Part shown: piece by piece, positions 1-64,000 of the stretch | Layout: each line of letters begins with the position of its first letter | Numbering within the stretch: position 1 is the stretch's first letter | Assembly (NCBI RefSeq): GCF_003352065.1 | Contig: NZ_CP025803.1 | Location: 1,116,001-1,180,000 of the forward strand | Direction of reading: 5' to 3' | DNA length: 64,000 bases | Origin: Sulfitobacter sp. SK011 | Lineage (GTDB): Bacteria > Pseudomonadota > Alphaproteobacteria > Rhodobacterales > Rhodobacteraceae | Translations under genes and position numbers: made by a program | Notes under the pieces: generated by a model | Told to the model about the DNA's origin: nothing | The model's input: the letters and a program-made list of their open reading frames with translations, nothing else | The model's database searches: none

Positions 1-995
1 ACTTCGGCCAACAGATTGCGGTCCTCAATTTCCTGCATCACAGCCATGGCACCGGCGGTTGCAACCGCATGCGACATGTAGGTGTGCCCGTTCCAAAGTT
101 TGCCGCTGCCGTCCAGAATGGCGTTGATCACTTTTTCTGATGCCATCACGGCGGCAATGGGTTGGTACCCCGCACCCAATCCTTTGGCCATTGTTGTGAT
201 ATCTGCACAGATGCCTTCCTGCTCAAGCGCGTAAAGCGACCCGGTTCGGCCCATACCGCACATCACTTCATCCGCTATGTACAACACGCCATGCGCATCG
301 CAGATTTCGCGGATGCGTTTGAAATATCCCGCAGGTGCAGGTTGGCTGCCCAAAGATGCGCCAACCACTGGTTCCGCGATAAAGGCGGCGACAGTTTCAG
401 GCCCCATGGCCTGAATTCGGTCCTCCAGTTGATTGGCCAGACGCAGCGCGAAATCCGCCTCGGTTTCGTCGTCGCGCTGCATGCGATAGGCATATGCGGC
501 GTCAATGTGCTCGACGTCGATCAGCATCGCGGCAAAGGGCGCACGGCGGCCCGCATGGCCGCCAACCGCCAATGCGCCAAGCGTGTTGCCATGATAGCTG
601 GGCGCGCGGGCGATGAACCGCGTGCGTGCAGTGTCGCCCCGTTCGAGGTGATACTGCCGTGCCAGTTTCATGGCGGCTTCCATCGCTTCAGAGCCGCTGC
701 CAAGATACATCACCCGGCCTTCGCCAGTGCCTTTCGGTGCCCGAGCGATCAGAAAATCAGCCAGTTTTTCCGCAGGCTCATTGGTGAACAACCCGGTATG
801 GGCATAGGCCAATATGTTCATCTGTGCGGTAACCGCTTCACGGACTGCTCTGTTGTCATGGCCTAGGCAGGAGACAGCCGCACCACCGCAGGCATCCAGA
901 TACCGTCTTCCCGTGTCGTCGATCAGGTAGGACCCTTCGCCTTTGACGATCGTGGGCTGATCAGCGGTCAGGCTGCGGCGTAAAACATGGCTCAT
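1..995 (-). CDS. Class III (omega-type) aminotransferase, C-terminus cut off by window edge
   Basis: PLP-dependent aminotransferase of the class III fold. About 331 N-terminal residues are visible, beginning MSHVLRRSLTADQP at 995; relatives run to roughly 440 residues, so about 110 C-terminal residues lie outside the window. Seen in the translation: GSGSEAMEAAMKLAR (PLP phosphate-binding region), YIADEVMCGMGRTG (Asp pairing with the PLP pyridine nitrogen) and TTMAKGLGAGYQP, whose Lys is the expected Schiff-base residue. The gene is divergent from the nucleoside-type ABC operon, with 177 bp between the starts. The substrate cannot be read from sequence; such enzymes beside nucleobase uptake genes could act on beta-alanine-like breakdown products, but that is only inference. 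Confidence 0.85.
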   Translation of the reverse strand, partial: MSHVLRRSLTADQPTIVKGEGSYLIDDTGRRYLDACGGAAVSCLGHDNRAVREAVTAQMNILAYAHTGLFTNEPAEKLADFLIARAPKGTGEGRVMYLGSGSEAMEAAMKLARQYHLERGDTARTRFIARAPSYHGNTLGALAVGGHAGRRAPFAAMLIDVEHIDAAYAYRMQRDDETEADFALRLANQLEDRIQAMGPETVAAFIAEPVVGASLGSQPAPAGYFKRIREICDAHGVLYIADEVMCGMGRTGSLYALEQEGICADITTMAKGLGAGYQPIAAVMASEKVINAILDGSGKLWNGHTYMSHAVATAGAMAVMQEIEDRNLLAE

Positions 996-1172
996 CGGGA
1001 TGTCCGTCCTTTGTGGTTCCGCAATACCATAAGATAGAGACGCGCGTGTGCCAAACCATTACGCAGAGCAATGGCTATTTGCGAGCATTGCAATGGAATA
1101 GAAGATAAGGTGGGTTGACACAGACGAAATTTATCCAAACGGTAAAAAATAGAAATCAAAGGGGGAGTGACG

Positions 1173-2192
1173 ATGAAGAAGAACCAAGCACTGATGATGA
1201 CGCGCCGCAAATTAATGGGCAGTGCCGCAGCACTTGTCGGGGTCGCAGCCCTGATGCCACGCGCAGCCTTTGCCGCCGAACCGATCAAAGTTGCGGGCAT
1301 CTATACCGTACCCGTCGAACAGCAATGGGTCAGCCGTATTCACCAAGCCGCCGAAACAGCGCAGGCGCGCGGCGACATTGAATATACCTTCACCGAAAAC
1401 GTATCGAACACCGATTATGCCCGCGTGATGCGCGAATATGCCGAAGCTGGCAATCAGCTGATCATTGGTGAAGTGTTTGGTGCCGAACAAGAAGCCCGCG
1501 AAGTGGCGGCGGATTATCCTGAGGTTTCGTTCCTCATGGGCTCCAGTTTCAAAGAAGACGCGGCACTTGGCAATTTCGCGGTGTTCGACAACTACATTCA
1601 GGACGCCGCCTATCTGTCGGGCATCGTTGCGGGTGCCATGACGTCATCGGGCAACATTGGCATGGTCGGCGGTTTCCCGATCCCTGAAGTGAACCGTTTG
1701 ATGCACGCGTTTATGGCGGGCGCGGCGGAAATGAACCCTGACATCAAGTTTCAGGTCAGCTTTATTGGGTCATGGTTTGATCCGCCCAAGGCCAAGGAAA
1801 CCGCATTTGCAATGATCGAAAATGGCGCTGATGTGCTTTATGCCGAACGCTTTGGCGTGTCTGACGCCGCACAGGAAAAGGGTGTTCTGGCTATCGGCAA
1901 TGTAATCGACACGCAGTCAGAGTATCCTGAAACAGTTGTGGCCTCGGCCATCTGGCATTTTGAGCCAACGCTGGACGCGGCAATTGCCGAGGTCAAAGGC
2001 GGTACCTTCAAAGCGGCGGATTATGGCAAATATTCGTTTATGGCTGAGGGCGGATCGTCACTTGCGCCGCTGGGTACGTTTGACGGCAAAGTGCCGCAAG
2101 CGGCACTTGATCTGGTCGCGGCCAAGCAGGCCGCAATCATGGATGGCAGTTTCAGCGTTGAAATCAACGACGAAGAACCAAAGTCTTCGTAG
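1173..2192 (+). CDS. BMP-family (PnrA-like) ABC transporter substrate-binding protein
   Basis: Periplasmic binding protein of the basic membrane protein family, which captures nucleosides or related compounds for ABC import. The N-terminus carries a twin-arginine-like signal (MTRRKLMGSAAALVG followed by ALMPRAAFA), so Tat export and cleavage after AFA are likely. The mature protein contains the family pattern YLSGIVAGAMTSSGNIGMVGG and a FIGSWFDPPKAKETA segment. The ATG at 1173 is chosen because GGGGGAG lies 5 bp upstream; a GTG at 1167 would overlap that site. It is first of five abutting genes, so it probably defines the operon's substrate. A TTGACA hexamer at 1115-1120 may be a -35 element but no convincing -10 was found. 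The CodA-like enzyme at the operon end argues for a nucleobase or nucleoside ligand. Confidence 0.9.
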   Translation: MKKNQALMMTRRKLMGSAAALVGVAALMPRAAFAAEPIKVAGIYTVPVEQQWVSRIHQAAETAQARGDIEYTFTENVSNTDYARVMREYAEAGNQLIIGEVFGAEQEAREVAADYPEVSFLMGSSFKEDAALGNFAVFDNYIQDAAYLSGIVAGAMTSSGNIGMVGGFPIPEVNRLMHAFMAGAAEMNPDIKFQVSFIGSWFDPPKAKETAFAMIENGADVLYAERFGVSDAAQEKGVLAIGNVIDTQSEYPETVVASAIWHFEPTLDAAIAEVKGGTFKAADYGKYSFMAEGGSSLAPLGTFDGKVPQAALDLVAAKQAAIMDGSFSVEINDEEPKSS

Positions 2193-3743
2193 ATGACACA
2201 ACCACCGTCAGAGGCGCAGGTTGTCCTGCGCCTCGACAACATCACCAAACGCTTTGGGACCCTCACGGCCAATGACGCGATCAGTTTTGATCTGCGGCAG
2301 GGCGAAGTGATTGCGCTGTTGGGGGAAAATGGCGCGGGCAAGACCACGCTGATGAACATCCTGTTTGGTCATTACACCGCCGACGAAGGTCGGGTTGAGG
2401 TGTTTGGCCAGACGTTGCCGCCCGGCAATCCACGCGCCGCACTGGCGGCGGGTGTCGGTATGGTGCATCAACATTTCACGCTTGCCGATAACATGAGCGT
2501 GTTGGAAAACATCGTGCTGGGCACCGCCTCGCTTTGGCGAATGGGGTATCAGGCGGGTGCCGCACGCAAACGCATTTCGGCGCTGGTTGAGGATTACGGG
2601 TTGCACGTGGACCCCGATGCGCAGGTTGGCGCATTGAGCGTGGGGGAGCGCCAGCGGGTCGAAATCCTCAAGGCGCTCTACCGCGATGCGCGCATCCTTA
2701 TTCTGGATGAACCGACCGCCGTGTTGACGCCGCAAGAGGCCGATGATCTTTTTGCCACCATGCGCAAGGCCGTGGCGCTGGGGCTGTCGGTGATCTTTAT
2801 TTCGCACAAACTGCATGAGGTGACGGCGATCTCCAGCCGCGTGGTGGTGTTGCGGCACGGGAAATTGGTAGCAGAGGCCAAGACGGCAGAAACCGACCGA
2901 CATGAGTTGGCTGAGATGATGGTCGGTGCAGAGGTTGCCGCACCACAAGTGCGCGCCGCAAATCCCGGCAAGGAAATAGTGGAGCTTGCGGGTGTCAGCA
3001 CACCCAATATCGGCAGCGCGCCGGGGCTGCGTGCGGTGGATTTGGAGCTGCGCGCAGGACAGATTACCGGATTGGCAGGTGTGTCGGGAAACGGGCAGGC
3101 GGCACTGGCTGATCTGATCGGTGGGCTGATCGCACCCGCCTCGGGAACGCTGCGCATCATGGGCGCTTCGACCAACGGCTGGACGCCACGCGCCGCACTG
3201 GCAGCGGGCATTGCACGGATACCTGAGGATCGCCACAAGACCGGGACGATTGCGGATTTTGATCTGACCGAAAATGCGGTTCTTGAACTTTATGCAAAGC
3301 CGCCTTTCAGCCGCCGAGGTTTGATGAACTGGCGCGCCGCGCGGGATTTTGCCGAAAAGGTTATCGCAGGTTACGATGTGCGGTGCCCAGGGCCGGATAC
3401 CCGCATCCGGCTGCTGTCAGGTGGCAATATGCAAAAGCTGATTTTGGGGCGCGTGCTTGAGGTCTCGCCGGATGTGGTGCTGGCCAACCAACCGGTGCGC
3501 GGCCTGGACATTGGCGCCCTGACGTATGTGCATGAACAATTGCTGGCTGCACGCGATCGTGGTGCGGCGGTCCTGCTCATCTCGGAAGATTTGGATGAGA
3601 TCACGGCGCTGTCAGATGTGATCCATGTGATATCGGAGGGGCGTCTGTCACCGGGGTTTGCACGTGGGGCGCTGAGCCCGGCGGAATTGGGCGTCTGGAT
3701 GGCGGGCCATGGTTTTGAAGCGCGAGACAATCATGCGGCTTGA
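2193..3743 (+). CDS. ABC transporter ATP-binding protein with two nucleotide-binding domains (nucleoside/sugar type)
   Basis: Cytoplasmic energising subunit, 516 residues, with two tandem ABC domains as in ribose- and BMP-type importers. The first domain is canonical: Walker A GENGAGKTT, signature LSVGERQRVE, Walker B ILILDEPTAVL. The second is degenerate, as usual in this family: GVSGNGQAAL in place of Walker A, signature LLSGGNMQKLI, and LANQPVRGLD where the catalytic Glu of Walker B is replaced by Gln. The start codon directly follows the TAG of the binding-protein gene, and the 3' end overlaps the first permease gene by 11 nt, so translational coupling is likely. Confidence 0.93.
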   Translation: MTQPPSEAQVVLRLDNITKRFGTLTANDAISFDLRQGEVIALLGENGAGKTTLMNILFGHYTADEGRVEVFGQTLPPGNPRAALAAGVGMVHQHFTLADNMSVLENIVLGTASLWRMGYQAGAARKRISALVEDYGLHVDPDAQVGALSVGERQRVEILKALYRDARILILDEPTAVLTPQEADDLFATMRKAVALGLSVIFISHKLHEVTAISSRVVVLRHGKLVAEAKTAETDRHELAEMMVGAEVAAPQVRAANPGKEIVELAGVSTPNIGSAPGLRAVDLELRAGQITGLAGVSGNGQAALADLIGGLIAPASGTLRIMGASTNGWTPRAALAAGIARIPEDRHKTGTIADFDLTENAVLELYAKPPFSRRGLMNWRAARDFAEKVIAGYDVRCPGPDTRIRLLSGGNMQKLILGRVLEVSPDVVLANQPVRGLDIGALTYVHEQLLAARDRGAAVLLISEDLDEITALSDVIHVISEGRLSPGFARGALSPAELGVWMAGHGFEARDNHAA

Positions 3744-4782
3744 ACCTGTCGCCAACCCGTCATGGACGCGCACGCTGGGACTGCCTGCGGTCGCCATCAC
3801 GTCAACGATTGTCGCGGCATCCTTGTTGGCAATGATTGCGGGCGCGAACCCGTTTTCGGTGCTTGGCTTGATCATAAAAGGGGCGTTCGGGTCGAAATTT
3901 GCCACGCTTGAAACGCTGAACCGGGCAACACCGCTTATCTTTACCGGGCTGGCAGTGGCCGTCGCGTTCAAGGCCAAGCTTTGGAACATCGGAGCCGAAG
4001 CACAGCTTTATGTCGGCGCAGTGGTCACAGTGGTGATGGGAACGGGGGCATTGGCCTGGCCCGCTGGCATATTGTTGCCCGCGACGGCGGCGGCCGCAAT
4101 GCTGGCGGGCGCCCTGGTGCTTTTGGTACCGACATTCCTCAAGACCCGTTTTGGTGTGGACGAAGTCGTCACGACTTTGTTGCTCAATTTCGTTGTGTTG
4201 CTGTGGGTGTCAATGCTGCTGGAAGGGGCGCTGAAGGATCCGATGGGGTTGGGGTGGCCCAAATCCGCGCGGCTGATCGCCGAGGCGCGGTTGCCGCGCA
4301 TGATCGATGGGTTGCGGTTGCACTGGGGGTTTGGCCTGGCACTGCTGTCGGCGGTTGTGGTCTGGGTGATACAGCGCCGAACCACGCTGGGCTATGAAAT
4401 GCGCGCGGTTGGTTTGAACGCCGATGCTGCGCGATTTGCCGGCATTCCGGTCAACGCCGTGCTGATCAAAACCGCGCTTTTGTCGGGCGGATTGGCAGCA
4501 CTTGCAGGATTTTCAGAAGTGGCAGGCCTTAAAGGCAGCCTGACTTTGGATATCTCGCCGGGGTTTGGGTACACTGGCATTATCGTCGCCATGCTGGCGC
4601 TGCTCAATCCTTTGGGTGTGGTGATCGCGGCGCTTTTTGTGGCGGGAATTTTTGTCGGTGCGGACAGCATGAGCCGGGCCGCAGGCGTGCCGACCTATCT
4701 GGCCGATATCATGCTGGCCATGGCGCTGTTAATGATGGTGCTGGCGATCATGCTCACCCGGTTCAAAGTCAGGTGGCACTGA
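3733..4782 (+). CDS. BMP-type ABC transporter permease 1
   Basis: Integral membrane permease of the branched-chain/ribose/nucleoside superfamily, about 349 residues, very hydrophobic with some 8 to 10 predicted membrane segments. The family pattern FGVDEVVTTLLLNFV and the C-terminal stretch with SPGFGYTGIIVAMLA are visible. The ATG at 3733 (MRLEPVANPSW) overlaps the ATPase gene by 11 nt; an in-frame ATG at 3709 is possible but gives a longer overlap and an atypical N-terminus. It pairs with the next permease to form the heterodimeric channel. Confidence 0.9.
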   Translation: MRLEPVANPSWTRTLGLPAVAITSTIVAASLLAMIAGANPFSVLGLIIKGAFGSKFATLETLNRATPLIFTGLAVAVAFKAKLWNIGAEAQLYVGAVVTVVMGTGALAWPAGILLPATAAAAMLAGALVLLVPTFLKTRFGVDEVVTTLLLNFVVLLWVSMLLEGALKDPMGLGWPKSARLIAEARLPRMIDGLRLHWGFGLALLSAVVVWVIQRRTTLGYEMRAVGLNADAARFAGIPVNAVLIKTALLSGGLAALAGFSEVAGLKGSLTLDISPGFGYTGIIVAMLALLNPLGVVIAALFVAGIFVGADSMSRAAGVPTYLADIMLAMALLMMVLAIMLTRFKVRWH

Positions 4783-5726
4783 TGGATATTCTCGACATCC
4801 TGATATCTGCCAGCTTTTGGACCGCCGCGATCCGCATCGCGTCGCCGCTGATTTTTGCGGCACTGGGTGAGTTGATCTGTGAACGCGCGGGCGTGCTGAA
4901 CCTCGGGATTGAGGGGATCATGGTCGTCGGGGCCTTTGCCGGCTGGCTCACCGTTTATCTGGGCGGGGGGCTTTGGTTCGGCGTCGCAGTGGCCATGCTT
5001 TCTGGTATGGCGTTCGGCTTGTTGCATGGATTGCTCACCGTGCCCTTTGGGCTGTCGCAACATGTCGTGGGTCTGGGGATCACGCTGCTTGCAACATCAC
5101 TGACGTATTATTGCTATCGCCTCGCCTTGCCTGAGGTAACGTCACCGCCCAAGATCGACGCGTTTCAGCCGTTTGAGATACCAATCCTTTCAGACATTCC
5201 ATTGCTCGGTCCGGCGCTTTTCAGCCAGACGCCACTGACCTACCTGGCCTTTGTTCTGGCGGTGGTTGTGTCCGTTGTCCTGTACCGCACACCCGTCGGC
5301 CTGGCCGTGCGCGCCGCTGGTGAAAATCCGGCCGCGGTCGAGGCGCAGGGGCTGAATGTCACTGCAATCCGTATGGGCGCGGTCATGGTGGGCAGTGGGT
5401 TGATGGCCGTGGGTGGTGCGTTTCTGACCATGTCGGCGTTCAATTCATTCTTCTTTGAGATGATCAATGGGCGTGGCTGGATCTGCATTGCGTTGGTGGT
5501 TTTTGGGTCATGGAAACCGGGGAAGACGCTGCTGGGGGCCGTGCTTTTTGCGGCCTTTGACGCTCTGCAAATCCGGGTGCAACAGACACCGTTGGGGGCC
5601 GATATTCCCTATCAGATATTCTTGATGGCACCTTACATCCTGTCCATTCTGGCACTGGTGGTGATGTCGCGCCGGGCGCAGGTGCCAGCGGCGCTGATGG
5701 TGCCATTTAACAAAGGGGAACGGTAG
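4782..5726 (+). CDS. BMP-type ABC transporter permease 2
   Basis: Second membrane subunit of the importer, about 314 residues. It contains the family patterns GELICERAGVLNLGIEGIM near the N-terminus, VRAAGENPAAVEAQG in the middle and GRGWICIALVVFGSW toward the end. The ATG at 4782 overlaps the preceding TGA as TGATG, with AGGTGG 5 bp upstream; the GTG at 4773 is less likely. It is related to the permease at 62868-63836 (GLFSERAGIFDIGLEGKM, RAVGENPAAVDTAG), so the window carries two BMP-type transport systems. Confidence 0.9.
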   Translation: MDILDILISASFWTAAIRIASPLIFAALGELICERAGVLNLGIEGIMVVGAFAGWLTVYLGGGLWFGVAVAMLSGMAFGLLHGLLTVPFGLSQHVVGLGITLLATSLTYYCYRLALPEVTSPPKIDAFQPFEIPILSDIPLLGPALFSQTPLTYLAFVLAVVVSVVLYRTPVGLAVRAAGENPAAVEAQGLNVTAIRMGAVMVGSGLMAVGGAFLTMSAFNSFFFEMINGRGWICIALVVFGSWKPGKTLLGAVLFAAFDALQIRVQQTPLGADIPYQIFLMAPYILSILALVVMSRRAQVPAALMVPFNKGER

Positions 5727-7016
5727 ATGTTTGATCTGATCGTAAAAGGTGGAACCCTACCGGATGGCCGGGTGACCGACATCGGCATTGCAGATGGCAA
5801 GATCACGGCCATGGACCACCTCACGGATGCCGACGCCGCCGAAGTGATTGACGCGCAGGGCGATCTGGTCAGCCCACCCTTTGTCGACCCGCATTTTCAC
5901 ATGGATGCCACGCTGAGTTACGGCACCCCGCGCATCAACGCCTCTGGCACGCTGCTTGAAGGGATCGGGCTTTGGGGCGAACTGAAACAAGTGATGACGC
6001 AGCAAGAGGTTTATGACCGCGCTTTGGCTTATTGCGATTGGGCGGCGTCCATGGGGTTGTTGGCGATCCGCAGTCATGTGGACACCTGTGATGACAGGCT
6101 GCTGGGCGTTGAGGCGTTGCTGGAGGTGCGCAAGGCGGTGGCGGGGTACATCGACCTGCAACTGGTCGCGTTCCCCCAAGACGGGCTTTACCGCGATCCA
6201 ACTGCGTTTGCGAACACGCTGCGCGCGCTAGATCTGGGCGTTGATGTGGTGGGCGGGATTCCACATTTTGAACGTACCATGGCAGACGGTGCACGATCGG
6301 TCACTGCTTTGTGCGAGATCGCGGCGGAACGTGGTCTGATGGTGGACATGCATTGCGACGAAACCGATGATCCGCAGTCGCGGCATATCGAGACGCTGAC
6401 ATTTGAGACACAGCGGTTGGGGCTGCAGGGCAGGGTGGCGGGATCGCACCTTACATCAATGCATTCGATGGACAATTATTACGTTAGCAAACTACTGCCC
6501 CTGATGGCAGAGGCTGAAGTGGCCGCCATCCCGAACCCCCTGATCAACATCGTGTTGCAGGGGCGTCACGACACCTATCCCAAACGGCGCGGGTTGACGC
6601 GCGTGAAGGAAATGCAGGCGCTGGGCATCACGGTGGGGTGGGGGCAGGATTGCGTGATGGACCCCTGGTATTCGATGGGTACCGCGGACATGCTCGATGT
6701 GGCGTTCATGGGTCTGCACGTGGCGCAGATGACGTCACCTGACGAAATGCGGCGCTGCTTTGATATGGTGACAAATGTGAATGCGTCGATCATGGGGTTG
6801 CAAGACTACGGTCTGCGGGTCGGGGCCAAAGCGTCGCTGGTGGTGTTGGATGCGGGCAATCCGATCGAAGCGTTGCGTCTGCGGCCAGATCGGCTGTGCG
6901 TGATTGCGAAAGGCAAGGTGATATCGCGCCAGAGCCGCAATGATGCGCGCCTTGATTTGTCGGGACGCCCTGCAAGCGTGCGCCGCCGTCATAAGGCGCA
7001 TTCGCAACCCAGCTAG
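5727..7016 (+). CDS. Cytosine deaminase-like amidohydrolase (CodA family)
   Basis: Metal-dependent amidohydrolase of 429 residues, close to the 427 of E. coli CodA. Metal and substrate motifs match the cytosine deaminase branch: DPHFHMDATLSYG (HxH plus conserved Asp), HCDETDDPQSR, SHLTSMHSM and GQDCVMDPWYSMGTADML. The reaction is probably deamination of cytosine or another hydroxylated nitrogen ring such as isoguanine or creatinine; the exact substrate is not readable. The start follows the permease stop codon without a gap and has AAGGGGAACGG upstream. Sitting at the end of a nucleobase-type ABC operon, it likely processes the imported compound. The 3' end overlaps the convergent kinase gene by 4 bp (CTAG). 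Confidence 0.85.
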   Translation: MFDLIVKGGTLPDGRVTDIGIADGKITAMDHLTDADAAEVIDAQGDLVSPPFVDPHFHMDATLSYGTPRINASGTLLEGIGLWGELKQVMTQQEVYDRALAYCDWAASMGLLAIRSHVDTCDDRLLGVEALLEVRKAVAGYIDLQLVAFPQDGLYRDPTAFANTLRALDLGVDVVGGIPHFERTMADGARSVTALCEIAAERGLMVDMHCDETDDPQSRHIETLTFETQRLGLQGRVAGSHLTSMHSMDNYYVSKLLPLMAEAEVAAIPNPLINIVLQGRHDTYPKRRGLTRVKEMQALGITVGWGQDCVMDPWYSMGTADMLDVAFMGLHVAQMTSPDEMRRCFDMVTNVNASIMGLQDYGLRVGAKASLVVLDAGNPIEALRLRPDRLCVIAKGKVISRQSRNDARLDLSGRPASVRRRHKAHSQPS

Positions 7017-7894
7017 GAGGCCGCAACCGCGACCCGGCGCGCCAGTGAAAACGCACCCTGCAGCGCGTTGCCCTGCGGTTCGCGCAGGTTTTGAATGTAA
7101 GGTGCGGACAGATACGGGGCATAGCGCGGGCCAACGCCACCCGACAGACAAAGACCGTCGCCGGGCCGAAACCCCAAAGCGTTCAGGCCGCATTCGACAT
7201 ACTGCGCACCCTCGTTGAGGATCGACAATGCGATCTTGTCCCCATTGTCCGCAGCGCCAATGATCTCGGGCGCGAATTTGGCATAGTCACTTGGCTTTGC
7301 GGTATTGCTGAAAACAACAAGCTCATTACCGCCACCATACCGCGCACAAACCTCACTGCTGAGCGGGCTGTGATCAATCAACCTGTCTTCCGCGAGCAGG
7401 ATACGCGTCAACAATGTGCGGCCCAGCCATGCGCCAGATGCCTGATCAGACAGCTGAAAACCCCAGCCCCCCACAGTGGTCATTTCCTGTGCGTGTTGGC
7501 GCGCAATGATGGTGCCTGTGCCAAGCGCCAGCACATATCCGTCGTCAGCGCCCAGAACGCCAGCAACCGTGGTGGCGCGGTCGCCCGTGACACGGCAGCG
7601 CCCATAGGGAAGCGCGGCCTCGACCTGGCGCATTTCACCTTCGGTATTGGCCCCGGCAACGCCAATGTGGGCGACCGTTTGTGACAGATCAATGCCGTCC
7701 AGTTCTGCTGTGTGCAGGGCCTGGGCGATGGTTTCAGTGATATTGGCCACCGACCCTTCAAAGTTCGTGCTGACGTTCGACGGCCCACCCCGCGTCTCGG
7801 CGATGATACCAGCCTGAACAGTCCCCACAGCGGCCCTGCATCCGGTGCCGCCGCCATCTACCGCGATAAGGACGGTTTGATCTATTTCTGTCAT
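7013..7894 (-). CDS. BadF/BadG/BcrA/BcrD-type ATPase, probable N-acetylglucosamine/glucosamine kinase
   Basis: A 293-residue ASKHA-fold kinase. The N-terminal phosphate-binding loop IAVDGGGTGCRAAVG, the connecting segment GGPSNVSTNF, the adenosine-loop ALGTGTIIARQ with GGWGFQLSDQASGAWLG, and LCLSGGVGPRY are all typical of N-acetylglucosamine kinase relatives. The likely role is ATP-dependent phosphorylation of an amino sugar, with the substrate inferred. It is divergent from gap across 164 bp, so the LacI-type operator at 8003-8014 could influence both directions. Confidence 0.8.
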   Translation of the reverse strand: MTEIDQTVLIAVDGGGTGCRAAVGTVQAGIIAETRGGPSNVSTNFEGSVANITETIAQALHTAELDGIDLSQTVAHIGVAGANTEGEMRQVEAALPYGRCRVTGDRATTVAGVLGADDGYVLALGTGTIIARQHAQEMTTVGGWGFQLSDQASGAWLGRTLLTRILLAEDRLIDHSPLSSEVCARYGGGNELVVFSNTAKPSDYAKFAPEIIGAADNGDKIALSILNEGAQYVECGLNALGFRPGDGLCLSGGVGPRYAPYLSAPYIQNLREPQGNALQGAFSLARRVAVAAS

Positions 7895-7977
7895 GCTGAC
7901 CTTGACCTGTATTCTTAATTTCTGATGCGCTCACAACCTAACCGAACTTTTATGCAGTGCAACGGACAACGGAGTGA

Positions 7978-8014
7978 TTGATTTGCGTGCTTAATGTGCT
8001 ATGTTAGCGCTAAC
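7978..8014 (+). promoter_or_regulatory. gap-edd-eda promoter with LacI-type palindromic operator
   Basis: TTGATT (7978-7983), a 16 bp spacer and TATGTT (8000-8005) make a plausible sigma-70-type promoter. A perfect 12 bp palindrome GTTAGCGCTAAC occupies 8003-8014 and overlaps the -10 element. The central CG dyad with TTAGCGCTAA is the form bound by LacI-family regulators. Known alphaproteobacterial central-carbon regulators of this family (CceR/PckR) make one of them a candidate, but no regulator gene of that family is in the window. Confidence 0.6.
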
Positions 8015-8058
8015 GGATACAAACATGCAATCGCAGATGCGATGAGGAGACAAAGAAG

Positions 8059-9069
8059 ATGACCACAAAAATCGCAATTAATGGCTTTGGCCGCATTGGA
8101 CGCTGTGTTTTGCGGGCCTTGGTTGAAAGCGGCTTTGACGGGATTGAAGTGGTTGCAATCAATGATTTGGCCGCCCCAGAGACCTTGTTGCACCTGTTGA
8201 AATACGACAGCGTGCATGGCCGCCTGAAAAGCGAGGCCAAGCTTGATGGCGACATGTTGCACATTGCGGGGCAGGCGATTCGTCTGACTGCTGAACGCGA
8301 TCCGGCAAACCTGCCTTGGGAAGATGTGGACGTGGCGTACGAGTGCACGGGTTTCTTCACCGAACGTGACAAGGCCGCCGCCCATTTCGAGAATGGCAGC
8401 AAACGTGTGCTGATCTCTGCACCCGGAAAAAACGTGGACCGGACTATCGTATATGGCGTCAACCACGCCGATCTGACTGCGGACGATAAGATCGTGTCGA
8501 GCGCGTCTTGCACCACCAATTGCCTTGCCCCTGTGGCCAAGGTTCTTGACGATGCCTTTGGCATTGAAACCGGGTACATGACCACAATTCACGCCTACAC
8601 CGGTGATCAGCCCAGCCATGACAGTGCGCACCGTGACCCGTATCGGGGCCGTGCGGCGGCGCTCTCGATGGTGCCAACGTCAACAGGGGCGGCAGCGGCG
8701 ATTTCACAAGTCATCCCGCACCTCAAAGGCCGGCTTGAAGGGTCCGCTGTGCGCGTCCCGACCGCAAATGTATCGCTTGTTGATCTTGCTTTCATGCCGT
8801 CGCGCCCCGCGACCGTGGAGGCCGTGAATGCCGCCATTGAAAAAGCGGCCAACGGCCCGATGAAAGGGGTCCTGGCCTATGAAACGGATCCGCTGGTATC
8901 TGTGGATTTCAACCATGATAGCCATTCTTCCAGCTTTGCCGCACCACAGACCAAGGTGACGGCGGGCGGGATGGTCCGTGTGGTCAGCTGGTATGACAAC
9001 GAATGGGGTTTTTCGAACCGTATGAATGACATGGCCCGCCTGATGGGCAAACTGATGGCATCCGCCTGA
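8059..9069 (+). CDS. gap: Glyceraldehyde-3-phosphate dehydrogenase, type I
   Basis: NAD-linked oxidation and phosphorylation of glyceraldehyde 3-phosphate, 336 residues. Seen: N-terminal Rossmann motif INGFGRIGRCVLRA, the INDL loop after beta-2 that favours NAD, catalytic SASCTTNCLAPV with Cys151, the His-containing MTTIHAYTGDQ, and VPTANVSLVDL. Start ATG at 8059 has AGGAGA 12 to 7 bp upstream. First gene of gap-edd-eda (34 and 22 nt gaps), a layout that ties this copy to the Entner-Doudoroff route. The operator at 8003-8014 lies 44 bp upstream of the start. Confidence 0.96.
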   Translation: MTTKIAINGFGRIGRCVLRALVESGFDGIEVVAINDLAAPETLLHLLKYDSVHGRLKSEAKLDGDMLHIAGQAIRLTAERDPANLPWEDVDVAYECTGFFTERDKAAAHFENGSKRVLISAPGKNVDRTIVYGVNHADLTADDKIVSSASCTTNCLAPVAKVLDDAFGIETGYMTTIHAYTGDQPSHDSAHRDPYRGRAAALSMVPTSTGAAAAISQVIPHLKGRLEGSAVRVPTANVSLVDLAFMPSRPATVEAVNAAIEKAANGPMKGVLAYETDPLVSVDFNHDSHSSSFAAPQTKVTAGGMVRVVSWYDNEWGFSNRMNDMARLMGKLMASA

Positions 9070-9103
9070 ACCACTACCAAAGCAGCGCCTGATTGGAACT
9101 GAT

Positions 9104-10903
9104 ATGCTGAATGACACAATTGCCCGCGTCACCGACCGGATTATTGAACGCAGTGCCAAAGGCCGCAGTGCCTATCTGACACGGATGCGCCGCGCGGCCG
9201 ATGATGGCCCTGCGCGCGCGCATTTGTCGTGCAGCGGTCAGGCCCATGCCTATGCCGCGGCAGGCCCCGATCAGGCGGCACTGGCGACCAAGTCGGCTGG
9301 CAATCTGGGTATCATCACGACTTACAATGATATGTTGTCGGCCCATCAACCGTTTGAGCGGTTTCCCGAACTGATCCGCGATGCGGCGCGCGCTGTTGGC
9401 GGCACGGCGCAGGTGGCGGGCGGTGTGCCTGCGATGTGTGACGGTGTGACCCAAGGTACGGCCGGGATGGAACTGAGCCTGTTTTCGCGCGACGTGATTG
9501 CGATGGCCGCCGGTGTCGGGTTAAGCCACAACACTTTTGACGCGGCTGTCTATCTTGGCGTTTGTGACAAGATCGTGCCGGGACTGGTCATTGCTGCCCA
9601 GGCCTTTGGCCACATCCCCGCGATATTTCTGCCTGCCGGTCCGATGGTGTCGGGCATCAGCAATGATGAGAAAGCCAAAGTGCGCCAACAATTTGCCGCA
9701 GGTGAAGTCGGGCGCGAAGAATTGATGGCCGCCGAAATGGCCGCCTATCACGGGCCGGGCACCTGTACGTTTTACGGCACGGCCAACACCAACCAGATGC
9801 TGATGGAGTTTATGGGGCTGCACCTGCCGGGTGCGTCATTTGTGAACCCCAACACCCCCCTGCGCGACGAATTGACCATCGCGGGCGCACAGCGGGCACT
9901 GGCCATCAGCCATCTGGGCAACAGCTATACGCCGGTGTGTGATGTGCTTGACGAACGCGCCTATGTAAACGGCATCGTGGGTCTGCATGCCACAGGTGGC
10001 TCCACCAACCTCTTGATCCATCTGGTCGCAATGGCGCGCGCAGGCGGTATCATGCTGGATTGGCAGGATTTTTCCGAACTTGCGGATGTGACACCGCTTT
10101 TGGCACGGGTCTATCCCAACGGACTTGCGGATGTGAACCATTTCCACGCGGCGGGCGGTCTGGGCTATATGATTGGTCAATTGCTAAGCGCGGGCTTGCT
10201 GCATGAAGATGTGACAACCATCGCTGGCAAAGGCTTGGAGCGTTATACGCAGGACCCCAAATTGAAGGACAATCAATTGTCTTGGGTGGCCGGGCCGACC
10301 GAAACCTTGAACGACAAGATACTGCGCCCCGCAACCGACCCGTTTCAGCCCACAGGTGGCCTCAAACGTCTGGATGGGTCACTGGGTGCCGCGGTAACAA
10401 AGGTGTCCGCCGTCAAGCCAGAACATCATGTGGTTGAGGCCCCGGCGCGGGTGTTTCACGATCAGGAGGCGGTCAAGGCGGCCTATCAGTCAGGTGAGTT
10501 TGACAGCGATGTGATCGTCGTGGTCCGCTTTCAGGGACCCAAGGCCAACGGGATGCCCGAGTTGCACAGTCTCACACCGGTTCTGGCAAACCTGCAAGCG
10601 CGTGGTCTAAAGGTCGCGCTGGTCACGGATGGGCGCATGTCGGGTGCATCCGGCAAGGTTCTATCGGCCATCCACGTCTGCCCCGAAGCGGTGGACGGTG
10701 GCCCAATCGCGCGGATTGCAGATGGTGATGTTCTTCGGGTCGATGCCCATGCAGGCAGGTTGGATATTATCACTGAAGGCGTGTTGGACCGCCCACTTGT
10801 GACTGCTGACCTCAGCGGCAATGAATACGGGCAAGGGCGCGAACTTTTTGCCAATTTCCGCGCTTTGGTGCGTTCTGCTGACACTGGCGCAAGCTGTATT
10901 TGA
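9104..10903 (+). CDS. edd: Phosphogluconate dehydratase (6-phosphogluconate to KDPG)
   Basis: Iron-sulfur dehydratase of the IlvD/Edd family, 599 residues, the usual Edd length. It converts 6-phosphogluconate to 2-keto-3-deoxy-6-phosphogluconate. Cluster ligands lie in PAMCDGVTQGTAGME, GVCDKIVPG and PVCDVLDER; the substrate region LHATGGSTNLLIHL and the C-terminal VTDGRMSGASGKV are present. It follows gap by 34 nt and precedes eda by 22 nt, which makes a complete lower Entner-Doudoroff unit. Confidence 0.97.
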   Translation: MLNDTIARVTDRIIERSAKGRSAYLTRMRRAADDGPARAHLSCSGQAHAYAAAGPDQAALATKSAGNLGIITTYNDMLSAHQPFERFPELIRDAARAVGGTAQVAGGVPAMCDGVTQGTAGMELSLFSRDVIAMAAGVGLSHNTFDAAVYLGVCDKIVPGLVIAAQAFGHIPAIFLPAGPMVSGISNDEKAKVRQQFAAGEVGREELMAAEMAAYHGPGTCTFYGTANTNQMLMEFMGLHLPGASFVNPNTPLRDELTIAGAQRALAISHLGNSYTPVCDVLDERAYVNGIVGLHATGGSTNLLIHLVAMARAGGIMLDWQDFSELADVTPLLARVYPNGLADVNHFHAAGGLGYMIGQLLSAGLLHEDVTTIAGKGLERYTQDPKLKDNQLSWVAGPTETLNDKILRPATDPFQPTGGLKRLDGSLGAAVTKVSAVKPEHHVVEAPARVFHDQEAVKAAYQSGEFDSDVIVVVRFQGPKANGMPELHSLTPVLANLQARGLKVALVTDGRMSGASGKVLSAIHVCPEAVDGGPIARIADGDVLRVDAHAGRLDIITEGVLDRPLVTADLSGNEYGQGRELFANFRALVRSADTGASCI

Positions 10904-10925
10904 GATTATCCAAAAAGGACACGTT

Positions 10926-11573
10926 ATGCTTCCTCACGACGCAAGCACCGCCACCAAAAAGATATGCGCATTGGCCCCGATCATACCGGTTCTGGTCGTC
11001 CATGATGTGGCCCACGCCCGGCCCTTGGCCGAAGCTTTGGTAGCGGGCGGTTTGCCGGTCCTTGAGGTGACGTTGCGCACCGAGGCGGCATTGGCGGTGA
11101 TTGCCGAAATGGCCAAGGTTGAAGGAGGCGTTGTCGGCGCTGGCACCTTGCTGACGCCAGATGATGTCAAACGCGCCAAAGATGCCGGGGCCACGTTTGG
11201 TGTGTCACCGGGTGCCACGGACCGGCTTTTGTCGGCCTGCGAGGATGCACATCTGCCCACCCTTCCCGGTGCCGCCACGGCGACCGAGGCGATGCGCTTG
11301 CTTGAACGCGGATATGACATGATGAAGTTCTTTCCGGCTGAGGCGTCAGGCGGTGCACCTGCGTTGAAATCGCTCGCATCACCGTTGCCCCAGATCAGCT
11401 TTTGCCCAACCGGCGGCGTCAGCATGGCAAACGCACGCAGCTACCTGTCTTTGCCGAATGTGGCCTGCGCTGGCGGGTCATGGGTGGCACCAGATGCCCT
11501 TGTCCAGGCGGGCGATTGGCCGGCGATCACTGAACTGGCCCGCGCTGCAAGCCAGTTGAGCCGCGACGCCTAG
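10926..11573 (+). CDS. eda: KDPG aldolase (2-keto-3-deoxy-6-phosphogluconate aldolase)
   Basis: Class I aldolase, 215 residues, that splits KDPG into pyruvate and glyceraldehyde 3-phosphate. Seen: EVTLRTEAAL with the catalytic Glu region, GAGTLLTPDDV, GVSPGATDRLL and MMKFFPAEASGG with the Schiff-base Lys134. The ATG at 10926 has AAAAAGGAC 7 bp upstream; an in-frame upstream start inside edd is rejected because it would add residues absent from the family. The glyceraldehyde phosphate produced is the substrate of the Gap enzyme at the operon start. Confidence 0.96.
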   Translation: MLPHDASTATKKICALAPIIPVLVVHDVAHARPLAEALVAGGLPVLEVTLRTEAALAVIAEMAKVEGGVVGAGTLLTPDDVKRAKDAGATFGVSPGATDRLLSACEDAHLPTLPGAATATEAMRLLERGYDMMKFFPAEASGGAPALKSLASPLPQISFCPTGGVSMANARSYLSLPNVACAGGSWVAPDALVQAGDWPAITELARAASQLSRDA

Positions 11574-11655
11574 GCTCAGATCCAAGGCCAAATTCCGCAA
11601 GACAAAGGACCCCAATTTGCGCTATCCGAAACATTCAGGCGGGGGGCGACGGGCG

Positions 11656-12333
11656 ATGGATACACGCATAGATCTGGTCATTTTCGATTGTGACGGGGTC
11701 TTGATTGACAGCGAAGGGTTGAGTGCGGAGGTCTTGCTCGGGGCCCTTGCGAAGTTAGGCGTAGTCATTGATTTCGATTACATCTGCACAAATTTCATGG
11801 GGCGTAGTTTCCCCACTGTCGCGCGTGACATTCAAATGACATTTGATGTGGACCTGCCCGGTGATTTTGAACAGCAATACCGTCACGAACTTTTGGCCAA
11901 ATTCGCGCAGCGATTGACGCCGACCAAAGGCGTGACGGACGTATTGGACGGGCTGACCACCAGGTGCTGCGTTGCGACGTCAAGCAGTCCGGAGCGGGTA
12001 TCCAATTCGTTGAATATCGTAGATTTGGCGCGTTACTTTGGGCAAGATGTCTTTACCGCGTCGCAGGTCGCCCATGGCAAACCCGCACCAGATTTATTTC
12101 TGTATACGGCAGAGAAGATGGGCGTCGATCCAGCACATTGTCTGGTGATCGAAGACAGCCTTCCGGGGGTTGAGGCGGCGCTTGCGGCAAATATGCATAT
12201 TTGCCGCTACACGGGCGGCGCGCATCTGGCGGGGCGGGTCCTGAAACACGCGGACTATGTGCGCAGCTTTGAACAGTGGCCCGATCTGCGGGCATTGGTC
12301 CCGTCGATTTTCACAGCCGAAACGCCTGTTTGA
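11656..12333 (+). CDS. HAD-superfamily phosphatase (beta-phosphoglucomutase/YieH-like subfamily)
   Basis: A 225-residue HAD hydrolase with nucleophile motif FDCDGVLIDSE (Asp11, Asp13), motif II Ser/Thr in VATSSSPERV, a Lys in HGKPAPDLFLY and motif IV VIEDSLPGVEAA. The helical cap between motifs I and II indicates subfamily I. Its position 82 nt after eda suggests a sugar-phosphate substrate; E. coli YieH, a 6-phosphogluconate phosphatase, has similar spacing of motifs, so a drain on Entner-Doudoroff intermediates is a reasonable but unproven idea. ATG 11656 is chosen over an upstream TTG at 11617 because the HAD motif normally starts within the first dozen residues. Confidence 0.8.
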   Translation: MDTRIDLVIFDCDGVLIDSEGLSAEVLLGALAKLGVVIDFDYICTNFMGRSFPTVARDIQMTFDVDLPGDFEQQYRHELLAKFAQRLTPTKGVTDVLDGLTTRCCVATSSSPERVSNSLNIVDLARYFGQDVFTASQVAHGKPAPDLFLYTAEKMGVDPAHCLVIEDSLPGVEAALAANMHICRYTGGAHLAGRVLKHADYVRSFEQWPDLRALVPSIFTAETPV

Positions 12334-12346
12334 AATGCCGCGAGTT

Positions 12347-12874
12347 TTATAGCGAGGCGGCAGCGCGGCTGGCCTGATCATATTGACCCGACATGGTGCG
12401 CAAGCTGGCCGCGATCTCGCGTAGATCTTCACCGCTGATGTCTGTGCGTGGCAAGCCGTCGATGAAGCAAATCTGGCGAATATTCCGGTAGGCTTCGCAC
12501 AAATCAGTGCCCGCCTGAGAGGTTCGATAAAACACTTCCTTTCCGCGTTTGTCAGCCTCCAGAAGTCCGGATTTCAGTAGCTTTCGAAGCGCGTAATTGA
12601 CGGTGTGCGTGTCTTCGATATTCAGAATGAAACAAATATCCGTCAGACGCTTTTCTCGGCCACGATGATTTGTGTTGTGCAGCACCAATATCTCAAGCGG
12701 GGTAAGGTCAGGGTTCCCCGCTGCCGCCATGCACCGTGACATCCAGCGGGCAAAGGCGTTGTAAGCGATAATCATCCCGTATTCGAGCTCGGACGCCTCC
12801 CATCCCTCCCCTTCGGCAAGGTGTCTTGACGAAACGATACGTCGGTCAGGCAAAGGTTTTCGTGGGTCTGACAT
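12347..12874 (-). CDS. MarR-like winged-helix transcriptional regulator
   Basis: Cytoplasmic DNA-binding protein of 175 residues. The middle part, LTPLEILVLHNTNHRGREK then LTDICFILNIEDTHTVNYAL and LLKSGLLEADKRGKEVFY, reads as helices plus recognition helix plus wing of a MarR-type domain. GGAGG lies 5 bp before the start. It is convergent with the HAD gene (13 nt) and not obviously in an operon. No ligand or target is evident. It is the only stand-alone winged-helix regulator in the window, so it is a candidate for control of nearby carbon metabolism, by inference only. Confidence 0.7.
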   Translation of the reverse strand: MSDPRKPLPDRRIVSSRHLAEGEGWEASELEYGMIIAYNAFARWMSRCMAAAGNPDLTPLEILVLHNTNHRGREKRLTDICFILNIEDTHTVNYALRKLLKSGLLEADKRGKEVFYRTSQAGTDLCEAYRNIRQICFIDGLPRTDISGEDLREIAASLRTMSGQYDQASRAAASL

Positions 12875-13229
12875 GGAGCCTCCGATCGAGAATTCAGATA
12901 CAGAACGCTATCATTTTATCGGTGATTTACAAGCGATTGAAGGGGTATGGCCCGCGGGTGGTGGCAATATTGTTGGGCGTAAGGCGGCGATGTCCCAGCG
13001 AGGGGATAACATTACCTTGAGTCACTCTATCGTACCAGGGATCCGGCGCTGACTGCATTTAGTGGGTAAAGGTAAAATGCCCACCAGATATTGAATTCGG
13101 GTCATGTTCAGAGAAAAGGCCATCGTGAAATTGCAACACACTGGAATCTGACACAAATTTGACCTTCCCCGATTCGTGCGGCTTTGTTAACGTATTCATA
13201 ATAAAAAGAAGAGGCAGGCAGAACGAGCA
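12875..13229. other. Non-coding region between winged-helix regulator and Hint gene
   Basis: 355 bp between divergent genes, more AT-rich than the surroundings. It holds the Shine-Dalgarno of the regulator gene. Near its right end are TTAACGTATTCATAA (13187-13201), a half-matched CtrA-like box, and the AT-rich leader of the Hint gene. I see no RNA gene, repeat array or convincing ORF in it. Confidence 0.5.
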
Positions 13230-14306
13230 ATGAAAACGGGCTTTAAGGGCACGTTTGTCATCAGCTGGTCGCAAACAGAAATAGACGGCCTTGATGCTGC
13301 GCCGGTGCAAAACCTCAATGTGGGTGCTGCGTGGGCATGGCGGGGCGATGCCATCCGGGTGGATGGACCTAATGACGTGTTGCGGCTGGATCAGGCAGAC
13401 GAAGCAGAGAATCTACGCAGACGCGCCGCGCGCATGGTCCACCGTCTGGTGGGGGCTGCCGTTGACCAGAGCATGCCGACTTTGCATCCCGAGCGGATCG
13501 ACCCTAAAGACCAGCCGCCAATGATGGACAACAGCTTTGTCGTAACAGACGGTGGCAAAAGCTATACCGTAACGCTGATCGACGTTGGGGGCGGATCACA
13601 GCCCCTGCTGATGTTCCTTGACGAAATTCCCCCACGCAACGCGGATCTTTGGGTCGTGCACCATACACTTGGGTCGAGCCCCGGTGAATCGATGTCCGCG
13701 GGCAGCGGTGGTGTGATTTGTTTTACCCCCGGCACGCGTATTCGCACGCCAGACGGGCTGATCCTAATCGAGGACCTGCGCGAAGGCGATCGCATTCAAA
13801 CCAAAGACAATGGTGCCCAAACAATCCAGTGGATCGGAAGCCGCAACATGTCGGGCGCACGCCTTTTTGCGATGCCGAAATTGCGCCCAGTCCGGTTTGA
13901 TGCAGGCATTCTGGGCATCGACTGCCCGGACGATGATCTGGTTGTTTCACCCGAACACCGTGTGGTCGTGAAAGGTGCAGTGGCTCAGGAATTGTTCAAT
14001 ACGTCCGAAGTCCTTGTCGCCGCCAAAGACCTGATCAACGGCGGCAGCATCCGCGTCGATATGAAAGTGCGCGAAGTGACCTATATCCACATGCTGCTGG
14101 ATCAGCATGAAGTGGTCTGGGCAAACGGCGTGGAAACAGAAAGCTTTCACCCGGCATCAACCGCCCTCAGTACGCTGGATGATGCGGATCGCGCACGTTT
14201 GCTGGCGGCTCATCCGGAGTTGGAATTTGACCCCCATACCTACGGACGTTTTGCCCGTCGGCATTTGTCATCTTCAGAAGCCGCAATCTTGACCCACGCG
14301 GCATGA
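13230..14306 (+). CDS. Hint (Hedgehog/intein) domain protein of the Roseobacter type
   Basis: A 358-residue protein with an uncharacterised N-terminal half and a C-terminal Hint_2-type domain. The domain starts at VICFTPGTRIRTPDG with the potential nucleophile Cys164, continues with IEDLREGDRIQT and WIGSRN, then VVSPEHRVVVKG and LLDQHEVVWANGVETESFHPA. The domain ends in the protein rather than leading into a C-extein, so cis-splicing is not expected; self-cleavage or thioester chemistry is possible. There is no signal peptide. Similar proteins are abundant in roseobacters but their role is unknown to me. The start has only a weak AGGCAG upstream. Confidence 0.75.
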   Translation: MKTGFKGTFVISWSQTEIDGLDAAPVQNLNVGAAWAWRGDAIRVDGPNDVLRLDQADEAENLRRRAARMVHRLVGAAVDQSMPTLHPERIDPKDQPPMMDNSFVVTDGGKSYTVTLIDVGGGSQPLLMFLDEIPPRNADLWVVHHTLGSSPGESMSAGSGGVICFTPGTRIRTPDGLILIEDLREGDRIQTKDNGAQTIQWIGSRNMSGARLFAMPKLRPVRFDAGILGIDCPDDDLVVSPEHRVVVKGAVAQELFNTSEVLVAAKDLINGGSIRVDMKVREVTYIHMLLDQHEVVWANGVETESFHPASTALSTLDDADRARLLAAHPELEFDPHTYGRFARRHLSSSEAAILTHAA

Positions 14307-14319
14307 CGCGCGAACTTGC

Positions 14320-14883
14320 CTAACTGTCCGGCTGTACCAAAGCCTTGATGATGGCCTTTGCACTTTCACTGCTCCAATCCGCATCGCCCCGCAGGCGCGC
14401 GACTTCGCGGCCCTCCGGGTCCATGATCACGGTGATCGGCAGGCCGAATACCCCCATCTGGCTGGCCAGTGCCTGTTTTGGGTCTTGGTGGCGGGGCAGG
14501 CTGTCGATACCGGCCTCGGCAAAAAAGCGGGTGATGCCTTCGGGTGAATTACGACCGGTGGCGATGGTCAGCACCTCAAACATATCGCCGCCGAATTCCT
14601 TTTGCAGTGCTTCCAATTGCGGCATCTCCTTGCGACAGGGCGCGCACCAAGTGGCCCAGAAATTGAGCAGCACATATTTGCCGCGATAATCAGCGAGCGA
14701 ACCTTTGCCGCCATCGTCCTCAAGATCAAAGGCCGCATCAGATGTGGCAATCGGTGTTTCATGCACGATCAGTTTTTTCATATCCCCGTCGCGCAAGCTC
14801 AGGATGTCCGCGCCCGCAGCAGCAACGGTGTTTGCACCTGTCACAAGGGCCGTATACACGAACGCCAACACCAAATTCTTCAT
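14320..14883 (-). CDS. TlpA-like thiol:disulfide oxidoreductase, exported
   Basis: Periplasmic thioredoxin-fold protein of 187 residues. N-terminal signal peptide ([16 protein letters not shown] with cleavage near VAAAG), then [19 protein letters not shown] with the redox pair Cys80/Cys83, and the cis-Pro region [15 protein letters not shown]. TlpA/ResA relatives reduce apocytochrome or copper-site thiols; the partner is not shown here. It is back to back with argH, 21 bp between the start codons, and shares a two-way Shine-Dalgarno segment with it. Confidence 0.88.
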
Positions 14884-14904
14884 CTGTCCCTCCGAGGGTT
14901 TAAA
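14884..14904. promoter_or_regulatory. 21 bp divergent start region carrying Shine-Dalgarno sites on both strands
   Basis: The segment contains CCCTCCGAGGG at 14888-14898. Read rightward, GAGGG sits 6 bp before the argH ATG at 14905; read leftward, GGAGGG sits about 4 bp before the tlpA-like ATG at 14883. The gap is too small to hold a promoter for either gene, so each promoter must lie inside the coding region of the other and the two mRNAs must overlap at their 5' ends. Confidence 0.65.
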
Positions 14905-16296
14905 ATGACTGACACGACCTCAAACAAAATGTGGGGTGGCCGTTTCGCCGCCGGGCCGGACGCGATCATGGAGGCAATTAACGCCTCGATCGGGTTTGAC
15001 AAGCGGATGGCCGCACAAGACATCGCAGGGTCGCGCGCCCATGCCGCCATGTTGGCCGCCACAGGCATCCTCACTGATAGCGATGCCAAAGCGATACGGG
15101 AAGGGTTGCTCACGATCTTGTCAGAGATCGAAGGCGGGACATTTGAGTATTCCACCGCCCTTGAAGACATTCACATGAATGTCGAGGCGCGCCTGAAAGA
15201 GGTGATCGGCGAACCGGCCGGGCGTTTGCACACAGGTCGGTCGCGCAACGATCAGGTCGCGACAGATTTTAAACTTTGGGTGCGTGATCAGTTTGATGCC
15301 GCCGAGGCGGGACTTATCGCGCTGCTCCAAGCCCTGCTTGGTCAGGCCGAGGCAGGTGCGGATTGGGTGATGCCGGGGTTCACGCATTTGCAGACGGCGC
15401 AACCGGTTACATGGGGCCATCACATGATGGCCTATGTCGAAATGTTTGGCCGCGACCTGAGCCGCATGCGCGATGCGCGCAAACGGATGAATGAATGCCC
15501 CTTGGGAGCCGCCGCGCTGGCGGGCACGTCCTTTCCCATCGACCGGGACATGACCGCACAGGCGCTGGGGTTTGACCGCCCGTCTGCCAATTCGCTGGAC
15601 GCCGTCAGCGACCGTGATTTTGCGCTCGAATTTCTGGGTGCGGGCAGCATCTGTGCCATGCACCTGAGCCGCTTTGCGGAGGAATTGGTGATCTGGTCGT
15701 CGGCACAGTTTAGATTTGTGGCGCTGTCGGATCGGTTTTCAACCGGGTCCAGCATCATGCCGCAGAAAAAGAACCCCGATGCGGCGGAGCTGATCCGCGC
15801 CAAGGTCGGGCGCATTTTCGGTGCCAATACAGCGTTGATGATGGTGATGAAGGGCCTGCCGCTGGCCTATTCCAAGGACATGCAAGAAGACAAAGAACAG
15901 GTTTTTGACGCCGCTGACAACCTCATGCTGGCACTGGCCGCAATGGAGGGCATGGTGCGGGACATGAACGCGCAGCGTGAAAATCTGGCGGCGGCGGCGG
16001 GCAGTGGATTTTCCACCGCCACTGATCTGGCTGATTGGCTGGTCCGGGTGCTGGGCCTGCCGTTTCGCGATGCGCACCACATCACCGGGACGCTGGTTGC
16101 AATGGCAGAAGGCCAGGGTTGTGATCTGCCTGATCTGACGCTGGATCAGATGAAATCAGCACATGTGGATATCACCAGCGACGTTTTTGACGTCTTAGGC
16201 GTGGAAAATTCGGTAAACTCGCGTATGTCTTATGGGGGAACGGCCCCTGCCCAAGTGCGGGCGCAGGTCGCAAGGTGGAAAGGTATTTTGGCATGA
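14905..16296 (+). CDS. argH: Argininosuccinate lyase
   Basis: Last step of arginine synthesis: argininosuccinate to arginine plus fumarate. 463 residues. Superfamily signature [12 protein letters not shown] (near residue 280, mobile catalytic Ser loop), [16 protein letters not shown] and [10 protein letters not shown] are present. The start at 14905 ([14 protein letters not shown]) has GAGGG 6 bp upstream and matches the usual N-terminus; a longer in-frame reading from 14602 runs through the antisense of the TlpA gene and is rejected. The 3' end overlaps the next small lipoprotein gene as ATGA. Confidence 0.97.
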
Positions 16297-16472
16297 AATC
16301 AGTTCTCATTGTCGGTGCTGTCCTGACGCTGGCGGCCTGTGGCGTGGACGGCGAACCGATCTATCCAACCGCAAGTTCTGCGGTCACCCTGTCCAACCAC
16401 GGTGTGTCCGTTGGCACCAATGTGGCATTGAACCAAGGACCGCTGTGGGTGTCATTGGGCCTCGGTTTATGA
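16293..16472 (+). CDS. Small lipoprotein, 59 aa
   Basis: Starts in the argH stop codon (ATGA overlap). [20 protein letters not shown] is a lipoprotein signal with lipobox LAAC, so the mature form would be about 43 residues anchored by the lipidated Cys. Small lipoproteins after argH and before lysA are known in other Proteobacteria (LptM/YifL-like proteins helping LptD assembly). That link is suggested here by position only, since the mature sequence gives no recognisable motif beyond GEPIYP near its start. Confidence 0.7.
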
Positions 16473-16645
16473 CGCGCTTTGCGATCGTGACCTGCCTTAT
16501 GGGATGTGTTGCCGCCTGCACCGGTCCAAGCCCGTCTGATGACGGGCGTGTGCGTGACATAAGCACGCGTCATGTTCCAGAGCCAACCACCCCCGGCGTC
16601 CATATTTCAGGACAGGTGATTGTTGGCGTTTCAACAGTGAATTGA
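16469..16645 (+). CDS. Second small lipoprotein, 58 aa
   Basis: Overlaps the preceding stop as [23 protein letters not shown] reads as a lipoprotein signal with lipobox VAAC. The short mature part contains GVHISGQVIVGV, a repetitive hydrophobic pattern that also appears as [10 protein letters not shown] in the preceding small lipoprotein. The similar layout suggests a duplicated pair. Function unknown. Confidence 0.6.
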   Translation: MTRFAIVTCLMGCVAACTGPSPSDDGRVRDISTRHVPEPTTPGVHISGQVIVGVSTVN

Positions 16646-16646
16646 G

Positions 16647-16964
16647 ATGTCGATATTGCGCATGACATACCTTGCCCTGGCGGTCTGGGGTGCGATCCAT
16701 CCAATGTATTATTTCGTACAATGGTTCCGGACCAATGGCTTTGACATTATGGCGATGGTCGACGCGTGGCACGCAAACGCGGCGTCAAGCGGGCTGGTCT
16801 GGGACCTGACCATTGCGGCCATCACCTTGACAGTGTGGATCCTGGCCGAGGTCGCTGTGCGGCGCAATTGGCGGGCCCTGATTGCCATCCCCGCCACGTT
16901 CTGTATTGGGGTAAGCTGTGGTCTGCCGCTTTACCTTTTCTTGCGGACGGCACCGGTTCGTTAG
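16647..16964 (+). CDS. DUF2834-type small membrane protein
   Basis: 105 residues with three or four membrane segments: MTYLALAVWGAIHPMYYFVQ, then LTIAAITLTVWILAEVAV and LIAIPATFCIGVSCGLPLYL. The pattern of an N-terminal membrane helix followed by an FxxWFRTNG-like loop and AW...SSGL is that of DUF2834. The start lies 1 nt after the stop of the small lipoprotein gene, so it belongs to the argH-lysA transcription unit. Function unknown. Confidence 0.65.
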   Translation: MSILRMTYLALAVWGAIHPMYYFVQWFRTNGFDIMAMVDAWHANAASSGLVWDLTIAAITLTVWILAEVAVRRNWRALIAIPATFCIGVSCGLPLYLFLRTAPVR

Positions 16965-16971
16965 GTCAGAA

Positions 16972-16994
16972 TTGAGTATTTGGGGCGAAAAGAA
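16972..16994. repeat. Intergenic element, copy A of TTGAGTATTTnnGGCGAAAAGAA
   Basis: A 23 nt stretch just before the lysA start matches the stretch at 26473-26495 at 21 of 23 positions; only the two central bases differ (GG here, AA there). The GGCGAAAAGAAG end overlaps the position expected for the lysA ribosome-binding site. Confidence 0.55.
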
Positions 16995-16996
16995 GC

Positions 16997-18262
16997 ATGG
17001 ATCATTTTCTGTATCGTGACGGTGTGCTGCACGCCGAAGACGTCGCAGTGGCCGAAATTGCAGCGGCGGTTGGCACGCCGTTTTATGTCTATTCGACCGC
17101 GACTTTGCTGCGCCATTTCAAGCTTTTTGATGAGGCATTGGCAGGCATGGACCATCTGGTTTGCTATGCAATGAAGGCCAATTCAAACATCGCTGTGCTG
17201 CGCACTCTGGCACAGGCCGGGGCGGGCATGGATGTGGTGTCCATCGGGGAGTACCTGCGCGCCAAGGCAGCGGGTGTGCCGGGCGAAAAAATTGTATTTT
17301 CCGGTGTGGGCAAAACGGCGGATGAAATCCGCATGGCTTTGCAGGGTGGCATCCGCCAGTTCAATGTCGAAAGCGAGCCCGAGATGATGGTGCTGAGCAA
17401 AGTCGCGCAGGATTTGGGGACAACCGCGCCCATCACCATTCGCGTGAACCCGGACGTCGACGCAAAAACCCATGCGAAAATTGCGACGGGAAAATCCGAG
17501 AACAAGTTTGGCATTCCCATTGCCCGCGCCCGGGAGGTGTACCGCATGGCGGCGGGTCTGCCCGGTCTTGAGGTGATTGGCATTGATGTCCATATCGGCA
17601 GCCAATTGACGGACCTTGCGCCCTTTGAACAAGCCTATCTGAAAGTCGCGGAGTTGACAGAAACACTGCGCGCGGACGGGCATACAATCAGCCGTCTGGA
17701 TTTGGGCGGCGGCCTTGGCATCCCATACCAGCATTCCAATGCCGCCCCGCCCTTGCCCATGGATTACGGCGCACTGGTCAAGCGGACGCTCGGGCATCTG
17801 GGCTGCGAGATTGAGATTGAGCCGGGCCGTCTGATTGCGGGCAACGCCGGCCTGATGGTCAGCAAGGTCATCTATGTCAAATCAGGCGAAGACCGCGATT
17901 TTCTGATCCTTGACGGCGCTATGAATGATCTGATCCGTCCGGCAATGTATGACGCCCATCACGATATCATCGCGGTCAATGAACCCACGCCCGCAATTGA
18001 ATTCCAACCCTATGACATCGTCGGGCCGGTATGCGAATCCGGCGATACATTTGCCAAGGGGCGCATGATGCCGCCCCTGACTGCCGGTGATCTGGTCGCG
18101 TTTCGCTCGGCTGGTGCTTACGGTGCGGTGATGAGCAGTGAATATAATTCACGCCCGCTTATCCCCGAAGTTTTGGTGAAAGATGATCAATTTGCGGTTA
18201 TCCGCTCACGCCCGACCTTTGACGAAATGATAAATCGAGATACCATCCCTGAATGGCTTTGA
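16997..18262 (+). CDS. lysA: Diaminopimelate decarboxylase
   Basis: PLP enzyme of fold type III, 421 residues, making L-lysine from meso-diaminopimelate. Seen: VCYAMKANSNIAVL with PLP Lys60, IDVHIGSQLTDL, LDLGGGLGIPY, EIEPGRLIAGNAG and VCESGDTFAKGR, followed by GAYGAVMSSEYNSRP. The gene follows the DUF2834 gene by 32 nt, and the intergenic repeat element sits in its leader where AAGAAG may serve for ribosome binding. Confidence 0.96.
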   Translation: MDHFLYRDGVLHAEDVAVAEIAAAVGTPFYVYSTATLLRHFKLFDEALAGMDHLVCYAMKANSNIAVLRTLAQAGAGMDVVSIGEYLRAKAAGVPGEKIVFSGVGKTADEIRMALQGGIRQFNVESEPEMMVLSKVAQDLGTTAPITIRVNPDVDAKTHAKIATGKSENKFGIPIARAREVYRMAAGLPGLEVIGIDVHIGSQLTDLAPFEQAYLKVAELTETLRADGHTISRLDLGGGLGIPYQHSNAAPPLPMDYGALVKRTLGHLGCEIEIEPGRLIAGNAGLMVSKVIYVKSGEDRDFLILDGAMNDLIRPAMYDAHHDIIAVNEPTPAIEFQPYDIVGPVCESGDTFAKGRMMPPLTAGDLVAFRSAGAYGAVMSSEYNSRPLIPEVLVKDDQFAVIRSRPTFDEMINRDTIPEWL

Positions 18263-18311
18263 CAGCGCCTTGCTGACAGGCTTTGCTGAAAGGCAACGGG
18301 AGACGGCCAAT

Positions 18312-20945
18312 ATGACCTCATTTACCCCCAACGATCTGCGGCGCGGGCTGGCGATTTTGCGCTGGCCGTTGCGGTTGACGCGGGTGGGTATGTTGGCGGA
18401 AAGTCTGGTCAATGCGCTTTGGCCCATGATGACCGTCTGCCTGATGGTTCTGGCCGCGTTAATGTTGGGCCTGCAAGATGTTGTGATGATCGAAGTGGTC
18501 TGGGCGGGTGCGATGGCCGCTGCTGTCGCAGCTTTGGGTGCGCTTATCTATGCCTTGCGTCGGTTCCGCATACCGTCACGCAGCGACGCGATGGAGCGGT
18601 TGGATCGCAGTCTGCCGGGGCGTCCTATTCAGGCGATGATGGATGACCAGATCATTGGCGAAGGGGATGATGCGTCAATGGCGGTCTGGCGTGCGCATAA
18701 AGCACGTATGGTTGCACGTGCAACCCTTGCGCGCCCGGTGCCTGCGGACCTGCGGGTCGCGCGCCGCGACCCCTATGCGTTGCGATTTGTGGCCGTCTTG
18801 GCCTTTGCGGTTGCGCTTTTGTTTGGATCAATCTGGCGGGTCGGATCGGTGGCTGACATGGCTCCGGGCGGCGGCGGGCTTGCGAACGGTCCGGTTTGGG
18901 AAGGCTGGGCAGAACCGCCGCGCTATACTGGCAAGCCAACACTTTATCTCAATGATCTGGCCGAAGGGGCCATCGATCTGCCCAATGGGACACTGATCAC
19001 GTTGCGGTTTTACGGCCAGGTCGGTGCGCTGACCCTGTCTGAAACCGTTTCGGGCCGCACCTCAGATGTACCCGCCGCTTCTGATGCCGCTCAGGATTTT
19101 ACGGTTTTGCAAGATGGGACAATCGCTGTTGATGGCCCCGGCGGGCGCCGTTGGGATATCGCAGTGGTCGAGGATCTGGCACCGGAAGTCGACGTGCTTG
19201 GCCCACCTGAAGTTTCCGCACTTGGCGAAATGCGGCTGCCTTTTGCGGCGCGTGACGATTACGGCGTCGAAGCGGGCGAGGCGCGGATCATTCTTGATCT
19301 GGCAGCGGTTGACCGGCGTTATGGTCTGAGCCTTGATCCCGAACCCCGGTCTGAGGTGATCGTGGCACTGCCGACCCCAATTGCAGGTGACCGTGCGGAT
19401 TTTGAAGAAAATCTAACCGATGATTTCTCAAAGCACCCTTGGGCGAACCTGCCGGTCAAAATCAGCCTCTCGGTTCTGGATGCGGCGGAACAACAAGGTG
19501 ATGCGGTGCCAACTGACATCATCCTGCCGGGACGCAGGTTTTTTGATCCGACAGCGGCAGCAGTCATTGAAATGCGTCGCGATCTTCTGTGGTCACGGGC
19601 CAATGCACCACGCATGGCACAGGTATTGCGGGCTGTTTCCTATCGGCCGCAAGACCTGTTTCGTTCAGAAACGACTGCATTGCGTCTGCGCAAAGTGATC
19701 AGGCAGTTGGAAATTCACGCCCGGTTTGGGCTGAGCGATGATGTGCAGGAACAATTGGCGGAAGACATGTGGGGCCTCGCAATTGAGCTTGAAGAAGGCG
19801 TCTTGGCTGATGCGTTGGAACGGATGCGCCGGGCGCAGGACCGCCTGAACGAAGCGATCAAGAACGGTGCCTCAAAGGAAGAGATTGCCGAATTGATGGA
19901 CGAGTTGCGCCGCGCGACCGAAGATTACTTAGACCAGTTGCAACGCCAGCAGGCGCAGGAACAGGACCGCAACGGTACCGATGAGCCGGACCGGCAACAG
20001 GGCGATGGCATGCAGATGACCCAGGACGACCTGCAACGCATGATGGATCACATTCAGGAATTGATGGAACAAGGCCGCATGGCTGAGGCCGAACAGGCGC
20101 TCAAAGAACTGCAAGAGTTGCTGGAAAACATGCGCGTCACCGAAGGTCAGCCCGGCCAAGGTGGAAAATCGCCCGGCGAACAGGCGATGGAAGGCCTGTC
20201 GGACACCCTGCGCGAACAACAAGGTCTGAGCGATCAGGCGTTCCGCGACCTGCAAGAACAGTTCAACCCCAATGCGCAGGCAGGTGAAAACGATGGCAAC
20301 GAAGGCCGCAATGGTGGCCAGGGTCGCGGCCAGAGCCATGAGGGCCAGAATGGCCAGGGACAGGGCAGTGGTGAACAGCAAGGCCAAGGTCAGGGTCAGA
20401 ATACTCCTGTCCCCGAAGGCGGAGAACAAGGCGAAGGCTTTGGCAAAGGCGAGGATGGCCTTGCCGACCGTCAGGAAGCCCTACGCGATGAACTGCGGCG
20501 TCAACAGGGACGCCTGCCCGGACAAGGAACACCAGAGGTCGATGCCGCCCGCGAGGCGCTGGACCGTGCAGGACGCGCCATGGACGAAGCAGAGGATGCG
20601 CTGCGAAATGGGGATCTGGCTGAGGCAATTGACAATCAGGCGCAAGCCATGGAAGCGCTGCGCGAAGGAATGCGGTCCCTTGCCGATGCGATGGACCAGC
20701 AAGAGAACCAACAACCGGGCCAGGGCACAGCACCTTCGGAGCGTCGCGCCGAAGCTCAGGATCCATTGGGGCGTGATCGCGAGGGGTCAAGCAGCAACGG
20801 AGCGCCGGATGGCAAACTGCGCCAAGGACCGGGCGGCGCAGGGACCGCGCGCAAGTTGCTTGATGAAATCCGCCGTCGGTCAGGTGAAACACAGCGACCA
20901 GAGGTCGAGCGCGACTATCTCAAACGCCTGTTAGATGAATTCTAA
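18312..20945 (+). CDS. DUF4175/TIGR02302-type large membrane protein
   Basis: 877 residues. Two hydrophobic helices near residues 35-80 (MMTVCLMVLAALMLGL and VVWAGAMAAAVAALGALIYAL) and a third near 155-175, then a large extracytoplasmic region. The C-terminal third is rich in Gln, Glu and Gly, with coiled-coil-like repeats (QRQQAQEQDRNG, GMQMTQDDLQRMMDH, GQGQGSGEQQGQGQGQ) and a Lys/Arg-rich tail. The start at 18312 has GGGAG 9 bp upstream; it follows lysA by 49 nt. Function unknown; the family is common in Rhodobacterales. The low-complexity stretch 20270-20400 is also the most repetitive coding DNA in this part. Confidence 0.8.
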   Translation: MTSFTPNDLRRGLAILRWPLRLTRVGMLAESLVNALWPMMTVCLMVLAALMLGLQDVVMIEVVWAGAMAAAVAALGALIYALRRFRIPSRSDAMERLDRSLPGRPIQAMMDDQIIGEGDDASMAVWRAHKARMVARATLARPVPADLRVARRDPYALRFVAVLAFAVALLFGSIWRVGSVADMAPGGGGLANGPVWEGWAEPPRYTGKPTLYLNDLAEGAIDLPNGTLITLRFYGQVGALTLSETVSGRTSDVPAASDAAQDFTVLQDGTIAVDGPGGRRWDIAVVEDLAPEVDVLGPPEVSALGEMRLPFAARDDYGVEAGEARIILDLAAVDRRYGLSLDPEPRSEVIVALPTPIAGDRADFEENLTDDFSKHPWANLPVKISLSVLDAAEQQGDAVPTDIILPGRRFFDPTAAAVIEMRRDLLWSRANAPRMAQVLRAVSYRPQDLFRSETTALRLRKVIRQLEIHARFGLSDDVQEQLAEDMWGLAIELEEGVLADALERMRRAQDRLNEAIKNGASKEEIAELMDELRRATEDYLDQLQRQQAQEQDRNGTDEPDRQQGDGMQMTQDDLQRMMDHIQELMEQGRMAEAEQALKELQELLENMRVTEGQPGQGGKSPGEQAMEGLSDTLREQQGLSDQAFRDLQEQFNPNAQAGENDGNEGRNGGQGRGQSHEGQNGQGQGSGEQQGQGQGQNTPVPEGGEQGEGFGKGEDGLADRQEALRDELRRQQGRLPGQGTPEVDAAREALDRAGRAMDEAEDALRNGDLAEAIDNQAQAMEALREGMRSLADAMDQQENQQPGQGTAPSERRAEAQDPLGRDREGSSSNGAPDGKLRQGPGGAGTARKLLDEIRRRSGETQRPEVERDYLKRLLDEF

Positions 20946-20994
20946 CCGGGTGGCCATCTGGATAAGATGTGAGCGCGGGTTTAACACATCCGGC

Positions 20995-21825
20995 TTAACC
21001 GCCTGATGCGGAGGCCATCGTGTCAAGCCAACTCAGGATCGATTGCACATAACCGTCCAGCCCCAGTCGCATCCGATCCACCCAGGCGACATAGCCCGAC
21101 AAATACGGATCGGTCTGCGGCACGGCTTTGGCGATCTGCGGCGCGAACGAATAGACCGCCAGCATGATCGCGAACAACAAGATCATGAGCAAAAAGCCCT
21201 TGCGAAAGCCGCGCTTTCGCTTTCGTGTTGTGGGCGCTTCGATCTCAGGTCCGTTTTCGCCCCCAACGCCGTTGCGGGTGTTTCCGGTGCGCAAGGTCGA
21301 GTTGATCTCTTCTATATCAGGCAACAGATCGCGCCGGGACGAAATCGCCGCCGCCATCACAGACGAATCTGATACCGGTTCCGGTTTTGGTTCGCCACGC
21401 ATCCGCGCCATACGTTCCTGAGCCTGCCGGGTACGGCGGTCTTCGCTATCGACGCTGTCATTTTTGTCGCTGCTGTCCAGTCCCAGATCTGGCTGGCTTT
21501 CCAATGTTTCGGATTGCCGCTTGCGCCGCGCCTCATGTTCGGCCTCTGCTTCCTGTCGCAAAATATCGGCGACCGCAGGATCAAGTTGCTTGCGCTGAGG
21601 TTCGGCTGGACGCGGCATTGGCGGTGGTGGCGGGGAAATCTCTTCGTCCGGTGCGGGGGCATCCACATCGACGCTGCGGTCTTGATCTTCCTCAGGCGCG
21701 TTGTCGGGATGATGCTGAAACCAGGTTTGCCCGCAATTTGAACATTGCACGTCCCGTCCATCCGTCGGCATGACTTCGTCGGGGACTTCGTACTGGGCAT
21801 CGCAATTTGGACAGATGAGCCGCAT
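20995..21825 (-). CDS. Zinc-ribbon (MJ0042-type) single-pass membrane protein
   Basis: 276 residues. The N-terminus MRLICPNCDAQYEVPDEVMP with CSNCGQTWF forms a four-Cys zinc ribbon of the MJ0042 type. Then comes a long acidic, proline-rich and Arg-rich linker (EEISPPPPPMPRPAEPQ). Near residue 220 a basic stretch RKRKRGFRKGF precedes a single membrane helix LLMILLFAIMLAVYSFA. The topology suggests a cytoplasmic zinc ribbon anchored in the inner membrane. It is divergent from ftsE across 164 bp. Proteins of this shape beside ftsEX are frequent in alphaproteobacteria; a cell-envelope role is inferred. Confidence 0.75.
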   Translation of the reverse strand: MRLICPNCDAQYEVPDEVMPTDGRDVQCSNCGQTWFQHHPDNAPEEDQDRSVDVDAPAPDEEISPPPPPMPRPAEPQRKQLDPAVADILRQEAEAEHEARRKRQSETLESQPDLGLDSSDKNDSVDSEDRRTRQAQERMARMRGEPKPEPVSDSSVMAAAISSRRDLLPDIEEINSTLRTGNTRNGVGGENGPEIEAPTTRKRKRGFRKGFLLMILLFAIMLAVYSFAPQIAKAVPQTDPYLSGYVAWVDRMRLGLDGYVQSILSWLDTMASASGG

Positions 21826-21989
21826 TATTTATCCTGTTGCTCTGTAACGACCGAACTTAAGTGTTAACACCTAGCATATGTCTTAGAACAAAATAGGAAA
21901 AGTGCTATCTGGGCGTGAAGCTTTGTTCAGGTGTATTGAAACGTAAGCGGTGCTAAGGCACAACAGGTTGAGCGAACCGGGGTACTTTT

Positions 21990-22667
21990 GTGATCGAACT
22001 GGAAAATGTGGCGTATAGCTATGGCGGCGGTGAGTTGCTGTCAGATATTGCGCTGAAACTTGCGCCGGGCTCTTTTCATTTCCTGACCGGGCCTTCGGGT
22101 GCCGGCAAGACGACGCTGATGAAGCTCTGTTATGGTGCATTGCTGCCAACCGCGGGCCATGTCCGGTTGTTTGGTGCGGACGTGCGCGGGCTTGACCGGG
22201 ACGATATCGCGATGGTGCGTCGTCGGGTTGGTGTTGTACATCAAGATGTTAAGTTCCTTGATCATCTGGACGTGTCAGACAACATATCGCTGCCCTTAAC
22301 GGTATCTGGCCGTCATGCCGAGGCAGGGGGCGAGGATTTGCAGGAACTGATGTCGTGGGTTGGCCTGACCAATCGCGCGGATGCATTGCCACCCGAATTG
22401 TCGGGCGGTGAACGGCAACGCGCGGCATTGGCGCGCGCCGTCATCATGTCGCCTGATGTGGTTTTGGCGGATGAACCCACCGGCAACATCGACTGGGAAA
22501 TGTCAGAGCGTTTGCTGAGGCTGCTGATAGAATTGAACAAGATGGGCAAGACCGTATTGATCGCAACCCATGATTTAAGCCTGATCCGCGCCACCAAGGC
22601 GCATGTCCAAGCCCGTGTTTTGCGCATTGCAAACCGCCGCATTCAATTGGCGGGGGCAGATCTGTGA
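21990..22667 (+). CDS. ftsE: Cell division ATP-binding protein FtsE
   Basis: ABC ATPase of the FtsEX complex, 225 residues. Walker A GPSGAGKTT (34-42), Q-loop VHQDVKFLDHLDV with the FtsE-type FL(D)H pattern, signature LSGGERQRAALARA, Walker B VVLADEPTGNID and H-loop IATHD. It drives FtsX, which controls peptidoglycan hydrolases at the septum. The start is GTG at 21990. It overlaps ftsX by 4 nt (GTGA). Confidence 0.95.
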   Translation: MIELENVAYSYGGGELLSDIALKLAPGSFHFLTGPSGAGKTTLMKLCYGALLPTAGHVRLFGADVRGLDRDDIAMVRRRVGVVHQDVKFLDHLDVSDNISLPLTVSGRHAEAGGEDLQELMSWVGLTNRADALPPELSGGERQRAALARAVIMSPDVVLADEPTGNIDWEMSERLLRLLIELNKMGKTVLIATHDLSLIRATKAHVQARVLRIANRRIQLAGADL

Positions 22668-23569
22668 AGTTTACTCTGTCGTCTTTTCGGGCCGTGATGG
22701 TGGGCGACCGACATGCGGACCGCGTTGTGCCGCCTTCGGGATTTACGGCACAATTGACCCTTTTTGCCGCCGCCGCGATGGCTTTTTTAGCGGTGTTTGC
22801 GCTTGCGCTGTCGCTGGCCTCCGGACGTCTCGCGCAGCGCTGGGGAGACGAGCTGGCACGGTCTGCAACGATCCGAATTGTGGCACCGCTGGATCAACGC
22901 GCGGCCCAGACCGATGCTGCTTTGCGCATTCTGGAGACGACCAAAGGTGTTGCCACGGCGCGCGCGCTGACCGACGCGGAACAACAGGCATTACTGGCCC
23001 CGTGGTTTGGCCCCGAATTGGCGCTTGATACATTGCCGGTGCCGCGTCTGATTGAAGTGATTGAGAACAGCGAAGGTCTGGATGCCACCGGTCTGCGGTT
23101 GCGTCTGTCTGCCGAAGTCCCGGGGGCAATTTTGGATGACCATGCCCGCTGGCGTGCGCCTTTGATCAAGGCGGCAACCCGTTTGCGCATCTTGGGCTGG
23201 CTGTCGATCCTGCTAATCGGGGCCGCTGTGGCTGCGATGATTACCCTTGCAGCGCATGCCGCGCTCGCCGCAAATGCCCAGGTTATTGCTGTTTTGCGGT
23301 TGGTGGGGGCCACGGATGACTACATTGCACAGGCGTTCATCCGGCGCTTTACCCTGCGCGCCCTTTTGGGCGCTGCGGCGGGTACAACTCTGGGGATGAT
23401 TGCGGTGCTCCTGATGCCCTCCGCAGCTGAGGAGGCTGGCTTTCTGACCGGGCTGGGCTTGCAGGGATGGCATTGGCTGTTGCCGCTGCTGATCCCGTTT
23501 TTGGCTGGGGCTGTGGCGTTTATCGCAACGGGCGCGGCGGCGCGCCGTACTTTGAGGGAGTTGGCATAA
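22664..23569 (+). CDS. ftsX: Cell division permease-like protein FtsX
   Basis: Inner membrane partner of FtsE, 301 residues with four membrane segments: one near residues 30-50, then three in the C-terminal half (ILLIGAAVAAMITLAAHAAL, LLGAAAGTTLGMIAVLLM and LLIPFLAGAVAFIATGA). The periplasmic loop lies between the first and second helix. The conserved VIAVLRLVGATDDYIAQAF is typical of FtsX. The start is GTG at 22664 within the ftsE stop. The acyltransferase gene follows with a 1 nt overlap. Confidence 0.92.
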   Translation: MKFTLSSFRAVMVGDRHADRVVPPSGFTAQLTLFAAAAMAFLAVFALALSLASGRLAQRWGDELARSATIRIVAPLDQRAAQTDAALRILETTKGVATARALTDAEQQALLAPWFGPELALDTLPVPRLIEVIENSEGLDATGLRLRLSAEVPGAILDDHARWRAPLIKAATRLRILGWLSILLIGAAVAAMITLAAHAALAANAQVIAVLRLVGATDDYIAQAFIRRFTLRALLGAAAGTTLGMIAVLLMPSAAEEAGFLTGLGLQGWHWLLPLLIPFLAGAVAFIATGAAARRTLRELA

Positions 23570-24306
23570 TGCTGCAATGGGTGCGGTCGATCCTCTATAT
23601 CGTGCAGGCAACAGTGATGATGCCTGTGGTTGGCTTGCTTTATGCCCCTTGGGCGATGTTCTCGCTTAACGGCGCATATGCAGCCTGCAAAGCCTATTCG
23701 CGATGGTGCATCTGGACGGCGCGCTGGCTGATCGGACTGCGCTGTGAAGTGCATGGGACTGTGCCGCAGGGCGAAGTGCTGGTGGCTGCAAAGCACCAGT
23801 CATTTCTTGATATCATGATGATTTTCAACGCCTTGCCGCGTGCGAAATTCATCATGAAAAAGGAAATCCTTTATACACCTATTATTGGTCAATACGCCAA
23901 GAGGATGAACATGGTGGCGGTGGACCGTGGCAAACGCGGCAAAGCCATCACCAAGATGCTGGAAGATGTGAAATCTGGCCGTATCGAGGCGGGACAGTTG
24001 GTGATCTATTCGCAAGGCACCCGTGTGGCACCTGGTGTGAGCGCGCCCTACAAGGCGGGCACCGCAGCACTTTACGAACAGATGGCACAACCCTGCGTCC
24101 CGGTGGCCACCAATGCCGGGTATTTCTGGCCCCGCCGTGGACTATATCGTCGTCCCGGCCTCGCCGTGGTTGAGTTTTTGGAACCCATTCGGACCGGCCT
24201 CACAAAAGAAGCATTCATGGCAGAACTGGAAACCAAGGTTGAAAGTGCGTCTGATACGCTGCTGCGCGATGCAGGATGGACACCAGTTGATGCGACACCT
24301 AGATGA
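23569..24306 (+). CDS. Lysophospholipid acyltransferase (PlsC-like)
   Basis: 245 residues with an N-terminal membrane anchor and the PlsC fold. Block I is KHQSFLD (H-x4-D), block II KFIMKKEILYTPIIG, block III IYSQGTR (usually EGTR; Gln replaces Glu here) and block IV VPVATNAGYFWPRR. The expected reaction is acylation of 1-acyl-glycerol-3-phosphate or a related lysolipid. It starts in the ftsX stop codon (TAATG) and so is probably cotranscribed with ftsEX. Confidence 0.85.
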   Translation: MLQWVRSILYIVQATVMMPVVGLLYAPWAMFSLNGAYAACKAYSRWCIWTARWLIGLRCEVHGTVPQGEVLVAAKHQSFLDIMMIFNALPRAKFIMKKEILYTPIIGQYAKRMNMVAVDRGKRGKAITKMLEDVKSGRIEAGQLVIYSQGTRVAPGVSAPYKAGTAALYEQMAQPCVPVATNAGYFWPRRGLYRRPGLAVVEFLEPIRTGLTKEAFMAELETKVESASDTLLRDAGWTPVDATPR

Positions 24307-24895
24307 TTTAAGAGAACTTGAGGCGCTCTATGGCCAACCCGGGGCACCCGCCCTGCGCAAGGTGGCGGATCGACTGACACCGCTCTACCGCAAGTGGATC
24401 ATGTCCTCAAAGCTCTGTGTGCTCAGCACAATAGGTCCGGGTGGCACCGATGGGAGCCCCCGTGGTGATGACGGCCCTGTGGTCATGGAACTGGATGCGC
24501 ATCGGCTTGCGATGCCCGACTGGCGCGGCAACAACCGATTGGACAGCCTGCGCAATATCGTGGCGGATGGAAGGTTGTCCTGCCTGTTTTTGGTGCCGGG
24601 ATCAAACAATGTCGTGCGGGTCAACGGGCGCGGGTTTGTCACCGATGATGCGGACCTGCGCGCCCGTTTCGACAAGGGCGGTCGCCAACCCGCAACTGTG
24701 ATTGTGATTGAAATTGCCGAAATTTATACTCAATGCGCCCGCGCCTTGATGCGCGCAGGGGCTTGGGCCGGCGTCGACGAAAGTACCAGCCTTCCCAGTG
24801 TCGGTGAAATACTCGCCGAAATGACCAGTGGCGAAGAGGGCGGTGCACCTTATGATGACGCATGGGGCGCTCGGGCGGCCAAGACGATGTGGTAA
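24290..24895 (+). CDS. Pyridoxamine 5'-phosphate oxidase-fold, FMN-binding protein
   Basis: 201 residues of the split-barrel flavin family. Seen: a segment LCVLSTIGPGGTDGSPRGD followed by LAMPDWRGNNRLDSLRNI, then SCLFLVPGSNNVVRVNGRG, which together form the FMN phosphate site seen in the MSMEG_1061-type subfamily. The C-terminal part has EIAEIYTQCARALMRAG. ATG 24290 overlaps the acyltransferase gene by 17 nt; upstream in-frame starts lie inside that gene. Substrate unknown. Confidence 0.75.
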   Translation: MRHLDDLRELEALYGQPGAPALRKVADRLTPLYRKWIMSSKLCVLSTIGPGGTDGSPRGDDGPVVMELDAHRLAMPDWRGNNRLDSLRNIVADGRLSCLFLVPGSNNVVRVNGRGFVTDDADLRARFDKGGRQPATVIVIEIAEIYTQCARALMRAGAWAGVDESTSLPSVGEILAEMTSGEEGGAPYDDAWGARAAKTMW

Positions 24896-24943
24896 ACGCA
24901 GGCGATTTTCCGGGCTAAGCGCCCGCCCAAAAGCACCTGCAAT

Positions 24944-24966
24944 AAGGCGGGCACTTTGCCCACCTT
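24944..24966 (-). terminator. Hairpin between convergent genes, likely lpdA terminator
   Basis: AAGGCGGGCA / TGCCCACCTT forms a 10 bp stem (one G-U pair) around a 3 nt loop. On the minus strand it is followed by TTATTGC, a weak T tract. It lies 13 bp beyond the lpdA stop codon. Confidence 0.5.
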
Positions 24967-24978
24967 GGCTTTCAGAAA

Positions 24979-26367
24979 CTACATATGGATTGCGCCGTCT
25001 CCACAGGCCAACGCGGCCTCGCGCACCGCTTCGGAATAGGTCGGATGCGCATGGCAGGTCATCGCCAGATCCTGAGCAGATGCCCCAAATTCCATAGCGA
25101 CACAGACCTCATGGATCAGATCACCGGCACCGGGGCCGATGATATGTGCGCCCAATATGCGGTCCGTTTCCTTGTCTGCCAGAATTTTGACAAATCCGTC
25201 ACCCGCAAATACCGCCTTGGCCCGTGCGTTGCCCATAAAGCTGAATTTGCCCACCTTATAGGCCCGCCCGGCTTCTTTCAGCGTGGCTTCGGTTTCGCCG
25301 ACATTCGCGACCTCGGGGTGGGTATAGATCACACCGGGGATCACGCCGTAATTCACGTGGCCATGCTGGCCCGCGATCACCTCTGCGGCGGCCATGCCCT
25401 CGTCTTCGGCCTTGTGCGCCAACATTGGCCCTTCGATCACGTCGCCAATCGCATAGATGCCTTTAACGGATGTTTCCCAATGGTCGTTCACGACGATCTG
25501 GCCGCGTTTGGTCATCTCGAGCCCCAGCTTGTCCAGACCCAAACCATCGGTGAATGGTTTGCGCCCGGTTGAGACCAGCACAACATCCGCATCAATCGTA
25601 TGTTCGCTGTCATCTTTGCGCAGTTTATAAGTGACTTTGGCCTTGGTTTTGGTGGCTGTGGTCCCCTGGACAGCGGCCCCCATGATGAACGTAAAGCCTT
25701 GCTTTTTCAGCATTCTCTGGAAGGTCTTTTGCACCTCGGGGTCCATCCCAGGTGTGATGGCGTCAAGAAATTCCACCACGGTCACTTCGGAGCCCAGCCG
25801 TGCGTAAACGCTGCCCAGTTCCAGTCCGATCACACCTGCGCCGATCACCACGAGCTTTTTGGGGACCTTGCCCAATTCCAGCGCCCCGGTTGAGGTCACA
25901 ACGACCTTTTCGTCGACGTCAACACCGGGCAGCGAGGCAGGCTCAGAGCCGGTGGCGATGATGATATTCTTGGCCTGGTGCACCTCATCACCAACCTTGA
26001 CCTTGCCCGCTTCTGGTACGGTGGCCCAGCCCTTGATCCAGTCTATCTTGTTCTTTTTGAAAAGAAATTCGATGCCTTTGGTGTTGGTGTCGATGGTGGA
26101 TTGTTTGTAGGCCAGCATTTGCTTCCAATCGACCGACGGGCTTTTGCCCTTTAACCCCATTTCGGCAAAATTATGTTCCGCCTCATGCAGCATATGGGAC
26201 GCATGCAACAGCGCCTTGGACGGGATACAGCCCACATTCAGGCAGGTGCCGCCAAGGGTGTCGCGTCCTTCGACGCACGCCGTTTTCAGGCCCAGTTGCG
26301 CGCAGCGGATGGCGGCAACATAGCCGCCGGGGCCGGAACCGATGATGATGACGTCATAGCTGGACAT
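24979..26367 (-). CDS. lpdA: Dihydrolipoyl dehydrogenase (E3 of 2-oxoglutarate dehydrogenase)
   Basis: Flavoprotein disulfide reductase, 462 residues, that reoxidises dihydrolipoamide with NAD. FAD site [12 protein letters not shown], redox disulfide [13 protein letters not shown] (Cys42/Cys47), NAD site [20 protein letters not shown], second FAD segment [20 protein letters not shown] and active-site [10 protein letters not shown] are present. Located on the same strand downstream of sucAB, separated by the VOC and MAPEG genes. Its leader contains a tandem 11 bp repeat at 26390-26421. Confidence 0.96.
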
Positions 26368-26389
26368 GGCTGTCTCCTTTGGTGTTTCG

Positions 26390-26421
26390 ACGTCGGTATT
26401 ACGTCGGTATTCTGTCGGTGT
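26390..26421. repeat. Tandem 11 bp repeat in the lpdA leader
   Basis: ACGTCGGTATT is present twice without a gap (26390-26400, 26401-26411) and followed by a partial copy CTGTCGGTGT. The 11 bp period is about one helical turn. It lies 23 bp upstream of the lpdA start. Confidence 0.6.
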
Positions 26422-26472
26422 GTTTGCATCAGCGTAGGGGGGGCAGCGCCTCGGTGCAAGCGGGGGGATTAT

Positions 26473-26495
26473 TTGAGTATTTAAGGCGAAAAGAA
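26473..26495. repeat. Intergenic element, copy B of TTGAGTATTTnnGGCGAAAAGAA
   Basis: Matches copy A at 16972-16994 in 21 of 23 positions. Here it lies 2 bp beyond the stop codon of the minus-strand MAPEG gene, not before a start codon. Confidence 0.55.
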
Positions 26496-26497
26496 AT

Positions 26498-26893
26498 TCA
26501 GATCAGGGCGGCGAGCAGCATCAGCAGAGTTGCCAGAAACCCGATCGACCAGATCAGAGACCGGTACGGGCGCAGGCCCATCGCATAGGCTGGCACATAG
26601 GCCACACGCGCGATCAGATAGGTCCATGCGCAGATCGCAGTGAAGGTGCTGTTCTGGCCGGACATCTGGATCACACCCACGGCGATGGTAAAGAGGATCA
26701 ACCCTTCGAAATGATTGTCAAAGGCGCGGCCCAAACGTGCGGTGCGGTCGGACATCGGGCGTGAGGGCGCGTGATCGCGGGCCGACATGGTGTAGCCGGG
26801 GCCGACCTCGCGGTTGGCCGGAATGGCATAAGCCAAGAACTGCACCACTTGCAAAAGCGTGGCGAGGGAGAGGGCTGTGAGTTCGGGGGTCAT
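26498..26893 (-). CDS. MAPEG-family membrane protein A
   Basis: 131 residues, four membrane helices. [19 protein letters not shown] is followed by the family pattern [20 protein letters not shown] then [19 protein letters not shown], and [25 protein letters not shown] proteins include microsomal glutathione transferase relatives; the bacterial substrate is unknown. It overlaps the preceding gene in the same strand by 4 nt (ATGA). Confidence 0.85.
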
Positions 26894-27153
26894 GCGGGGT
26901 CGATGAAGTAAGCAGACGCTTGCGTGACGGTGTTGCCATCATCGCCGTGCAGCGCATTTGAGCGGTCGATCCAGCCCTGTGCCTTATCGCGGTTGTTGAC
27001 GTTCAGCAAAAAAAACGCATGCGTGGTGCTGTCGACGTGTTTCCAGACTTGCAGCACAGTGAGGCCCGCGTTGCGGCGCGCCTCATCATCCGCGTCGAAC
27101 GCGGTTTTCCAAGCGTCGAAGTCGGTGACTTCGTGGTGGCAGATCATTTGCAT
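26890..27153 (-). CDS. Small dimeric alpha-beta barrel-like protein
   Basis: 87 residues, soluble. MICHHEVTDFDAWKTAFDAD followed by GLTVLQVWKHVDSTTHAFFL and a C-terminal YFIDP fit a ferredoxin-like alpha-beta barrel of the ABM kind. There is no catalytic motif that I recognise. It lies between two MAPEG genes (12 nt after one, 4 nt overlap with the other), so the three are probably cotranscribed. Confidence 0.65.
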   Translation of the reverse strand: MQMICHHEVTDFDAWKTAFDADDEARRNAGLTVLQVWKHVDSTTHAFFLLNVNNRDKAQGWIDRSNALHGDDGNTVTQASAYFIDPA

Positions 27154-27165
27154 GTTGTTGTGCCT

Positions 27166-27549
27166 TTAAAGAGCCAGGACATAGAGAACCGCCGTGGCCG
27201 CAAAACCTGCAAGCCATGCCAGCGTGCGGATCGCGGGGATGCCAAGTGCATAAACCGGCAGATAGATGATCCGGGCGATCAGGAAGACATTTGCAGCCAA
27301 CAGCGAGGCGTTGCTGGTGCGGTCGAGAGCCACGAGGATCAGGATCGCCGGGGCAAAGAGGGACATTGCAACGACGGAATTATCAAGCGCGCGTTCAAGC
27401 CGGGCAGTCATACCGGTGGTGGAGCGGCCCTCGTCCCGGCTGGACATCAGGTAGCCCATGGAAAGTTGACGTGTGGCCCCGAGGACCTGCAACAGAAGCG
27501 TGAGCAGAACGAGCAGGCCGTATACGGCAAGGATGGTTGTTTCGGTCAT
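27166..27549 (-). CDS. MAPEG-family membrane protein B
   Basis: 127 residues with four membrane helices. YGLLVLLTLLLQVLGATRQL, then SSRDEGRSTTGMTARLER and ALDNSVVAMSLFAPAILIL, then ARIIYLPVYALGIPAIRTL. It is clearly a paralogue of the 26498-26893 protein, with the same spacing of the Arg-rich loop. First gene of the trio. GGAGACG lies just before the start on the minus strand. Confidence 0.85.
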   Translation of the reverse strand: MTETTILAVYGLLVLLTLLLQVLGATRQLSMGYLMSSRDEGRSTTGMTARLERALDNSVVAMSLFAPAILILVALDRTSNASLLAANVFLIARIIYLPVYALGIPAIRTLAWLAGFAATAVLYVLAL

Positions 27550-27697
27550 TTGACGTCTCCTTTGGCAGCGATGGCGGGCTGAACTTTGCCCTTTTGGGGA
27601 TGGTATGGTTTGCGATGCCTGATCTCAAGCATTTGGTGTCTTGGCCCGATGTAATTCCTGCGATGCGAGAGCGTGCAGTTGTCAACGGAGGCACTTT

Positions 27698-27712
27698 GGG
27701 GGCGAAGCCCCC
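27698..27712. other. GC hairpin GGGGGC-GAA-GCCCCC
   Basis: A perfect 6 bp stem with a 3 nt loop in the 273 bp gap between the VOC gene and the MAPEG trio. No T tract follows in either direction, so it may be a palindromic intergenic unit or an RNA-stabilising hairpin rather than a terminator. Confidence 0.4.
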
Positions 27713-27822
27713 ATAAAGGGTGTCGTTTGAGAGCTATTAAGATGCCATCTGCCAAGAAACTTCCCATGCGGCGAGGATCGCGGACACATGGTACCCGTCC
27801 CATTTGGGCCTAAGCCATTACC

Positions 27823-28206
27823 TCATGTCGAATAGACAATGAATTCCAGCAAGGAGCCGTCAGGGTCGCGAAAATAGAGGCTGGTGCCGCTGCCCTTGGC
27901 ACCGATCCTTTCGACCGGCCCAAGTTCGACCTCGACACCGTGGGCCTCAAGATGCGTTTGCGCATCCGTGACAGTTCCGTGCCATTCGAAGCACAGATCG
28001 CTGCCGCCCGGCATAACCGCAAGCCGGGCGCGGGGGGTGCCGATCTGTTCGGGACCGTGCGTGTTCAACTGTACAGTTCCGAAACGGAACATCGCACCTT
28101 TGCCGTAAGGCACGATTTCGGCCTGCAAGACGTCACGGTAGAAGGTTGTGGAACGGTCCCAATCGCCCACATGGATGACGCAATGGTCAAATGTGATCCG
28201 TGACAT
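27823..28206 (-). CDS. VOC-family (glyoxalase/dioxygenase fold) protein
   Basis: 127 residues. ITFDHCVIHVGDWDRSTTFY opens the first beta-alpha-beta-beta-beta module and LYFRDPDGSLLEFIVY closes the second. Likely metal ligands are His in FDHCVIH, a His in the CFEWHG strand and the Glu in LLEFIV. The start at 28206 (MSRITFDH) has AAAGGGAA 5 bp upstream, so the 14 residues that a longer reading would add are rejected. It lies 51 nt after sucB and may be the last gene of the suc run. Substrate unknown. Confidence 0.8.
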   Translation of the reverse strand: MSRITFDHCVIHVGDWDRSTTFYRDVLQAEIVPYGKGAMFRFGTVQLNTHGPEQIGTPRARLAVMPGGSDLCFEWHGTVTDAQTHLEAHGVEVELGPVERIGAKGSGTSLYFRDPDGSLLEFIVYST

Positions 28207-28257
28207 CAGATTTCCCTTTCGGGCCAAATCCGGGTCGGTGGAACCCAATTGATGGCG

Positions 28258-29805
28258 CTACAAATCCATCAGCAACCGCCGTGGGTCTTCGAGCATCTCT
28301 TTGACCCGTACAAGGAAGGTGACCGCGCCTTTGCCGTCGATGATACGGTGGTCATAGCTGAGCGAGATGTACATCATCGGGCGCACGACAATCTCGCCGC
28401 TGACGACCATCGCGCGGTCCTGGATTTTTGCCATGCCGAGGATGCCGGATTGCGGTGGGTTCAGGATCGGCGCGGTCATCAGTGAGCCATAGACGCCGCC
28501 GTTTGAGATGGTGAAGGTGCCGCCGGTCATGTCAGCCATCGACAGTTTGCCATCGCGGGCTTTCTTGCCCATCACGTTGATGCCTTTTTCGATCTCGGCA
28601 AAGGACATGGTGTCGACGTTGCGGATCACCGGGACAACCAGACCTGTGGGCGTGCCAGCGGCGACCCCCATGTGGACGTAGTTTTTGTAGATGATGTCGG
28701 TGCCGTCGATTTCGGCGTTGACCTCTGGGATTTCTTTGAGGGCGTGACAACAGGCTTTCGTAAAGAACGACATGAAGCCCATGCGCACGCCGTGTTTCTT
28801 TTCGAACTGTTCTTTATAGGCGTTGCGGATGCCCATCACCTCGGTCATGTCGACCTCGTTAAAGGTGGTCAGGATTGCGGCGGTATTCTGGGCCTCTTTC
28901 AGACGGCGTGCCATGGTTTGTTTGAGGCGCGACATCTTGACCCGTTCTTCGCGGCTTGCATCATCAGCGGCAGAGGCGGCGCGCGGGGCCGCAGCGGCGG
29001 CAGGTGCAGGGGCAGCAGCGCTTGATCCAGCGGCAATCGCCTTGGCCACGTCTTCTTTCATCACGCGCCCATCCCGCCCAGAGCCTGTCACTGCATCGCG
29101 GGACACACCCGCTTCGGCCATGGCTTTTTTCGCTGATGGCGCATCTTCGACGTCTTTGCCACCGCTGGATTGCGCGGCTGCCGGGGCCGGGGCTGATGTT
29201 TCTGCCTTGGCGGATGCGGCGGCACCCTCACCAGATGCGATCACCGCGAGTTTGGCGGACGCCTCAACAGTACTGCCTTCTTCGGCGAGGATTTCGGTGA
29301 GCGTGCCCGCAGCAGGGGCGGGAACCTCTACGCTGACCTTGTCGGTTTCCAATTCGCACAGCATTTCGTCTTGGGCGACGGTATCGCCAACCTTTTTGAA
29401 CCAGGTGCTGACTGTTGCCTCGGTGACGCTTTCACCCAAGGTTGGCACCATGACGTCAACGGATGCGCCACCGCCGTCGCCCTTGGTGGCGGTCCGGGCT
29501 GCACCGCTTTCCGCTTTGGGATCTTTTGCGGCCTCTTTGCCTTTGGGGGCTTTGGCTGATCCGGAATCCCCTTCGGAAATATTGGCCAGCAGGGCATCCA
29601 CCCCAACGGTTTCCCCTTCGGCAGCGACGATATCAGACAATGTGCCAGCCACGGGGCTGGGGACCTCGACGGTCACCTTGTCGGTTTCCAGCTCGCACAA
29701 CATTTCGTCGACCGCGACGGTATCGCCCGGTTTCTTGAACCATGTGGCCACTGTTGCTTCTGTCACGGATTCGCCCAGCGTTGGTACGCGTACTTCGCTT
29801 GTCAT
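28258..29805 (-). CDS. sucB: 2-Oxoglutarate dehydrogenase E2, dihydrolipoyl succinyltransferase with two lipoyl domains
   Basis: 515 residues, about 110 longer than E. coli SucB because of a second lipoyl domain. Lipoyl domains lie at about 1-77 and 116-190, with lipoylated Lys43 and Lys156 in identical LCELETDKV contexts. They are joined by Ala/Lys/Gly-rich linkers. The peripheral-subunit-binding domain ([18 protein letters not shown] then [13 protein letters not shown]) and the catalytic core with [16 protein letters not shown] follow. It transfers succinyl groups to CoA. Start lies 2 nt after sucA. Confidence 0.96.
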
Positions 29806-29807
29806 GG

Positions 29808-32768
29808 TTATTTTCCTTTAACTGTCAGCGCATCATCGACGAGGGCTGCTTGTTGTGCTTTGTGTTGTGAGGCCAGACCCGTTGCAGGTGACGCGGCGGT
29901 GGCGCGCCCTGCATAGGCGGTGCGGCCATGTTTGGCTTTGATCCGGCCCAGAACCCATTCAATGTTGGGTTCAATGAACGACCAAGCGCCCTGGTTTTTG
30001 GGTTCTTCCTGACACCAGACCATTTCGGCACTCTTGAAGCGTTCCAGTTCCTTGACCGCTGATTGCGCGGGGAAGGGATAGAACTGTTCAAAGCGCATGA
30101 GATAGACGTCATCAATGCCGCGCGCGTCGCGTTCCTCTAGCAGGTCGAAGTAGACCTTGCCGGAACACATCACCACCCGCTTGATCTTGTCGTCCGCGAC
30201 CAGCTTGGTGTCTGAATTGCCTTGCTGTGCGTCATCCCACAGGACCCGGTGAAACGATGAACCTGTGGTGAATTCCTCGGCCTTGCTGACGGCCAGCTTG
30301 TGGCGCAGCAGGGACTTGGGGGTCATCAGGATCAGCGGCTTGCGGTAGCTGCGGTGCAATTGGCGGCGCAGGATGTGGAAATAATTCGCGGGGGTGGTGC
30401 AATTGGCCACGATCCAGTTGTCGCCGCCGCACATGGTCAGGAACCGTTCCAACCGCGCAGAAGAGTGTTCGGGGCCCTGGCCTTCGTAGCCGTGGGGCAG
30501 CAGGCACACCAAGCCCGACATGCGCAGCCATTTGCTTTCGCCTGAGCTGATGAACTGATCAAACATGATCTGTGCACCGTTTGCGAAATCGCCAAACTGC
30601 GCCTCCCATAGCGTCAGCGCGTTGGGTTCGGCCAGTGAATAGCCATACTCAAATCCAAGCACCGCATATTCCGACAGCATTGAATCGATGACTTCGTATT
30701 CTGCCTGCCCCTCACGGATGTGGTTCAGCGGGTAATAGCGTTGTTCGTTTTCCTGATTGATCAGCGCGGAGTGGCGTTGGCTGAACGTGCCACGGGCGCT
30801 GTCCTGTCCGGCAAGGCGCACTTTGTACCCTTCGGTCAGCAGCGATCCGAACGCCAGTGCTTCGCCGGTGGCCCAGTCAAAACCAGTCCCGGTTTCAAAC
30901 ATTTCGCGTTTGGTATCGAGCAGGCGACCGACGGTCTTGTGCAGCGGAAAACCATCGGGCGCTGTGGTCAGCGCCTTGCCGACCTCCGCCATGGTTTCCT
31001 TTTTGATCGCGGTCTTGCCACGCTGGTACTTCTTGTCCTGCTTGTCCAGATGGGACCATTTGCCATCCAGCCAATCGGCCTTGTTGGGACGGTAGTCTTT
31101 GCCCGCTTCAAATTCCTCGCTCAGATGTTCCTGAAACGCGGCTTTCATGTCCTCGATCTCGCCTTCGGGGATCAGCCCGTCCTTGACCAGACGTTCGGTA
31201 TAAAGTGTGAGTGTGGTTTTGTGCTGTTTGATCTTTTTGTACATCACCGGGTTGGTGAACATCGGCTCGTCGCCTTCGTTGTGACCAAAGCGGCGGTAGC
31301 AGATCATGTCGATCACCACGTCCTTGTGGAACTTTTGACGGAATTCGGTGGCGACACGGGCGGCATGCACAACCGCTTCCGGGTCGTCGCCGTTGACGTG
31401 AAAAATCGGGGCCTCGACCACCAGCGCGTTGTCGGTGGGATAGGGTGAGGAGCGGCTGAAGTGTGGCGCGGTGGTAAAGCCGATCTGGTTGTTGACCACG
31501 ATATGCATAGTACCGCCGGTGCGGTGGCCGCGCAGGCCCGAAAGCGCGAAACATTCCGCTACAACGCCCTGTCCGGCAAAGGCCGCATCGCCGTGCAGCA
31601 GTATGGGCATGACCGCACCGCGATCCTTGTCTTTGAGTTGATCCTGTTTTGCGCGGACCTTGCCAATGACGACGGGGTTGACCGCCTCAAGGTGGCTGGG
31701 GTTGGCGGTCAGCGACAGGTGCACGCTGTTGCCGTCAAATTCGCGGTCGCTGGAGGCACCAAGGTGGTATTTCACATCGCCCGAGCCATCGACGTCTTCG
31801 GGTTTGAACGATCCACCCTGAAATTCGTTGAAAATCGCGCGGTAGGGTTTTTGCATGACATTGGCCAGCACCGACAGGCGGCCCCGGTGCGGCATGCCGA
31901 TCACGATGTCGCGCACGCCAAGGCTGCCGCCGCGTTTGATGATCTGTTCCATCGCCGGCACAAGGCTTTCGCCGCCATCAAGGCCAAAGCGTTTGGTGCC
32001 CATGTATTTGACGTGCAGGAATTTCTCGAAACCTTCAGCCTCGACCAGTTTCGACAGGATCGCCTTGCGCCCGTTTTTGGTAAACTCGATTTCCTTGCCC
32101 AGACCCTCGATCCGTTCCTTCAACCAACCTGCTTCTTCGGGGTTTGAGATATGCATGTATTGCAAGGCAAAGGTGCCGCAATAGGTCCGTTTCACGATGT
32201 CCAGAATCTGGCGCATCGTTGCGACCTCAAGGCCCAGGACGTTGTCGATAAAGATCGGGCGGTCCATGTCAGCGTCGGAAAAGCCGTAGGATTTGGGGTC
32301 AAGTTCCGGGTGCGGCGTGGTCTGGCGCATGCCCAGCGGGTCAAGGTCAGCAACCAGATGGCCGCGAATACGGTAGGCGCGGATGATCATCAGAGCGCGG
32401 ATGCTATCGAGCACCGCCTCTTTGACGGATGCATCGGAGACTTCGACGCCTTTCTCGGCGGCTTTTGCCTTGATCTTGTCGCCTGCGGCCTTGGCCTCGG
32501 TTGGTTCGGGCCAAACGCCGGTGAGGGCACCCATGACCTCGCCATTTGGGGTGGGCGGCCAATCGGAGCGCGCCCAAGAGGGGCCTGCGGCCTCGGCCTG
32601 TGCCACGCCATCATCGTCGCCCATTGCCTTGAAGAAGGCCTGCCATGCTTCGTCCACCGCATTCGGGTCATTGGCATAACGGGCATACATATGTTCGAGG
32701 TATTCCGCGTTCTCGCCTTCCATGAAGGACGAAGCGTGGAACTGGTCGTTGGCTGGTTGGTTGGTCAT
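29808..32768 (-). CDS. sucA: 2-Oxoglutarate dehydrogenase E1
   Basis: Thiamine diphosphate-dependent decarboxylase of the 2-oxoglutarate dehydrogenase complex, 986 residues. Seen: N-terminal E2-binding segment ASFMEG...[27 protein letters not shown], the ThDP motif [13 protein letters not shown] running into NNQIGFTT, and [21 protein letters not shown] (given in parts: [20 protein letters not shown]). The start at 32768 (MTNQPANDQ) has AAGGTG upstream; a longer reading to 32861 has no ribosome-binding site and an atypical leader. It follows the DUF805 gene by 32 nt. Confidence 0.96.
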
Positions 32769-32800
32769 TTTGGCACCTTTTCTAGACGCACGCGTGAGGG

Positions 32801-33256
32801 TCAGGCCGCAGGTGGCGGACCGTAGGCATTTGTTTCGGGTTGTGAGGGTCGGGTCAGCCACCAGATAAAGACTACAGCGATGACAATGCCAATGATCGAG
32901 AGCAGGCCGCCAAAAAGAGCGCCGCCAACCGATGGCATTTCCGTTGGCATTCCAGTTGCTTCGTCAAGTTCGTAACTGCCAAAGCCAAAGCTGCGCAGGG
33001 CAAGATTGTAGACAGACGGGATGACAAAGTACCAACCCGGCTTGCCGATATCCTGCATTCTTCGAAAGCCGACGGCAAGCAGCGGTAGAAACACAGCTAA
33101 AGCGTAGAGGATCGGGAGCAGCGGGACCAACATGACAACCATCGCGCCGATGATATAGGCCAGCATGAACCACCAGAATTCGGACCGCGATGCACGCCCC
33201 TGAAAGGTCATGTATTTTTTGGTCAGGCAGGTTCTTACCGACGTCTGAAAATCCAT
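32801..33256 (-). CDS. DUF805 membrane protein
   Basis: 151 residues, three or four membrane helices. KYMTFQGRASRSEFWWFML is the DUF805 opening pattern, followed by AYIIGAMVVMLVPLLPILYA and VGFRRMQDIGKPGWY. It lies inside the suc run between sucD (34 nt) and sucA (32 nt), which is unusual for an unknown membrane protein. The role is unknown. Confidence 0.8.
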   Translation of the reverse strand: MDFQTSVRTCLTKKYMTFQGRASRSEFWWFMLAYIIGAMVVMLVPLLPILYALAVFLPLLAVGFRRMQDIGKPGWYFVIPSVYNLALRSFGFGSYELDEATGMPTEMPSVGGALFGGLLSIIGIVIAVVFIWWLTRPSQPETNAYGPPPAA

Positions 33257-33290
33257 TATCTGATCCTCGTGCTAAGGGTTGTCTGGCCCC

Positions 33291-34178
33291 TTACCCCTTC
33301 TCAATCGCTTCCTTGACCGCCTCGCCCAGCGTCGCAGGGCTGTCGGCTACGACAATGCCTGCCGCGCGCATGGCTTCGATCTTGTCTTCGGCACCGCCTT
33401 TGCCACCTGCAACGATGGCACCCGCGTGGCCCATGCGGCGGCCAGGAGGGGCGGTGCGGCCCGCGATGAAACCAGCGGTGGGTTTCCAGCGGCCTGCTTT
33501 TTTCTCGTCCGCGAGAAACTGGGCCGCGTCTTCTTCTGCCGAACCACCAATTTCGCCAATCATGATGATTGATTTGGTCTCAGGATCGGCGAGGAACATT
33601 TCCAAAACGTCAATATGTTCGGTGCCTTTGATCGGATCGCCGCCGATGCCGACAGCCGATGACTGTCCATAACCCAAATCGGTGGTCTGCTTGACCGCCT
33701 CGTAGGTCAGCGTGCCCGAGCGCGAGACAACACCGCAGGACCCGCGTTTGTGGATATGGCCGGGCATGATACCAATTTTGCAGGCGTCGGGCGTGATCAC
33801 GCCGGGGCAGTTTGGACCAATCAGCCGCGACTTTGAGCCTTGCAGCGCGCGCTGAACGCGCATCATGTCCAGAACCGGGATGCCTTCGGTGATGCAGACG
33901 ATCAGTTCCATCTCGGCATCGATCGCCTCAAGGATGGAATCGGCAGCAAAAGGCGGTGGGACATAGATCACCGAGGCGTTGGCCTGCGTCACATGTTTCG
34001 CCTCGTGAACCGAGTTGAACACCGGCAGATCAAGATGGGTCTGGCCGCCTTTGCCGGGGGTCACACCGCCCACCATTTTGGTGCCATAGGCAATCGCCTG
34101 TTCGGTATGGAACGTGCCCTGAGACCCGGTAAGGCCCTGACAGATGACTTTGGTGCTTTCGTCTACGAGTACGGCCAT
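33291..34178 (-). CDS. sucD: Succinyl-CoA ligase, alpha subunit
   Basis: ADP/GDP-forming succinyl-CoA synthetase alpha chain, 295 residues (E. coli 289). CoA-binding N-terminus [24 protein letters not shown]-type segment [32 protein letters not shown] and the phospho-His region [14 protein letters not shown] are present. Start at 34178 (MAVLVDEST) with AAGGAA 5 bp upstream. It is separated from sucC by a small secreted-protein gene. Confidence 0.96.
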
Positions 34179-34317
34179 GATTATTTCCTTCGAGTGGTAT
34201 TTGATGCCGCGAGGTGCGGCGTAATGGTGGACGGCGCAGCAGCACCGCGTTGATTGGATATTGGGATGGGTATGGGGCGAACGATCCTGTGGGCGGGATG
34301 TGACAGCATCATCTGCA

Positions 34318-34839
34318 TTATCCTTCGACTTTCGGCAGGCCCAGACCGTCATAAAGACGGTCCACTGCCATGAATGTATGAAGGGTATCATCGGTTTTGC
34401 GGGTGCCAACATGCACAACGGCCACACGCCCACGCAAGAGTTCGCGGCCCTCGATCAGGGCTGTGCCAGCGGTTGGCTGGTGGGTATCAGGCAAGGGGAT
34501 TTTTTTGCCAAAGACCGGCGGTGTCGCCATCTGCATGCGCATCGCCTTGATCGCGGGGGCGGTGTGGTCGCCCTCAAATGCCACCTCGCAGCGTCGTTCG
34601 ATGCCAAGCGGGGCATCCACCGGGCGCGGCTCAAGGCTGTCATCCCAGAAGGTGAGGGTGAACGCGGGCGGGACACCGTTGGTTACCCCCATATTTTCGC
34701 GCGCCTGCGCCTCTGTCTGACCAGCCTTGAAGCACCAGGTGTTGAAGGCAGAGATTGCGGAGTCAGAAGCAAAGGCAGGACTGGCGAACATCATCCCGGC
34801 GACTGCGAAAGCCAAGGCCCTTTTCTGGGCGGCACGCAT
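34318..34839 (-). CDS. Exported protein of unknown function inside the suc operon
   Basis: 173 residues from [18 protein letters not shown], a signal peptide with cleavage near SPAFA-SD. The mature part has two Cys (NTWCFKAGQ and ERRCEVAF) that could form a disulfide, and motifs [20 protein letters not shown] and [18 protein letters not shown]. It lies 77 nt after sucC and 139 nt before sucD. I do not recognise the family; a periplasmic protein between two subunits of one enzyme is odd. The start could be upstream at 34911, but that reading lacks a signal-peptide-like beginning. Confidence 0.65.
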
Positions 34840-34916
34840 AGCACGCGTGCACGCACCCACCCTACGGTCAGCCCGCCTGCCAAACGAAGCAAGGTGTGGT
34901 GCGAATGGCACTAAGA

Positions 34917-36110
34917 CTACCCCTTAACCGCCTTCACGATTTTTTCAGCACCGTCTTTGAGGTCATCGGCCGCGATCACATCAAGACCGCTTTCATTGAT
35001 GATCTTTTTGCCCTCGGCGACCTTGGTGCCTTCCAGACGCACAACCAATGGTACTTTCAGGCCGACCTCTTTCACAGCAGCCACAACGCCTTCGGCGATC
35101 ACATCACAGCGCATGATGCCGCCAAAGATGTTGACCAGAATGCCTTTGACCTGCGGGTCAGAGGTGATGATCTTGAACGCTTCGGTGACTTTTTCCTTGG
35201 TCGCGCCGCCGCCCACATCAAGGAAGTTGGCAGGCTCGGCCCCATAAAGCTTGATGATGTCCATCGTCGCCATTGCGAGGCCCGCGCCGTTGACCATGCA
35301 CCCAATCTCACCGTCCAGCGCAATGTAGTTCAGGTCGTATTTGGACGCCTCAAGTTCCTTGGGGTCCTCTTCGGTCACATCGCGCAATTCAGCGATATCG
35401 TTGTGGCGATACATGGCGTTGCCATCAAAGCTGACCTTGGCATCGAGCACCTTGAGATCCCCGGTGTCGGTGACGATCAGCGGGTTGATTTCGAGCATTT
35501 CCATGTCTTTTTCGATGAATGCCTTGAACAAGATACCCATCAGAGACACGCATTGCTTGACTGCTTTGCCTTCGAGGCCCAGCGCAAACGCAACGCGACG
35601 GCCATGGAACGGCTGATATCCGGTCGCGGGATCAACGGAGAAATTGATGATTTTTTCAGGCGTGCTTGCCGCGACTTCTTCGATGTCCATGCCGCCTTCG
35701 GTAGAACAGACAAAGCCGACGCGAGACGACTGGCGGTCCACCAGCAGGGCCAGATAGAGTTCGGTTTCAATGCCGGCACCGTCTTCGATATAGACGCGGT
35801 TGACTTGTTTGCCTGCTGGCCCGGTCTGGTGCGTGACCAAAGTGCGGCCAAGCATTTTCTTGGCTTCCTGGGCGGCTTCTTCCACTGATTTGGTCAGGCG
35901 CACCCCGCCTTTGTCGCCTGCGTCAGCTTCTTTGAATTTGCCTTTGCCGCGGCCACCTGCATGGATTTGCGCTTTGACCACCCAAAGGGGCCCGTCTAAT
36001 TCACCGGCGGCTGATTTCGCTTCTTCGGCGCGCATCACGACGCGGCCATCAGAGACAGGGGCACCAAAGCTGCGCAGAAGGGCTTTCGCCTGATATTCGT
36101 GGATGTTCAT
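34917..36110 (-). CDS. sucC: Succinyl-CoA ligase, beta subunit
   Basis: 397 residues with an N-terminal ATP-grasp domain. [39 protein letters not shown], then [15 protein letters not shown] and [19 protein letters not shown] with the C-terminal [17 protein letters not shown]. Partner of SucD for substrate-level phosphorylation. First gene of the suc run; the paired TGTGATCACA sites lie 112 to 141 bp upstream of its ATG. Confidence 0.97.
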
Positions 36111-36221
36111 AAAAAACTGTCCCGTTTTTGTTCAAGTCACCTCGCAGTATGCGAGTGAGTCTTATCGCTCGGTTAACAGTTTTTCGCAGTATTGGGGGGA
36201 TTGCCAGACAAAAGCGACATT

Positions 36222-36251
36222 TGTGATCACACCGGAAATGCTGTGATCACA
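36222..36251. promoter_or_regulatory. Twin palindromic operator upstream of sucC (two TGTGATCACA, 20 bp apart)
   Basis: TGTGATCACA at 36222-36231 and 36242-36251, a 10 bp gap, centre-to-centre 20 bp, so both face the same side of the helix. Read toward sucC, the second copy is part of GTGTGATCACAAAT, identical in the sdh copy. The same pair with the same spacing lies upstream of sdhC at 44300-44329. Confidence 0.75.
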
Positions 36252-36422
36252 AAATTGCGGCGCGGATGGTTTGAATTGGGGGGAAGGGGGGCGAATCCCC
36301 GTTTCTGTGCAATTGTCCGTTCATTTTTGAGCGGGATATTGGTTTTGTGTTTGGCACTGGGGGGTAGGCGCGAAAGATATGTCGCGAACGTTGCGGAGGT
36401 CTGAAAAAAGCCCAAACCGGAC

Positions 36423-36448
36423 ACATCATCCAATTTATGATATGATGT
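36423..36448. promoter_or_regulatory. Inverted repeat upstream of the cupin gene
   Basis: ACATCAT (36423-36429) and ATGATGT (36442-36448) are 12 bp apart, in an AT-rich stretch (AATTTATGATATGAT) 20 bp before the cupin start codon. It may be an operator around a -10 element. GGAGG at 36456-36460 serves the ATG at 36468. Confidence 0.45.
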
Positions 36449-36467
36449 AGGAAATGGAGGTTCGTCT

Positions 36468-37001
36468 ATGTTCGACGTCGATAGATTTATCGCTGACTGC
36501 TGCGAGGCGGTCGAAAAGGACCCAACTCACAAATCGGCTGCGGAAGTCGTGCGCCGGGCAATGTCCGATCCTTGGAAAATACTCGACGCGCTGGGAGAGC
36601 CGACAGAGCCTGGCATCACACCACTCTATCAATCCCCGAAGCTGACAATAATCAACCTTGCCTGGAAGCCATCCACGACCATACCGCCTCACAACCACGA
36701 TATGTGGGCTGTCATTGGTATTTATGGGGGCCGAGAGGACAATATATTTTGGCGTCGCATCAAGGATCATCCGGATGGTTTGATCGAAGCGGCTGGTGCA
36801 AAATCTCTTTCGACCGGTGATGTATGCCCAATGGGTGCGGATATTATCCACTCTGTCACCAACCCGATCCCCCGCCTCACGGCAGCATTGCATGTTTATG
36901 GTGGCGACTTCTTCGAGGCGGAACGCAGTGAATGGGAGGCCGAGGGTTTGACCGAACACCAACTCGACATAGAAGCAGTGCGGGCAAGGTTTTCCAATTA
37001 G
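36468..37001 (+). CDS. Cysteine dioxygenase-like cupin protein
   Basis: 177 residues of the double-stranded beta-helix, thiol-dioxygenase-like group. TTIPPHNHDMWAVIGIYGGR gives the two-His cluster of the mononuclear iron site, and GADIIHSVTNP supplies the third His. The substrate could be cysteine, mercaptopropionate or another thiol; not decided by sequence. Start ATG has GGAGG 7 bp upstream. The gene is on the opposite strand to both neighbours, with its own promoter region, and its codons (ATA, AGG, ATT, CGG-rich mix) differ somewhat from the TCA genes, a weak hint of separate origin. Confidence 0.75.
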   Translation: MFDVDRFIADCCEAVEKDPTHKSAAEVVRRAMSDPWKILDALGEPTEPGITPLYQSPKLTIINLAWKPSTTIPPHNHDMWAVIGIYGGREDNIFWRRIKDHPDGLIEAAGAKSLSTGDVCPMGADIIHSVTNPIPRLTAALHVYGGDFFEAERSEWEAEGLTEHQLDIEAVRARFSN

Positions 37002-37193
37002 TTGATGCTTACCACTACATCCGGACTGTCCGCACAGCAGACCTTCGACGTGAGCCGCGAGAGGCCAAAAATTCCGACAGGCCTTCCCTCATGCATAGTG
37101 CTCATTTCCCTATCTAGACCGTGATGCCCTCAGTTCCGCATCCGATCGCATGTCCCTGACCGTGTATGAAATCTGTGATTTTGCTTTTTCAAA

Positions 37194-38225
37194 CTAGATC
37201 GGCATCAGCGCCCAATAGTCGAGATCCAGCAGGACATCTGGTAGGTATTTGCCATCATCGCCCTTCAGTTTGAACGGATCGCCGCCCTTGGTCGCGACCA
37301 AGCGCAAACGGATGGCACCCACACCCGGAGCGGCGGTTTCGGCCTTGTCCAGTACCTCGGACCAGGCGCGGATGGTATCACCGGCAAGGCAGGGGTTGGC
37401 ATGGGCACCGCCGTTCAGGCCCACGACCATCTGGGCATTGGCCAGACCGTTGAACGACAGCGCGCGCGCCATTGAAATGACATGACCGCCATAGATCAGG
37501 CGGCGGCCATCAGGGCGGGCGGCGGTGTCGAAATGGACCTTGGCGGTGTTCTGCCACAGGCGCGTCGCCATCATGTGTTCGGCCTCTTCGACCGTCACAC
37601 CATCGACGTGGTCGATCTGTTCGCCAACTGCGTAGTCGCCCCAGCGGTGCGGTTCACCGGCGAGGGTGAAATCGTAGCTGCTGAAATCAAGGCCCTTGGG
37701 GATGCGCAATTGTCCGACGCTCAGGGCACCAGGCAGATTTGGCACAACCGGTTTGGGTGCGGGCGCATCAACATCGCGTTTGCGCACCATAACCCAGCGG
37801 ACATATTCCAGCACCGCCTCATCATGTTGGTTCAGCCCGGTGGTGCGCACATAGACCACGCCGGTTTTGCCGCTGGAGTTTTCCTTGACGCCGATCACTT
37901 CGGATTGGCTGCGCAACGTGTCGCCGGGCCAGATTGGCATCAGCCAGCGCCCCTGCGCATACCCCAGATTTGCCACCGCGTTCAGCGATACATCCGGCAC
38001 GGTTTTGCCAAACACCACATGAAACGCGATCATATCGTCAAGCGGGCTGAAGGGCAGGCCACATGATTGGGCAAACTGATCCGAGGAATAGAGCGCGTGC
38101 CGTGCCGGATAGAGCATGTGATAAAGTGCGCGTTCACCCATTTTGACAGTGCGCGGCACCGCGTGGTGGATTACTTCGCCCACTTTATAGTCTTCGAAAA
38201 AGCGCCCCGAATTGGTCTTGGCCAT
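37194..38225 (-). CDS. mch: Mesaconyl-CoA (2-methylfumaryl-CoA) hydratase, MaoC-type
   Basis: 343 residues, the length of the Rhodobacter sphaeroides enzyme. It hydrates mesaconyl-C1-CoA to beta-methylmalyl-CoA in the ethylmalonyl-CoA pathway. The protein has two hot-dog halves. Seen: GRFFEDYKVGEVIHHAVPRT with ALYHMLYPARHALYSS in the first half; KVHFDTAARPDGRRLIYGGH and GGAHANPCLAGDTI in the second. It is the last gene of a four-gene minus-strand unit that starts with mcl2 and begins 1 nt after the DUF1737 stop. Confidence 0.9.
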   Translation of the reverse strand: MAKTNSGRFFEDYKVGEVIHHAVPRTVKMGERALYHMLYPARHALYSSDQFAQSCGLPFSPLDDMIAFHVVFGKTVPDVSLNAVANLGYAQGRWLMPIWPGDTLRSQSEVIGVKENSSGKTGVVYVRTTGLNQHDEAVLEYVRWVMVRKRDVDAPAPKPVVPNLPGALSVGQLRIPKGLDFSSYDFTLAGEPHRWGDYAVGEQIDHVDGVTVEEAEHMMATRLWQNTAKVHFDTAARPDGRRLIYGGHVISMARALSFNGLANAQMVVGLNGGAHANPCLAGDTIRAWSEVLDKAETAAPGVGAIRLRLVATKGGDPFKLKGDDGKYLPDVLLDLDYWALMPI

Positions 38226-38226
38226 G

Positions 38227-38430
38227 TCAGTGGCCCCCCAGTTTGGTGTCGGGGGTATAGGTGCCTTCGACCTCTTTCACCACCGATTGCCCACAGCGCA
38301 TGACCCCGGCAGCATGATCCCACGTCTGGGTGGGAGAGCCATACAGATCCCAGCCCTTGTTAAGCGCATCAGTGACCTTGTGGCAAAAGGCGGATGTGTC
38401 CTCTTCGGACAGAAAACGATAGAGTTTCAT
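38227..38430 (-). CDS. DUF1737-type small protein
   Basis: 67 residues, soluble: KLYRFLSEEDTSAFCHKV then NKGWDLYGSPTQTWDHA and VVKEVEGTYTP. The pattern matches DUF1737. It is tightly placed between the NnrU-like gene (15 nt) and mch (1 nt). Because it is in the EMC operon, a role connected with Mch or with CoA-thioester metabolism is possible but unproven. Confidence 0.7.
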   Translation of the reverse strand: MKLYRFLSEEDTSAFCHKVTDALNKGWDLYGSPTQTWDHAAGVMRCGQSVVKEVEGTYTPDTKLGGH

Positions 38431-38445
38431 GGCAGCTCCGGATGT

Positions 38446-39003
38446 TCAGACGGGAAAGGGCGATACACCCAGCCACGCGTGGATGGCGATGATCACGACC
38501 GTGATAACCGCAGTGATCACAGCCAGACGAATGTAGGTCGCGCGGCCTGCGGGGGCGGGGGCGACCCAATGCGGCTCTGCCCGGTTGATCAGGATGACCG
38601 ACCCAACGGCCCAGGCCAGCATTGTGCCAAAGAGCAGGATCGACGCCAGATCCCCATTGACCAGCAAATGCGAGAAGGCCCAGATTTTCACGGCCAACAG
38701 CTGTGGGTGCCGGGTTTTGTAGGCGGGCCACGCCTTGGCCCCTTTGGCGGCCGACGAGCCATAGACCCAAAGCGCGAGGATCATCAGTGTGTTGTTGATA
38801 TGGGTGAAGAAGGCTGGCGGTGACCAGACGTGGATGAAAGGTGCCCAGCGATAGCCAAAGATGATAAGCAAAAGCGCCGCAACCACGCTAAGCGCCACCA
38901 GACCTTTGCCGGTATCGCCTAGTTTCATCCGCTGACGCGGCATCAGCCGTTTGAAATAATGTGCGCCGACCCATAGGGCCAAACCGATGATCAACAGTGC
39001 CAT
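38446..39003 (-). CDS. NnrU-family membrane protein
   Basis: 185 residues with five or six membrane helices. LLIIGLALWVGAHYFKRLMP near the N-terminus, GYRWAPFIHVWSPPAFFTHI, and RHPQLLAVKIWAFSHLLVNG fit the NnrU family, some of which are linked to nitrite/NO respiration and others resemble isoprenylcysteine methyltransferase-like proteins. It starts 4 nt after mcl2 ends. The presence of an NnrU protein in an EMC operon is conserved in my recollection of R. sphaeroides (two genes between mcl2 and mch there). Confidence 0.75.
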   Translation of the reverse strand: MALLIIGLALWVGAHYFKRLMPRQRMKLGDTGKGLVALSVVAALLLIIFGYRWAPFIHVWSPPAFFTHINNTLMILALWVYGSSAAKGAKAWPAYKTRHPQLLAVKIWAFSHLLVNGDLASILLFGTMLAWAVGSVILINRAEPHWVAPAPAGRATYIRLAVITAVITVVIIAIHAWLGVSPFPV

Positions 39004-39007
39004 GGTG

Positions 39008-39865
39008 CTACTCCGCGTTCAGGGCTGCAATTGCGTCCAGTTTTGCCAGTGTTTCACGGGCAGTTGCAACATGCAGGTTTTCGACGATGCGGCCATCGAC
39101 GACCGCGACGCCCTGGCCCTCGGCCTCAGCGGCCTCGAAAGCGGCAATCTGACGGCGGGCCAGGTCGGCCTCTGCATCGGACGGGGAAAATGCGGTGTTG
39201 GCAATGTCGAGCTGCGCCGGGTGGATCAGGGTTTTGCCGTCAAACCCCATATCACGGCCCTGATCGCATTCTGCACGCAACCCGTCTTCGTCTTTGAACG
39301 CGTTATAGACTCCATCAATGATGGCGCAGCAGTGCGCCTTGGCGGCAAGCAGGCACAGGCCAAGTGATGTGGCCAGCGGCAAGCGGTCGGCGCGGAACCG
39401 GGTTTGCAGGTCCTTGGCCAGATCATTGGTGCCCATGACCATCGCCTGCAATTGCCGATGCGCGGCAATCGCAGGGGCGTTCAGCATCGCGCCGGGCGTT
39501 TCCATCATCGCCCAAAGCGGGATGTCGCCGACCAGTTCTGCCAATGCTTCGAGGTCGGCTGGGTTGCCAACCTTGGGCAGCAAGATGGCGTCCGGTTTCA
39601 TGTCGGCGGCGGCGCGGGCATCATCGACACCCCATGCCGTGTCGAGCGCATTGATGCGGATCACTTTCAGCCGCGCGCCGTAGCCGCCCGTGGCCAGCGC
39701 TTGGGCCAGCGTCTCGCGGGCTGCGATTTTTCCATCGGGGCTGACCGCGTCCTCAAGATCAAAGAGGATCGCATCGCAGGGCAATGTGCGGGCCTTGTCC
39801 AAAGCCCGAGGTTTAGAGCCGGGGATATATAGAGCCGAGCGTAGGGGACGGGTGAGTTTTGGCAT
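39008..39865 (-). CDS. mcl2: (3S)-malyl-CoA thioesterase, CoA-ester-lyase family
   Basis: 285 residues, the same length as R. sphaeroides Mcl2. HpcH/CitE fold: SALYIPGSKPRALDKA, ILFDLEDAVSPDGK with the acidic metal ligand, VIRINALDTAW, ILLPKVGNPADL, MMETPGAMLNAP, and MGFDGKTLIHPAQLD. It hydrolyses (3S)-malyl-CoA to malate and CoA, which pushes the EMC pathway forward. It is more like the thioesterase than the lyase Mcl1, which normally opens with a QLFGPGSRP-type pattern. ATG 39865 is chosen because the following MPKLTRPLRSALY matches the family; a longer reading to 39916 is not. Confidence 0.85.
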   Translation of the reverse strand: MPKLTRPLRSALYIPGSKPRALDKARTLPCDAILFDLEDAVSPDGKIAARETLAQALATGGYGARLKVIRINALDTAWGVDDARAAADMKPDAILLPKVGNPADLEALAELVGDIPLWAMMETPGAMLNAPAIAAHRQLQAMVMGTNDLAKDLQTRFRADRLPLATSLGLCLLAAKAHCCAIIDGVYNAFKDEDGLRAECDQGRDMGFDGKTLIHPAQLDIANTAFSPSDAEADLARRQIAAFEAAEAEGQGVAVVDGRIVENLHVATARETLAKLDAIAALNAE

Positions 39866-40194
39866 GGGGCGGCTCCGTGTGAGGCAAAGGTAAGATTGTT
39901 GCGCGCAAGGGGGCATTTTTGGCTGAAAAGTTCAAGCGCAATCGTGCCGCAGCGCAGCAAATATCAAATGCAACGGGCATTCGGACGCTGCGTTAACCAT
40001 TATTTTAGCTCTGAGCCTCAGTTTCGTCCCTGTTGCATCACGGGTGAATGGCCGTTCTGCCAAGCACCCGGACCCGAGTGATGAGGGTCAGATGCTGACA
40101 GTTGGATCAACCGGGGCTGCCCGGGCCGCGCTGGTAAAATGCCGGGTTGGCCAAATTGCAATGGGCCGCGCCTTTCGAGTGAAGGCAAAGTGCT
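39866..40194. other. 329 bp divergent region between mcl2 and the small secreted protein
   Basis: No gene seen. It contains the mcl2 leader (AAAGTTCAAGCGCAATCG) and GTTAACCATTATTTTA at 39994-40009, which is a three-of-four match to a CtrA-type TTAA-N7-TTAA box. The 40050-40120 part is GC-rich with no clear hairpin. Confidence 0.5.
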
Positions 40195-40527
40195 ATGAAT
40201 AGGACCGTAAAGATACTCCATTTGGCAGCTTTGACGGCTGCTGCAGCGCTGTTTTTGGCAACAACCACAGATGTGGCCGCCCAAACCAGCCGAAACTGCG
40301 GACCAAGAGAGGCCGTTGTCACCCGATTGGCCGAAGGATACGGCGAGACGCGCCAGTCCATGGGCATCGGTGCCAACAACGCGATTGTTGAGGTGTTTGC
40401 GTCAGATCAAACCGGCAGTTGGACAATCACAGTGACTGCGCCGGGCGGGTTGACCTGTCTTGTGGCTTCGGGCCAGGCGTTTGAGGAATTGGCCGAGGCG
40501 CTGCCGGTCAACGAGAGCGACGCTTAG
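40195..40527 (+). CDS. Small exported protein of unknown function
   Basis: 110 residues. Signal peptide MNRTVKILHLAALTAAAALF with cleavage near VAAQ-TS. The mature part has two Cys (NCGPREAVV and LTCLVASGQ), a possible disulfide, and GYGETRQSMGIGANNAIVEV. It is convergent with the TauE/SafE gene with 79 nt between the stops. I do not recognise the family. Confidence 0.65.
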   Translation: MNRTVKILHLAALTAAAALFLATTTDVAAQTSRNCGPREAVVTRLAEGYGETRQSMGIGANNAIVEVFASDQTGSWTITVTAPGGLTCLVASGQAFEELAEALPVNESDA

Positions 40528-40606
40528 ACGTGAAGGCACCTAATCATACCTGCACCTGATGCGAGGTCTTTGGTGGTGATCGATTTGGACCCATCGCAGC
40601 AACCCG

Positions 40607-41374
40607 TCAGGTCAGGCCGTCCCAAATCAGCTTGGTCCCGGTGACAAACAAAAGCACATAAGTCAGCGCAAAAAAGAGGCGTTCGGGCACCAGATGGTGC
40701 GCCCGGACGCCGATCCAGGTGCCGAGGATTGCAAATGGGGCGAGGACCAGATTCGCAAGGAAGGTCTGGGCGGTAAACATGCCCAACGCGGCATAGGGAA
40801 GAAATTTTACGATATTGAGGACCCAGAACAACAGCACCGTTGTTGCCTGATACTGGGTTTTGGTCAGGCCGCGCGACAGCAAGAACACGGCCGCTGGCGG
40901 CCCGCCCGCGTGACTGACAAAGGTCGTGAACCCCACGACGGACCCAATCAGCACCCCGGCCAAATCGGGCATCCGCGTGCGGGCCAAACGGATCAGTCCG
41001 GACGCCAGAGCCAGATGCCAGACGACAAATCCCACCGCAACCCCACCGATGAGCAGACGAAACAAATCTGGTGACGCCACCTGGTAAAGTGCGGCCCCCA
41101 CTGCAATGCCCGGCAGGCCGCCGATCAACAGTAATTTGACGTCAATACCGCTCCATTTGCGCCAATAGGGCCGCAGGGCGCTCGCGTCGATCAGCATCAA
41201 AAGCGGCAGCATCACACCCAGCGCCAGCCCCGGTTCAATGACCAGCGCAAGGATCGACGCCGCGGCGAAAGCGGCACCTGAACCAAATCCGCCCTTTGAG
41301 ATACCGGCAAAGAGCACTGCCGGTCCCGCCACGCAAAAGAACCATAAATCGAGGGTCAGAGTGTCATAGTTTAT
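40607..41374 (-). CDS. TauE/SafE-family anion permease, probable ATA start
   Basis: Inner membrane permease with about eight helices, possibly for sulfite or another sulfur oxyanion. From GTG 41332 it reads VAGPAVLFAGISKGGFGSG, which begins in the middle of the first helix and has no ribosome-binding site. Fourteen codons further upstream an ATA at 41374 (reading on as NYDTLTLDLWFFC) has AGAGG exactly 7 bp before it, and the reading frame stays open. That start completes the first helix. Substrate specificity is not visible. GTG 41332 is the conventional alternative. Confidence 0.75.
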   Translation of the reverse strand: MNYDTLTLDLWFFCVAGPAVLFAGISKGGFGSGAAFAAASILALVIEPGLALGVMLPLLMLIDASALRPYWRKWSGIDVKLLLIGGLPGIAVGAALYQVASPDLFRLLIGGVAVGFVVWHLALASGLIRLARTRMPDLAGVLIGSVVGFTTFVSHAGGPPAAVFLLSRGLTKTQYQATTVLLFWVLNIVKFLPYAALGMFTAQTFLANLVLAPFAILGTWIGVRAHHLVPERLFFALTYVLLFVTGTKLIWDGLT

Positions 41375-41477
41375 AACTGAACCTCTTTTTTCAAAAATCT
41401 CAGGAACCGCACGCCAAGGCCGCTGTTCACTTCACAGTTGAGTGATCAACACTCACGACACATCAGGAGTATCTATT

Positions 41478-42383
41478 ATGAAACGTTTTCTAAGCACAAC
41501 TGCCGTCCTTTTGACATTGTCTGGCGGGGCCTATGCCGACGCCCACGCAACGGGTTTCGGCGACGTCATGGTGCAAGAGGGTGACTTCTTTGCGTCTGAC
41601 CTGATCGGGATGCGGATTTACAATTCCGAGACCGAAGTCGACGCCGATGCGATGGTCGCAGATGGGGCCGAAACCGAATGGGACGACATTGGCGAAATCA
41701 ACGACGTGATCATCAGCCCGGATGGCCAGGTAACGGCTGTTATTCTGGGTGTTGGTGGTTTCCTTGGCCTTGGTGAGCGCGATGTTTCCGTGTCCATGGA
41801 CGCAATCAAGGTTGTCAAAGAAGAAGGCGACAGCAATGACCGTTTTCTGGTTGTGACAACATCAAAAGAGATGCTGGAAAAAGCACCTGAATTCGACCGT
41901 GATTTGGACGGCGAAATGGAGCAGGCGGCTGAAAACGCTGAAGCCAAGACTGAAGAAATGGCTGAAAACGCAGAAGCCAAGACCGAAGAGATGGCCGAAA
42001 ATGCAGAAGCTGAGGTCGAAGAAGCGGTTGTTGCAGCCGATACAGCGATGGAACGCGAAATGCTGGCACGCCCAACGTTCCAACGCGATGGCTATCAGGA
42101 CGTTGAGTGGACAGAAATGACCGCTGACGATCTGGAAGGTGCGCGCCTTTATGGGGTGAACGACGAGGACGTTGGCGAGATTGAGACGCTGATCGTGGAT
42201 GACAGCGGCAAGATCACTGACGTGCTTGCAGACATCGGCGGGTTCCTTGGCTTGGGCGAACACACCGTGAAACTGTCGTTTGAAGAGCTTCAGCTTATTC
42301 GCAACGAAGACGGCAGCGATCTGCGCGTCTATGTGGACAGCACCGAAGAGAAGTTGGAAACTCTGCCAGAGTATGAAGGCTAA
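41478..42383 (+). CDS. Exported protein with two PRC-barrel domains and a repeat linker
   Basis: 301 residues. Signal peptide MKRFLSTTAVLLTLSGGAYA. First PRC-barrel about residues 45-130 (FASDLIGMRIYN ... IGEINDVIISPDGQVTAVI), second about 210-290 (LEGARLYGVNDEDVGEIETL). Both end in GGFLGLGE. They are joined by an acidic linker with three copies of AENAEAKTEEM-like repeats that should form a helix. RBS CAGGAG lies 8 bp before ATG 41478. PRC-barrels bind RNA or proteins in other systems; in this exported form the role is unknown. A rho-independent terminator follows. Confidence 0.85.
   Translation: MKRFLSTTAVLLTLSGGAYADAHATGFGDVMVQEGDFFASDLIGMRIYNSETEVDADAMVADGAETEWDDIGEINDVIISPDGQVTAVILGVGGFLGLGERDVSVSMDAIKVVKEEGDSNDRFLVVTTSKEMLEKAPEFDRDLDGEMEQAAENAEAKTEEMAENAEAKTEEMAENAEAEVEEAVVAADTAMEREMLARPTFQRDGYQDVEWTEMTADDLEGARLYGVNDEDVGEIETLIVDDSGKITDVLADIGGFLGLGEHTVKLSFEELQLIRNEDGSDLRVYVDSTEEKLETLPEYEG
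41928..42023 (+). repeat. 33 bp tandem repeat encoding AENAEAKTEEM
   Basis: Copies at 41928-41960 and 41961-41993, and a partial diverged third at 41994-42023. Copies 1 and 2 encode identical residues but differ at synonymous positions (for example GCT/GCA, ACT/ACC), so the protein sequence has been retained while the DNA drifted. Confidence 0.85.
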
Positions 42384-42415
42384 GGTTCCCAGCTTCTAGA
42401 CAGGACTAAGATTGA

Positions 42416-42440
42416 GCCGCCCCGCAAAGGGCGGCTTTTT
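42416..42440 (+). terminator. Rho-independent terminator after the PRC-barrel gene
   Basis: GCCGCCC (42416-42422), loop CGCAAA, GGGCGGC (42429-42435), then TTTTT. It ends the PRC-barrel transcript about 50 bp after its stop and separates it from mdh. Confidence 0.85.
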
Positions 42441-42518
42441 CGTTAGATGCGTCGGTTTTTGCTGCTGCGGCACGGCACAACTTGCAGGGACCCGCGCATT
42501 TCGCTATCCCGCCCTTAA

Positions 42519-43505
<987 letters not shown>

Positions 43506-43527
43506 TCCATTTGCACCTCATGACGAT

Positions 43528-43567
43528 ACGCGCGCTTTGTCTCACGACAGGGCGCGCGTTTTCTTTT
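43528..43567 (+). terminator. Rho-independent terminator after mdh
   Basis: A 14 bp stem, ACGCGCGCTTTGTC (43528-43541) with GACAGGGCGCGCGT (43546-43559), two G-U pairs, 4 nt loop TCAC, and a TTTTCTTTT tail. It lies 23 bp after the mdh stop. Confidence 0.9.
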
Positions 43568-43627
43568 GTAAAACCTGTCCTGAAAAAGTGATGTGGCACA
43601 ACGCGCATGGCGCGTTAAGTTGCCAGA

Positions 43628-44296
43628 ATGCGCCGCCTTTTTGCTTTACTCTTTGTCCTTTTGCCCAGTGTCGCATGGCCGTGCGAATTGGCGCTGGTGC
43701 TGGCCGTGGATGTTTCAGGGTCGGTCGACCGCGATGAATACCATGTGCAAATGGACGGGCTTGCCTTTGCCCTGCGCGACAGCATCGTTGCAGATGCGTT
43801 GGTCGATCAAAAGGCTGCGGTGACCTTGATCCAATGGTCAGGATCATCTCGTCAGGAACAAACCGTACCCTGGACACGCATCGCATCGTTGGGCGATGTG
43901 GATGCCCTGGCGCGCGCCATTGCGGATGATCCTCGGAAGTGGCGCAATTATTCCACGGCAATCGGAGAGGTCTTGGGTCTGTCGATCAAAAGCTTTGCAA
44001 AAGGTCCGGAATGTGGCCGCAAGGTGATTGATGTGTCGGGTGATGGTGTCTCAAACGAAGGGGTCGAACCGCATGACATGCGCGCCGCGCTGCGCGATGG
44101 CGGCGTCGTGGTAAATGCTTTGGCCATTGAGACAGATGGTGCCGATCTGACCGCTTACTTTTACGAAAATGTCATTGAGGGCGAAGGCGCATTTGTGATC
44201 ACCGCCAATGGGTTCGAGGATTACCCGGCCCAGATCAAACGCAAATTGCAGCGCGAAACCACCAAGCAATTAAGCATGCTGACATCAGGCGAATGA
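43628..44296 (+). CDS. DUF1194 exported von Willebrand factor A-like protein
   Basis: 222 residues. N-terminal signal MRRLFALLFVLLPSVAWP. ELALVLAVDVSGSVDRDEY is the VWA fold opening with a MIDAS DxSxS motif, followed by KVIDVSGDGVSNEGVEPH. Family DUF1194 is common in Rhodobacterales. Likely binds a metal-dependent partner in the periplasm; partner unknown. Convergent or divergent neighbours are none: it lies between mdh and the sdh operon on the same strand. Confidence 0.85.
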   Translation: MRRLFALLFVLLPSVAWPCELALVLAVDVSGSVDRDEYHVQMDGLAFALRDSIVADALVDQKAAVTLIQWSGSSRQEQTVPWTRIASLGDVDALARAIADDPRKWRNYSTAIGEVLGLSIKSFAKGPECGRKVIDVSGDGVSNEGVEPHDMRAALRDGGVVVNALAIETDGADLTAYFYENVIEGEGAFVITANGFEDYPAQIKRKLQRETTKQLSMLTSGE

Positions 44297-44297
44297 T

Positions 44298-44329
44298 CCT
44301 GTGATCACAGGTCAATTCGTGTGATCACA
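44298..44329. promoter_or_regulatory. Twin palindromic operator upstream of sdhC (two TGTGATCACA, 20 bp apart)
   Basis: The first site, CCTGTGATCACAGG (44298-44311), is a perfect 14 bp palindrome with core TGTGATCACA at 44300-44309. The second core is at 44320-44329. Spacing is exactly 20 bp centre to centre, as for the pair upstream of sucC. The sites lie 141 to 172 bp before the sdhC ATG and directly after the DUF1194 stop codon. Confidence 0.75.
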
Positions 44330-44469
44330 AATTCCATGATTGAGATAAGTATCTGCATTTTTCTGCCCAACTGCGGCAATAAAGCGGAGTTCTGATGCAT
44401 CTGCCCCCGTGACAGTCCTGTAAAAAGCGCTATCAAGTAGGCAACGCTAGCCGACAAAGGACCTGAACA

Positions 44470-44853
44470 ATGGCCGATGTGAACCGGGGCAATCGCCCGC
44501 TAAGCCCGCATTTGACAATCTACCGCCCGCAGCTGACGTCGATGACGTCGATCCTGACGCGCATCACCGGCAACGCGTTGCTGGTCGCGGCCCTGTTGAT
44601 TGTGTGGTGGTTTCTGGCCGCAGCGACATCACCGGGATACTTTGACTTTGTGAACGGATTCATTACCAGCTGGTTTGGTGATCTGATCATGTTCCTGTCG
44701 GTATGGGGTCTTTGGTATCACACGCTGGCTGGTTGCCGGCATCTGGTCTGGGACAACGGCTATGCCCTCGACATACCCACGGCGGAAAAGCTGGGCTGGG
44801 CGGTGATCGCAGGGTCCGTTGTTCTGACCCTTCTCACCGTCATCATCGTATAA
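44470..44853 (+). CDS. sdhC: Succinate dehydrogenase cytochrome b556 subunit
   Basis: 127 residues, three membrane helices. N-terminal RPLSPHLTIYRPQLTSM then ILTRITGNALLVAALL is the SdhC signature; GLWYHTLAGCRHLVWDNG carries the haem-ligand His. It anchors SdhAB and binds haem and quinone with SdhD. First gene of sdhCDA-x-x-sdhB. Confidence 0.95.
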   Translation: MADVNRGNRPLSPHLTIYRPQLTSMTSILTRITGNALLVAALLIVWWFLAAATSPGYFDFVNGFITSWFGDLIMFLSVWGLWYHTLAGCRHLVWDNGYALDIPTAEKLGWAVIAGSVVLTLLTVIIV

Positions 44854-44864
44854 GGGGCGCGCGC

Positions 44865-45236
44865 ATGGCATTTCTTACAGACCGCAAACGTGCCGCTGGT
44901 CTTGGCTCAGCAAAAACCGGGACCGCCCATTTCTGGGCCATGAAAGTCAGCTCAGTCGCACTTTTGTTTCTGATCCCGTTCTTCGTGTTTACATTCGGAT
45001 CGGCGCTTGGCGGCACCTACGAGGAAATTCTCGCCTATTATAGCCGTCCCTTCCCGGCGATCATCGCCGCATTGACACTGCTTGTGGGGTTCAAACACTT
45101 TAACGACGGTGTCCAGGTCCTGATCGAGGACTATGTGCACGGGTTGAGCCAAAAAGTCGCGATCATCGTGATGACCTGCCTTTCTTATGGTGCCGCAGCG
45201 GTGGGTGTTTTCGCCATCGCCCGCCTTGCACTTTGA
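44865..45236 (+). CDS. sdhD: Succinate dehydrogenase membrane anchor subunit
   Basis: 123 residues with three membrane helices: AMKVSSVALLFLIPFFVFTF, PAIIAALTLLVGFKHFNDGV and QKVAIIVMTCLSYGAAAVGV. HFNDGVQVLIEDYVHG holds the conserved His and Asp region of SdhD. ATG 44865 follows sdhC by 11 nt; an upstream in-frame reading inside sdhC is not a start. Confidence 0.93.
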   Translation: MAFLTDRKRAAGLGSAKTGTAHFWAMKVSSVALLFLIPFFVFTFGSALGGTYEEILAYYSRPFPAIIAALTLLVGFKHFNDGVQVLIEDYVHGLSQKVAIIVMTCLSYGAAAVGVFAIARLAL

Positions 45237-45266
45237 TCCAATACTGCCCTACGGGAGACCGCCAAG

Positions 45267-47072
45267 ATGGCCGCATATGAATATGAAACGCACGAATATG
45301 ATGTGGTTGTCGTGGGGGCCGGTGGTGCCGGTCTGCGCGCGACCCTTGGCATGGCAGAGCAGGGGCTGCGCACTGCGTGTATCTCCAAGGTTTTTCCAAC
45401 CCGCTCGCATACTGTAGCCGCTCAAGGCGGCATCGCCGCGTCGCTGTCGAATATGGGGCCCGATAATTGGCAGTGGCATATGTATGACACGGTCAAAGGA
45501 TCCGATTGGCTGGGCGATACCGACGCGATGGAATATTTGGCCCGCGAGGCCCCCAAGGCGGTGTATGAGCTTGAACATTATGGCGTGCCGTTTTCGCGCA
45601 CTGAAGAGGGCAAGATTTACCAGCGGCCCTTTGGTGGTCATACAACCGAATTCGGTGAAGGCCCGCCGGTGCAGCGCACCTGTGCCGCTGCCGACCGCAC
45701 GGGCCATGCGATTTTGCACACGCTCTATGGCCAATCGCTCAAGAATAACGCGGAATTCTATATCGAGTATTTCGCCATTGATCTGATCATGTCGGATGAT
45801 GGTGTCTGTCAGGGTGTGCTGTGTTGGAAGCTGGACGATGGCACCATGCATTTGTTCAGTGCCAAGATGGTGGTGCTGGCGACGGGCGGCTATGGCCGCG
45901 CCTATTTCAGCGCCACGTCCGCGCATACCTGTACCGGTGACGGCGGCGGTATGGTCGCACGTCAGGGGCTGCCATTGCAGGATATGGAGTTTGTCCAGTT
46001 CCACCCAACGGGTATCTACGGCGCTGGGTGCCTGATCACCGAAGGGGCCCGGGGCGAAGGCGGGTATCTGACCAATTCTGAGGGCGAGCGGTTCATGGAA
46101 CGCTATGCGCCAACCTATAAGGACCTTGCCAGCCGCGATGTTGTCAGCCGTTGCATGACGATGGAAATCCGCGAAGGCCGCGGCGTGGGCGAAAACAAGG
46201 ACCACATCCATCTGCACCTCAATCACCTGCCGCCCGAAACGCTGGACCTGCGCCTGCCGGGTATCTCTGAATCTGCGCGCATCTTTGCGGGTGTGGACCT
46301 GACCAAGGAACCGATCCCGGTCTTGCCAACGGTGCATTACAACATGGGCGGTATCCCCACGAACTATTGGGGTGAGGTGTTGAACCCGACGAAAGACAAG
46401 CCAGACGCAATTTCACCGGGGCTCATGGCTGTCGGCGAGGCGGGCTGTGCGTCGGTGCATGGGGCCAACCGTTTGGGCTCAAATTCACTGATTGATCTGG
46501 TGGTCTTTGGCCGTGCCGCGGCGATCCGGGCGGCAGAGATTGTCGATCCGAAAACCGCTGTGCCCACGCCAAATCAGAAATCCGTCGATGCGGCGTTTGA
46601 TCGCTTTGACGGGCTGCGCAATGCGTCGGGCGGTGTGCCGACGGCGGACCTGCGTCTGGAAATGCAAAAGACCATGCAGGCCGACGCGGCGGTGTTTCGC
46701 ACTGACAAGACGCTTGAAGAAGGCCGGGTCAAGATGATCGAGGTTGCCGACAAGCTGGACGATGTGAAGGTCACGGACCGATCACTGGTGTGGAACTCTG
46801 ATCTGATGGAAACGCTGGAACTGGCCAACCTGATGCCCAATGCGACCGCGACCATCACCGCCGCTGCGGCGCGCAAGGAAAGCCGGGGTGCCCATGCCCA
46901 TGAGGATTATCCGAACCGCGACGACAAGGAATGGCGCAAGCACAGCCTTGCCACTTTTGACGGCAACAAGGCCAAGTTGAGCTATCGTGATGTGCATCTC
47001 AAACCACTGACCACACAGAAAGAAGGCGGGATTGATCTTAAGAAAATCGCGCCAAAAGCAAGGGTGTACTGA
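45267..47072 (+). CDS. sdhA: Succinate dehydrogenase flavoprotein subunit
   Basis: 601 residues. FAD-binding [32 protein letters not shown] with the His that carries covalent [23 protein letters not shown] near the succinate site, and [17 protein letters not shown]. Oxidises succinate to fumarate and passes electrons to the iron-sulfur subunit. The 3' end overlaps the next gene as ATG in the TGATG junction at 47072. Confidence 0.97.
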
Positions 47073-47401
47073 TGCGCATCTGGACAGTCATTTTATTTGC
47101 AACGGCACTGACGGCGTGTGTCGAGGTCCAGCAGGCGGTGGACAATACCGCACGTCAGGGGGCCAAGGGCGTGGTAACAGAAACGCTTGCGACGCGGTTC
47201 CCGCAGGTGCCAAAGCAATTGATCACGCCGTTCACCGATTGCATCATTGATAATTCCACCGCACTGGAAATCCGCGAGTATGTCCGGGCCGCGGCGGTTG
47301 GTGTTGATGACACCACAGCCGCGACTGTCAAAAATGTATTGGCGCGTCCGGAAACGGTGCAGTGTTTGCAGGCTGCCTCTTTGCGCAATGGAATATTGTA
47401 A
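47072..47401 (+). CDS. Small lipoprotein inside the sdh operon
   Basis: 109 residues. [19 protein letters not shown] is a lipoprotein signal with lipobox LTAC. The mature part has two further Cys (TDCIIDNSTALEI and VQCLQAASL) and a predicted helix ETLATRFPQVPKQLITPF. It shares 1 nt with sdhA (TGATG), so it is translated with it. Function unknown. It lies inside the operon of an inner membrane complex, which is unusual. Confidence 0.75.
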   Translation: MRIWTVILFATALTACVEVQQAVDNTARQGAKGVVTETLATRFPQVPKQLITPFTDCIIDNSTALEIREYVRAAAVGVDDTTAATVKNVLARPETVQCLQAASLRNGIL

Positions 47402-47413
47402 GGGATGAATGTG

Positions 47414-48226
47414 ATGGCGCATCCCACGCTGAATGCCGTTGATCAGGCAGAGCAGGTGACTGCCCTACGTGCTGTTTTTCGGGATGCGGATAAACCGACA
47501 CGCCAGAAACTGGTGCCGATCCTGCCCCCAACCGAGATCACCTTTGCAGGCATCCGAATGTATGTCGATCCACGCGACAATTACACCGACCGCCGCATGT
47601 GGCTGGACGGGCAACCGCCTGAGATGAAGTCACTGACGGCGCTGATGGAACTGGTCGAGGGGCGCAACGCGCTGATCCTTGATGTCGGGGCCAATTGTGG
47701 GGCGTTTGCTGTGCCGCTTGGCCTTGCCGCGGGGCCGGGAAGCCGGGTGATTGCGTTCGAGCCGAACCCGGCGATGATCGGACGTTTGGGTCATAACATT
47801 CGTCTGAACAATCTGGGTGACGTGATCCGGATTGAGGGTTGCGCCTTGGGTGCTGAAACTGGCGAAGGGGTGCTGAACTTTCGCCGCGACAACTTTGGTC
47901 AGGCATCTTTGAAATCCATCAAGAAACCGGTGCGCGATGGCGGGACATTGGTGCCAATTCGTCCGCTGCTCGATTTTGTCGGTGACGCTGCGGCTCATGA
48001 TCTGACTGTCCTCAAGATTGACGTGGAGGGGTTCGAGGAAGCGGCCCTTGGCGCGCTGGTCGATGCGGGTGCCGATGCCTGGCAGCCGGATGCAATTCTG
48101 ATCGAAACCGTCCATGCAGACACATGGGAAACCGACCTGGTGGCCCGAATTGTCGCCTGTGGTTTCAAGGATGTGCTGCAGGTCGAAGGAAATACGCTTT
48201 TTGTCCGTCAGGGCAAAGCGACATGA
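47414..48226 (+). CDS. FkbM-family SAM-dependent methyltransferase
   Basis: 270 residues. SAM-binding motif LILDVGANCGAFAVPLGLA, then VIAFEPNPAMIGRLGHNI and LNNLGDVIRIEGCALG, plus VLKIDVEGFEEAALG, which is the FkbM pattern. It probably methylates a hydroxyl or similar group on a small molecule or sugar. ATG 47414 is preferred over 47405 because AAGGG lies 9 nt upstream of it while 47405 has none at a usable distance. It is 12 nt after the lipoprotein gene and 67 nt before sdhB. Confidence 0.82.
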   Translation: MAHPTLNAVDQAEQVTALRAVFRDADKPTRQKLVPILPPTEITFAGIRMYVDPRDNYTDRRMWLDGQPPEMKSLTALMELVEGRNALILDVGANCGAFAVPLGLAAGPGSRVIAFEPNPAMIGRLGHNIRLNNLGDVIRIEGCALGAETGEGVLNFRRDNFGQASLKSIKKPVRDGGTLVPIRPLLDFVGDAAAHDLTVLKIDVEGFEEAALGALVDAGADAWQPDAILIETVHADTWETDLVARIVACGFKDVLQVEGNTLFVRQGKAT

Positions 48227-48293
48227 AACGCCCAATTCAAATGGGTAAATGTGATGAAACGGGCTACACGCCCGACAGACAAGGAGACGCGAA

Positions 48294-49073
48294 ATGGTTC
48301 AACTGACGCTCCCCAAGAATTCTCGTATGACAACCGGGAAGACGTGGCCGAAACCATCAGGGGCCAGCAATGTCCGCGAATTCCACGTGTATCGCTGGAA
48401 CCCCGATGACGGCAAGAACCCGGCCATCGACACCTACTTTGTCGATATGGACACCTGCGGTCCGATGATCCTGGACGCGCTGATCAAGATCAAGAACGAG
48501 ATTGATCCGACGCTGACTTTCCGCCGGTCCTGCCGCGAGGGCATTTGTGGTTCTTGCGCGATGAACATCGACGGCATCAACACGCTGGCCTGTACGTACG
48601 GTATGGAAGAGATCAAAGGCGTGGTGAAAATCTATCCGCTGCCGCATATGCCTGTGGTCAAGGATCTGATCCCGGACCTGACGCATTTTTATGCCCAGCA
48701 CGCGTCGGTGCAGCCGTGGCTGGCCACGGAAACGCCTGCCCCTGCCAAAGAGTGGAAGCAGTCGATTGAGGACCGGACCAAACTGGATGGCCTTTACGAA
48801 TGTATCATGTGTGCCTGCTGTTCGACATCTTGCCCCAGCTATTGGTGGAACGGCGACCGTTACCTTGGGCCAGCAGCACTGCTGCATGCCTATCGCTGGA
48901 TCATTGATTCACGCGACGAGGCGACGGGTGAGCGGTTGGATGACCTTGAGGATCCATTCAAGCTCTATCGCTGTCACACGATCATGAACTGCGCCAAGAC
49001 CTGCCCCAAGGGCCTGAACCCCGCAGAGGCGATTGCAAACATCAAAAAGCTGATGCTGGAACGGACGGTCTAG
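48294..49073 (+). CDS. sdhB: Succinate dehydrogenase iron-sulfur subunit
   Basis: 259 residues. [2Fe-2S] ligands [16 protein letters not shown], [4Fe-4S] [17 protein letters not shown] and [3Fe-4S] [17 protein letters not shown] are all complete. AAGGAGACGCG precedes the ATG. It is separated from sdhA by two genes, the lipoprotein and the methyltransferase, which all lie on one strand with small gaps. Confidence 0.97.
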
Positions 49074-49109
49074 GTCGCCTTGAACTGCAGGGTTTGAGAA
49101 AGGCTTGGG

Positions 49110-49331
49110 TTGTTGATGCCAATACTCATTGCGCTTATCGTTGCAGTTATCATCGTGGGAATTGTCGCGCGGCGCACTGCGCCGACGCGCGACTGTCGCT
49201 GGCGCGAGAACCGGGCCGGCAGCAAGGGCGCGTTGGTCAAATATAATTGTGTGACCTGCGGGGCGGAGGTATTTCGCAGCACTGGTACGCCTGACAAATG
49301 TATGCAGGCTTTGAAGTCGCCGAGATTGTAG
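49110..49331 (+). CDS. Small membrane protein with a Cys pair motif
   Basis: About 71 to 73 residues (start TTG 49110 or ATG 49116). One membrane helix, LIALIVAVIIVGIVA, then a basic stretch and YNCVTCGAEVFRSTGTPDKCM with three Cys that could bind a metal. AAAGG 49099-49103 fits the TTG at 49110. Family unknown. Confidence 0.55.
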   Translation: MLMPILIALIVAVIIVGIVARRTAPTRDCRWRENRAGSKGALVKYNCVTCGAEVFRSTGTPDKCMQALKSPRL

Positions 49332-49423
49332 CGTGATGCTTTACCCGTGGTGAGGCTTCCTTGGCTTTACACCCGGCACGGCATGGGCCACGCTTCCATA
49401 ACACTCTAGCGTCGGAGAATTTG

Positions 49424-50269
49424 ATGATCACCTCACCCCCAGATGCGGACGCGCGTCGCGCTGTCAGGCCCGTGATTTGCTATCCTGTCGATAGCTTGCC
49501 GCAGCCCGATATGGCGACCTATCAAAAGGGTCGTGAGACGCTGACCAAAACCCATGAAGCGATTGCGCAACCACGCGAAGCGGCAACGTTTCACGTGCCA
49601 GCGGGCCACTTTTTCCGGATCACCTCGGTGGAGGGGTCTCAGGTCGGTGACCTGAACCTTTGGAACGCCAACGACCTGACAGAACGGTTCTATTCCGGCA
49701 AAACCCGCGCCCTGCATGGCACCCACATCACGACCGGCCAGCGAATGTGGTCGTCATTTCCGGGGCTAAGACCGATGGCGACCGTTACGCATGATACGCT
49801 TGGGTGGTACGGCATTGATGGCTTTGGCGGGTCCGTGCATGACGTGATCGGTACGCGTTGTGATCCTTATACGCATAACCTTTTGAAGGGTGGGCAGTAT
49901 CACCATTGCTGTCATTCAAATCTGACCCGCGCGCTTGCGACGCATCTGGATATCCCGGTGGCGCAAGCGGAGCCGCACATTCATGACGTTTTGAACGTGT
50001 TCATGTGCACCGGATTCACCCGGGATACGGGCCAGTATTTTATGAAAGCCAGCCCAGTGCGCCCCGGTGATTACATCGAGTTCTTTGCAGAGATTGATTT
50101 GCTTGGCGCACTAAGTGCCTGCCCGGGCGGGGATTGTTCATCGGAACATTCCTCAGACGCGGCGGCATGCTATCCGCTTTTGATTGAGGTTTTTGCCCCT
50201 GCTGAGGGTGCGCTGGACAACTGGCAACCGCCCGCACGCAACGGATATGACCGGACACATGGGGTGTGA
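49424..50269 (+). CDS. DUF1989 (urea-carboxylase-associated type) protein
   Basis: 281 residues. FHVPAGHFFRITSVEGSQVG, DLNLWNANDLTERF, HDTLGWYGIDGFGGSVHDVI, YHHCCHSNLTRAL and YFMKASPVRPGDYIEFFAEID are the family's conserved blocks, including several His and Cys residues that may bind metal. Some DUF1989 proteins act with urea amidolyase or guanidine metabolism; here no such partner is in the window. ATG 49424 has GGAG 6 nt upstream. Convergent with deoD (7 nt between stops). Confidence 0.82.
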   Translation: MITSPPDADARRAVRPVICYPVDSLPQPDMATYQKGRETLTKTHEAIAQPREAATFHVPAGHFFRITSVEGSQVGDLNLWNANDLTERFYSGKTRALHGTHITTGQRMWSSFPGLRPMATVTHDTLGWYGIDGFGGSVHDVIGTRCDPYTHNLLKGGQYHHCCHSNLTRALATHLDIPVAQAEPHIHDVLNVFMCTGFTRDTGQYFMKASPVRPGDYIEFFAEIDLLGALSACPGGDCSSEHSSDAAACYPLLIEVFAPAEGALDNWQPPARNGYDRTHGV

Positions 50270-50276
50270 TCAGAGC

Positions 50277-50981
50277 TTAGGCAAAGGCCGCTTCCAATGC
50301 GATCTCAACCATGTCGCCAAAGGTCTTTTCGCGGTCCTCGGAGGGCAATGCTTCACCGGTTTGCAGGTGATCTGAAACAGTCAGCACTGCCAGTGCACGC
50401 CGCTTGTGCCGGGCAGCAAGCATGTAAAGCTCTGCTGCCTCCATCTCCACGCCCAGAATGCCGTGGCGGACCATCTGTTCGTCCAGATCGGCGCGTTCGC
50501 TGTAAAAAACGTCAGACGAATAGATGCCACCAACATGGGTCTTGCAGCCTTTATTTGCCGCGGCTTTCACCGCCGCGCTCAGCAACGACCAATCCGCACA
50601 AGGGGCGAAATTCAGTTCTTTGAAAATGCCGGATGAGGGGGAGGTAATCGTGGTGGCCGTCATGGCAATGACCACATCGCGGATACCGACATGGGGCTGC
50701 ATGCCCCCGCAAGAGCCAATGCGGATTAGGGTCTGGGCATTGTATTCAGCCATCAATTCGTTGGCGTAAATCGACAGGGACGGCATGCCCATCCCGGAGC
50801 CTTGAATGGTCACGCGCTGACCTTTCCATGTTCCGGTAAAGCCCAGCATTCCGCGTACTTCATTCACCAATTTGGCGTCTTTCAGAAAGGTTTCCGCCGC
50901 CCATTTTGCGCGATACGGATCGCCCGGCATCAGCACGGTTTCTGCAATGTCACCGGGTTTTGCGCCAATATGTACGGTCAT
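50277..50981 (-). CDS. deoD: Purine nucleoside phosphorylase DeoD-type
   Basis: 234 residues (E. coli DeoD 239). Seen: [20 protein letters not shown] with [68 protein letters not shown] and [17 protein letters not shown]. It splits purine ribonucleosides and deoxyribonucleosides with phosphate. Start 50981 has AAAGGAA 6 nt upstream. Together with the two BMP-type transport systems and the CodA-like enzyme it suggests active nucleoside salvage. Confidence 0.93.
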
Positions 50982-51073
50982 GAATGGTTCCTTTCTTGTC
51001 GTTGAGAACAACCTGCCTTCATGGCAGCAAATGAACAAGAGGCAAGTAAGAGATTCCTTACTCGACAAAAATT

Positions 51074-51107
51074 TGAACGTCGTTCATATATTGTTGAACA
51101 ATGTTCA
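51074..51107. promoter_or_regulatory. Paired TGAAC-N3-GTTCA inverted repeats
   Basis: TGAACGTCGTTCA at 51074-51086 and TGAACAATGTTCA at 51095-51107, centre-to-centre 21 bp (two helical turns). They lie between the divergent deoD gene and the lipoprotein gene, 14 bp before the start of the latter. This form fits a TetR-type operator with two dimer sites; no TetR gene is in the window. Confidence 0.55.
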
Positions 51108-51121
51108 TGAAAGGGATTGTT

Positions 51122-51475
51122 ATGAAACGACTGATTTGTGCACTGGCCATTGCGGCAGGCGCGTTGGCTGCCTGTGATGTCACACATCCGGTTGCGGTGG
51201 TTGGACCAAAGAATACGGTATATCGCGGCACGGCGACGGCATCTTTTCTGGAAGGCGGATGGTTTCAGGCGACCAATGGAAAAACGACCTGTTCGGGGCG
51301 CTATATGCCAGCGGCAGAAACAAAGACGGTCACATTCCCTGTGAGTTGCAATAATGGGTTGCGTGGCATCGGAACGGCAACCTACGAAACACCCTATGCG
51401 GGGGGTGGTGAAATTGTGATGCAGGATGGGGCGCGGTGGAAGTTTATTTTCGGTCGCGGCGCATTGATCGTATAA
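51122..51475 (+). CDS. Lipoprotein of unknown function
   Basis: 117 residues. MKRLICALAIAAGALAACDV has lipobox LAAC. The mature part reads as a small beta-barrel-like domain: YRGTATASFLEGGWFQATNG, KTTCSGRYMP, VTFPVSCNNGLRGIGTATYE, with a likely disulfide between the two Cys. AAGGG lies 6 nt before ATG 51122. Its promoter region carries two inverted repeats, so regulation by a specific repressor is likely. Confidence 0.75.
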   Translation: MKRLICALAIAAGALAACDVTHPVAVVGPKNTVYRGTATASFLEGGWFQATNGKTTCSGRYMPAAETKTVTFPVSCNNGLRGIGTATYETPYAGGGEIVMQDGARWKFIFGRGALIV

Positions 51476-51480
51476 ATAGA

Positions 51481-51511
51481 AAATAGGCTGCGCAATCAGC
51501 GCAGCCTATTT
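51481..51511. terminator. Bidirectional hairpin terminator between convergent genes
   Basis: A perfect 13 bp stem, AAATAGGCTGCGC / GCGCAGCCTATTT, around loop AATCA. On the minus strand the stem is followed by TCTATTTATA, a T-rich tail; on the plus strand by CCG. It lies between the plus-strand lipoprotein gene and the minus-strand H-NS gene and probably serves both. Confidence 0.85.
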
Positions 51512-51552
51512 CCGTTAGAGCGAGAATTAGACTTTATTCTTGCGCTGTTAAT

Positions 51553-51897
51553 TCAGATGCGCATGTCGTCAGGCGACTTTCCTTTTTCAACTGCGGAGCG
51601 AAACCAATTTGGCTGGCGACCCTTGCCAGTCCAGGTCTGTGACTTGTCTGCGGGGTTTGCAAATTGAGGTTTCGATTTTGGCTTGGCCGTTTTGGCCTTG
51701 GTATTGCGCGCTTTTTTGGCAGGTTTTTCACCATCAGCCAAGTCGGTCAGCGAGAAACCCCATTCGGCCGCCGCTTTTTCTGCTGCTTTCAGGGCCGCGC
51801 GGCGGTCCCGAGCTTTTGCAGATTGAAGTGCCTTTTTGACATCGCCCAAGAGTTTTTCCAACTCTTTGCTGTTCATTGATTTCAGATCAATTGTCAT
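51553..51897 (-). CDS. H-NS/HvrA-like DNA-binding protein
   Basis: 114 residues. N-terminal helical oligomerisation region MNSKELEKLLGDVKKALQ, Lys/Arg-rich linker, and C-terminal ANPADKSQTWTGKGRQPNWF, the H-NS DNA-binding motif (TWTGxGRxPxW). In Rhodobacter relatives HvrA/Spb proteins regulate photosynthesis and nitrogen genes; here a general nucleoid role is likely. AGGAAG lies 5 bp before ATG. A perfect palindrome CAAATTCGAATTTG lies at 51958-51971 upstream. Confidence 0.88.
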   Translation of the reverse strand: MTIDLKSMNSKELEKLLGDVKKALQSAKARDRRAALKAAEKAAAEWGFSLTDLADGEKPAKKARNTKAKTAKPKSKPQFANPADKSQTWTGKGRQPNWFRSAVEKGKSPDDMRI

Positions 51898-51957
51898 CGT
51901 TCTTCCTATTAGCTTCCCAAATTCCCAATTCGGCTATACCAATAGAATGTTATTCGC

Positions 51958-51971
51958 AAATTCGAATTTGT
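51958..51971. promoter_or_regulatory. Perfect 14 bp palindrome upstream of the H-NS-like gene
   Basis: CAAATTCGAATTTG, in the 83 bp between ecm and the H-NS-like gene, about 60 bp upstream of the latter. It could be an operator. On the minus strand TTGCGA and TATAGC follow it at 15 bp spacing, a possible promoter. Confidence 0.4.
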
Positions 51972-51980
51972 GTCAGGGCG

Positions 51981-53948
51981 TTATTCCGCCGCTTTTGACG
52001 ATGGCTCGGCCAGTGTTACGATGTCTTGCATGATCATATTCAATTCGAAATCTTTTGGCGTATAGACCCGTGCAACGCCCATTGCGCGAAGACGATCTGC
52101 ATCATCGTCAGGAATAATGCCACCAACGATAACGGGAATATGGCCAAGCCCGGCATCGCGCATTTGCGTCATCAGATCCTCGACCAGAGGAATGTGCGAC
52201 CCGGACAAAATCGAAAGCCCCACAACATGCGCCCCATCCTGAGACGCAGCGGTGACGATTTCAGTTGGGGTCAGACGGATACCTTCATACGCGATATCCA
52301 TGCCGCAATCGCGCGCGCGCACGGCAATCTGTTCGGCACCGTTTGAATGGCCATCAAGCCCCGGTTTGCCGATAAGAAATTTCAGACGACGTCCCAGTTT
52401 GTCACTGACTGCATCCACCGCATCGCGTAAATCGTCCAACCCTTCGGTCTTGTTGGACTGACCGGCGGCAACGCCGGTGGGGCCGCGGTATTCGCCGTGC
52501 ACCTTGCGCATTTCGGCGGCCCATTCGCCTGTTGTTACACCTGCCTTTGCAGCCGTGATAGAAGCCGGCATGATATTGCGGTCCTCCGCAGCGGCGCTGC
52601 GCAACTGAGTAAGTGCCGCGTCAACCGCAGCTTGATCGCGGGCCCCGCGCCAGGCATTCAGACGGTCGATCTGCTCTGCCTCGACGGCGGGATCCACAAC
52701 CATGATGCCGCCATCGCCCGTCATCAACGGTGAGGGTTCGCCCTTTTGCCATTTGTTGACACCAACGACGATGGTTTCGCCCGCCTCAATGCGGCCCAGG
52801 CGTTGGGCGTTGCTATCGACCAGACGGCCTTTCATATAGTCGATGGCAGAGATTGCGCCGCCCATGCCGTCAATATTCGCCAATTCGGCGCGCGCACCGG
52901 TTTTGAGCGCTTCGACTTTTGCGTCCACCGCCGGGTTGCCATCAAACAGATCATCAAATTCCAGCAGGTCCGTTTCATAGGCCATGATCTGTTGCATCCG
53001 CATGGACCATTGTTGATCCCACGGGCGCGGCAGGCCCAATGCCTCGTTCCACGTAGGTAATTGTACGGCGCGCGCGCGTGCCTTTTTCGACAGCGTCACG
53101 GCGAGCATTTCTATCAAGATACGGTAGACGTTGTTTTCGGGCTGCTGTTCGGTCAGGCCAAGTGAATTGACCTGCACACCATAACGGAAACGGCGGTATT
53201 TGGCGTCCTCAACCCCATAGCGGGTTTTGCAAATCTCATCCCACAAATCGACAAAGGCGCGCATTTTGCACATCTCGGTAACAAACCGGATACCGGCGTT
53301 CACAAAGAATGAAATGCGGCCCACCAGTGCGGGAAAATCCTCTGCGGGGACGCGCGGTTTGAGGGCATCGAGAACAGCCGTGGCGGTGGCGAGCGCGAAT
53401 GATAGCTCCTGCTCCGGTGTCGCACCGGCCTCTTGCAGGTGATAGGAACACACATTCATCGGGTTCCATTTCGGCACATGGGTGTAACAATATTCGGCCA
53501 CATCCGCGATCATCTTCATGGATGGGGCAGGGGGGCAGATATAGGTTCCCCGGCTCAGGTATTCTTTGATCAAGTCGTTTTGCACCGTGCCTTGCAGGGC
53601 AGAAATGTCAGCGCCCTGTTCTTCGGCCACGGCAATGTACAGCGACAAAAGCCAGGGGGCTGTGGCATTGATCGTCATTGAGGTGTTCATCTGATCCAAA
53701 GGGATGTCTTTGAACAATGCCCGCATGTCACCCAGATGGCCGACCGGCACGCCAACCTTGCCCACTTCGCCGCGTGACAGGATATGGTCGCTGTCATAAC
53801 CGGTCTGCGTCGGCAGATCGAAAGCCACGGAAAGCCCGGTTTGCCCCTTGGCCAGATTGTCACGATAAAGCGCATTGGACGCGGAGGCGGTCGAATGCCC
53901 GGCATAGGTCCTGATCAGCCAGGGGCGGTCTTTCTGCGGGTGCGACAT
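51981..53948 (-). CDS. ecm: (2R)-ethylmalonyl-CoA mutase, coenzyme B12-dependent
   Basis: 655 residues, the length of ethylmalonyl-CoA mutase (single-chain, catalytic domain plus B12 domain). Catalytic domain: LSVAFDLPTQTGYDSDH, MNTSMTINATAPWLLSLYIA, PMNVCSYHLQEAGATPEQEL and GINVFVNAG-like SFFVNAGIRFVTEMC. C-terminal B12 domain: GKPGLDGHSNGAEQIAVRA (DxHxxG with the His that binds cobalt). Converts ethylmalonyl-CoA to methylsuccinyl-CoA. MeaA-type proteins are distinguished from methylmalonyl-CoA mutases by sequence group; the presence of ccr 1.7 kb away supports Ecm. Confidence 0.9.
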   Translation of the reverse strand: MSHPQKDRPWLIRTYAGHSTASASNALYRDNLAKGQTGLSVAFDLPTQTGYDSDHILSRGEVGKVGVPVGHLGDMRALFKDIPLDQMNTSMTINATAPWLLSLYIAVAEEQGADISALQGTVQNDLIKEYLSRGTYICPPAPSMKMIADVAEYCYTHVPKWNPMNVCSYHLQEAGATPEQELSFALATATAVLDALKPRVPAEDFPALVGRISFFVNAGIRFVTEMCKMRAFVDLWDEICKTRYGVEDAKYRRFRYGVQVNSLGLTEQQPENNVYRILIEMLAVTLSKKARARAVQLPTWNEALGLPRPWDQQWSMRMQQIMAYETDLLEFDDLFDGNPAVDAKVEALKTGARAELANIDGMGGAISAIDYMKGRLVDSNAQRLGRIEAGETIVVGVNKWQKGEPSPLMTGDGGIMVVDPAVEAEQIDRLNAWRGARDQAAVDAALTQLRSAAAEDRNIMPASITAAKAGVTTGEWAAEMRKVHGEYRGPTGVAAGQSNKTEGLDDLRDAVDAVSDKLGRRLKFLIGKPGLDGHSNGAEQIAVRARDCGMDIAYEGIRLTPTEIVTAASQDGAHVVGLSILSGSHIPLVEDLMTQMRDAGLGHIPVIVGGIIPDDDADRLRAMGVARVYTPKDFELNMIMQDIVTLAEPSSKAAE

Positions 53949-54153
53949 GGGCGGCCTCTTTGAATTATCTAGGCAATATTCTTGCGTTTGGCTGTAGATA
54001 CGGGAAACTTTATGAGCATGTCAATTCGCTGCGTTGCGGCATTATCGCTCGGGGTCGCAAATCCGCGGCACTCAGCAACGTCGAGCGGGTTTCCTCCAGC
54101 AGCGCTTCACTTAGATATTGTCCTTGGTTCGCCGCACTGCAAGGGTATTGCTG

Positions 54154-55524
54154 ATGACACATACTGTTCAATTGCCCCTTTGGTTGTTTATCCTGATTGT
54201 CCTTTTTGCGGCCGTCACCGCGTTAAGCCATTTCTTGTTGCCGTCGGTGCGCTGGTTTTTCCGGTTGCGGTTGGAACGCGCGGTCAAGCATTTGAACGCG
54301 CGGCTATCGCGCCCGATAGAGCCGTTCAAGTTGGCGCGGCGGCACGATATGATTCAGCGGCTTATCTACGACCCCGAAGTCAGTCGCGAAATTATCAACT
54401 ATGCACGTGATAATGACGTGCCAGAAAATGTGGCCTTTCAAAAAGCTCGTACATATGCGCGCGAAATTGTGCCCAGCTTTTCCGCATTCGCCTATTTCAG
54501 CTTTGGCATAAGGCTGGCCAAATTGCTTGCCAATTCGGTTTACCGGATAGAAACGGCGGATAATAACGACGCCACGTTCGAGGCGATCCCCAAGGATGCG
54601 ACCGTCATTTTCATCATGAATCACCGTAGCAATATGGACTATGTTCTGGTCACGTACCTTGCGGCGCGGTCATCGGCTTTGTCTTATGCTGTTGGGGAAT
54701 GGGCGCGGGTTTGGCCGCTGAGCCGGCTGATCAAATCAATGGGAGCCTACTTTATTCGGCGCAAATCGCGCGGGGCGCTATATCGCAAAGTTCTGGCGCG
54801 GTATGTCCATATGGCCACGGAAGGCGGTGTAACTCAGGCTATTTATCCCGAAGGTGGCCTCAGCCTAAATGGTTTGTTGCAACCCCCAAAGATGGGCCTG
54901 CTGACCTATGTGACGGAAAGGTTCGAGCCGGACGGTGAACGCGACGTGGTGTTCGTACCGGTCGCCATCAACTATGACCGCGTCCTGGAAGATCGGGTGC
55001 TTATTGCCGCTGACACCCGTGGTGACAGGCGTTTTGGTGCGCGTATTTCGGTTGTCGTCGGGTTCATTCTGCGCAAGCTTTGGCAACGGCTGCGGGGGCG
55101 GGATACCCGGTTCGGCACGGCGGCTGTGGCATTTGGCACGCCGCTGTCTTTGCGTGACGCAGGGCCAGAGACCACAATCGAAGATCTGTCAGAGACGTTG
55201 ATGAACCGCATATCAGAGGCCATGCCGGTGTTGACGGTGCCATTAATTGCGCAAGCCCTGTTGACCCACGGGCCCCTGACCGAAGAGGCGCTGTTTGATG
55301 CGGTGGGATCATTGCTTGACCAGATACCGGTGCAGAACCGCGTACCGAAACCTCAGACATTGCGATCTGAACTGGACCGCGCGTTGACGGGGCTGGCGGG
55401 ACGCGATGTGATCAGCAAAGGTGACGGGATATGGCAGATCAACGACGGGCAAAGGCCGATTATGCAATTTTATGCAAATTCAATCCAACAATTTGCGCCT
55501 GGGAATGCTGCGCTAGCAAAATAA
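54154..55524 (+). CDS. PlsB-like glycerol-3-phosphate acyltransferase family protein
   Basis: 456 residues. N-terminal membrane helix LPLWLFILIVLFAAVTAL. Acyltransferase block I NHRSNMDYVLV (H-x4-D), block II GAYFIRRKS, block III IYPEGGLSLNG and block IV FVPVAINYDRVLE. First acyl transfer to glycerol-3-phosphate is likely, though it could act on 1-acyl lysolipid. ATG 54154 has AAGGG 8 bp upstream. It is divergent from ecm and 149 nt before ccr, and so separates two pathway genes that in R. sphaeroides lie side by side. Confidence 0.82.
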   Translation: MTHTVQLPLWLFILIVLFAAVTALSHFLLPSVRWFFRLRLERAVKHLNARLSRPIEPFKLARRHDMIQRLIYDPEVSREIINYARDNDVPENVAFQKARTYAREIVPSFSAFAYFSFGIRLAKLLANSVYRIETADNNDATFEAIPKDATVIFIMNHRSNMDYVLVTYLAARSSALSYAVGEWARVWPLSRLIKSMGAYFIRRKSRGALYRKVLARYVHMATEGGVTQAIYPEGGLSLNGLLQPPKMGLLTYVTERFEPDGERDVVFVPVAINYDRVLEDRVLIAADTRGDRRFGARISVVVGFILRKLWQRLRGRDTRFGTAAVAFGTPLSLRDAGPETTIEDLSETLMNRISEAMPVLTVPLIAQALLTHGPLTEEALFDAVGSLLDQIPVQNRVPKPQTLRSELDRALTGLAGRDVISKGDGIWQINDGQRPIMQFYANSIQQFAPGNAALAK

Positions 55525-55673
55525 ATTTCTGCACTTGCTGGGTCATAAAATTACAAAAAAGGCGCTTCTGAGGTTGCATTATTGCGTATCCATCCATATT
55601 CCAAGGATGAGACGCTGCGATTCTGCATTGCGGCAAACGCATCATTGACCGAACGAACCGACAGGAGGCCCGC

Positions 55674-56954
55674 ATGGCACTCGATACCACCATCGCGCAA
55701 TACGACGCACCTGAAAAAGACCTTTATGAGGTTGGTGAAATGCCGCCTATGGGACATGTGCCAAAGCAAATGTATGCTTGGGCGATCCGGCGTGAACGGC
55801 ATGGCGATCCTGACAAGGCCATGTTGCAAGAGGTGGTGGACGTGCCGGAACTGGACAGTCAGGACGTGCTGGTCTTGGTGATGGCTGCGGGCGTGAACTA
55901 TAACGGCGTCTGGGCCGCCCTCGGGGTGCCGATCAGCCCGTTTGACGGCCACAAACAGCCCTATCATATCGCGGGCTCGGATGCGTCGGGTATTGTTTGG
56001 GCGGTGGGCGACAAGGTCAAACGCTGGAAAGTCGGTGACGAGGTGGTGATCCACTGTAATCAGGACGATGGCGATGACGAGGAATGTAACGGCGGCGATC
56101 CGATGTATTCGCCCAGCCAACGCATCTGGGGCTATGAGACACCCGATGGGTCATTCAGCCAATTCACCCGCGTTCAGTCACAGCAACTGATGCCGCGCCC
56201 CAAGCACCTGACCTGGGAAGAAAGCGCATGTTATACGCTGACACTAGCCACCGCATACCGGATGTTGTTTGGCCATGAACCTCATGATCTGAAGCCGGGG
56301 CAGAATGTGCTGGTTTGGGGTGCATCTGGTGGTCTGGGGTCCTATGCGATCCAGTTGATCAACACCGCGGGTGCCAATGCCATCGGCGTGATCAGCGACG
56401 AAAGCAAACGTCAGTTCGTGCTCGATCTTGGGGCCAAGGGCGTGCTGAACCGCAAGGATTTCAAATGCTGGGGGCAATTGCCCACCGTGAACACGCCTGA
56501 ATACAAAGAGTGGTTCAACGAGACTCGCAAATTCGGCAAGGCAATCTGGGATATCACCGGCAAGGGCGTGAACGTCGACATGGTGTTCGAGCACCCCGGT
56601 GAGGCAACATTCCCGGTCTCCACTTTTGTGGTGAAAAAGGGCGGCATGGTGGTGATTTGTGCCGGCACGTCCGGGTTTAACCTGACGTTTGATGTGCGGT
56701 ACATGTGGATGCACCAGAAGCGGTTGCAGGGCAGTCACTTTGCCCACCTCAAGCAGGCCTCGGCAGCCAACAAACTGATGCTGGAGCGGCGGTTGGACCC
56801 GTGCATGTCAGAGGTGTTCACGTGGGAAGACCTGCCACAGGCCCACGTCAAAATGCAGCGAAACGAACATAAACCCGGCAACATGTCGGTGCTGGTACAG
56901 GCCCCAAAAACCGGGCTGCGCACTTTGGAAGACGCGCTCGACGCCCGGGGCTGA
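55674..56954 (+). CDS. ccr: Crotonyl-CoA carboxylase/reductase
   Basis: 426 residues, medium-chain dehydrogenase/reductase fold. It reductively carboxylates crotonyl-CoA with NADPH and CO2 to (2S)-ethylmalonyl-CoA, the defining step of the ethylmalonyl-CoA pathway. Seen: VMAAGVNYNGVWAALGVPIS, YHIAGSDASGIVWAVGD, ACYTLTLATAYRMLFGHEP, the nucleotide motif VWGASGGLGSYAIQL, and MVFEHPGEATFPVS with CAGTSGFNLTFDVRYMWMHQ. ACAGGAGG lies 7 nt before the ATG. A terminator follows at 56986. Confidence 0.95.
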   Translation: MALDTTIAQYDAPEKDLYEVGEMPPMGHVPKQMYAWAIRRERHGDPDKAMLQEVVDVPELDSQDVLVLVMAAGVNYNGVWAALGVPISPFDGHKQPYHIAGSDASGIVWAVGDKVKRWKVGDEVVIHCNQDDGDDEECNGGDPMYSPSQRIWGYETPDGSFSQFTRVQSQQLMPRPKHLTWEESACYTLTLATAYRMLFGHEPHDLKPGQNVLVWGASGGLGSYAIQLINTAGANAIGVISDESKRQFVLDLGAKGVLNRKDFKCWGQLPTVNTPEYKEWFNETRKFGKAIWDITGKGVNVDMVFEHPGEATFPVSTFVVKKGGMVVICAGTSGFNLTFDVRYMWMHQKRLQGSHFAHLKQASAANKLMLERRLDPCMSEVFTWEDLPQAHVKMQRNEHKPGNMSVLVQAPKTGLRTLEDALDARG

Positions 56955-56985
56955 CGCCTGATTGTCTCTGCATCCTGAACAATAG

Positions 56986-57021
56986 CCCGCGAATCATAGG
57001 ATTGATTCGCGGGTTTATTTT
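56986..57021 (+). terminator. Rho-independent terminator after ccr
   Basis: CCCGCGAATCA (56986-56996), loop TAGGAT, TGATTCGCGGG (57003-57013), then TTTATTTTT. An 11 bp perfect stem 31 bp after the ccr stop. Confidence 0.92.
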
Positions 57022-57133
57022 TGAATTTTGGATGGCCCTGTTAGATCAAATACTTGGATTCTCGCCCCTCGCCATTTCGGGGGAGTTGAAATTTGCGAAT
57101 ATTTTCGATTCCAAGGCACATGCTATGGTTGTA

Positions 57134-57149
57134 TTAACGTTTCGTTAAC
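57134..57149 (+). promoter_or_regulatory. CtrA-type box TTAA-N7-TTAAC upstream of the luxR locus
   Basis: TTAACGTTTCGTTAAC: TTAA, seven bases CGTTTCG, TTAAC. This fits the CtrA consensus exactly and is also an inverted repeat (TTAACG-TTT-CGTTAA). It lies 21 bp before the start of the small gene that precedes luxR, in a position typical for activator or repressor binding. Confidence 0.65.
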
Positions 57150-57170
57150 CATTTTAAAGAGAGTCTGTAC

Positions 57171-57377
57171 ATGCGAAGTGACTGGATTTTGGACGTTCTT
57201 GTTGATCTGCGCAGCTTTGCGTTGTCGAACAATTTGCCCGCCCTGGCGGAACAGTTGGATGACACCGCAATTGTTGCGCTGAGCGAGATCGCCGCCCTTA
57301 AAGAAAGGACCAACGGCCAAGCGCATGGTGACCGAAACACAAATGGAACCGATACTGGAGTTGTTGGAGCAGGCTGA
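57171..57377 (+). CDS. Small protein preceding luxR
   Basis: 68 residues. MRSDWILDVLVDLRSFALSN continues with LPALAEQLDDTAIVALSEIA, a two-helix predicted fold. The last 53 nt overlap the luxR start in another frame, so the two are translationally coupled. AAGAGAG lies 15 to 9 nt before the ATG. Similar short genes before luxR are known from roseobacters as far as I recall; function unknown. It could be a leader that regulates luxR translation. Confidence 0.6.
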   Translation: MRSDWILDVLVDLRSFALSNNLPALAEQLDDTAIVALSEIAALKERTNGQAHGDRNTNGTDTGVVGAG

Positions 57378-58044
57378 CACGCTTGCGAAATTGCAGGCGG
57401 CCAGCGTCGCGTTGCGCGACACATTAAACGTAGATCACATCGCATATCACTGGGTGGATTCCGCCGGTGATCAATATGGCTGCGGGACCTATTCATCGGC
57501 CTGGCAGGCGCGATATCTTGAACAAAATTACCTGCGGATCGATCCGGTTATCATCGGCTGTTATCAACGCTTTCATCCGGTCGATTGGAAAAGACTGGAT
57601 TGGTCAAGCAAGCCCGCGCGGGCATTTCTGGCTGAATCGATTGAATATGGTCTTGGGAACCAAGGCTATTCCGTGCCCATTCGTGGCCCTAACGGTCAAT
57701 TTGCCTTGTTTACCGTTAACCATTCGTGCAGCGACGATGACTGGTTCGCCTTCACGGAAGCGCACCGCAGCATGCTGATCCTGATCGCACATTACCTGAA
57801 CAAAAAAGCGTTGGAATTTGAACCCAACAGAACGCCAGAGCAATCCCAATCGCTGAGCCCCAGAGAGATTGATGCGATGACATTGCTTGCCATAGGTTAC
57901 AGCAGGGCGCAGGTGGCCAATACCTTGTCGATCTCAGAACATACGCTGCGGGTCTATATTGAAAGTGCGCGGTTCAAACTGGGCGCGATGAATACGACAC
58001 ATGCAGTTGCGCGGGCGCTGAGCCGGGGTTTGATCGTTGTCTGA
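57325..58044 (+). CDS. luxR: LuxR-family acyl-homoserine lactone-responsive regulator
   Basis: 239 residues. N-terminal autoinducer domain: SSAWQARYLEQNYLRIDPVI supplies the Trp, Tyr and Asp-Pro residues that line the AHL pocket in TraR-like proteins, VDWKRLDW another Trp, and GYSVPIRGPNGQFALF the Gly region. C-terminal LuxR helix-turn-helix: LSPREIDAMTLLAIGYSRAQ, VANTLSISEHTLRVYI. It is paired with the AHL synthase 111 nt downstream. The start at 57325 lies in the preceding small gene. Confidence 0.9.
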   Translation: MVTETQMEPILELLEQADTLAKLQAASVALRDTLNVDHIAYHWVDSAGDQYGCGTYSSAWQARYLEQNYLRIDPVIIGCYQRFHPVDWKRLDWSSKPARAFLAESIEYGLGNQGYSVPIRGPNGQFALFTVNHSCSDDDWFAFTEAHRSMLILIAHYLNKKALEFEPNRTPEQSQSLSPREIDAMTLLAIGYSRAQVANTLSISEHTLRVYIESARFKLGAMNTTHAVARALSRGLIVV

Positions 58045-58072
58045 GACGAGCACCTGTTGCGGACGATCCAAT

Positions 58073-58088
58073 AGCACCGCGCGGTGCT
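58073..58088. other. 16 bp perfect palindrome between luxR and luxI
   Basis: AGCACCGCGCGGTGCT, symmetric about 58080/58081. It lacks a T tail, so it is not a typical terminator. It might be an operator in the luxI promoter. A true lux box (ACCTGT-N10-ACAGGT-like) is not present; only one half-site, ACCTGT, occurs at 58052-58057. Confidence 0.45.
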
Positions 58089-58155
58089 GATTGGCTGAAT
58101 TAACAATGAGTGCGTTAGCTCTGTTTTCATACTTGTGATGGACGGAGGGCTTAAA

Positions 58156-58791
58156 GTGCTACGATATCTTTATGGAAACGACCTGTGCCAACATCCACGA
58201 CTGGCACGCCAGATGTTTTGCGACCGGGCGGACCAGTTCAAGGTGCGTCTGGGGTGGGATGTGACATTGGATGATGCGGGTGAAGAGCGCGATGAATATG
58301 ATGCGCTGAACCCACTTTATGTCATCTGGGAACAGGCCGATGGCCGTCATGGCGGTTCAATGCGGTTCCTGCCCACAACAGGGCCCGCAATGGTCAATGA
58401 TCATTTTGGTCATCTGACGACCGGCCCCATCCAAAGTCCGCTGATCTGGGAATGTACGCGGTTTTGTCTGGCCCGTGGGGCTGATCCAAAGGTCGCGGCG
58501 GCCTTGATGATGGGCGGCGGTGAAATCATGCAAGGTTTTGGCATCAAGCATTTTGTCGGGGTCTTTGATGCGCGCATGGTACGGATTTATCGGATGATCG
58601 GATCGTCTCCTGAGGTCTTGGGCAGCCAGGGCGAGGGGCGCGAAAAGATATCGGTTGGCCTCTGGGCGTTTGACGCAGTCGCACAGGCGCGTGTCGCCGC
58701 GCGCGCGGGCATTTCGCCTGAACAATCCCGGTTCTGGTTCGATCACAGCTTTTCCAGCACATCGCTGGGAGGATGGGCCAGAACAGGGTAA
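58156..58791 (+). CDS. luxI: Acyl-homoserine lactone synthase (LuxI family)
   Basis: 211 residues from GTG 58156, which has GGAGGG 6 nt upstream. With this start the LuxI invariants fall at their usual numbers: Arg24, Phe28 and Trp34 in DRADQFKVRLGWDV, then Asp46 and Asp49 in ERDEYDAL. SMRFLPTTGPAMVNDHF contains Arg70, and WECTRFCLARG the conserved Glu99 and Arg102. The acyl chain cannot be predicted. An alternative start at 58138 or 58135 adds a few residues and puts the ribosome-binding site inside the gene. Confidence 0.92.
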   Translation: MLRYLYGNDLCQHPRLARQMFCDRADQFKVRLGWDVTLDDAGEERDEYDALNPLYVIWEQADGRHGGSMRFLPTTGPAMVNDHFGHLTTGPIQSPLIWECTRFCLARGADPKVAAALMMGGGEIMQGFGIKHFVGVFDARMVRIYRMIGSSPEVLGSQGEGREKISVGLWAFDAVAQARVAARAGISPEQSRFWFDHSFSSTSLGGWARTG

Positions 58792-58842
58792 AGTAGACAA
58801 ACCCATCTGGCCCCCGGCGCGCCCCTCACGTAGGGTCGCGCC

Positions 58843-60381
58843 ATGAATATTCCTGCACTCACCTATTCCGACGATCAGGCCACAGCCTTTGATGCAGTGG
58901 CCGAGATGCTGCGTAGCGCCGGGATCGATCTTGAGGACAGCCTGTTGATGCCAAGCCCTGGCGGCGCAGATCAGGTGATGGCCGTCACCGGCAAGGCCGG
59001 ATCGGGCAAAACACTTTTGCTTGCAGAGCTTTACAAGGCACTAAAGGGGGCCGGCGTAGAGATTGTTTCGGGTGATTACGAATCGCGAAAACGCAAAGAC
59101 AAACGTTCACTTGCGATCCTTGCGCCCACCAACAAAGCGGCATCGGTCCTGCGCCTTCAAGGGGTGCCGGCGACGACCATACACCGCATTCTTTATACGC
59201 CGGTCTATGACCCTGAATATGAACGCATCGCCGAATGGCTGGCCGGGTCCGGCGAGCGGCCCGAGATTGAGGGGCTGACTGAAATATCACTGGATCGGGC
59301 CGCGGCATTCTATGCGGGCAACAAATCCATTCCCGGCGCTTTGGCTGCGGCTGGCCTGCGTGGGTCCGATTTCATCACCGGCTGGAAACGGCGCGAAGAG
59401 CCATTGGACATCGGATTTGTCGATGAATCGTCAATGTTGGATGACAAGCAGTTCGAGGATCTCAAAGAGATTTTTCCGACCCTGCTGCTCTTTGGTGACC
59501 CTGCGCAGCTGGCTCCGGTCAATCAATCCGGGACCATGGTGTTTGAAAAACTGCCCGAGAAGCGGGTGATGAACCTGAACCGGATATTCCGGCAGGACGC
59601 GGGCAATCCGATCCTTGATCTGGCACATGCGCTGGCGGACCCCGATCTGGGGTTCGAGCAGTTCGAGCGGATGATTGAGGATGCGTCGAAGAAGGATGAC
59701 CGCGTCATCTGGGGTCAGCGGGTCGAGGTTGATCTGATGGCGCGCAGCCCGGTTTTGGTCTGGCGCAACGCCACGCGCATCCGTTTGATCAATGCGTTCC
59801 GGTCCGTGCATGGCGCGCCTGAGGATGCGCTGCTGGCGGGGGAACCGCTGATTTGTGATGGCATCGAACTGCCCCTGAAGCACCGCAAGAAACGGTTGGA
59901 TCTTGAGGCGCGTGGGCTGATCAAGGGTGCGCAGGTGATCTATCTGGGCGAGGGCCGCAAACCGGGGTTCAGCCGCCTGCATGTGATGGGCGCAGAAGAT
60001 CCGCAGGTGTCTGCGGCGTCGATCGTGAAAATCGAAAAACCGGACGAAGAGGAACCTTTCATTCCCTTTGCCGCGCGCATGGGGTCCACGTTTTTGCATG
60101 GCTCTGCTGTGACAATCCACAAGGCGCAGGGCAGCCAGTGGGAAACCGTTCAGGTGTTTGCCCCAGATCTGTTTGCCGCCGCACGTATGGGCCGGATGGA
60201 GGCGGGTCAGCCGCTGTGGAAACGGCTTGCCTATGTCGCCATCACACGGGCGCAGGAGCGGCTGATCTGGGTGGTGCGCAACCGGCTTTCAAAACCCAGC
60301 GGACCGTTGCAGGTGGACGATTTGCGCGATGCACCCGTGGCCCCCCTTACACTAGATGCCACAACGGAGGATACGATATGA
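58843..60381 (+). CDS. RecD-like superfamily 1 DNA helicase/ATPase
   Basis: 512 residues. Walker A GKAGSGKTLL (50-59), motif Ia LAILAPTNKAASVL with TTIHRIL, Walker B VDESSMLDD, motif III FGDPAQLAPVNQSG, and C-terminal helicase motifs TIHKAQGSQW and YVAITRAQERLIWVV. These are the motifs of a RecD-like or ExoDNase V-type 5'-3' helicase, without a RecB/RecC partner nearby. It starts 51 nt after luxI and overlaps the SDR gene by ATGA. Whether it is in the luxI transcript is open. Confidence 0.88.
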   Translation: MNIPALTYSDDQATAFDAVAEMLRSAGIDLEDSLLMPSPGGADQVMAVTGKAGSGKTLLLAELYKALKGAGVEIVSGDYESRKRKDKRSLAILAPTNKAASVLRLQGVPATTIHRILYTPVYDPEYERIAEWLAGSGERPEIEGLTEISLDRAAAFYAGNKSIPGALAAAGLRGSDFITGWKRREEPLDIGFVDESSMLDDKQFEDLKEIFPTLLLFGDPAQLAPVNQSGTMVFEKLPEKRVMNLNRIFRQDAGNPILDLAHALADPDLGFEQFERMIEDASKKDDRVIWGQRVEVDLMARSPVLVWRNATRIRLINAFRSVHGAPEDALLAGEPLICDGIELPLKHRKKRLDLEARGLIKGAQVIYLGEGRKPGFSRLHVMGAEDPQVSAASIVKIEKPDEEEPFIPFAARMGSTFLHGSAVTIHKAQGSQWETVQVFAPDLFAAARMGRMEAGQPLWKRLAYVAITRAQERLIWVVRNRLSKPSGPLQVDDLRDAPVAPLTLDATTEDTI

Positions 60382-61073
60382 AATCCATCATCATCACCGG
60401 GGCAAGCTCTGGCATCGGGCGGGCCACAGCGGAATTGTTCCTAAAAAACAATTGGCGCGTTGGCCTGATCGCGCGACGTGCTGAGATGCTGGAGGATATG
60501 GCAGCGGCGCACACCCATGCCGTTGCCCTGCCAGCAGATGTGACAGATGCACAGGCGATGGCAGACGCGTTCAAAGCTTTTGGGCAGGTGGATGTCCTGT
60601 TCAACAACGCCGGTATTTTTGGCCCGTCTGCGCCCATCGACGAAATCGCATTAGACGATTGGCAGCAGGTCCTCTCGGTCAACCTGCACGGCATGTTCAT
60701 CGCCGCGCAATTGGCGTTCAAACACATGCGCACTCAGGGCGGCGGACGGATCATCAACAATGGATCACTGTCCGCCCATGCGCCGCGTCCGGGGTCGGTC
60801 TGCTATACCACAACCAAACATGCAATCACCGGCCTGACCAAATCGCTGTCGCTTGATGGGCGGCCCTTTAACATCGCCTGTGGGCAGATTGACATAGGCA
60901 ACGCCGAAAGCCAGATCGTTGCGGATTTAAAGAAAAAAGACCCTCAGATGGACACGATGGATGTCAAACATGCTGCAGCATCGGTCTTGCATATGGCGGC
61001 GATGCCGGCGCAGGCAAACGTTCAGTTCCTGACGGTAATGGCCACCAAAATGCCCTTTGTCGGGCGCGGCTGA
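60378..61073 (+). CDS. Short-chain dehydrogenase/reductase
   Basis: 231 residues, Rossmann fold: IIITGASSGIGRATAELF, NNAGIFGPSAPI, INNGSLSAHAPRPG with the catalytic Ser, and CYTTTKHAITGLTKSLSL with Tyr and Lys. The cofactor loop (LIARRAEM) with Arg-Arg suggests NADP. ATGA overlap with the helicase gene. Substrate unknown. Confidence 0.88.
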   Translation: MKSIIITGASSGIGRATAELFLKNNWRVGLIARRAEMLEDMAAAHTHAVALPADVTDAQAMADAFKAFGQVDVLFNNAGIFGPSAPIDEIALDDWQQVLSVNLHGMFIAAQLAFKHMRTQGGGRIINNGSLSAHAPRPGSVCYTTTKHAITGLTKSLSLDGRPFNIACGQIDIGNAESQIVADLKKKDPQMDTMDVKHAAASVLHMAAMPAQANVQFLTVMATKMPFVGRG

Positions 61074-61832
61074 CTAGCGCCGGAAAATGCTAAAGATCGC
61101 AGAGGCACCCCAGCCAGCTGCAATCGCGATGGCCAGTGACATAAAGCCATAGATCAGGGCATTCTCACGCGACAACCTGAACAACCAGCGCTCAACGCCG
61201 ACTTTTCGGACATATATGCTGGTTTCATATTTTGACACAACCTCGCCACCGCGCGTCAGGAAAATCCGTGTCAGATAGTCCCCTTCGGTCAGGGCAGCGG
61301 GCAATTCGATGGCCGTCCGAAACAGCGTTTGTTCATCGACGCTGACGGTGCCTTCGTTCAACTGATACTGATTGGACTTTGATTTGATCCGGATCAGCGC
61401 GTTGGTAAAGTTTTTTGAGTCCAGGATATTTTGCGGTGCCCCGACAGATCGGATGGCGCGTGGTATGGACACTTTGTACCGCAAGTCTTCGGTGTTGGAG
61501 AGTGCAAGACCCAACAACGTGCTGGACGCCACCGCGTAAAAACTCGGTGCGTGATCCACTTCAACGGCATCAGTATTGACCCAGATGCCAAACCGCTTTT
61601 CCTTGCGGCGAACAGTGATCGGCCTAGAGGGGCCCGCGACGGTCACAATAACCTGCAGGCGCGGATCGTCCAGGATCGCCTCTTCACGTTTCACCGCACC
61701 AAATATCAGGATCTCTGAGCCATCAAAATTGGTGTTGATTGACACCTGATCACTGCTTAGGCCAAGCACCACTTCTTCTGCCAGAGCGGGCAGCGCGCAG
61801 AGCAGTGCGAAGGCAAATGCAAGTACGCGCAT
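61074..61832 (-). CDS. TIGR02186-type membrane-anchored exported protein
   Basis: 252 residues. Signal-like N-terminus MRVLAFAFALLCALPALAEE, a long extracytoplasmic domain with VVLGLSSDQVSINTNFDG and VTVAGPSRPITVRRKEKRFG, and a C-terminal membrane helix MSLAIAIAAGWGASAIFSIF. It starts in the stop codon of the TauE/SafE gene (TGATG), so it is translated with it. The family is linked with these permeases in several genomes; a role as a partner of the transporter is inferred. It is convergent with the SDR gene with no gap. Confidence 0.8.
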   Translation of the reverse strand: MRVLAFAFALLCALPALAEEVVLGLSSDQVSINTNFDGSEILIFGAVKREEAILDDPRLQVIVTVAGPSRPITVRRKEKRFGIWVNTDAVEVDHAPSFYAVASSTLLGLALSNTEDLRYKVSIPRAIRSVGAPQNILDSKNFTNALIRIKSKSNQYQLNEGTVSVDEQTLFRTAIELPAALTEGDYLTRIFLTRGGEVVSKYETSIYVRKVGVERWLFRLSRENALIYGFMSLAIAIAAGWGASAIFSIFRR

Positions 61833-62746
61833 CAATGACCGCTCGCCGCGCCGAGCGAATAAAGCTCGACCGGTTCCAACAGTAATTCCAGTGCAAGTTT
61901 GCCGCAGACCAACAGCACCATAAGCGCCAAAAGGATGCGCAATTGTTCGGCCTTCATCTTGACGCCGATGCGGGTGCCGATTTGCGCACCGATCACACCG
62001 CCGATGAGCAGCAGCACAGCCAGTACAATATCAACGGTAAAGTTTGTGGTGGCATGCAGCATGGTGGTAAAGGCGGTCACAAATATGATCTGAAAGAGCG
62101 ACGTCCCCACCACGACTTTGGTTGGCATACCCAAAAGATAGATCATCGCAGGCACCATGATAAATCCGCCGCCGACACCCATGATCGCAGCGAGGATACC
62201 GACCGCGACGCCCACGACCAGAGGCGGAATGACCGAAATATAAAGGCCCGAAACCCGGAACCGCATTTTGAAGGGCAGGCCATGGATCCAGTTATGCTTT
62301 TTACGCGCTGTCTTTTTGCCGGAACGGGTTTTGCGGATCGCATTCAACGATTCGATAAACATCAACCCGCCGATCACACCGAGAAAGATCACGTAACAAA
62401 GCTTGACCAGCAGATCGACCTGACCTTGGGCCTTGAGATAGTTGAACACCATCACACCCAAGGCGGCACCGATAAGACCCCCGATCAGCAGGACGGTGCC
62501 CATCCTCAAATCGACAGTCTTTCGCTTGAAATGCGCCAAAACCCCAGAAAACGAAGAGGCAACGATCTGGTTGGCCTCGGTGGCAACTGCGACCGCGGGG
62601 GGGATCCCGATAAAGAAAAGCAGCGGCGTCATCAAGAAGCCACCGCCTACCCCGAACATGCCGGACAGAATGCCAACAAGCCCACCCAACCCCAATAGGA
62701 GGAATGCGTTAACCGAAACTTCGGCGATGGGCAGGTATATTTGCAT
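61832..62746 (-). CDS. TauE/SafE-family sulfite exporter-like permease
   Basis: About 304 residues, eight or nine membrane helices. GLVGILSGMFGVGGGFLMTP and GILAAIMGVGGGFIMVP are the two internal repeats with the conserved GVGGGF motif. The basic loop KTRSGKKTARKKH separates the halves. Start at 62746 (MQIYLPIAEVSVN) is chosen from the usual N-terminus; longer readings add a short Cys-rich leader. This is a second TauE/SafE protein, distinct from the one at 40607. Confidence 0.85.
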   Translation of the reverse strand: MQIYLPIAEVSVNAFLLLGLGGLVGILSGMFGVGGGFLMTPLLFFIGIPPAVAVATEANQIVASSFSGVLAHFKRKTVDLRMGTVLLIGGLIGAALGVMVFNYLKAQGQVDLLVKLCYVIFLGVIGGLMFIESLNAIRKTRSGKKTARKKHNWIHGLPFKMRFRVSGLYISVIPPLVVGVAVGILAAIMGVGGGFIMVPAMIYLLGMPTKVVVGTSLFQIIFVTAFTTMLHATTNFTVDIVLAVLLLIGGVIGAQIGTRIGVKMKAEQLRILLALMVLLVCGKLALELLLEPVELYSLGAASGH

Positions 62747-62867
62747 GGCCCCCATTAGCGCAGGTCTTGTATCTAAATCAACTGTCCTTGCTGCTTTGCA
62801 GCAAGGAGGACCGATATCATTGGTCAAACTGGCCTTATAATCAGACCTTATAATTTGACCTGATGGC

Positions 62868-63836
62868 TCAGCGTTCTTTCACGTAAGGTTCGCCACCCGC
62901 GCGGGGCGGAATGGCCTTGCCGCCGAACCCAGCCAAAATGATGACGGTCATCACATATGGCAGCGCCCCCAACAACTGGCCCTGAACCTTGATGCCAACC
63001 AACGCTTCGATCACATCTGGACGCGTTTCCAACGCACCAAACAGCCCAAAGAGCAACGTCGCATAAAGCGCATACCACGGCCGCCACTTGGAAAAGATCA
63101 ATGCGGCAAGCGCGATAAACCCTCGCCCAGCTGACATGTCTTTGACAAATCCTGCCTGCAAGGCCGTGCTGAGATAGGCCCCCGCGATGCCACAAAGCAC
63201 GCCGCAAATCGCCACCGCCGCATAGCGCAGGGCGACCACGGAAACGCCAGCCGTGTCCACGGCTGCGGGATTTTCGCCGACCGCGCGCAGGCGCAGCCCA
63301 AACCGCGTGCGATACAGCAGCCACCATGACAAAGGCACCGCCGCGAAGGCCATGTAGACGAGGATCGAATGGCCTGAAATCAGTTCTGCATAAAGCGGTC
63401 CGATAATCGGTACATCGGCCATGGCATCCGCACCGGGCAGGGTAATCGCCTCAAACCGGGCACCGCCCATCAACGACGGCGTCCGCCCGCCTTGGCTGAA
63501 CCAGTCCTGCGCAATCAGCACGGTCATACCTGCCGCCAGAAAGTTGATCGCCACGCCGGAAATCAGTTGGTTGCCGCGAAAGGTAATCGACGCGACACCA
63601 TGCAGCGCGCTGAGCATCAGAGATGCGCCCATGCCAGCCGCCAAGCCAATCCAGACGGACCCGGAAAGCGATGCCACGGCAGCAGAGAAGAACGCCGCCG
63701 CCAGCATTTTGCCCTCAAGGCCAATGTCGAAAATGCCCGCTCGTTCACTGAACAGACCCGCAAGGCAGGCCAGAAGCAACGGTGTGGCAAGGCGGACAGT
63801 GCTGTCGAGCAGTTGGATGAGCGTTGCGTAATCCAT
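62868..63836 (-). CDS. BMP-type ABC permease of a second transport system
   Basis: 322 residues, very hydrophobic. LLLACLAGLFSERAGIFDIG, LRAVGENPAAVDTAGVSVV and SAGRGFIALAALIFSKW match the second permease of the 1173-5726 system. The stop overlap with the upstream gene and a GTG at 63839 leave the start open between 63836 and 63839. It belongs to a nucleoside- or purine-type ABC importer whose ATPase and binding protein must lie beyond the window edge. Confidence 0.9.
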   Translation of the reverse strand: MDYATLIQLLDSTVRLATPLLLACLAGLFSERAGIFDIGLEGKMLAAAFFSAAVASLSGSVWIGLAAGMGASLMLSALHGVASITFRGNQLISGVAINFLAAGMTVLIAQDWFSQGGRTPSLMGGARFEAITLPGADAMADVPIIGPLYAELISGHSILVYMAFAAVPLSWWLLYRTRFGLRLRAVGENPAAVDTAGVSVVALRYAAVAICGVLCGIAGAYLSTALQAGFVKDMSAGRGFIALAALIFSKWRPWYALYATLLFGLFGALETRPDVIEALVGIKVQGQLLGALPYVMTVIILAGFGGKAIPPRAGGEPYVKER

Positions 63837-63840
63837 CACT

Positions 63841-64000
63841 TCACCGCCTTTGCCGTTTTGGATTTACGCAAGGCGAGGAATATGCGCTCAAGCGGCATCC
63901 GCACCATGTTATCGAGCGCGCCTGTGAACAGGATCACAAGCGCTTGAATCACGACGATCAATTCGCGGGGGATCGATGTCCAAAGCGCAAGCTCCGCACC
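63841..64000 (-). CDS. BMP-type ABC permease, C-terminal fragment at window edge
   Basis: The last 52 codons are visible: ELIVVIQALVILFTGALDNM, then MPLERIFLALRKSKTAKAVK and a stop. This matches the C-terminal end of the first permease in BMP-type systems. It overlaps the next start region at TGAAGTGATG. The rest of the gene is outside the window. Confidence 0.85.

Follow-up and report, generated by a model that had tools for sequence, protein, structure and literature searches.

Twin palindromes upstream of sucC and sdhC in Sulfitobacter sp. SK011 are very probably paired operators of the GntR-family regulator AkgR

Within the 64,000-nucleotide stretch of Sulfitobacter sp. SK011 DNA analysed here (hereafter the window; contig NZ_CP025803.1, positions 1,116,001 to 1,180,000), the same twin palindrome stands upstream of both sucC and sdhC, which raises the question of what reads it and whether the two gene clusters are controlled together. 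The elements that bear on this question, with the palindromes labelled by the regulator to which we very probably assign them, are as follows.

36242..36251, minus strand: distal predicted AkgR site of the sucC pair (TGTGATCACA; conserved pair)
36222..36231, minus strand: proximal predicted AkgR site of the sucC pair (TGTGATCACA; conserved pair)
36170..36189, minus strand: match to the conserved element downstream of the sucC pair (family consensus gcAAAAa.cCgTTTa)
34917..36110, minus strand: sucC, succinyl-CoA synthetase beta subunit (NCBIfam; start codon 112 nt from the proximal core)
33291..34433, minus strand: ORF with sucD, succinyl-CoA synthetase alpha subunit (NCBIfam match)
29808..32861, minus strand: sucA, 2-oxoglutarate dehydrogenase E1 (NCBIfam; downstream of sucC on the same strand)
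44300..44309, plus strand: distal predicted AkgR site of the sdhC pair (TGTGATCACA; conserved pair)
44320..44329, plus strand: proximal predicted AkgR site of the sdhC pair (TGTGATCACA; conserved pair)
44409..44414, plus strand: predicted sdhC -35, GTGACA (conserved motif, 81 nt after the proximal core)
44431..44436, plus strand: predicted sdhC -10, TATCAA (16 bp after the -35)
44470..44853, plus strand: sdhC, succinate dehydrogenase cytochrome b556 subunit (first gene of the sdh cluster; NCBIfam)
45267..47072, plus strand: sdhA, flavoprotein subunit (NCBIfam)
48294..49073, plus strand: sdhB, iron-sulfur subunit (NCBIfam)

The names sucC and sdhC, assigned in a preliminary description of this DNA, are right by their NCBIfam model matches, and Mdh and an SdhD-like anchor are also encoded, on the same kind of match as SucD and SucA. 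Two neighbouring genes can be noted in passing: an ORF divergent from sucC (36468-37001, plus strand) has a cupin-like appearance by eye but matches nothing in Pfam or NCBIfam at E 0.001, and 3 bp separate the stop codon of a DUF1194/VWA-domain gene (43628-44296, plus strand) from the distal sdhC site.

The preliminary description had reported four exact copies of the palindrome in two equally spaced pairs, and its coordinates are borne out: exact TGTGATCACA occurs at 36222-36231 and 36242-36251 on the sucC side and at 44300-44309 and 44320-44329 on the sdhC side, with a centre-to-centre spacing of 20 bp within both pairs. Each copy is a perfect palindrome whose half-sites abut without a spacer, and each contains the core GTGATCAC, the motif in print for AkgR sites. 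Read toward the gene, the first site is TGTGATCACAG and the second GTGTGATCACAAAT at both loci, in the order originally claimed. The expectation of 0.06 copies per 64 kb, from which chance had been discounted, is correct if base composition is even and a palindromic 10-mer is counted a single time. Shuffling leads to the same judgement: the window holds eight matches to TGTGATCACA with at most one mismatch, where shuffled sequences average 2.36 (sd 1.51) and none of 100 reaches eight. The exact count had been right for the window, and the near matches do lie inside ORFs, but the positions given for them were off by one base (they are 38512-38521 and 44194-44203) and two further one-mismatch matches, at 6087 and 50265, had gone unnamed. 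Sites for CRP (TGTGA-N6-TCACA) and FNR (TTGAT-N4-ATCAA) have spaced half-sites, whereas those of the palindrome abut, and the early dismissal of both regulators was sound.

The whole genome, a single contig of 4,190,786 bases, contains seven exact copies of TGTGATCACA; the three beyond the window's four are all unpaired, and the exact pair, TGTGATCACA-N10-TGTGATCACA, occurs solely upstream of sucC and upstream of sdhC. One of the unpaired copies, at contig position 3896312, is followed 8 bp later by the start codon of a gene that encodes a GntR/FCD protein (3895656-3896300, minus strand), the candidate akgR of this genome, whose product combines a GntR domain (PF00392, E 2.2e-13) with an FCD domain (PF07729, E 8.2e-17). 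The other two are side observations: the copy at 972909 is in an ORF beside transposase-like ORFs, and that at 2261855-2261864 (L008 1501-1510) falls at the 5' end of a sufB-like ORF (judged by eye), where chance is possible. Because the bare 8-mer GTGATCAC occurs 186 times in the source genome, a scan for regulon members by single cores is uninformative; we dropped it and used strict pairs instead.

We take RSP_0981 to be the AkgR of Rhodobacter sphaeroides, whose activation of TCA genes Imam, Noguera and Donohue are said to have tested in that organism in 2015 (mBio). The GntR regulator RSP_0981 is predicted to control sucCD, sdh and sucAB (PMC4344238), and GTGATCAC is the motif among the binding sites of R. 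sphaeroides AkgR (PMC6365646), so that the system described here resembles the R. sphaeroides regulon in protein family, core and targets alike. Synteny by way of a further genome, G046, suggests that the source-genome regulator may be the orthologue of RSP_0981. One 17-kb stretch of G046 carries sucC, mdh, sdhC, sdhA, sdhB and then the orthologue, with pairs before sucC and sdhC; the order fits that of the locus tags RSP_0967, 0968, 0974-6 and 0981 (PMC4344238). The G046 protein is 78% identical to the source-genome protein, is encoded 0.76 kb from sdhB, and has its best match among 80 named loci in Cereibacter ovatus, at 96% identity. The layouts differ in that akgR stands beside sdhB in G046, whereas in the source genome it lies at 3.90 Mb, far from suc and sdh at 1.15-1.16 Mb; set against the R. 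sphaeroides regulon, the source akgR also has a single core at its start. The proposal of a shared candidate regulon is supported, but it was not new, the regulon being already known as that of RSP_0981/AkgR (PMC4344238, PMC6365646). Regulator, targets and core are published, and the source genome adds to a known regulon.

Orthologues were sought by searching the encoded protein against 150 Rhodobacteraceae genomes of at least 90% completeness. The matches fall into two separated tiers, the first at E <=3.3e-78 and 63-100% identity and the second consisting, among the matches listed, of another GntR protein at about 40% identity and E >=2.8e-48. We define an AkgR orthologue as a first-tier match, with the threshold placed in the gap between tiers after that gap was visible. 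By this definition the orthologue is absent from 15 of the 150 genomes (G004, G013, G016, G018, G025, G043, G049, G054, G076, G092, G093, G100, G105, G106 and G147); with the G046 protein as a second query, only relatives of at most 43% identity were found in G018, G049, G105 and G106. Across 241 alphaproteobacterial genomes the pair is present in all 4 Rhodobacteraceae (source included) and in 2 of the 237 others, and the orthologue tier was seen only in the 4 Rhodobacteraceae.

To follow the pair itself, regions were picked by protein and not by motif. SucC was located in 145 of the 150 genomes, with no match at threshold in G032, G056, G065, G106 and G139; stretches of up to ~17 kb upstream were taken for all 145, and a pair was scored at no more than two mismatches in total and a spacing of 20 or 21 bp. 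Of the 131 genomes that have an AkgR orthologue, 130 carry a sucC pair (128/128, plus 2/3 among five genomes added to the set); of the 14 that do not, 2 carry one (1/12, plus 1/2 among those added). Where sdhC falls within the stretch, its pair is found in 100/105 genomes with AkgR and in 1/4 without, that one being G105. A pattern search for exact copies at centre spacings of 10-40 found a pair in 135 of the 150 genomes; of the other 15, 13 have no AkgR, G035 carries pairs that are inexact but keep to the mismatch limit, and G139 is one of the genomes with no SucC match.

The co-occurrence of pair and regulator is thus strong but imperfect, and the exceptions run both ways. Five genomes with AkgR have no sdhC pair, two of which, G094 and G011, retain one exact core. 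In G123, AkgR is present and the pair is missing before the sole SucC match, which is 64-68% identical to the source SucC and may not be the orthologue. Conversely, G018, a draft rated 91% complete, has a sucC pair and no detected AkgR, and G105 keeps both its sucC and its sdhC pair intact (L362), its best GntR relative being 39% identical. The G105 assembly is rated 100% complete, in 320 contigs and with 3% contamination; either akgR is missing from the draft or the pair has another reader there. One lineage at least has retained the pair with no regulator detected.

Shared ancestry was taken into account with a tree of four concatenated proteins (141 rows), on which pair and akgR change together in 5 of 8 independent contrasts, with no difference in 3 and the opposite in none (p 0.0625). 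An earlier tree of the same four proteins in 136 rows, made quickly and with warnings of long branches meeting and of 29 rows under half filled, left out the five added genomes and gave 6.0 of 7 contrasts the same way and none opposite (p 0.031). Two of the added genomes go against the rule (G105 and G123) and three go with it, and it is because of their inclusion that p is no longer below 0.05. With the roles exchanged, so that the pair defines the contrasts, akgR goes the same way in 4.9 of 5; a tree of SucC only, with 100 rows, yields 3 contrasts. From these contrasts, the direction of the co-loss of pair and regulator is well supported, short of formal significance.

The spacing within the pair is rigid. 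In 2.2 Mb around the suc and sdh genes (140 stretches) there are 562 exact cores, and the exact pairs that they form at centre spacings of 9-40 bp (n=222) comprise 195 at 21 bp and 25 at 20 bp, against one each at 13 and 34 bp. The outer flanks are A/T-rich, most commonly TTT before the distal core and AAA after the proximal one, and are stricter at sucC than at sdhC. Far from being frequent and unrelated to metabolic genes in related genomes, the outcome that the preliminary description had set against its own reading, the pair is near-universal at sucC and sdhC where the regulator is present, and when 20 genomes were searched in full, 18 of which had been picked for having at least three hits at looser spacing, 17 had two strict pairs and no more, and G145 had one. 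Additional sites occur in two others: upstream of sucC, G122 (L215) has a third core, making three in a row at 21 bp, and G037 (L346, 1501-1529) has a third strict 21-bp pair ~124 bp before fumC, the product of which matches class II fumarase FumC and which would be a third TCA target there. The named loci L260 and L270 contain two overlapping pairs each.

Alignment of the sdhC upstream regions reveals a conserved promoter, CGTGACA-N16-TAnnAA, which is matched with at most two of its 11 fixed positions wrong in 76 of 100 regions and in none of 108 shuffled regions. It mostly stands at one distance from the pair, and where it does not, it keeps the helical phase. In 68 of the 76 well-matched promoters there are 58-62 nt from the proximal core to the start of the -35, and the remaining eight distances (37, 49, 50, 50, 71, 72, 80 and 81) share the helical phase of the main cluster, with p ~2.5e-4 at 10.5 bp against uniform positions, a value that ignores kinship among the genomes, is similar at a period of 11 bp and weakens away from it. 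When weaker promoter matches are included, giving 15 outliers among 90 (with distances of 6 and 8 among them), p is ~7e-4. The window's own sdhC promoter has no mismatch in the 11 positions and lies at +81, two turns beyond the usual distance. Upstream of sucC, no standard -35/-10 emerged from the alignment; a conserved AAAAA..C.TTT element follows the pair at about +37 to +39 (near +29 in a sub-group) and is perhaps part of the sucC promoter. Downstream of the pair, 29 of 99 sdhC upstream regions (L094-L233) also contain GCGCCAA, mostly ~24 nt after the pair and often within a longer stretch like GCGCCAAAAAACCGCGC, and a minority of pairs have CceR-like half-sites (TTAGCGC, CGCTAAC) nearby.

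A different arrangement is seen at the regulator's own gene. Among the 30 genomes nearest to the source, which is itself counted, 28 have a single exact core just before akgR and none has a pair there; the core stands most often (13/28) 20 nt before the aligned second residue. Of 79 usable loci in the named set, which centres on Rhodobacter relatives, just 15 have an exact core in this place, and the akgR core is therefore lineage-dependent.

Could something other than activation by AkgR account for these pairs? That the repeats are hairpins, transposon ends or products of chance rather than protein sites agrees with each being a perfect palindrome, yet the rigid 20/21-bp spacing, the retention of the sucC pair in 130 of the 131 genomes with the regulator, and the result that 0 of 618 random 500-nt stretches of the same loci (true pairs excluded) hold a pair at up to two mismatches leave this reading next to no probability. 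A different dimeric regulator might instead occupy the pair, be it the second GntR paralogue, a CRP/FNR protein or CceR. The source genome does have 24 GntR-domain matches, including an AkgR paralogue at 39% identity, and in G105 and G018 the pair occurs alongside distant GntR relatives alone; however, 12 of the 14 genomes without the orthologue lack the sucC pair while all 12 except G147 have other GntR matches, and CRP half-sites stand six bases apart, as against zero in TGTGATCACA. CceR is predicted to regulate sdh and mdh too (PMC4344238), but its motif as published there, [AGT]GTT-N6-8-AAC[ACT], is absent from the palindrome. With neither GTT nor AAC in TGTGATCACA, we rejected CceR sites as an explanation, and a reader other than AkgR appears very improbable overall.

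AkgR itself might also act in the opposite sense, binding the pair to repress suc and sdh until a metabolite releases it. Many GntR regulators do repress; the lone core at the akgR start, moreover, resembles a repressing position. Against this, at sdhC the pair stands well clear of the promoter, upstream of the conserved -35, and is mostly helix-phased with it, and R. sphaeroides AkgR is termed a transcriptional activator (PMC6365646). We regard repression through the pair as unlikely.

Several known systems resemble the proposed AkgR system in part. In class I activation by CRP, dimer sites likewise lie upstream of the -35 at helix-phased distances, but the protein belongs to another family and CRP half-sites are separated by six bases where those of TGTGATCACA have none between them. 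The best sequence match to the regulator among solved structures is E. coli McbR (PDB 4p9f, E 3.1e-20), also of the GntR family but a distant relative only, with other targets than AkgR. A closer likeness in DNA is offered by the GntR-like PS417_07240 of Pseudomonas simiae, which is 32% identical to AkgR and has the same palindrome core, GTGATCAC, upstream; unlike the pairs described here, the one site described for it is at its own deoxyribonate gene cluster (PMC6365646).

Taken as a whole, these comparisons indicate that the twin palindromes upstream of sucC and sdhC are very probably AkgR operators. One AkgR dimer would occupy each palindrome, and two dimers 20-21 bp apart, or two helical turns, would lie on one face of the DNA and might bind cooperatively; a shared suc and sdh regulon with one dimer per palindrome and two on the same face is also what the preliminary description had envisaged, and the comparative evidence fits it. 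From upstream of the -35, the dimers would activate the suc and sdh promoters jointly, as the description of R. sphaeroides AkgR as an activator suggests (PMC6365646), and a lone dimer at the akgR start would block expression of akgR itself. We have high confidence in this explanation, in which AkgR dimers bound to the pairs on one face would activate suc and sdh together. We are evenly divided on a stricter grammar, in which a pair locked two turns apart would be required to activate TCA operons, the promoter distance could shift by whole turns only, the lone site would repress akgR, and a new gene such as fumC would join the regulon by gaining a whole pair. A search of the AkgR/RSP_0981 literature, taken as the reports other than the main 2015 AkgR paper, found no account of the paired spacing, the helix phasing at sdhC, the lone akgR site or the gain at fumC.

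For the Rhodobacteraceae, a large and ecologically important family, the arrangement ties two consecutive TCA steps to one GntR regulator, and perhaps 2-oxoglutarate dehydrogenase as well, by way of the suc cluster. Its strict pairs, its promoter distance in helical phase and the lone site at akgR together make a clean, testable case in which a GntR/FCD protein may activate from one arrangement of its sites and repress from another.
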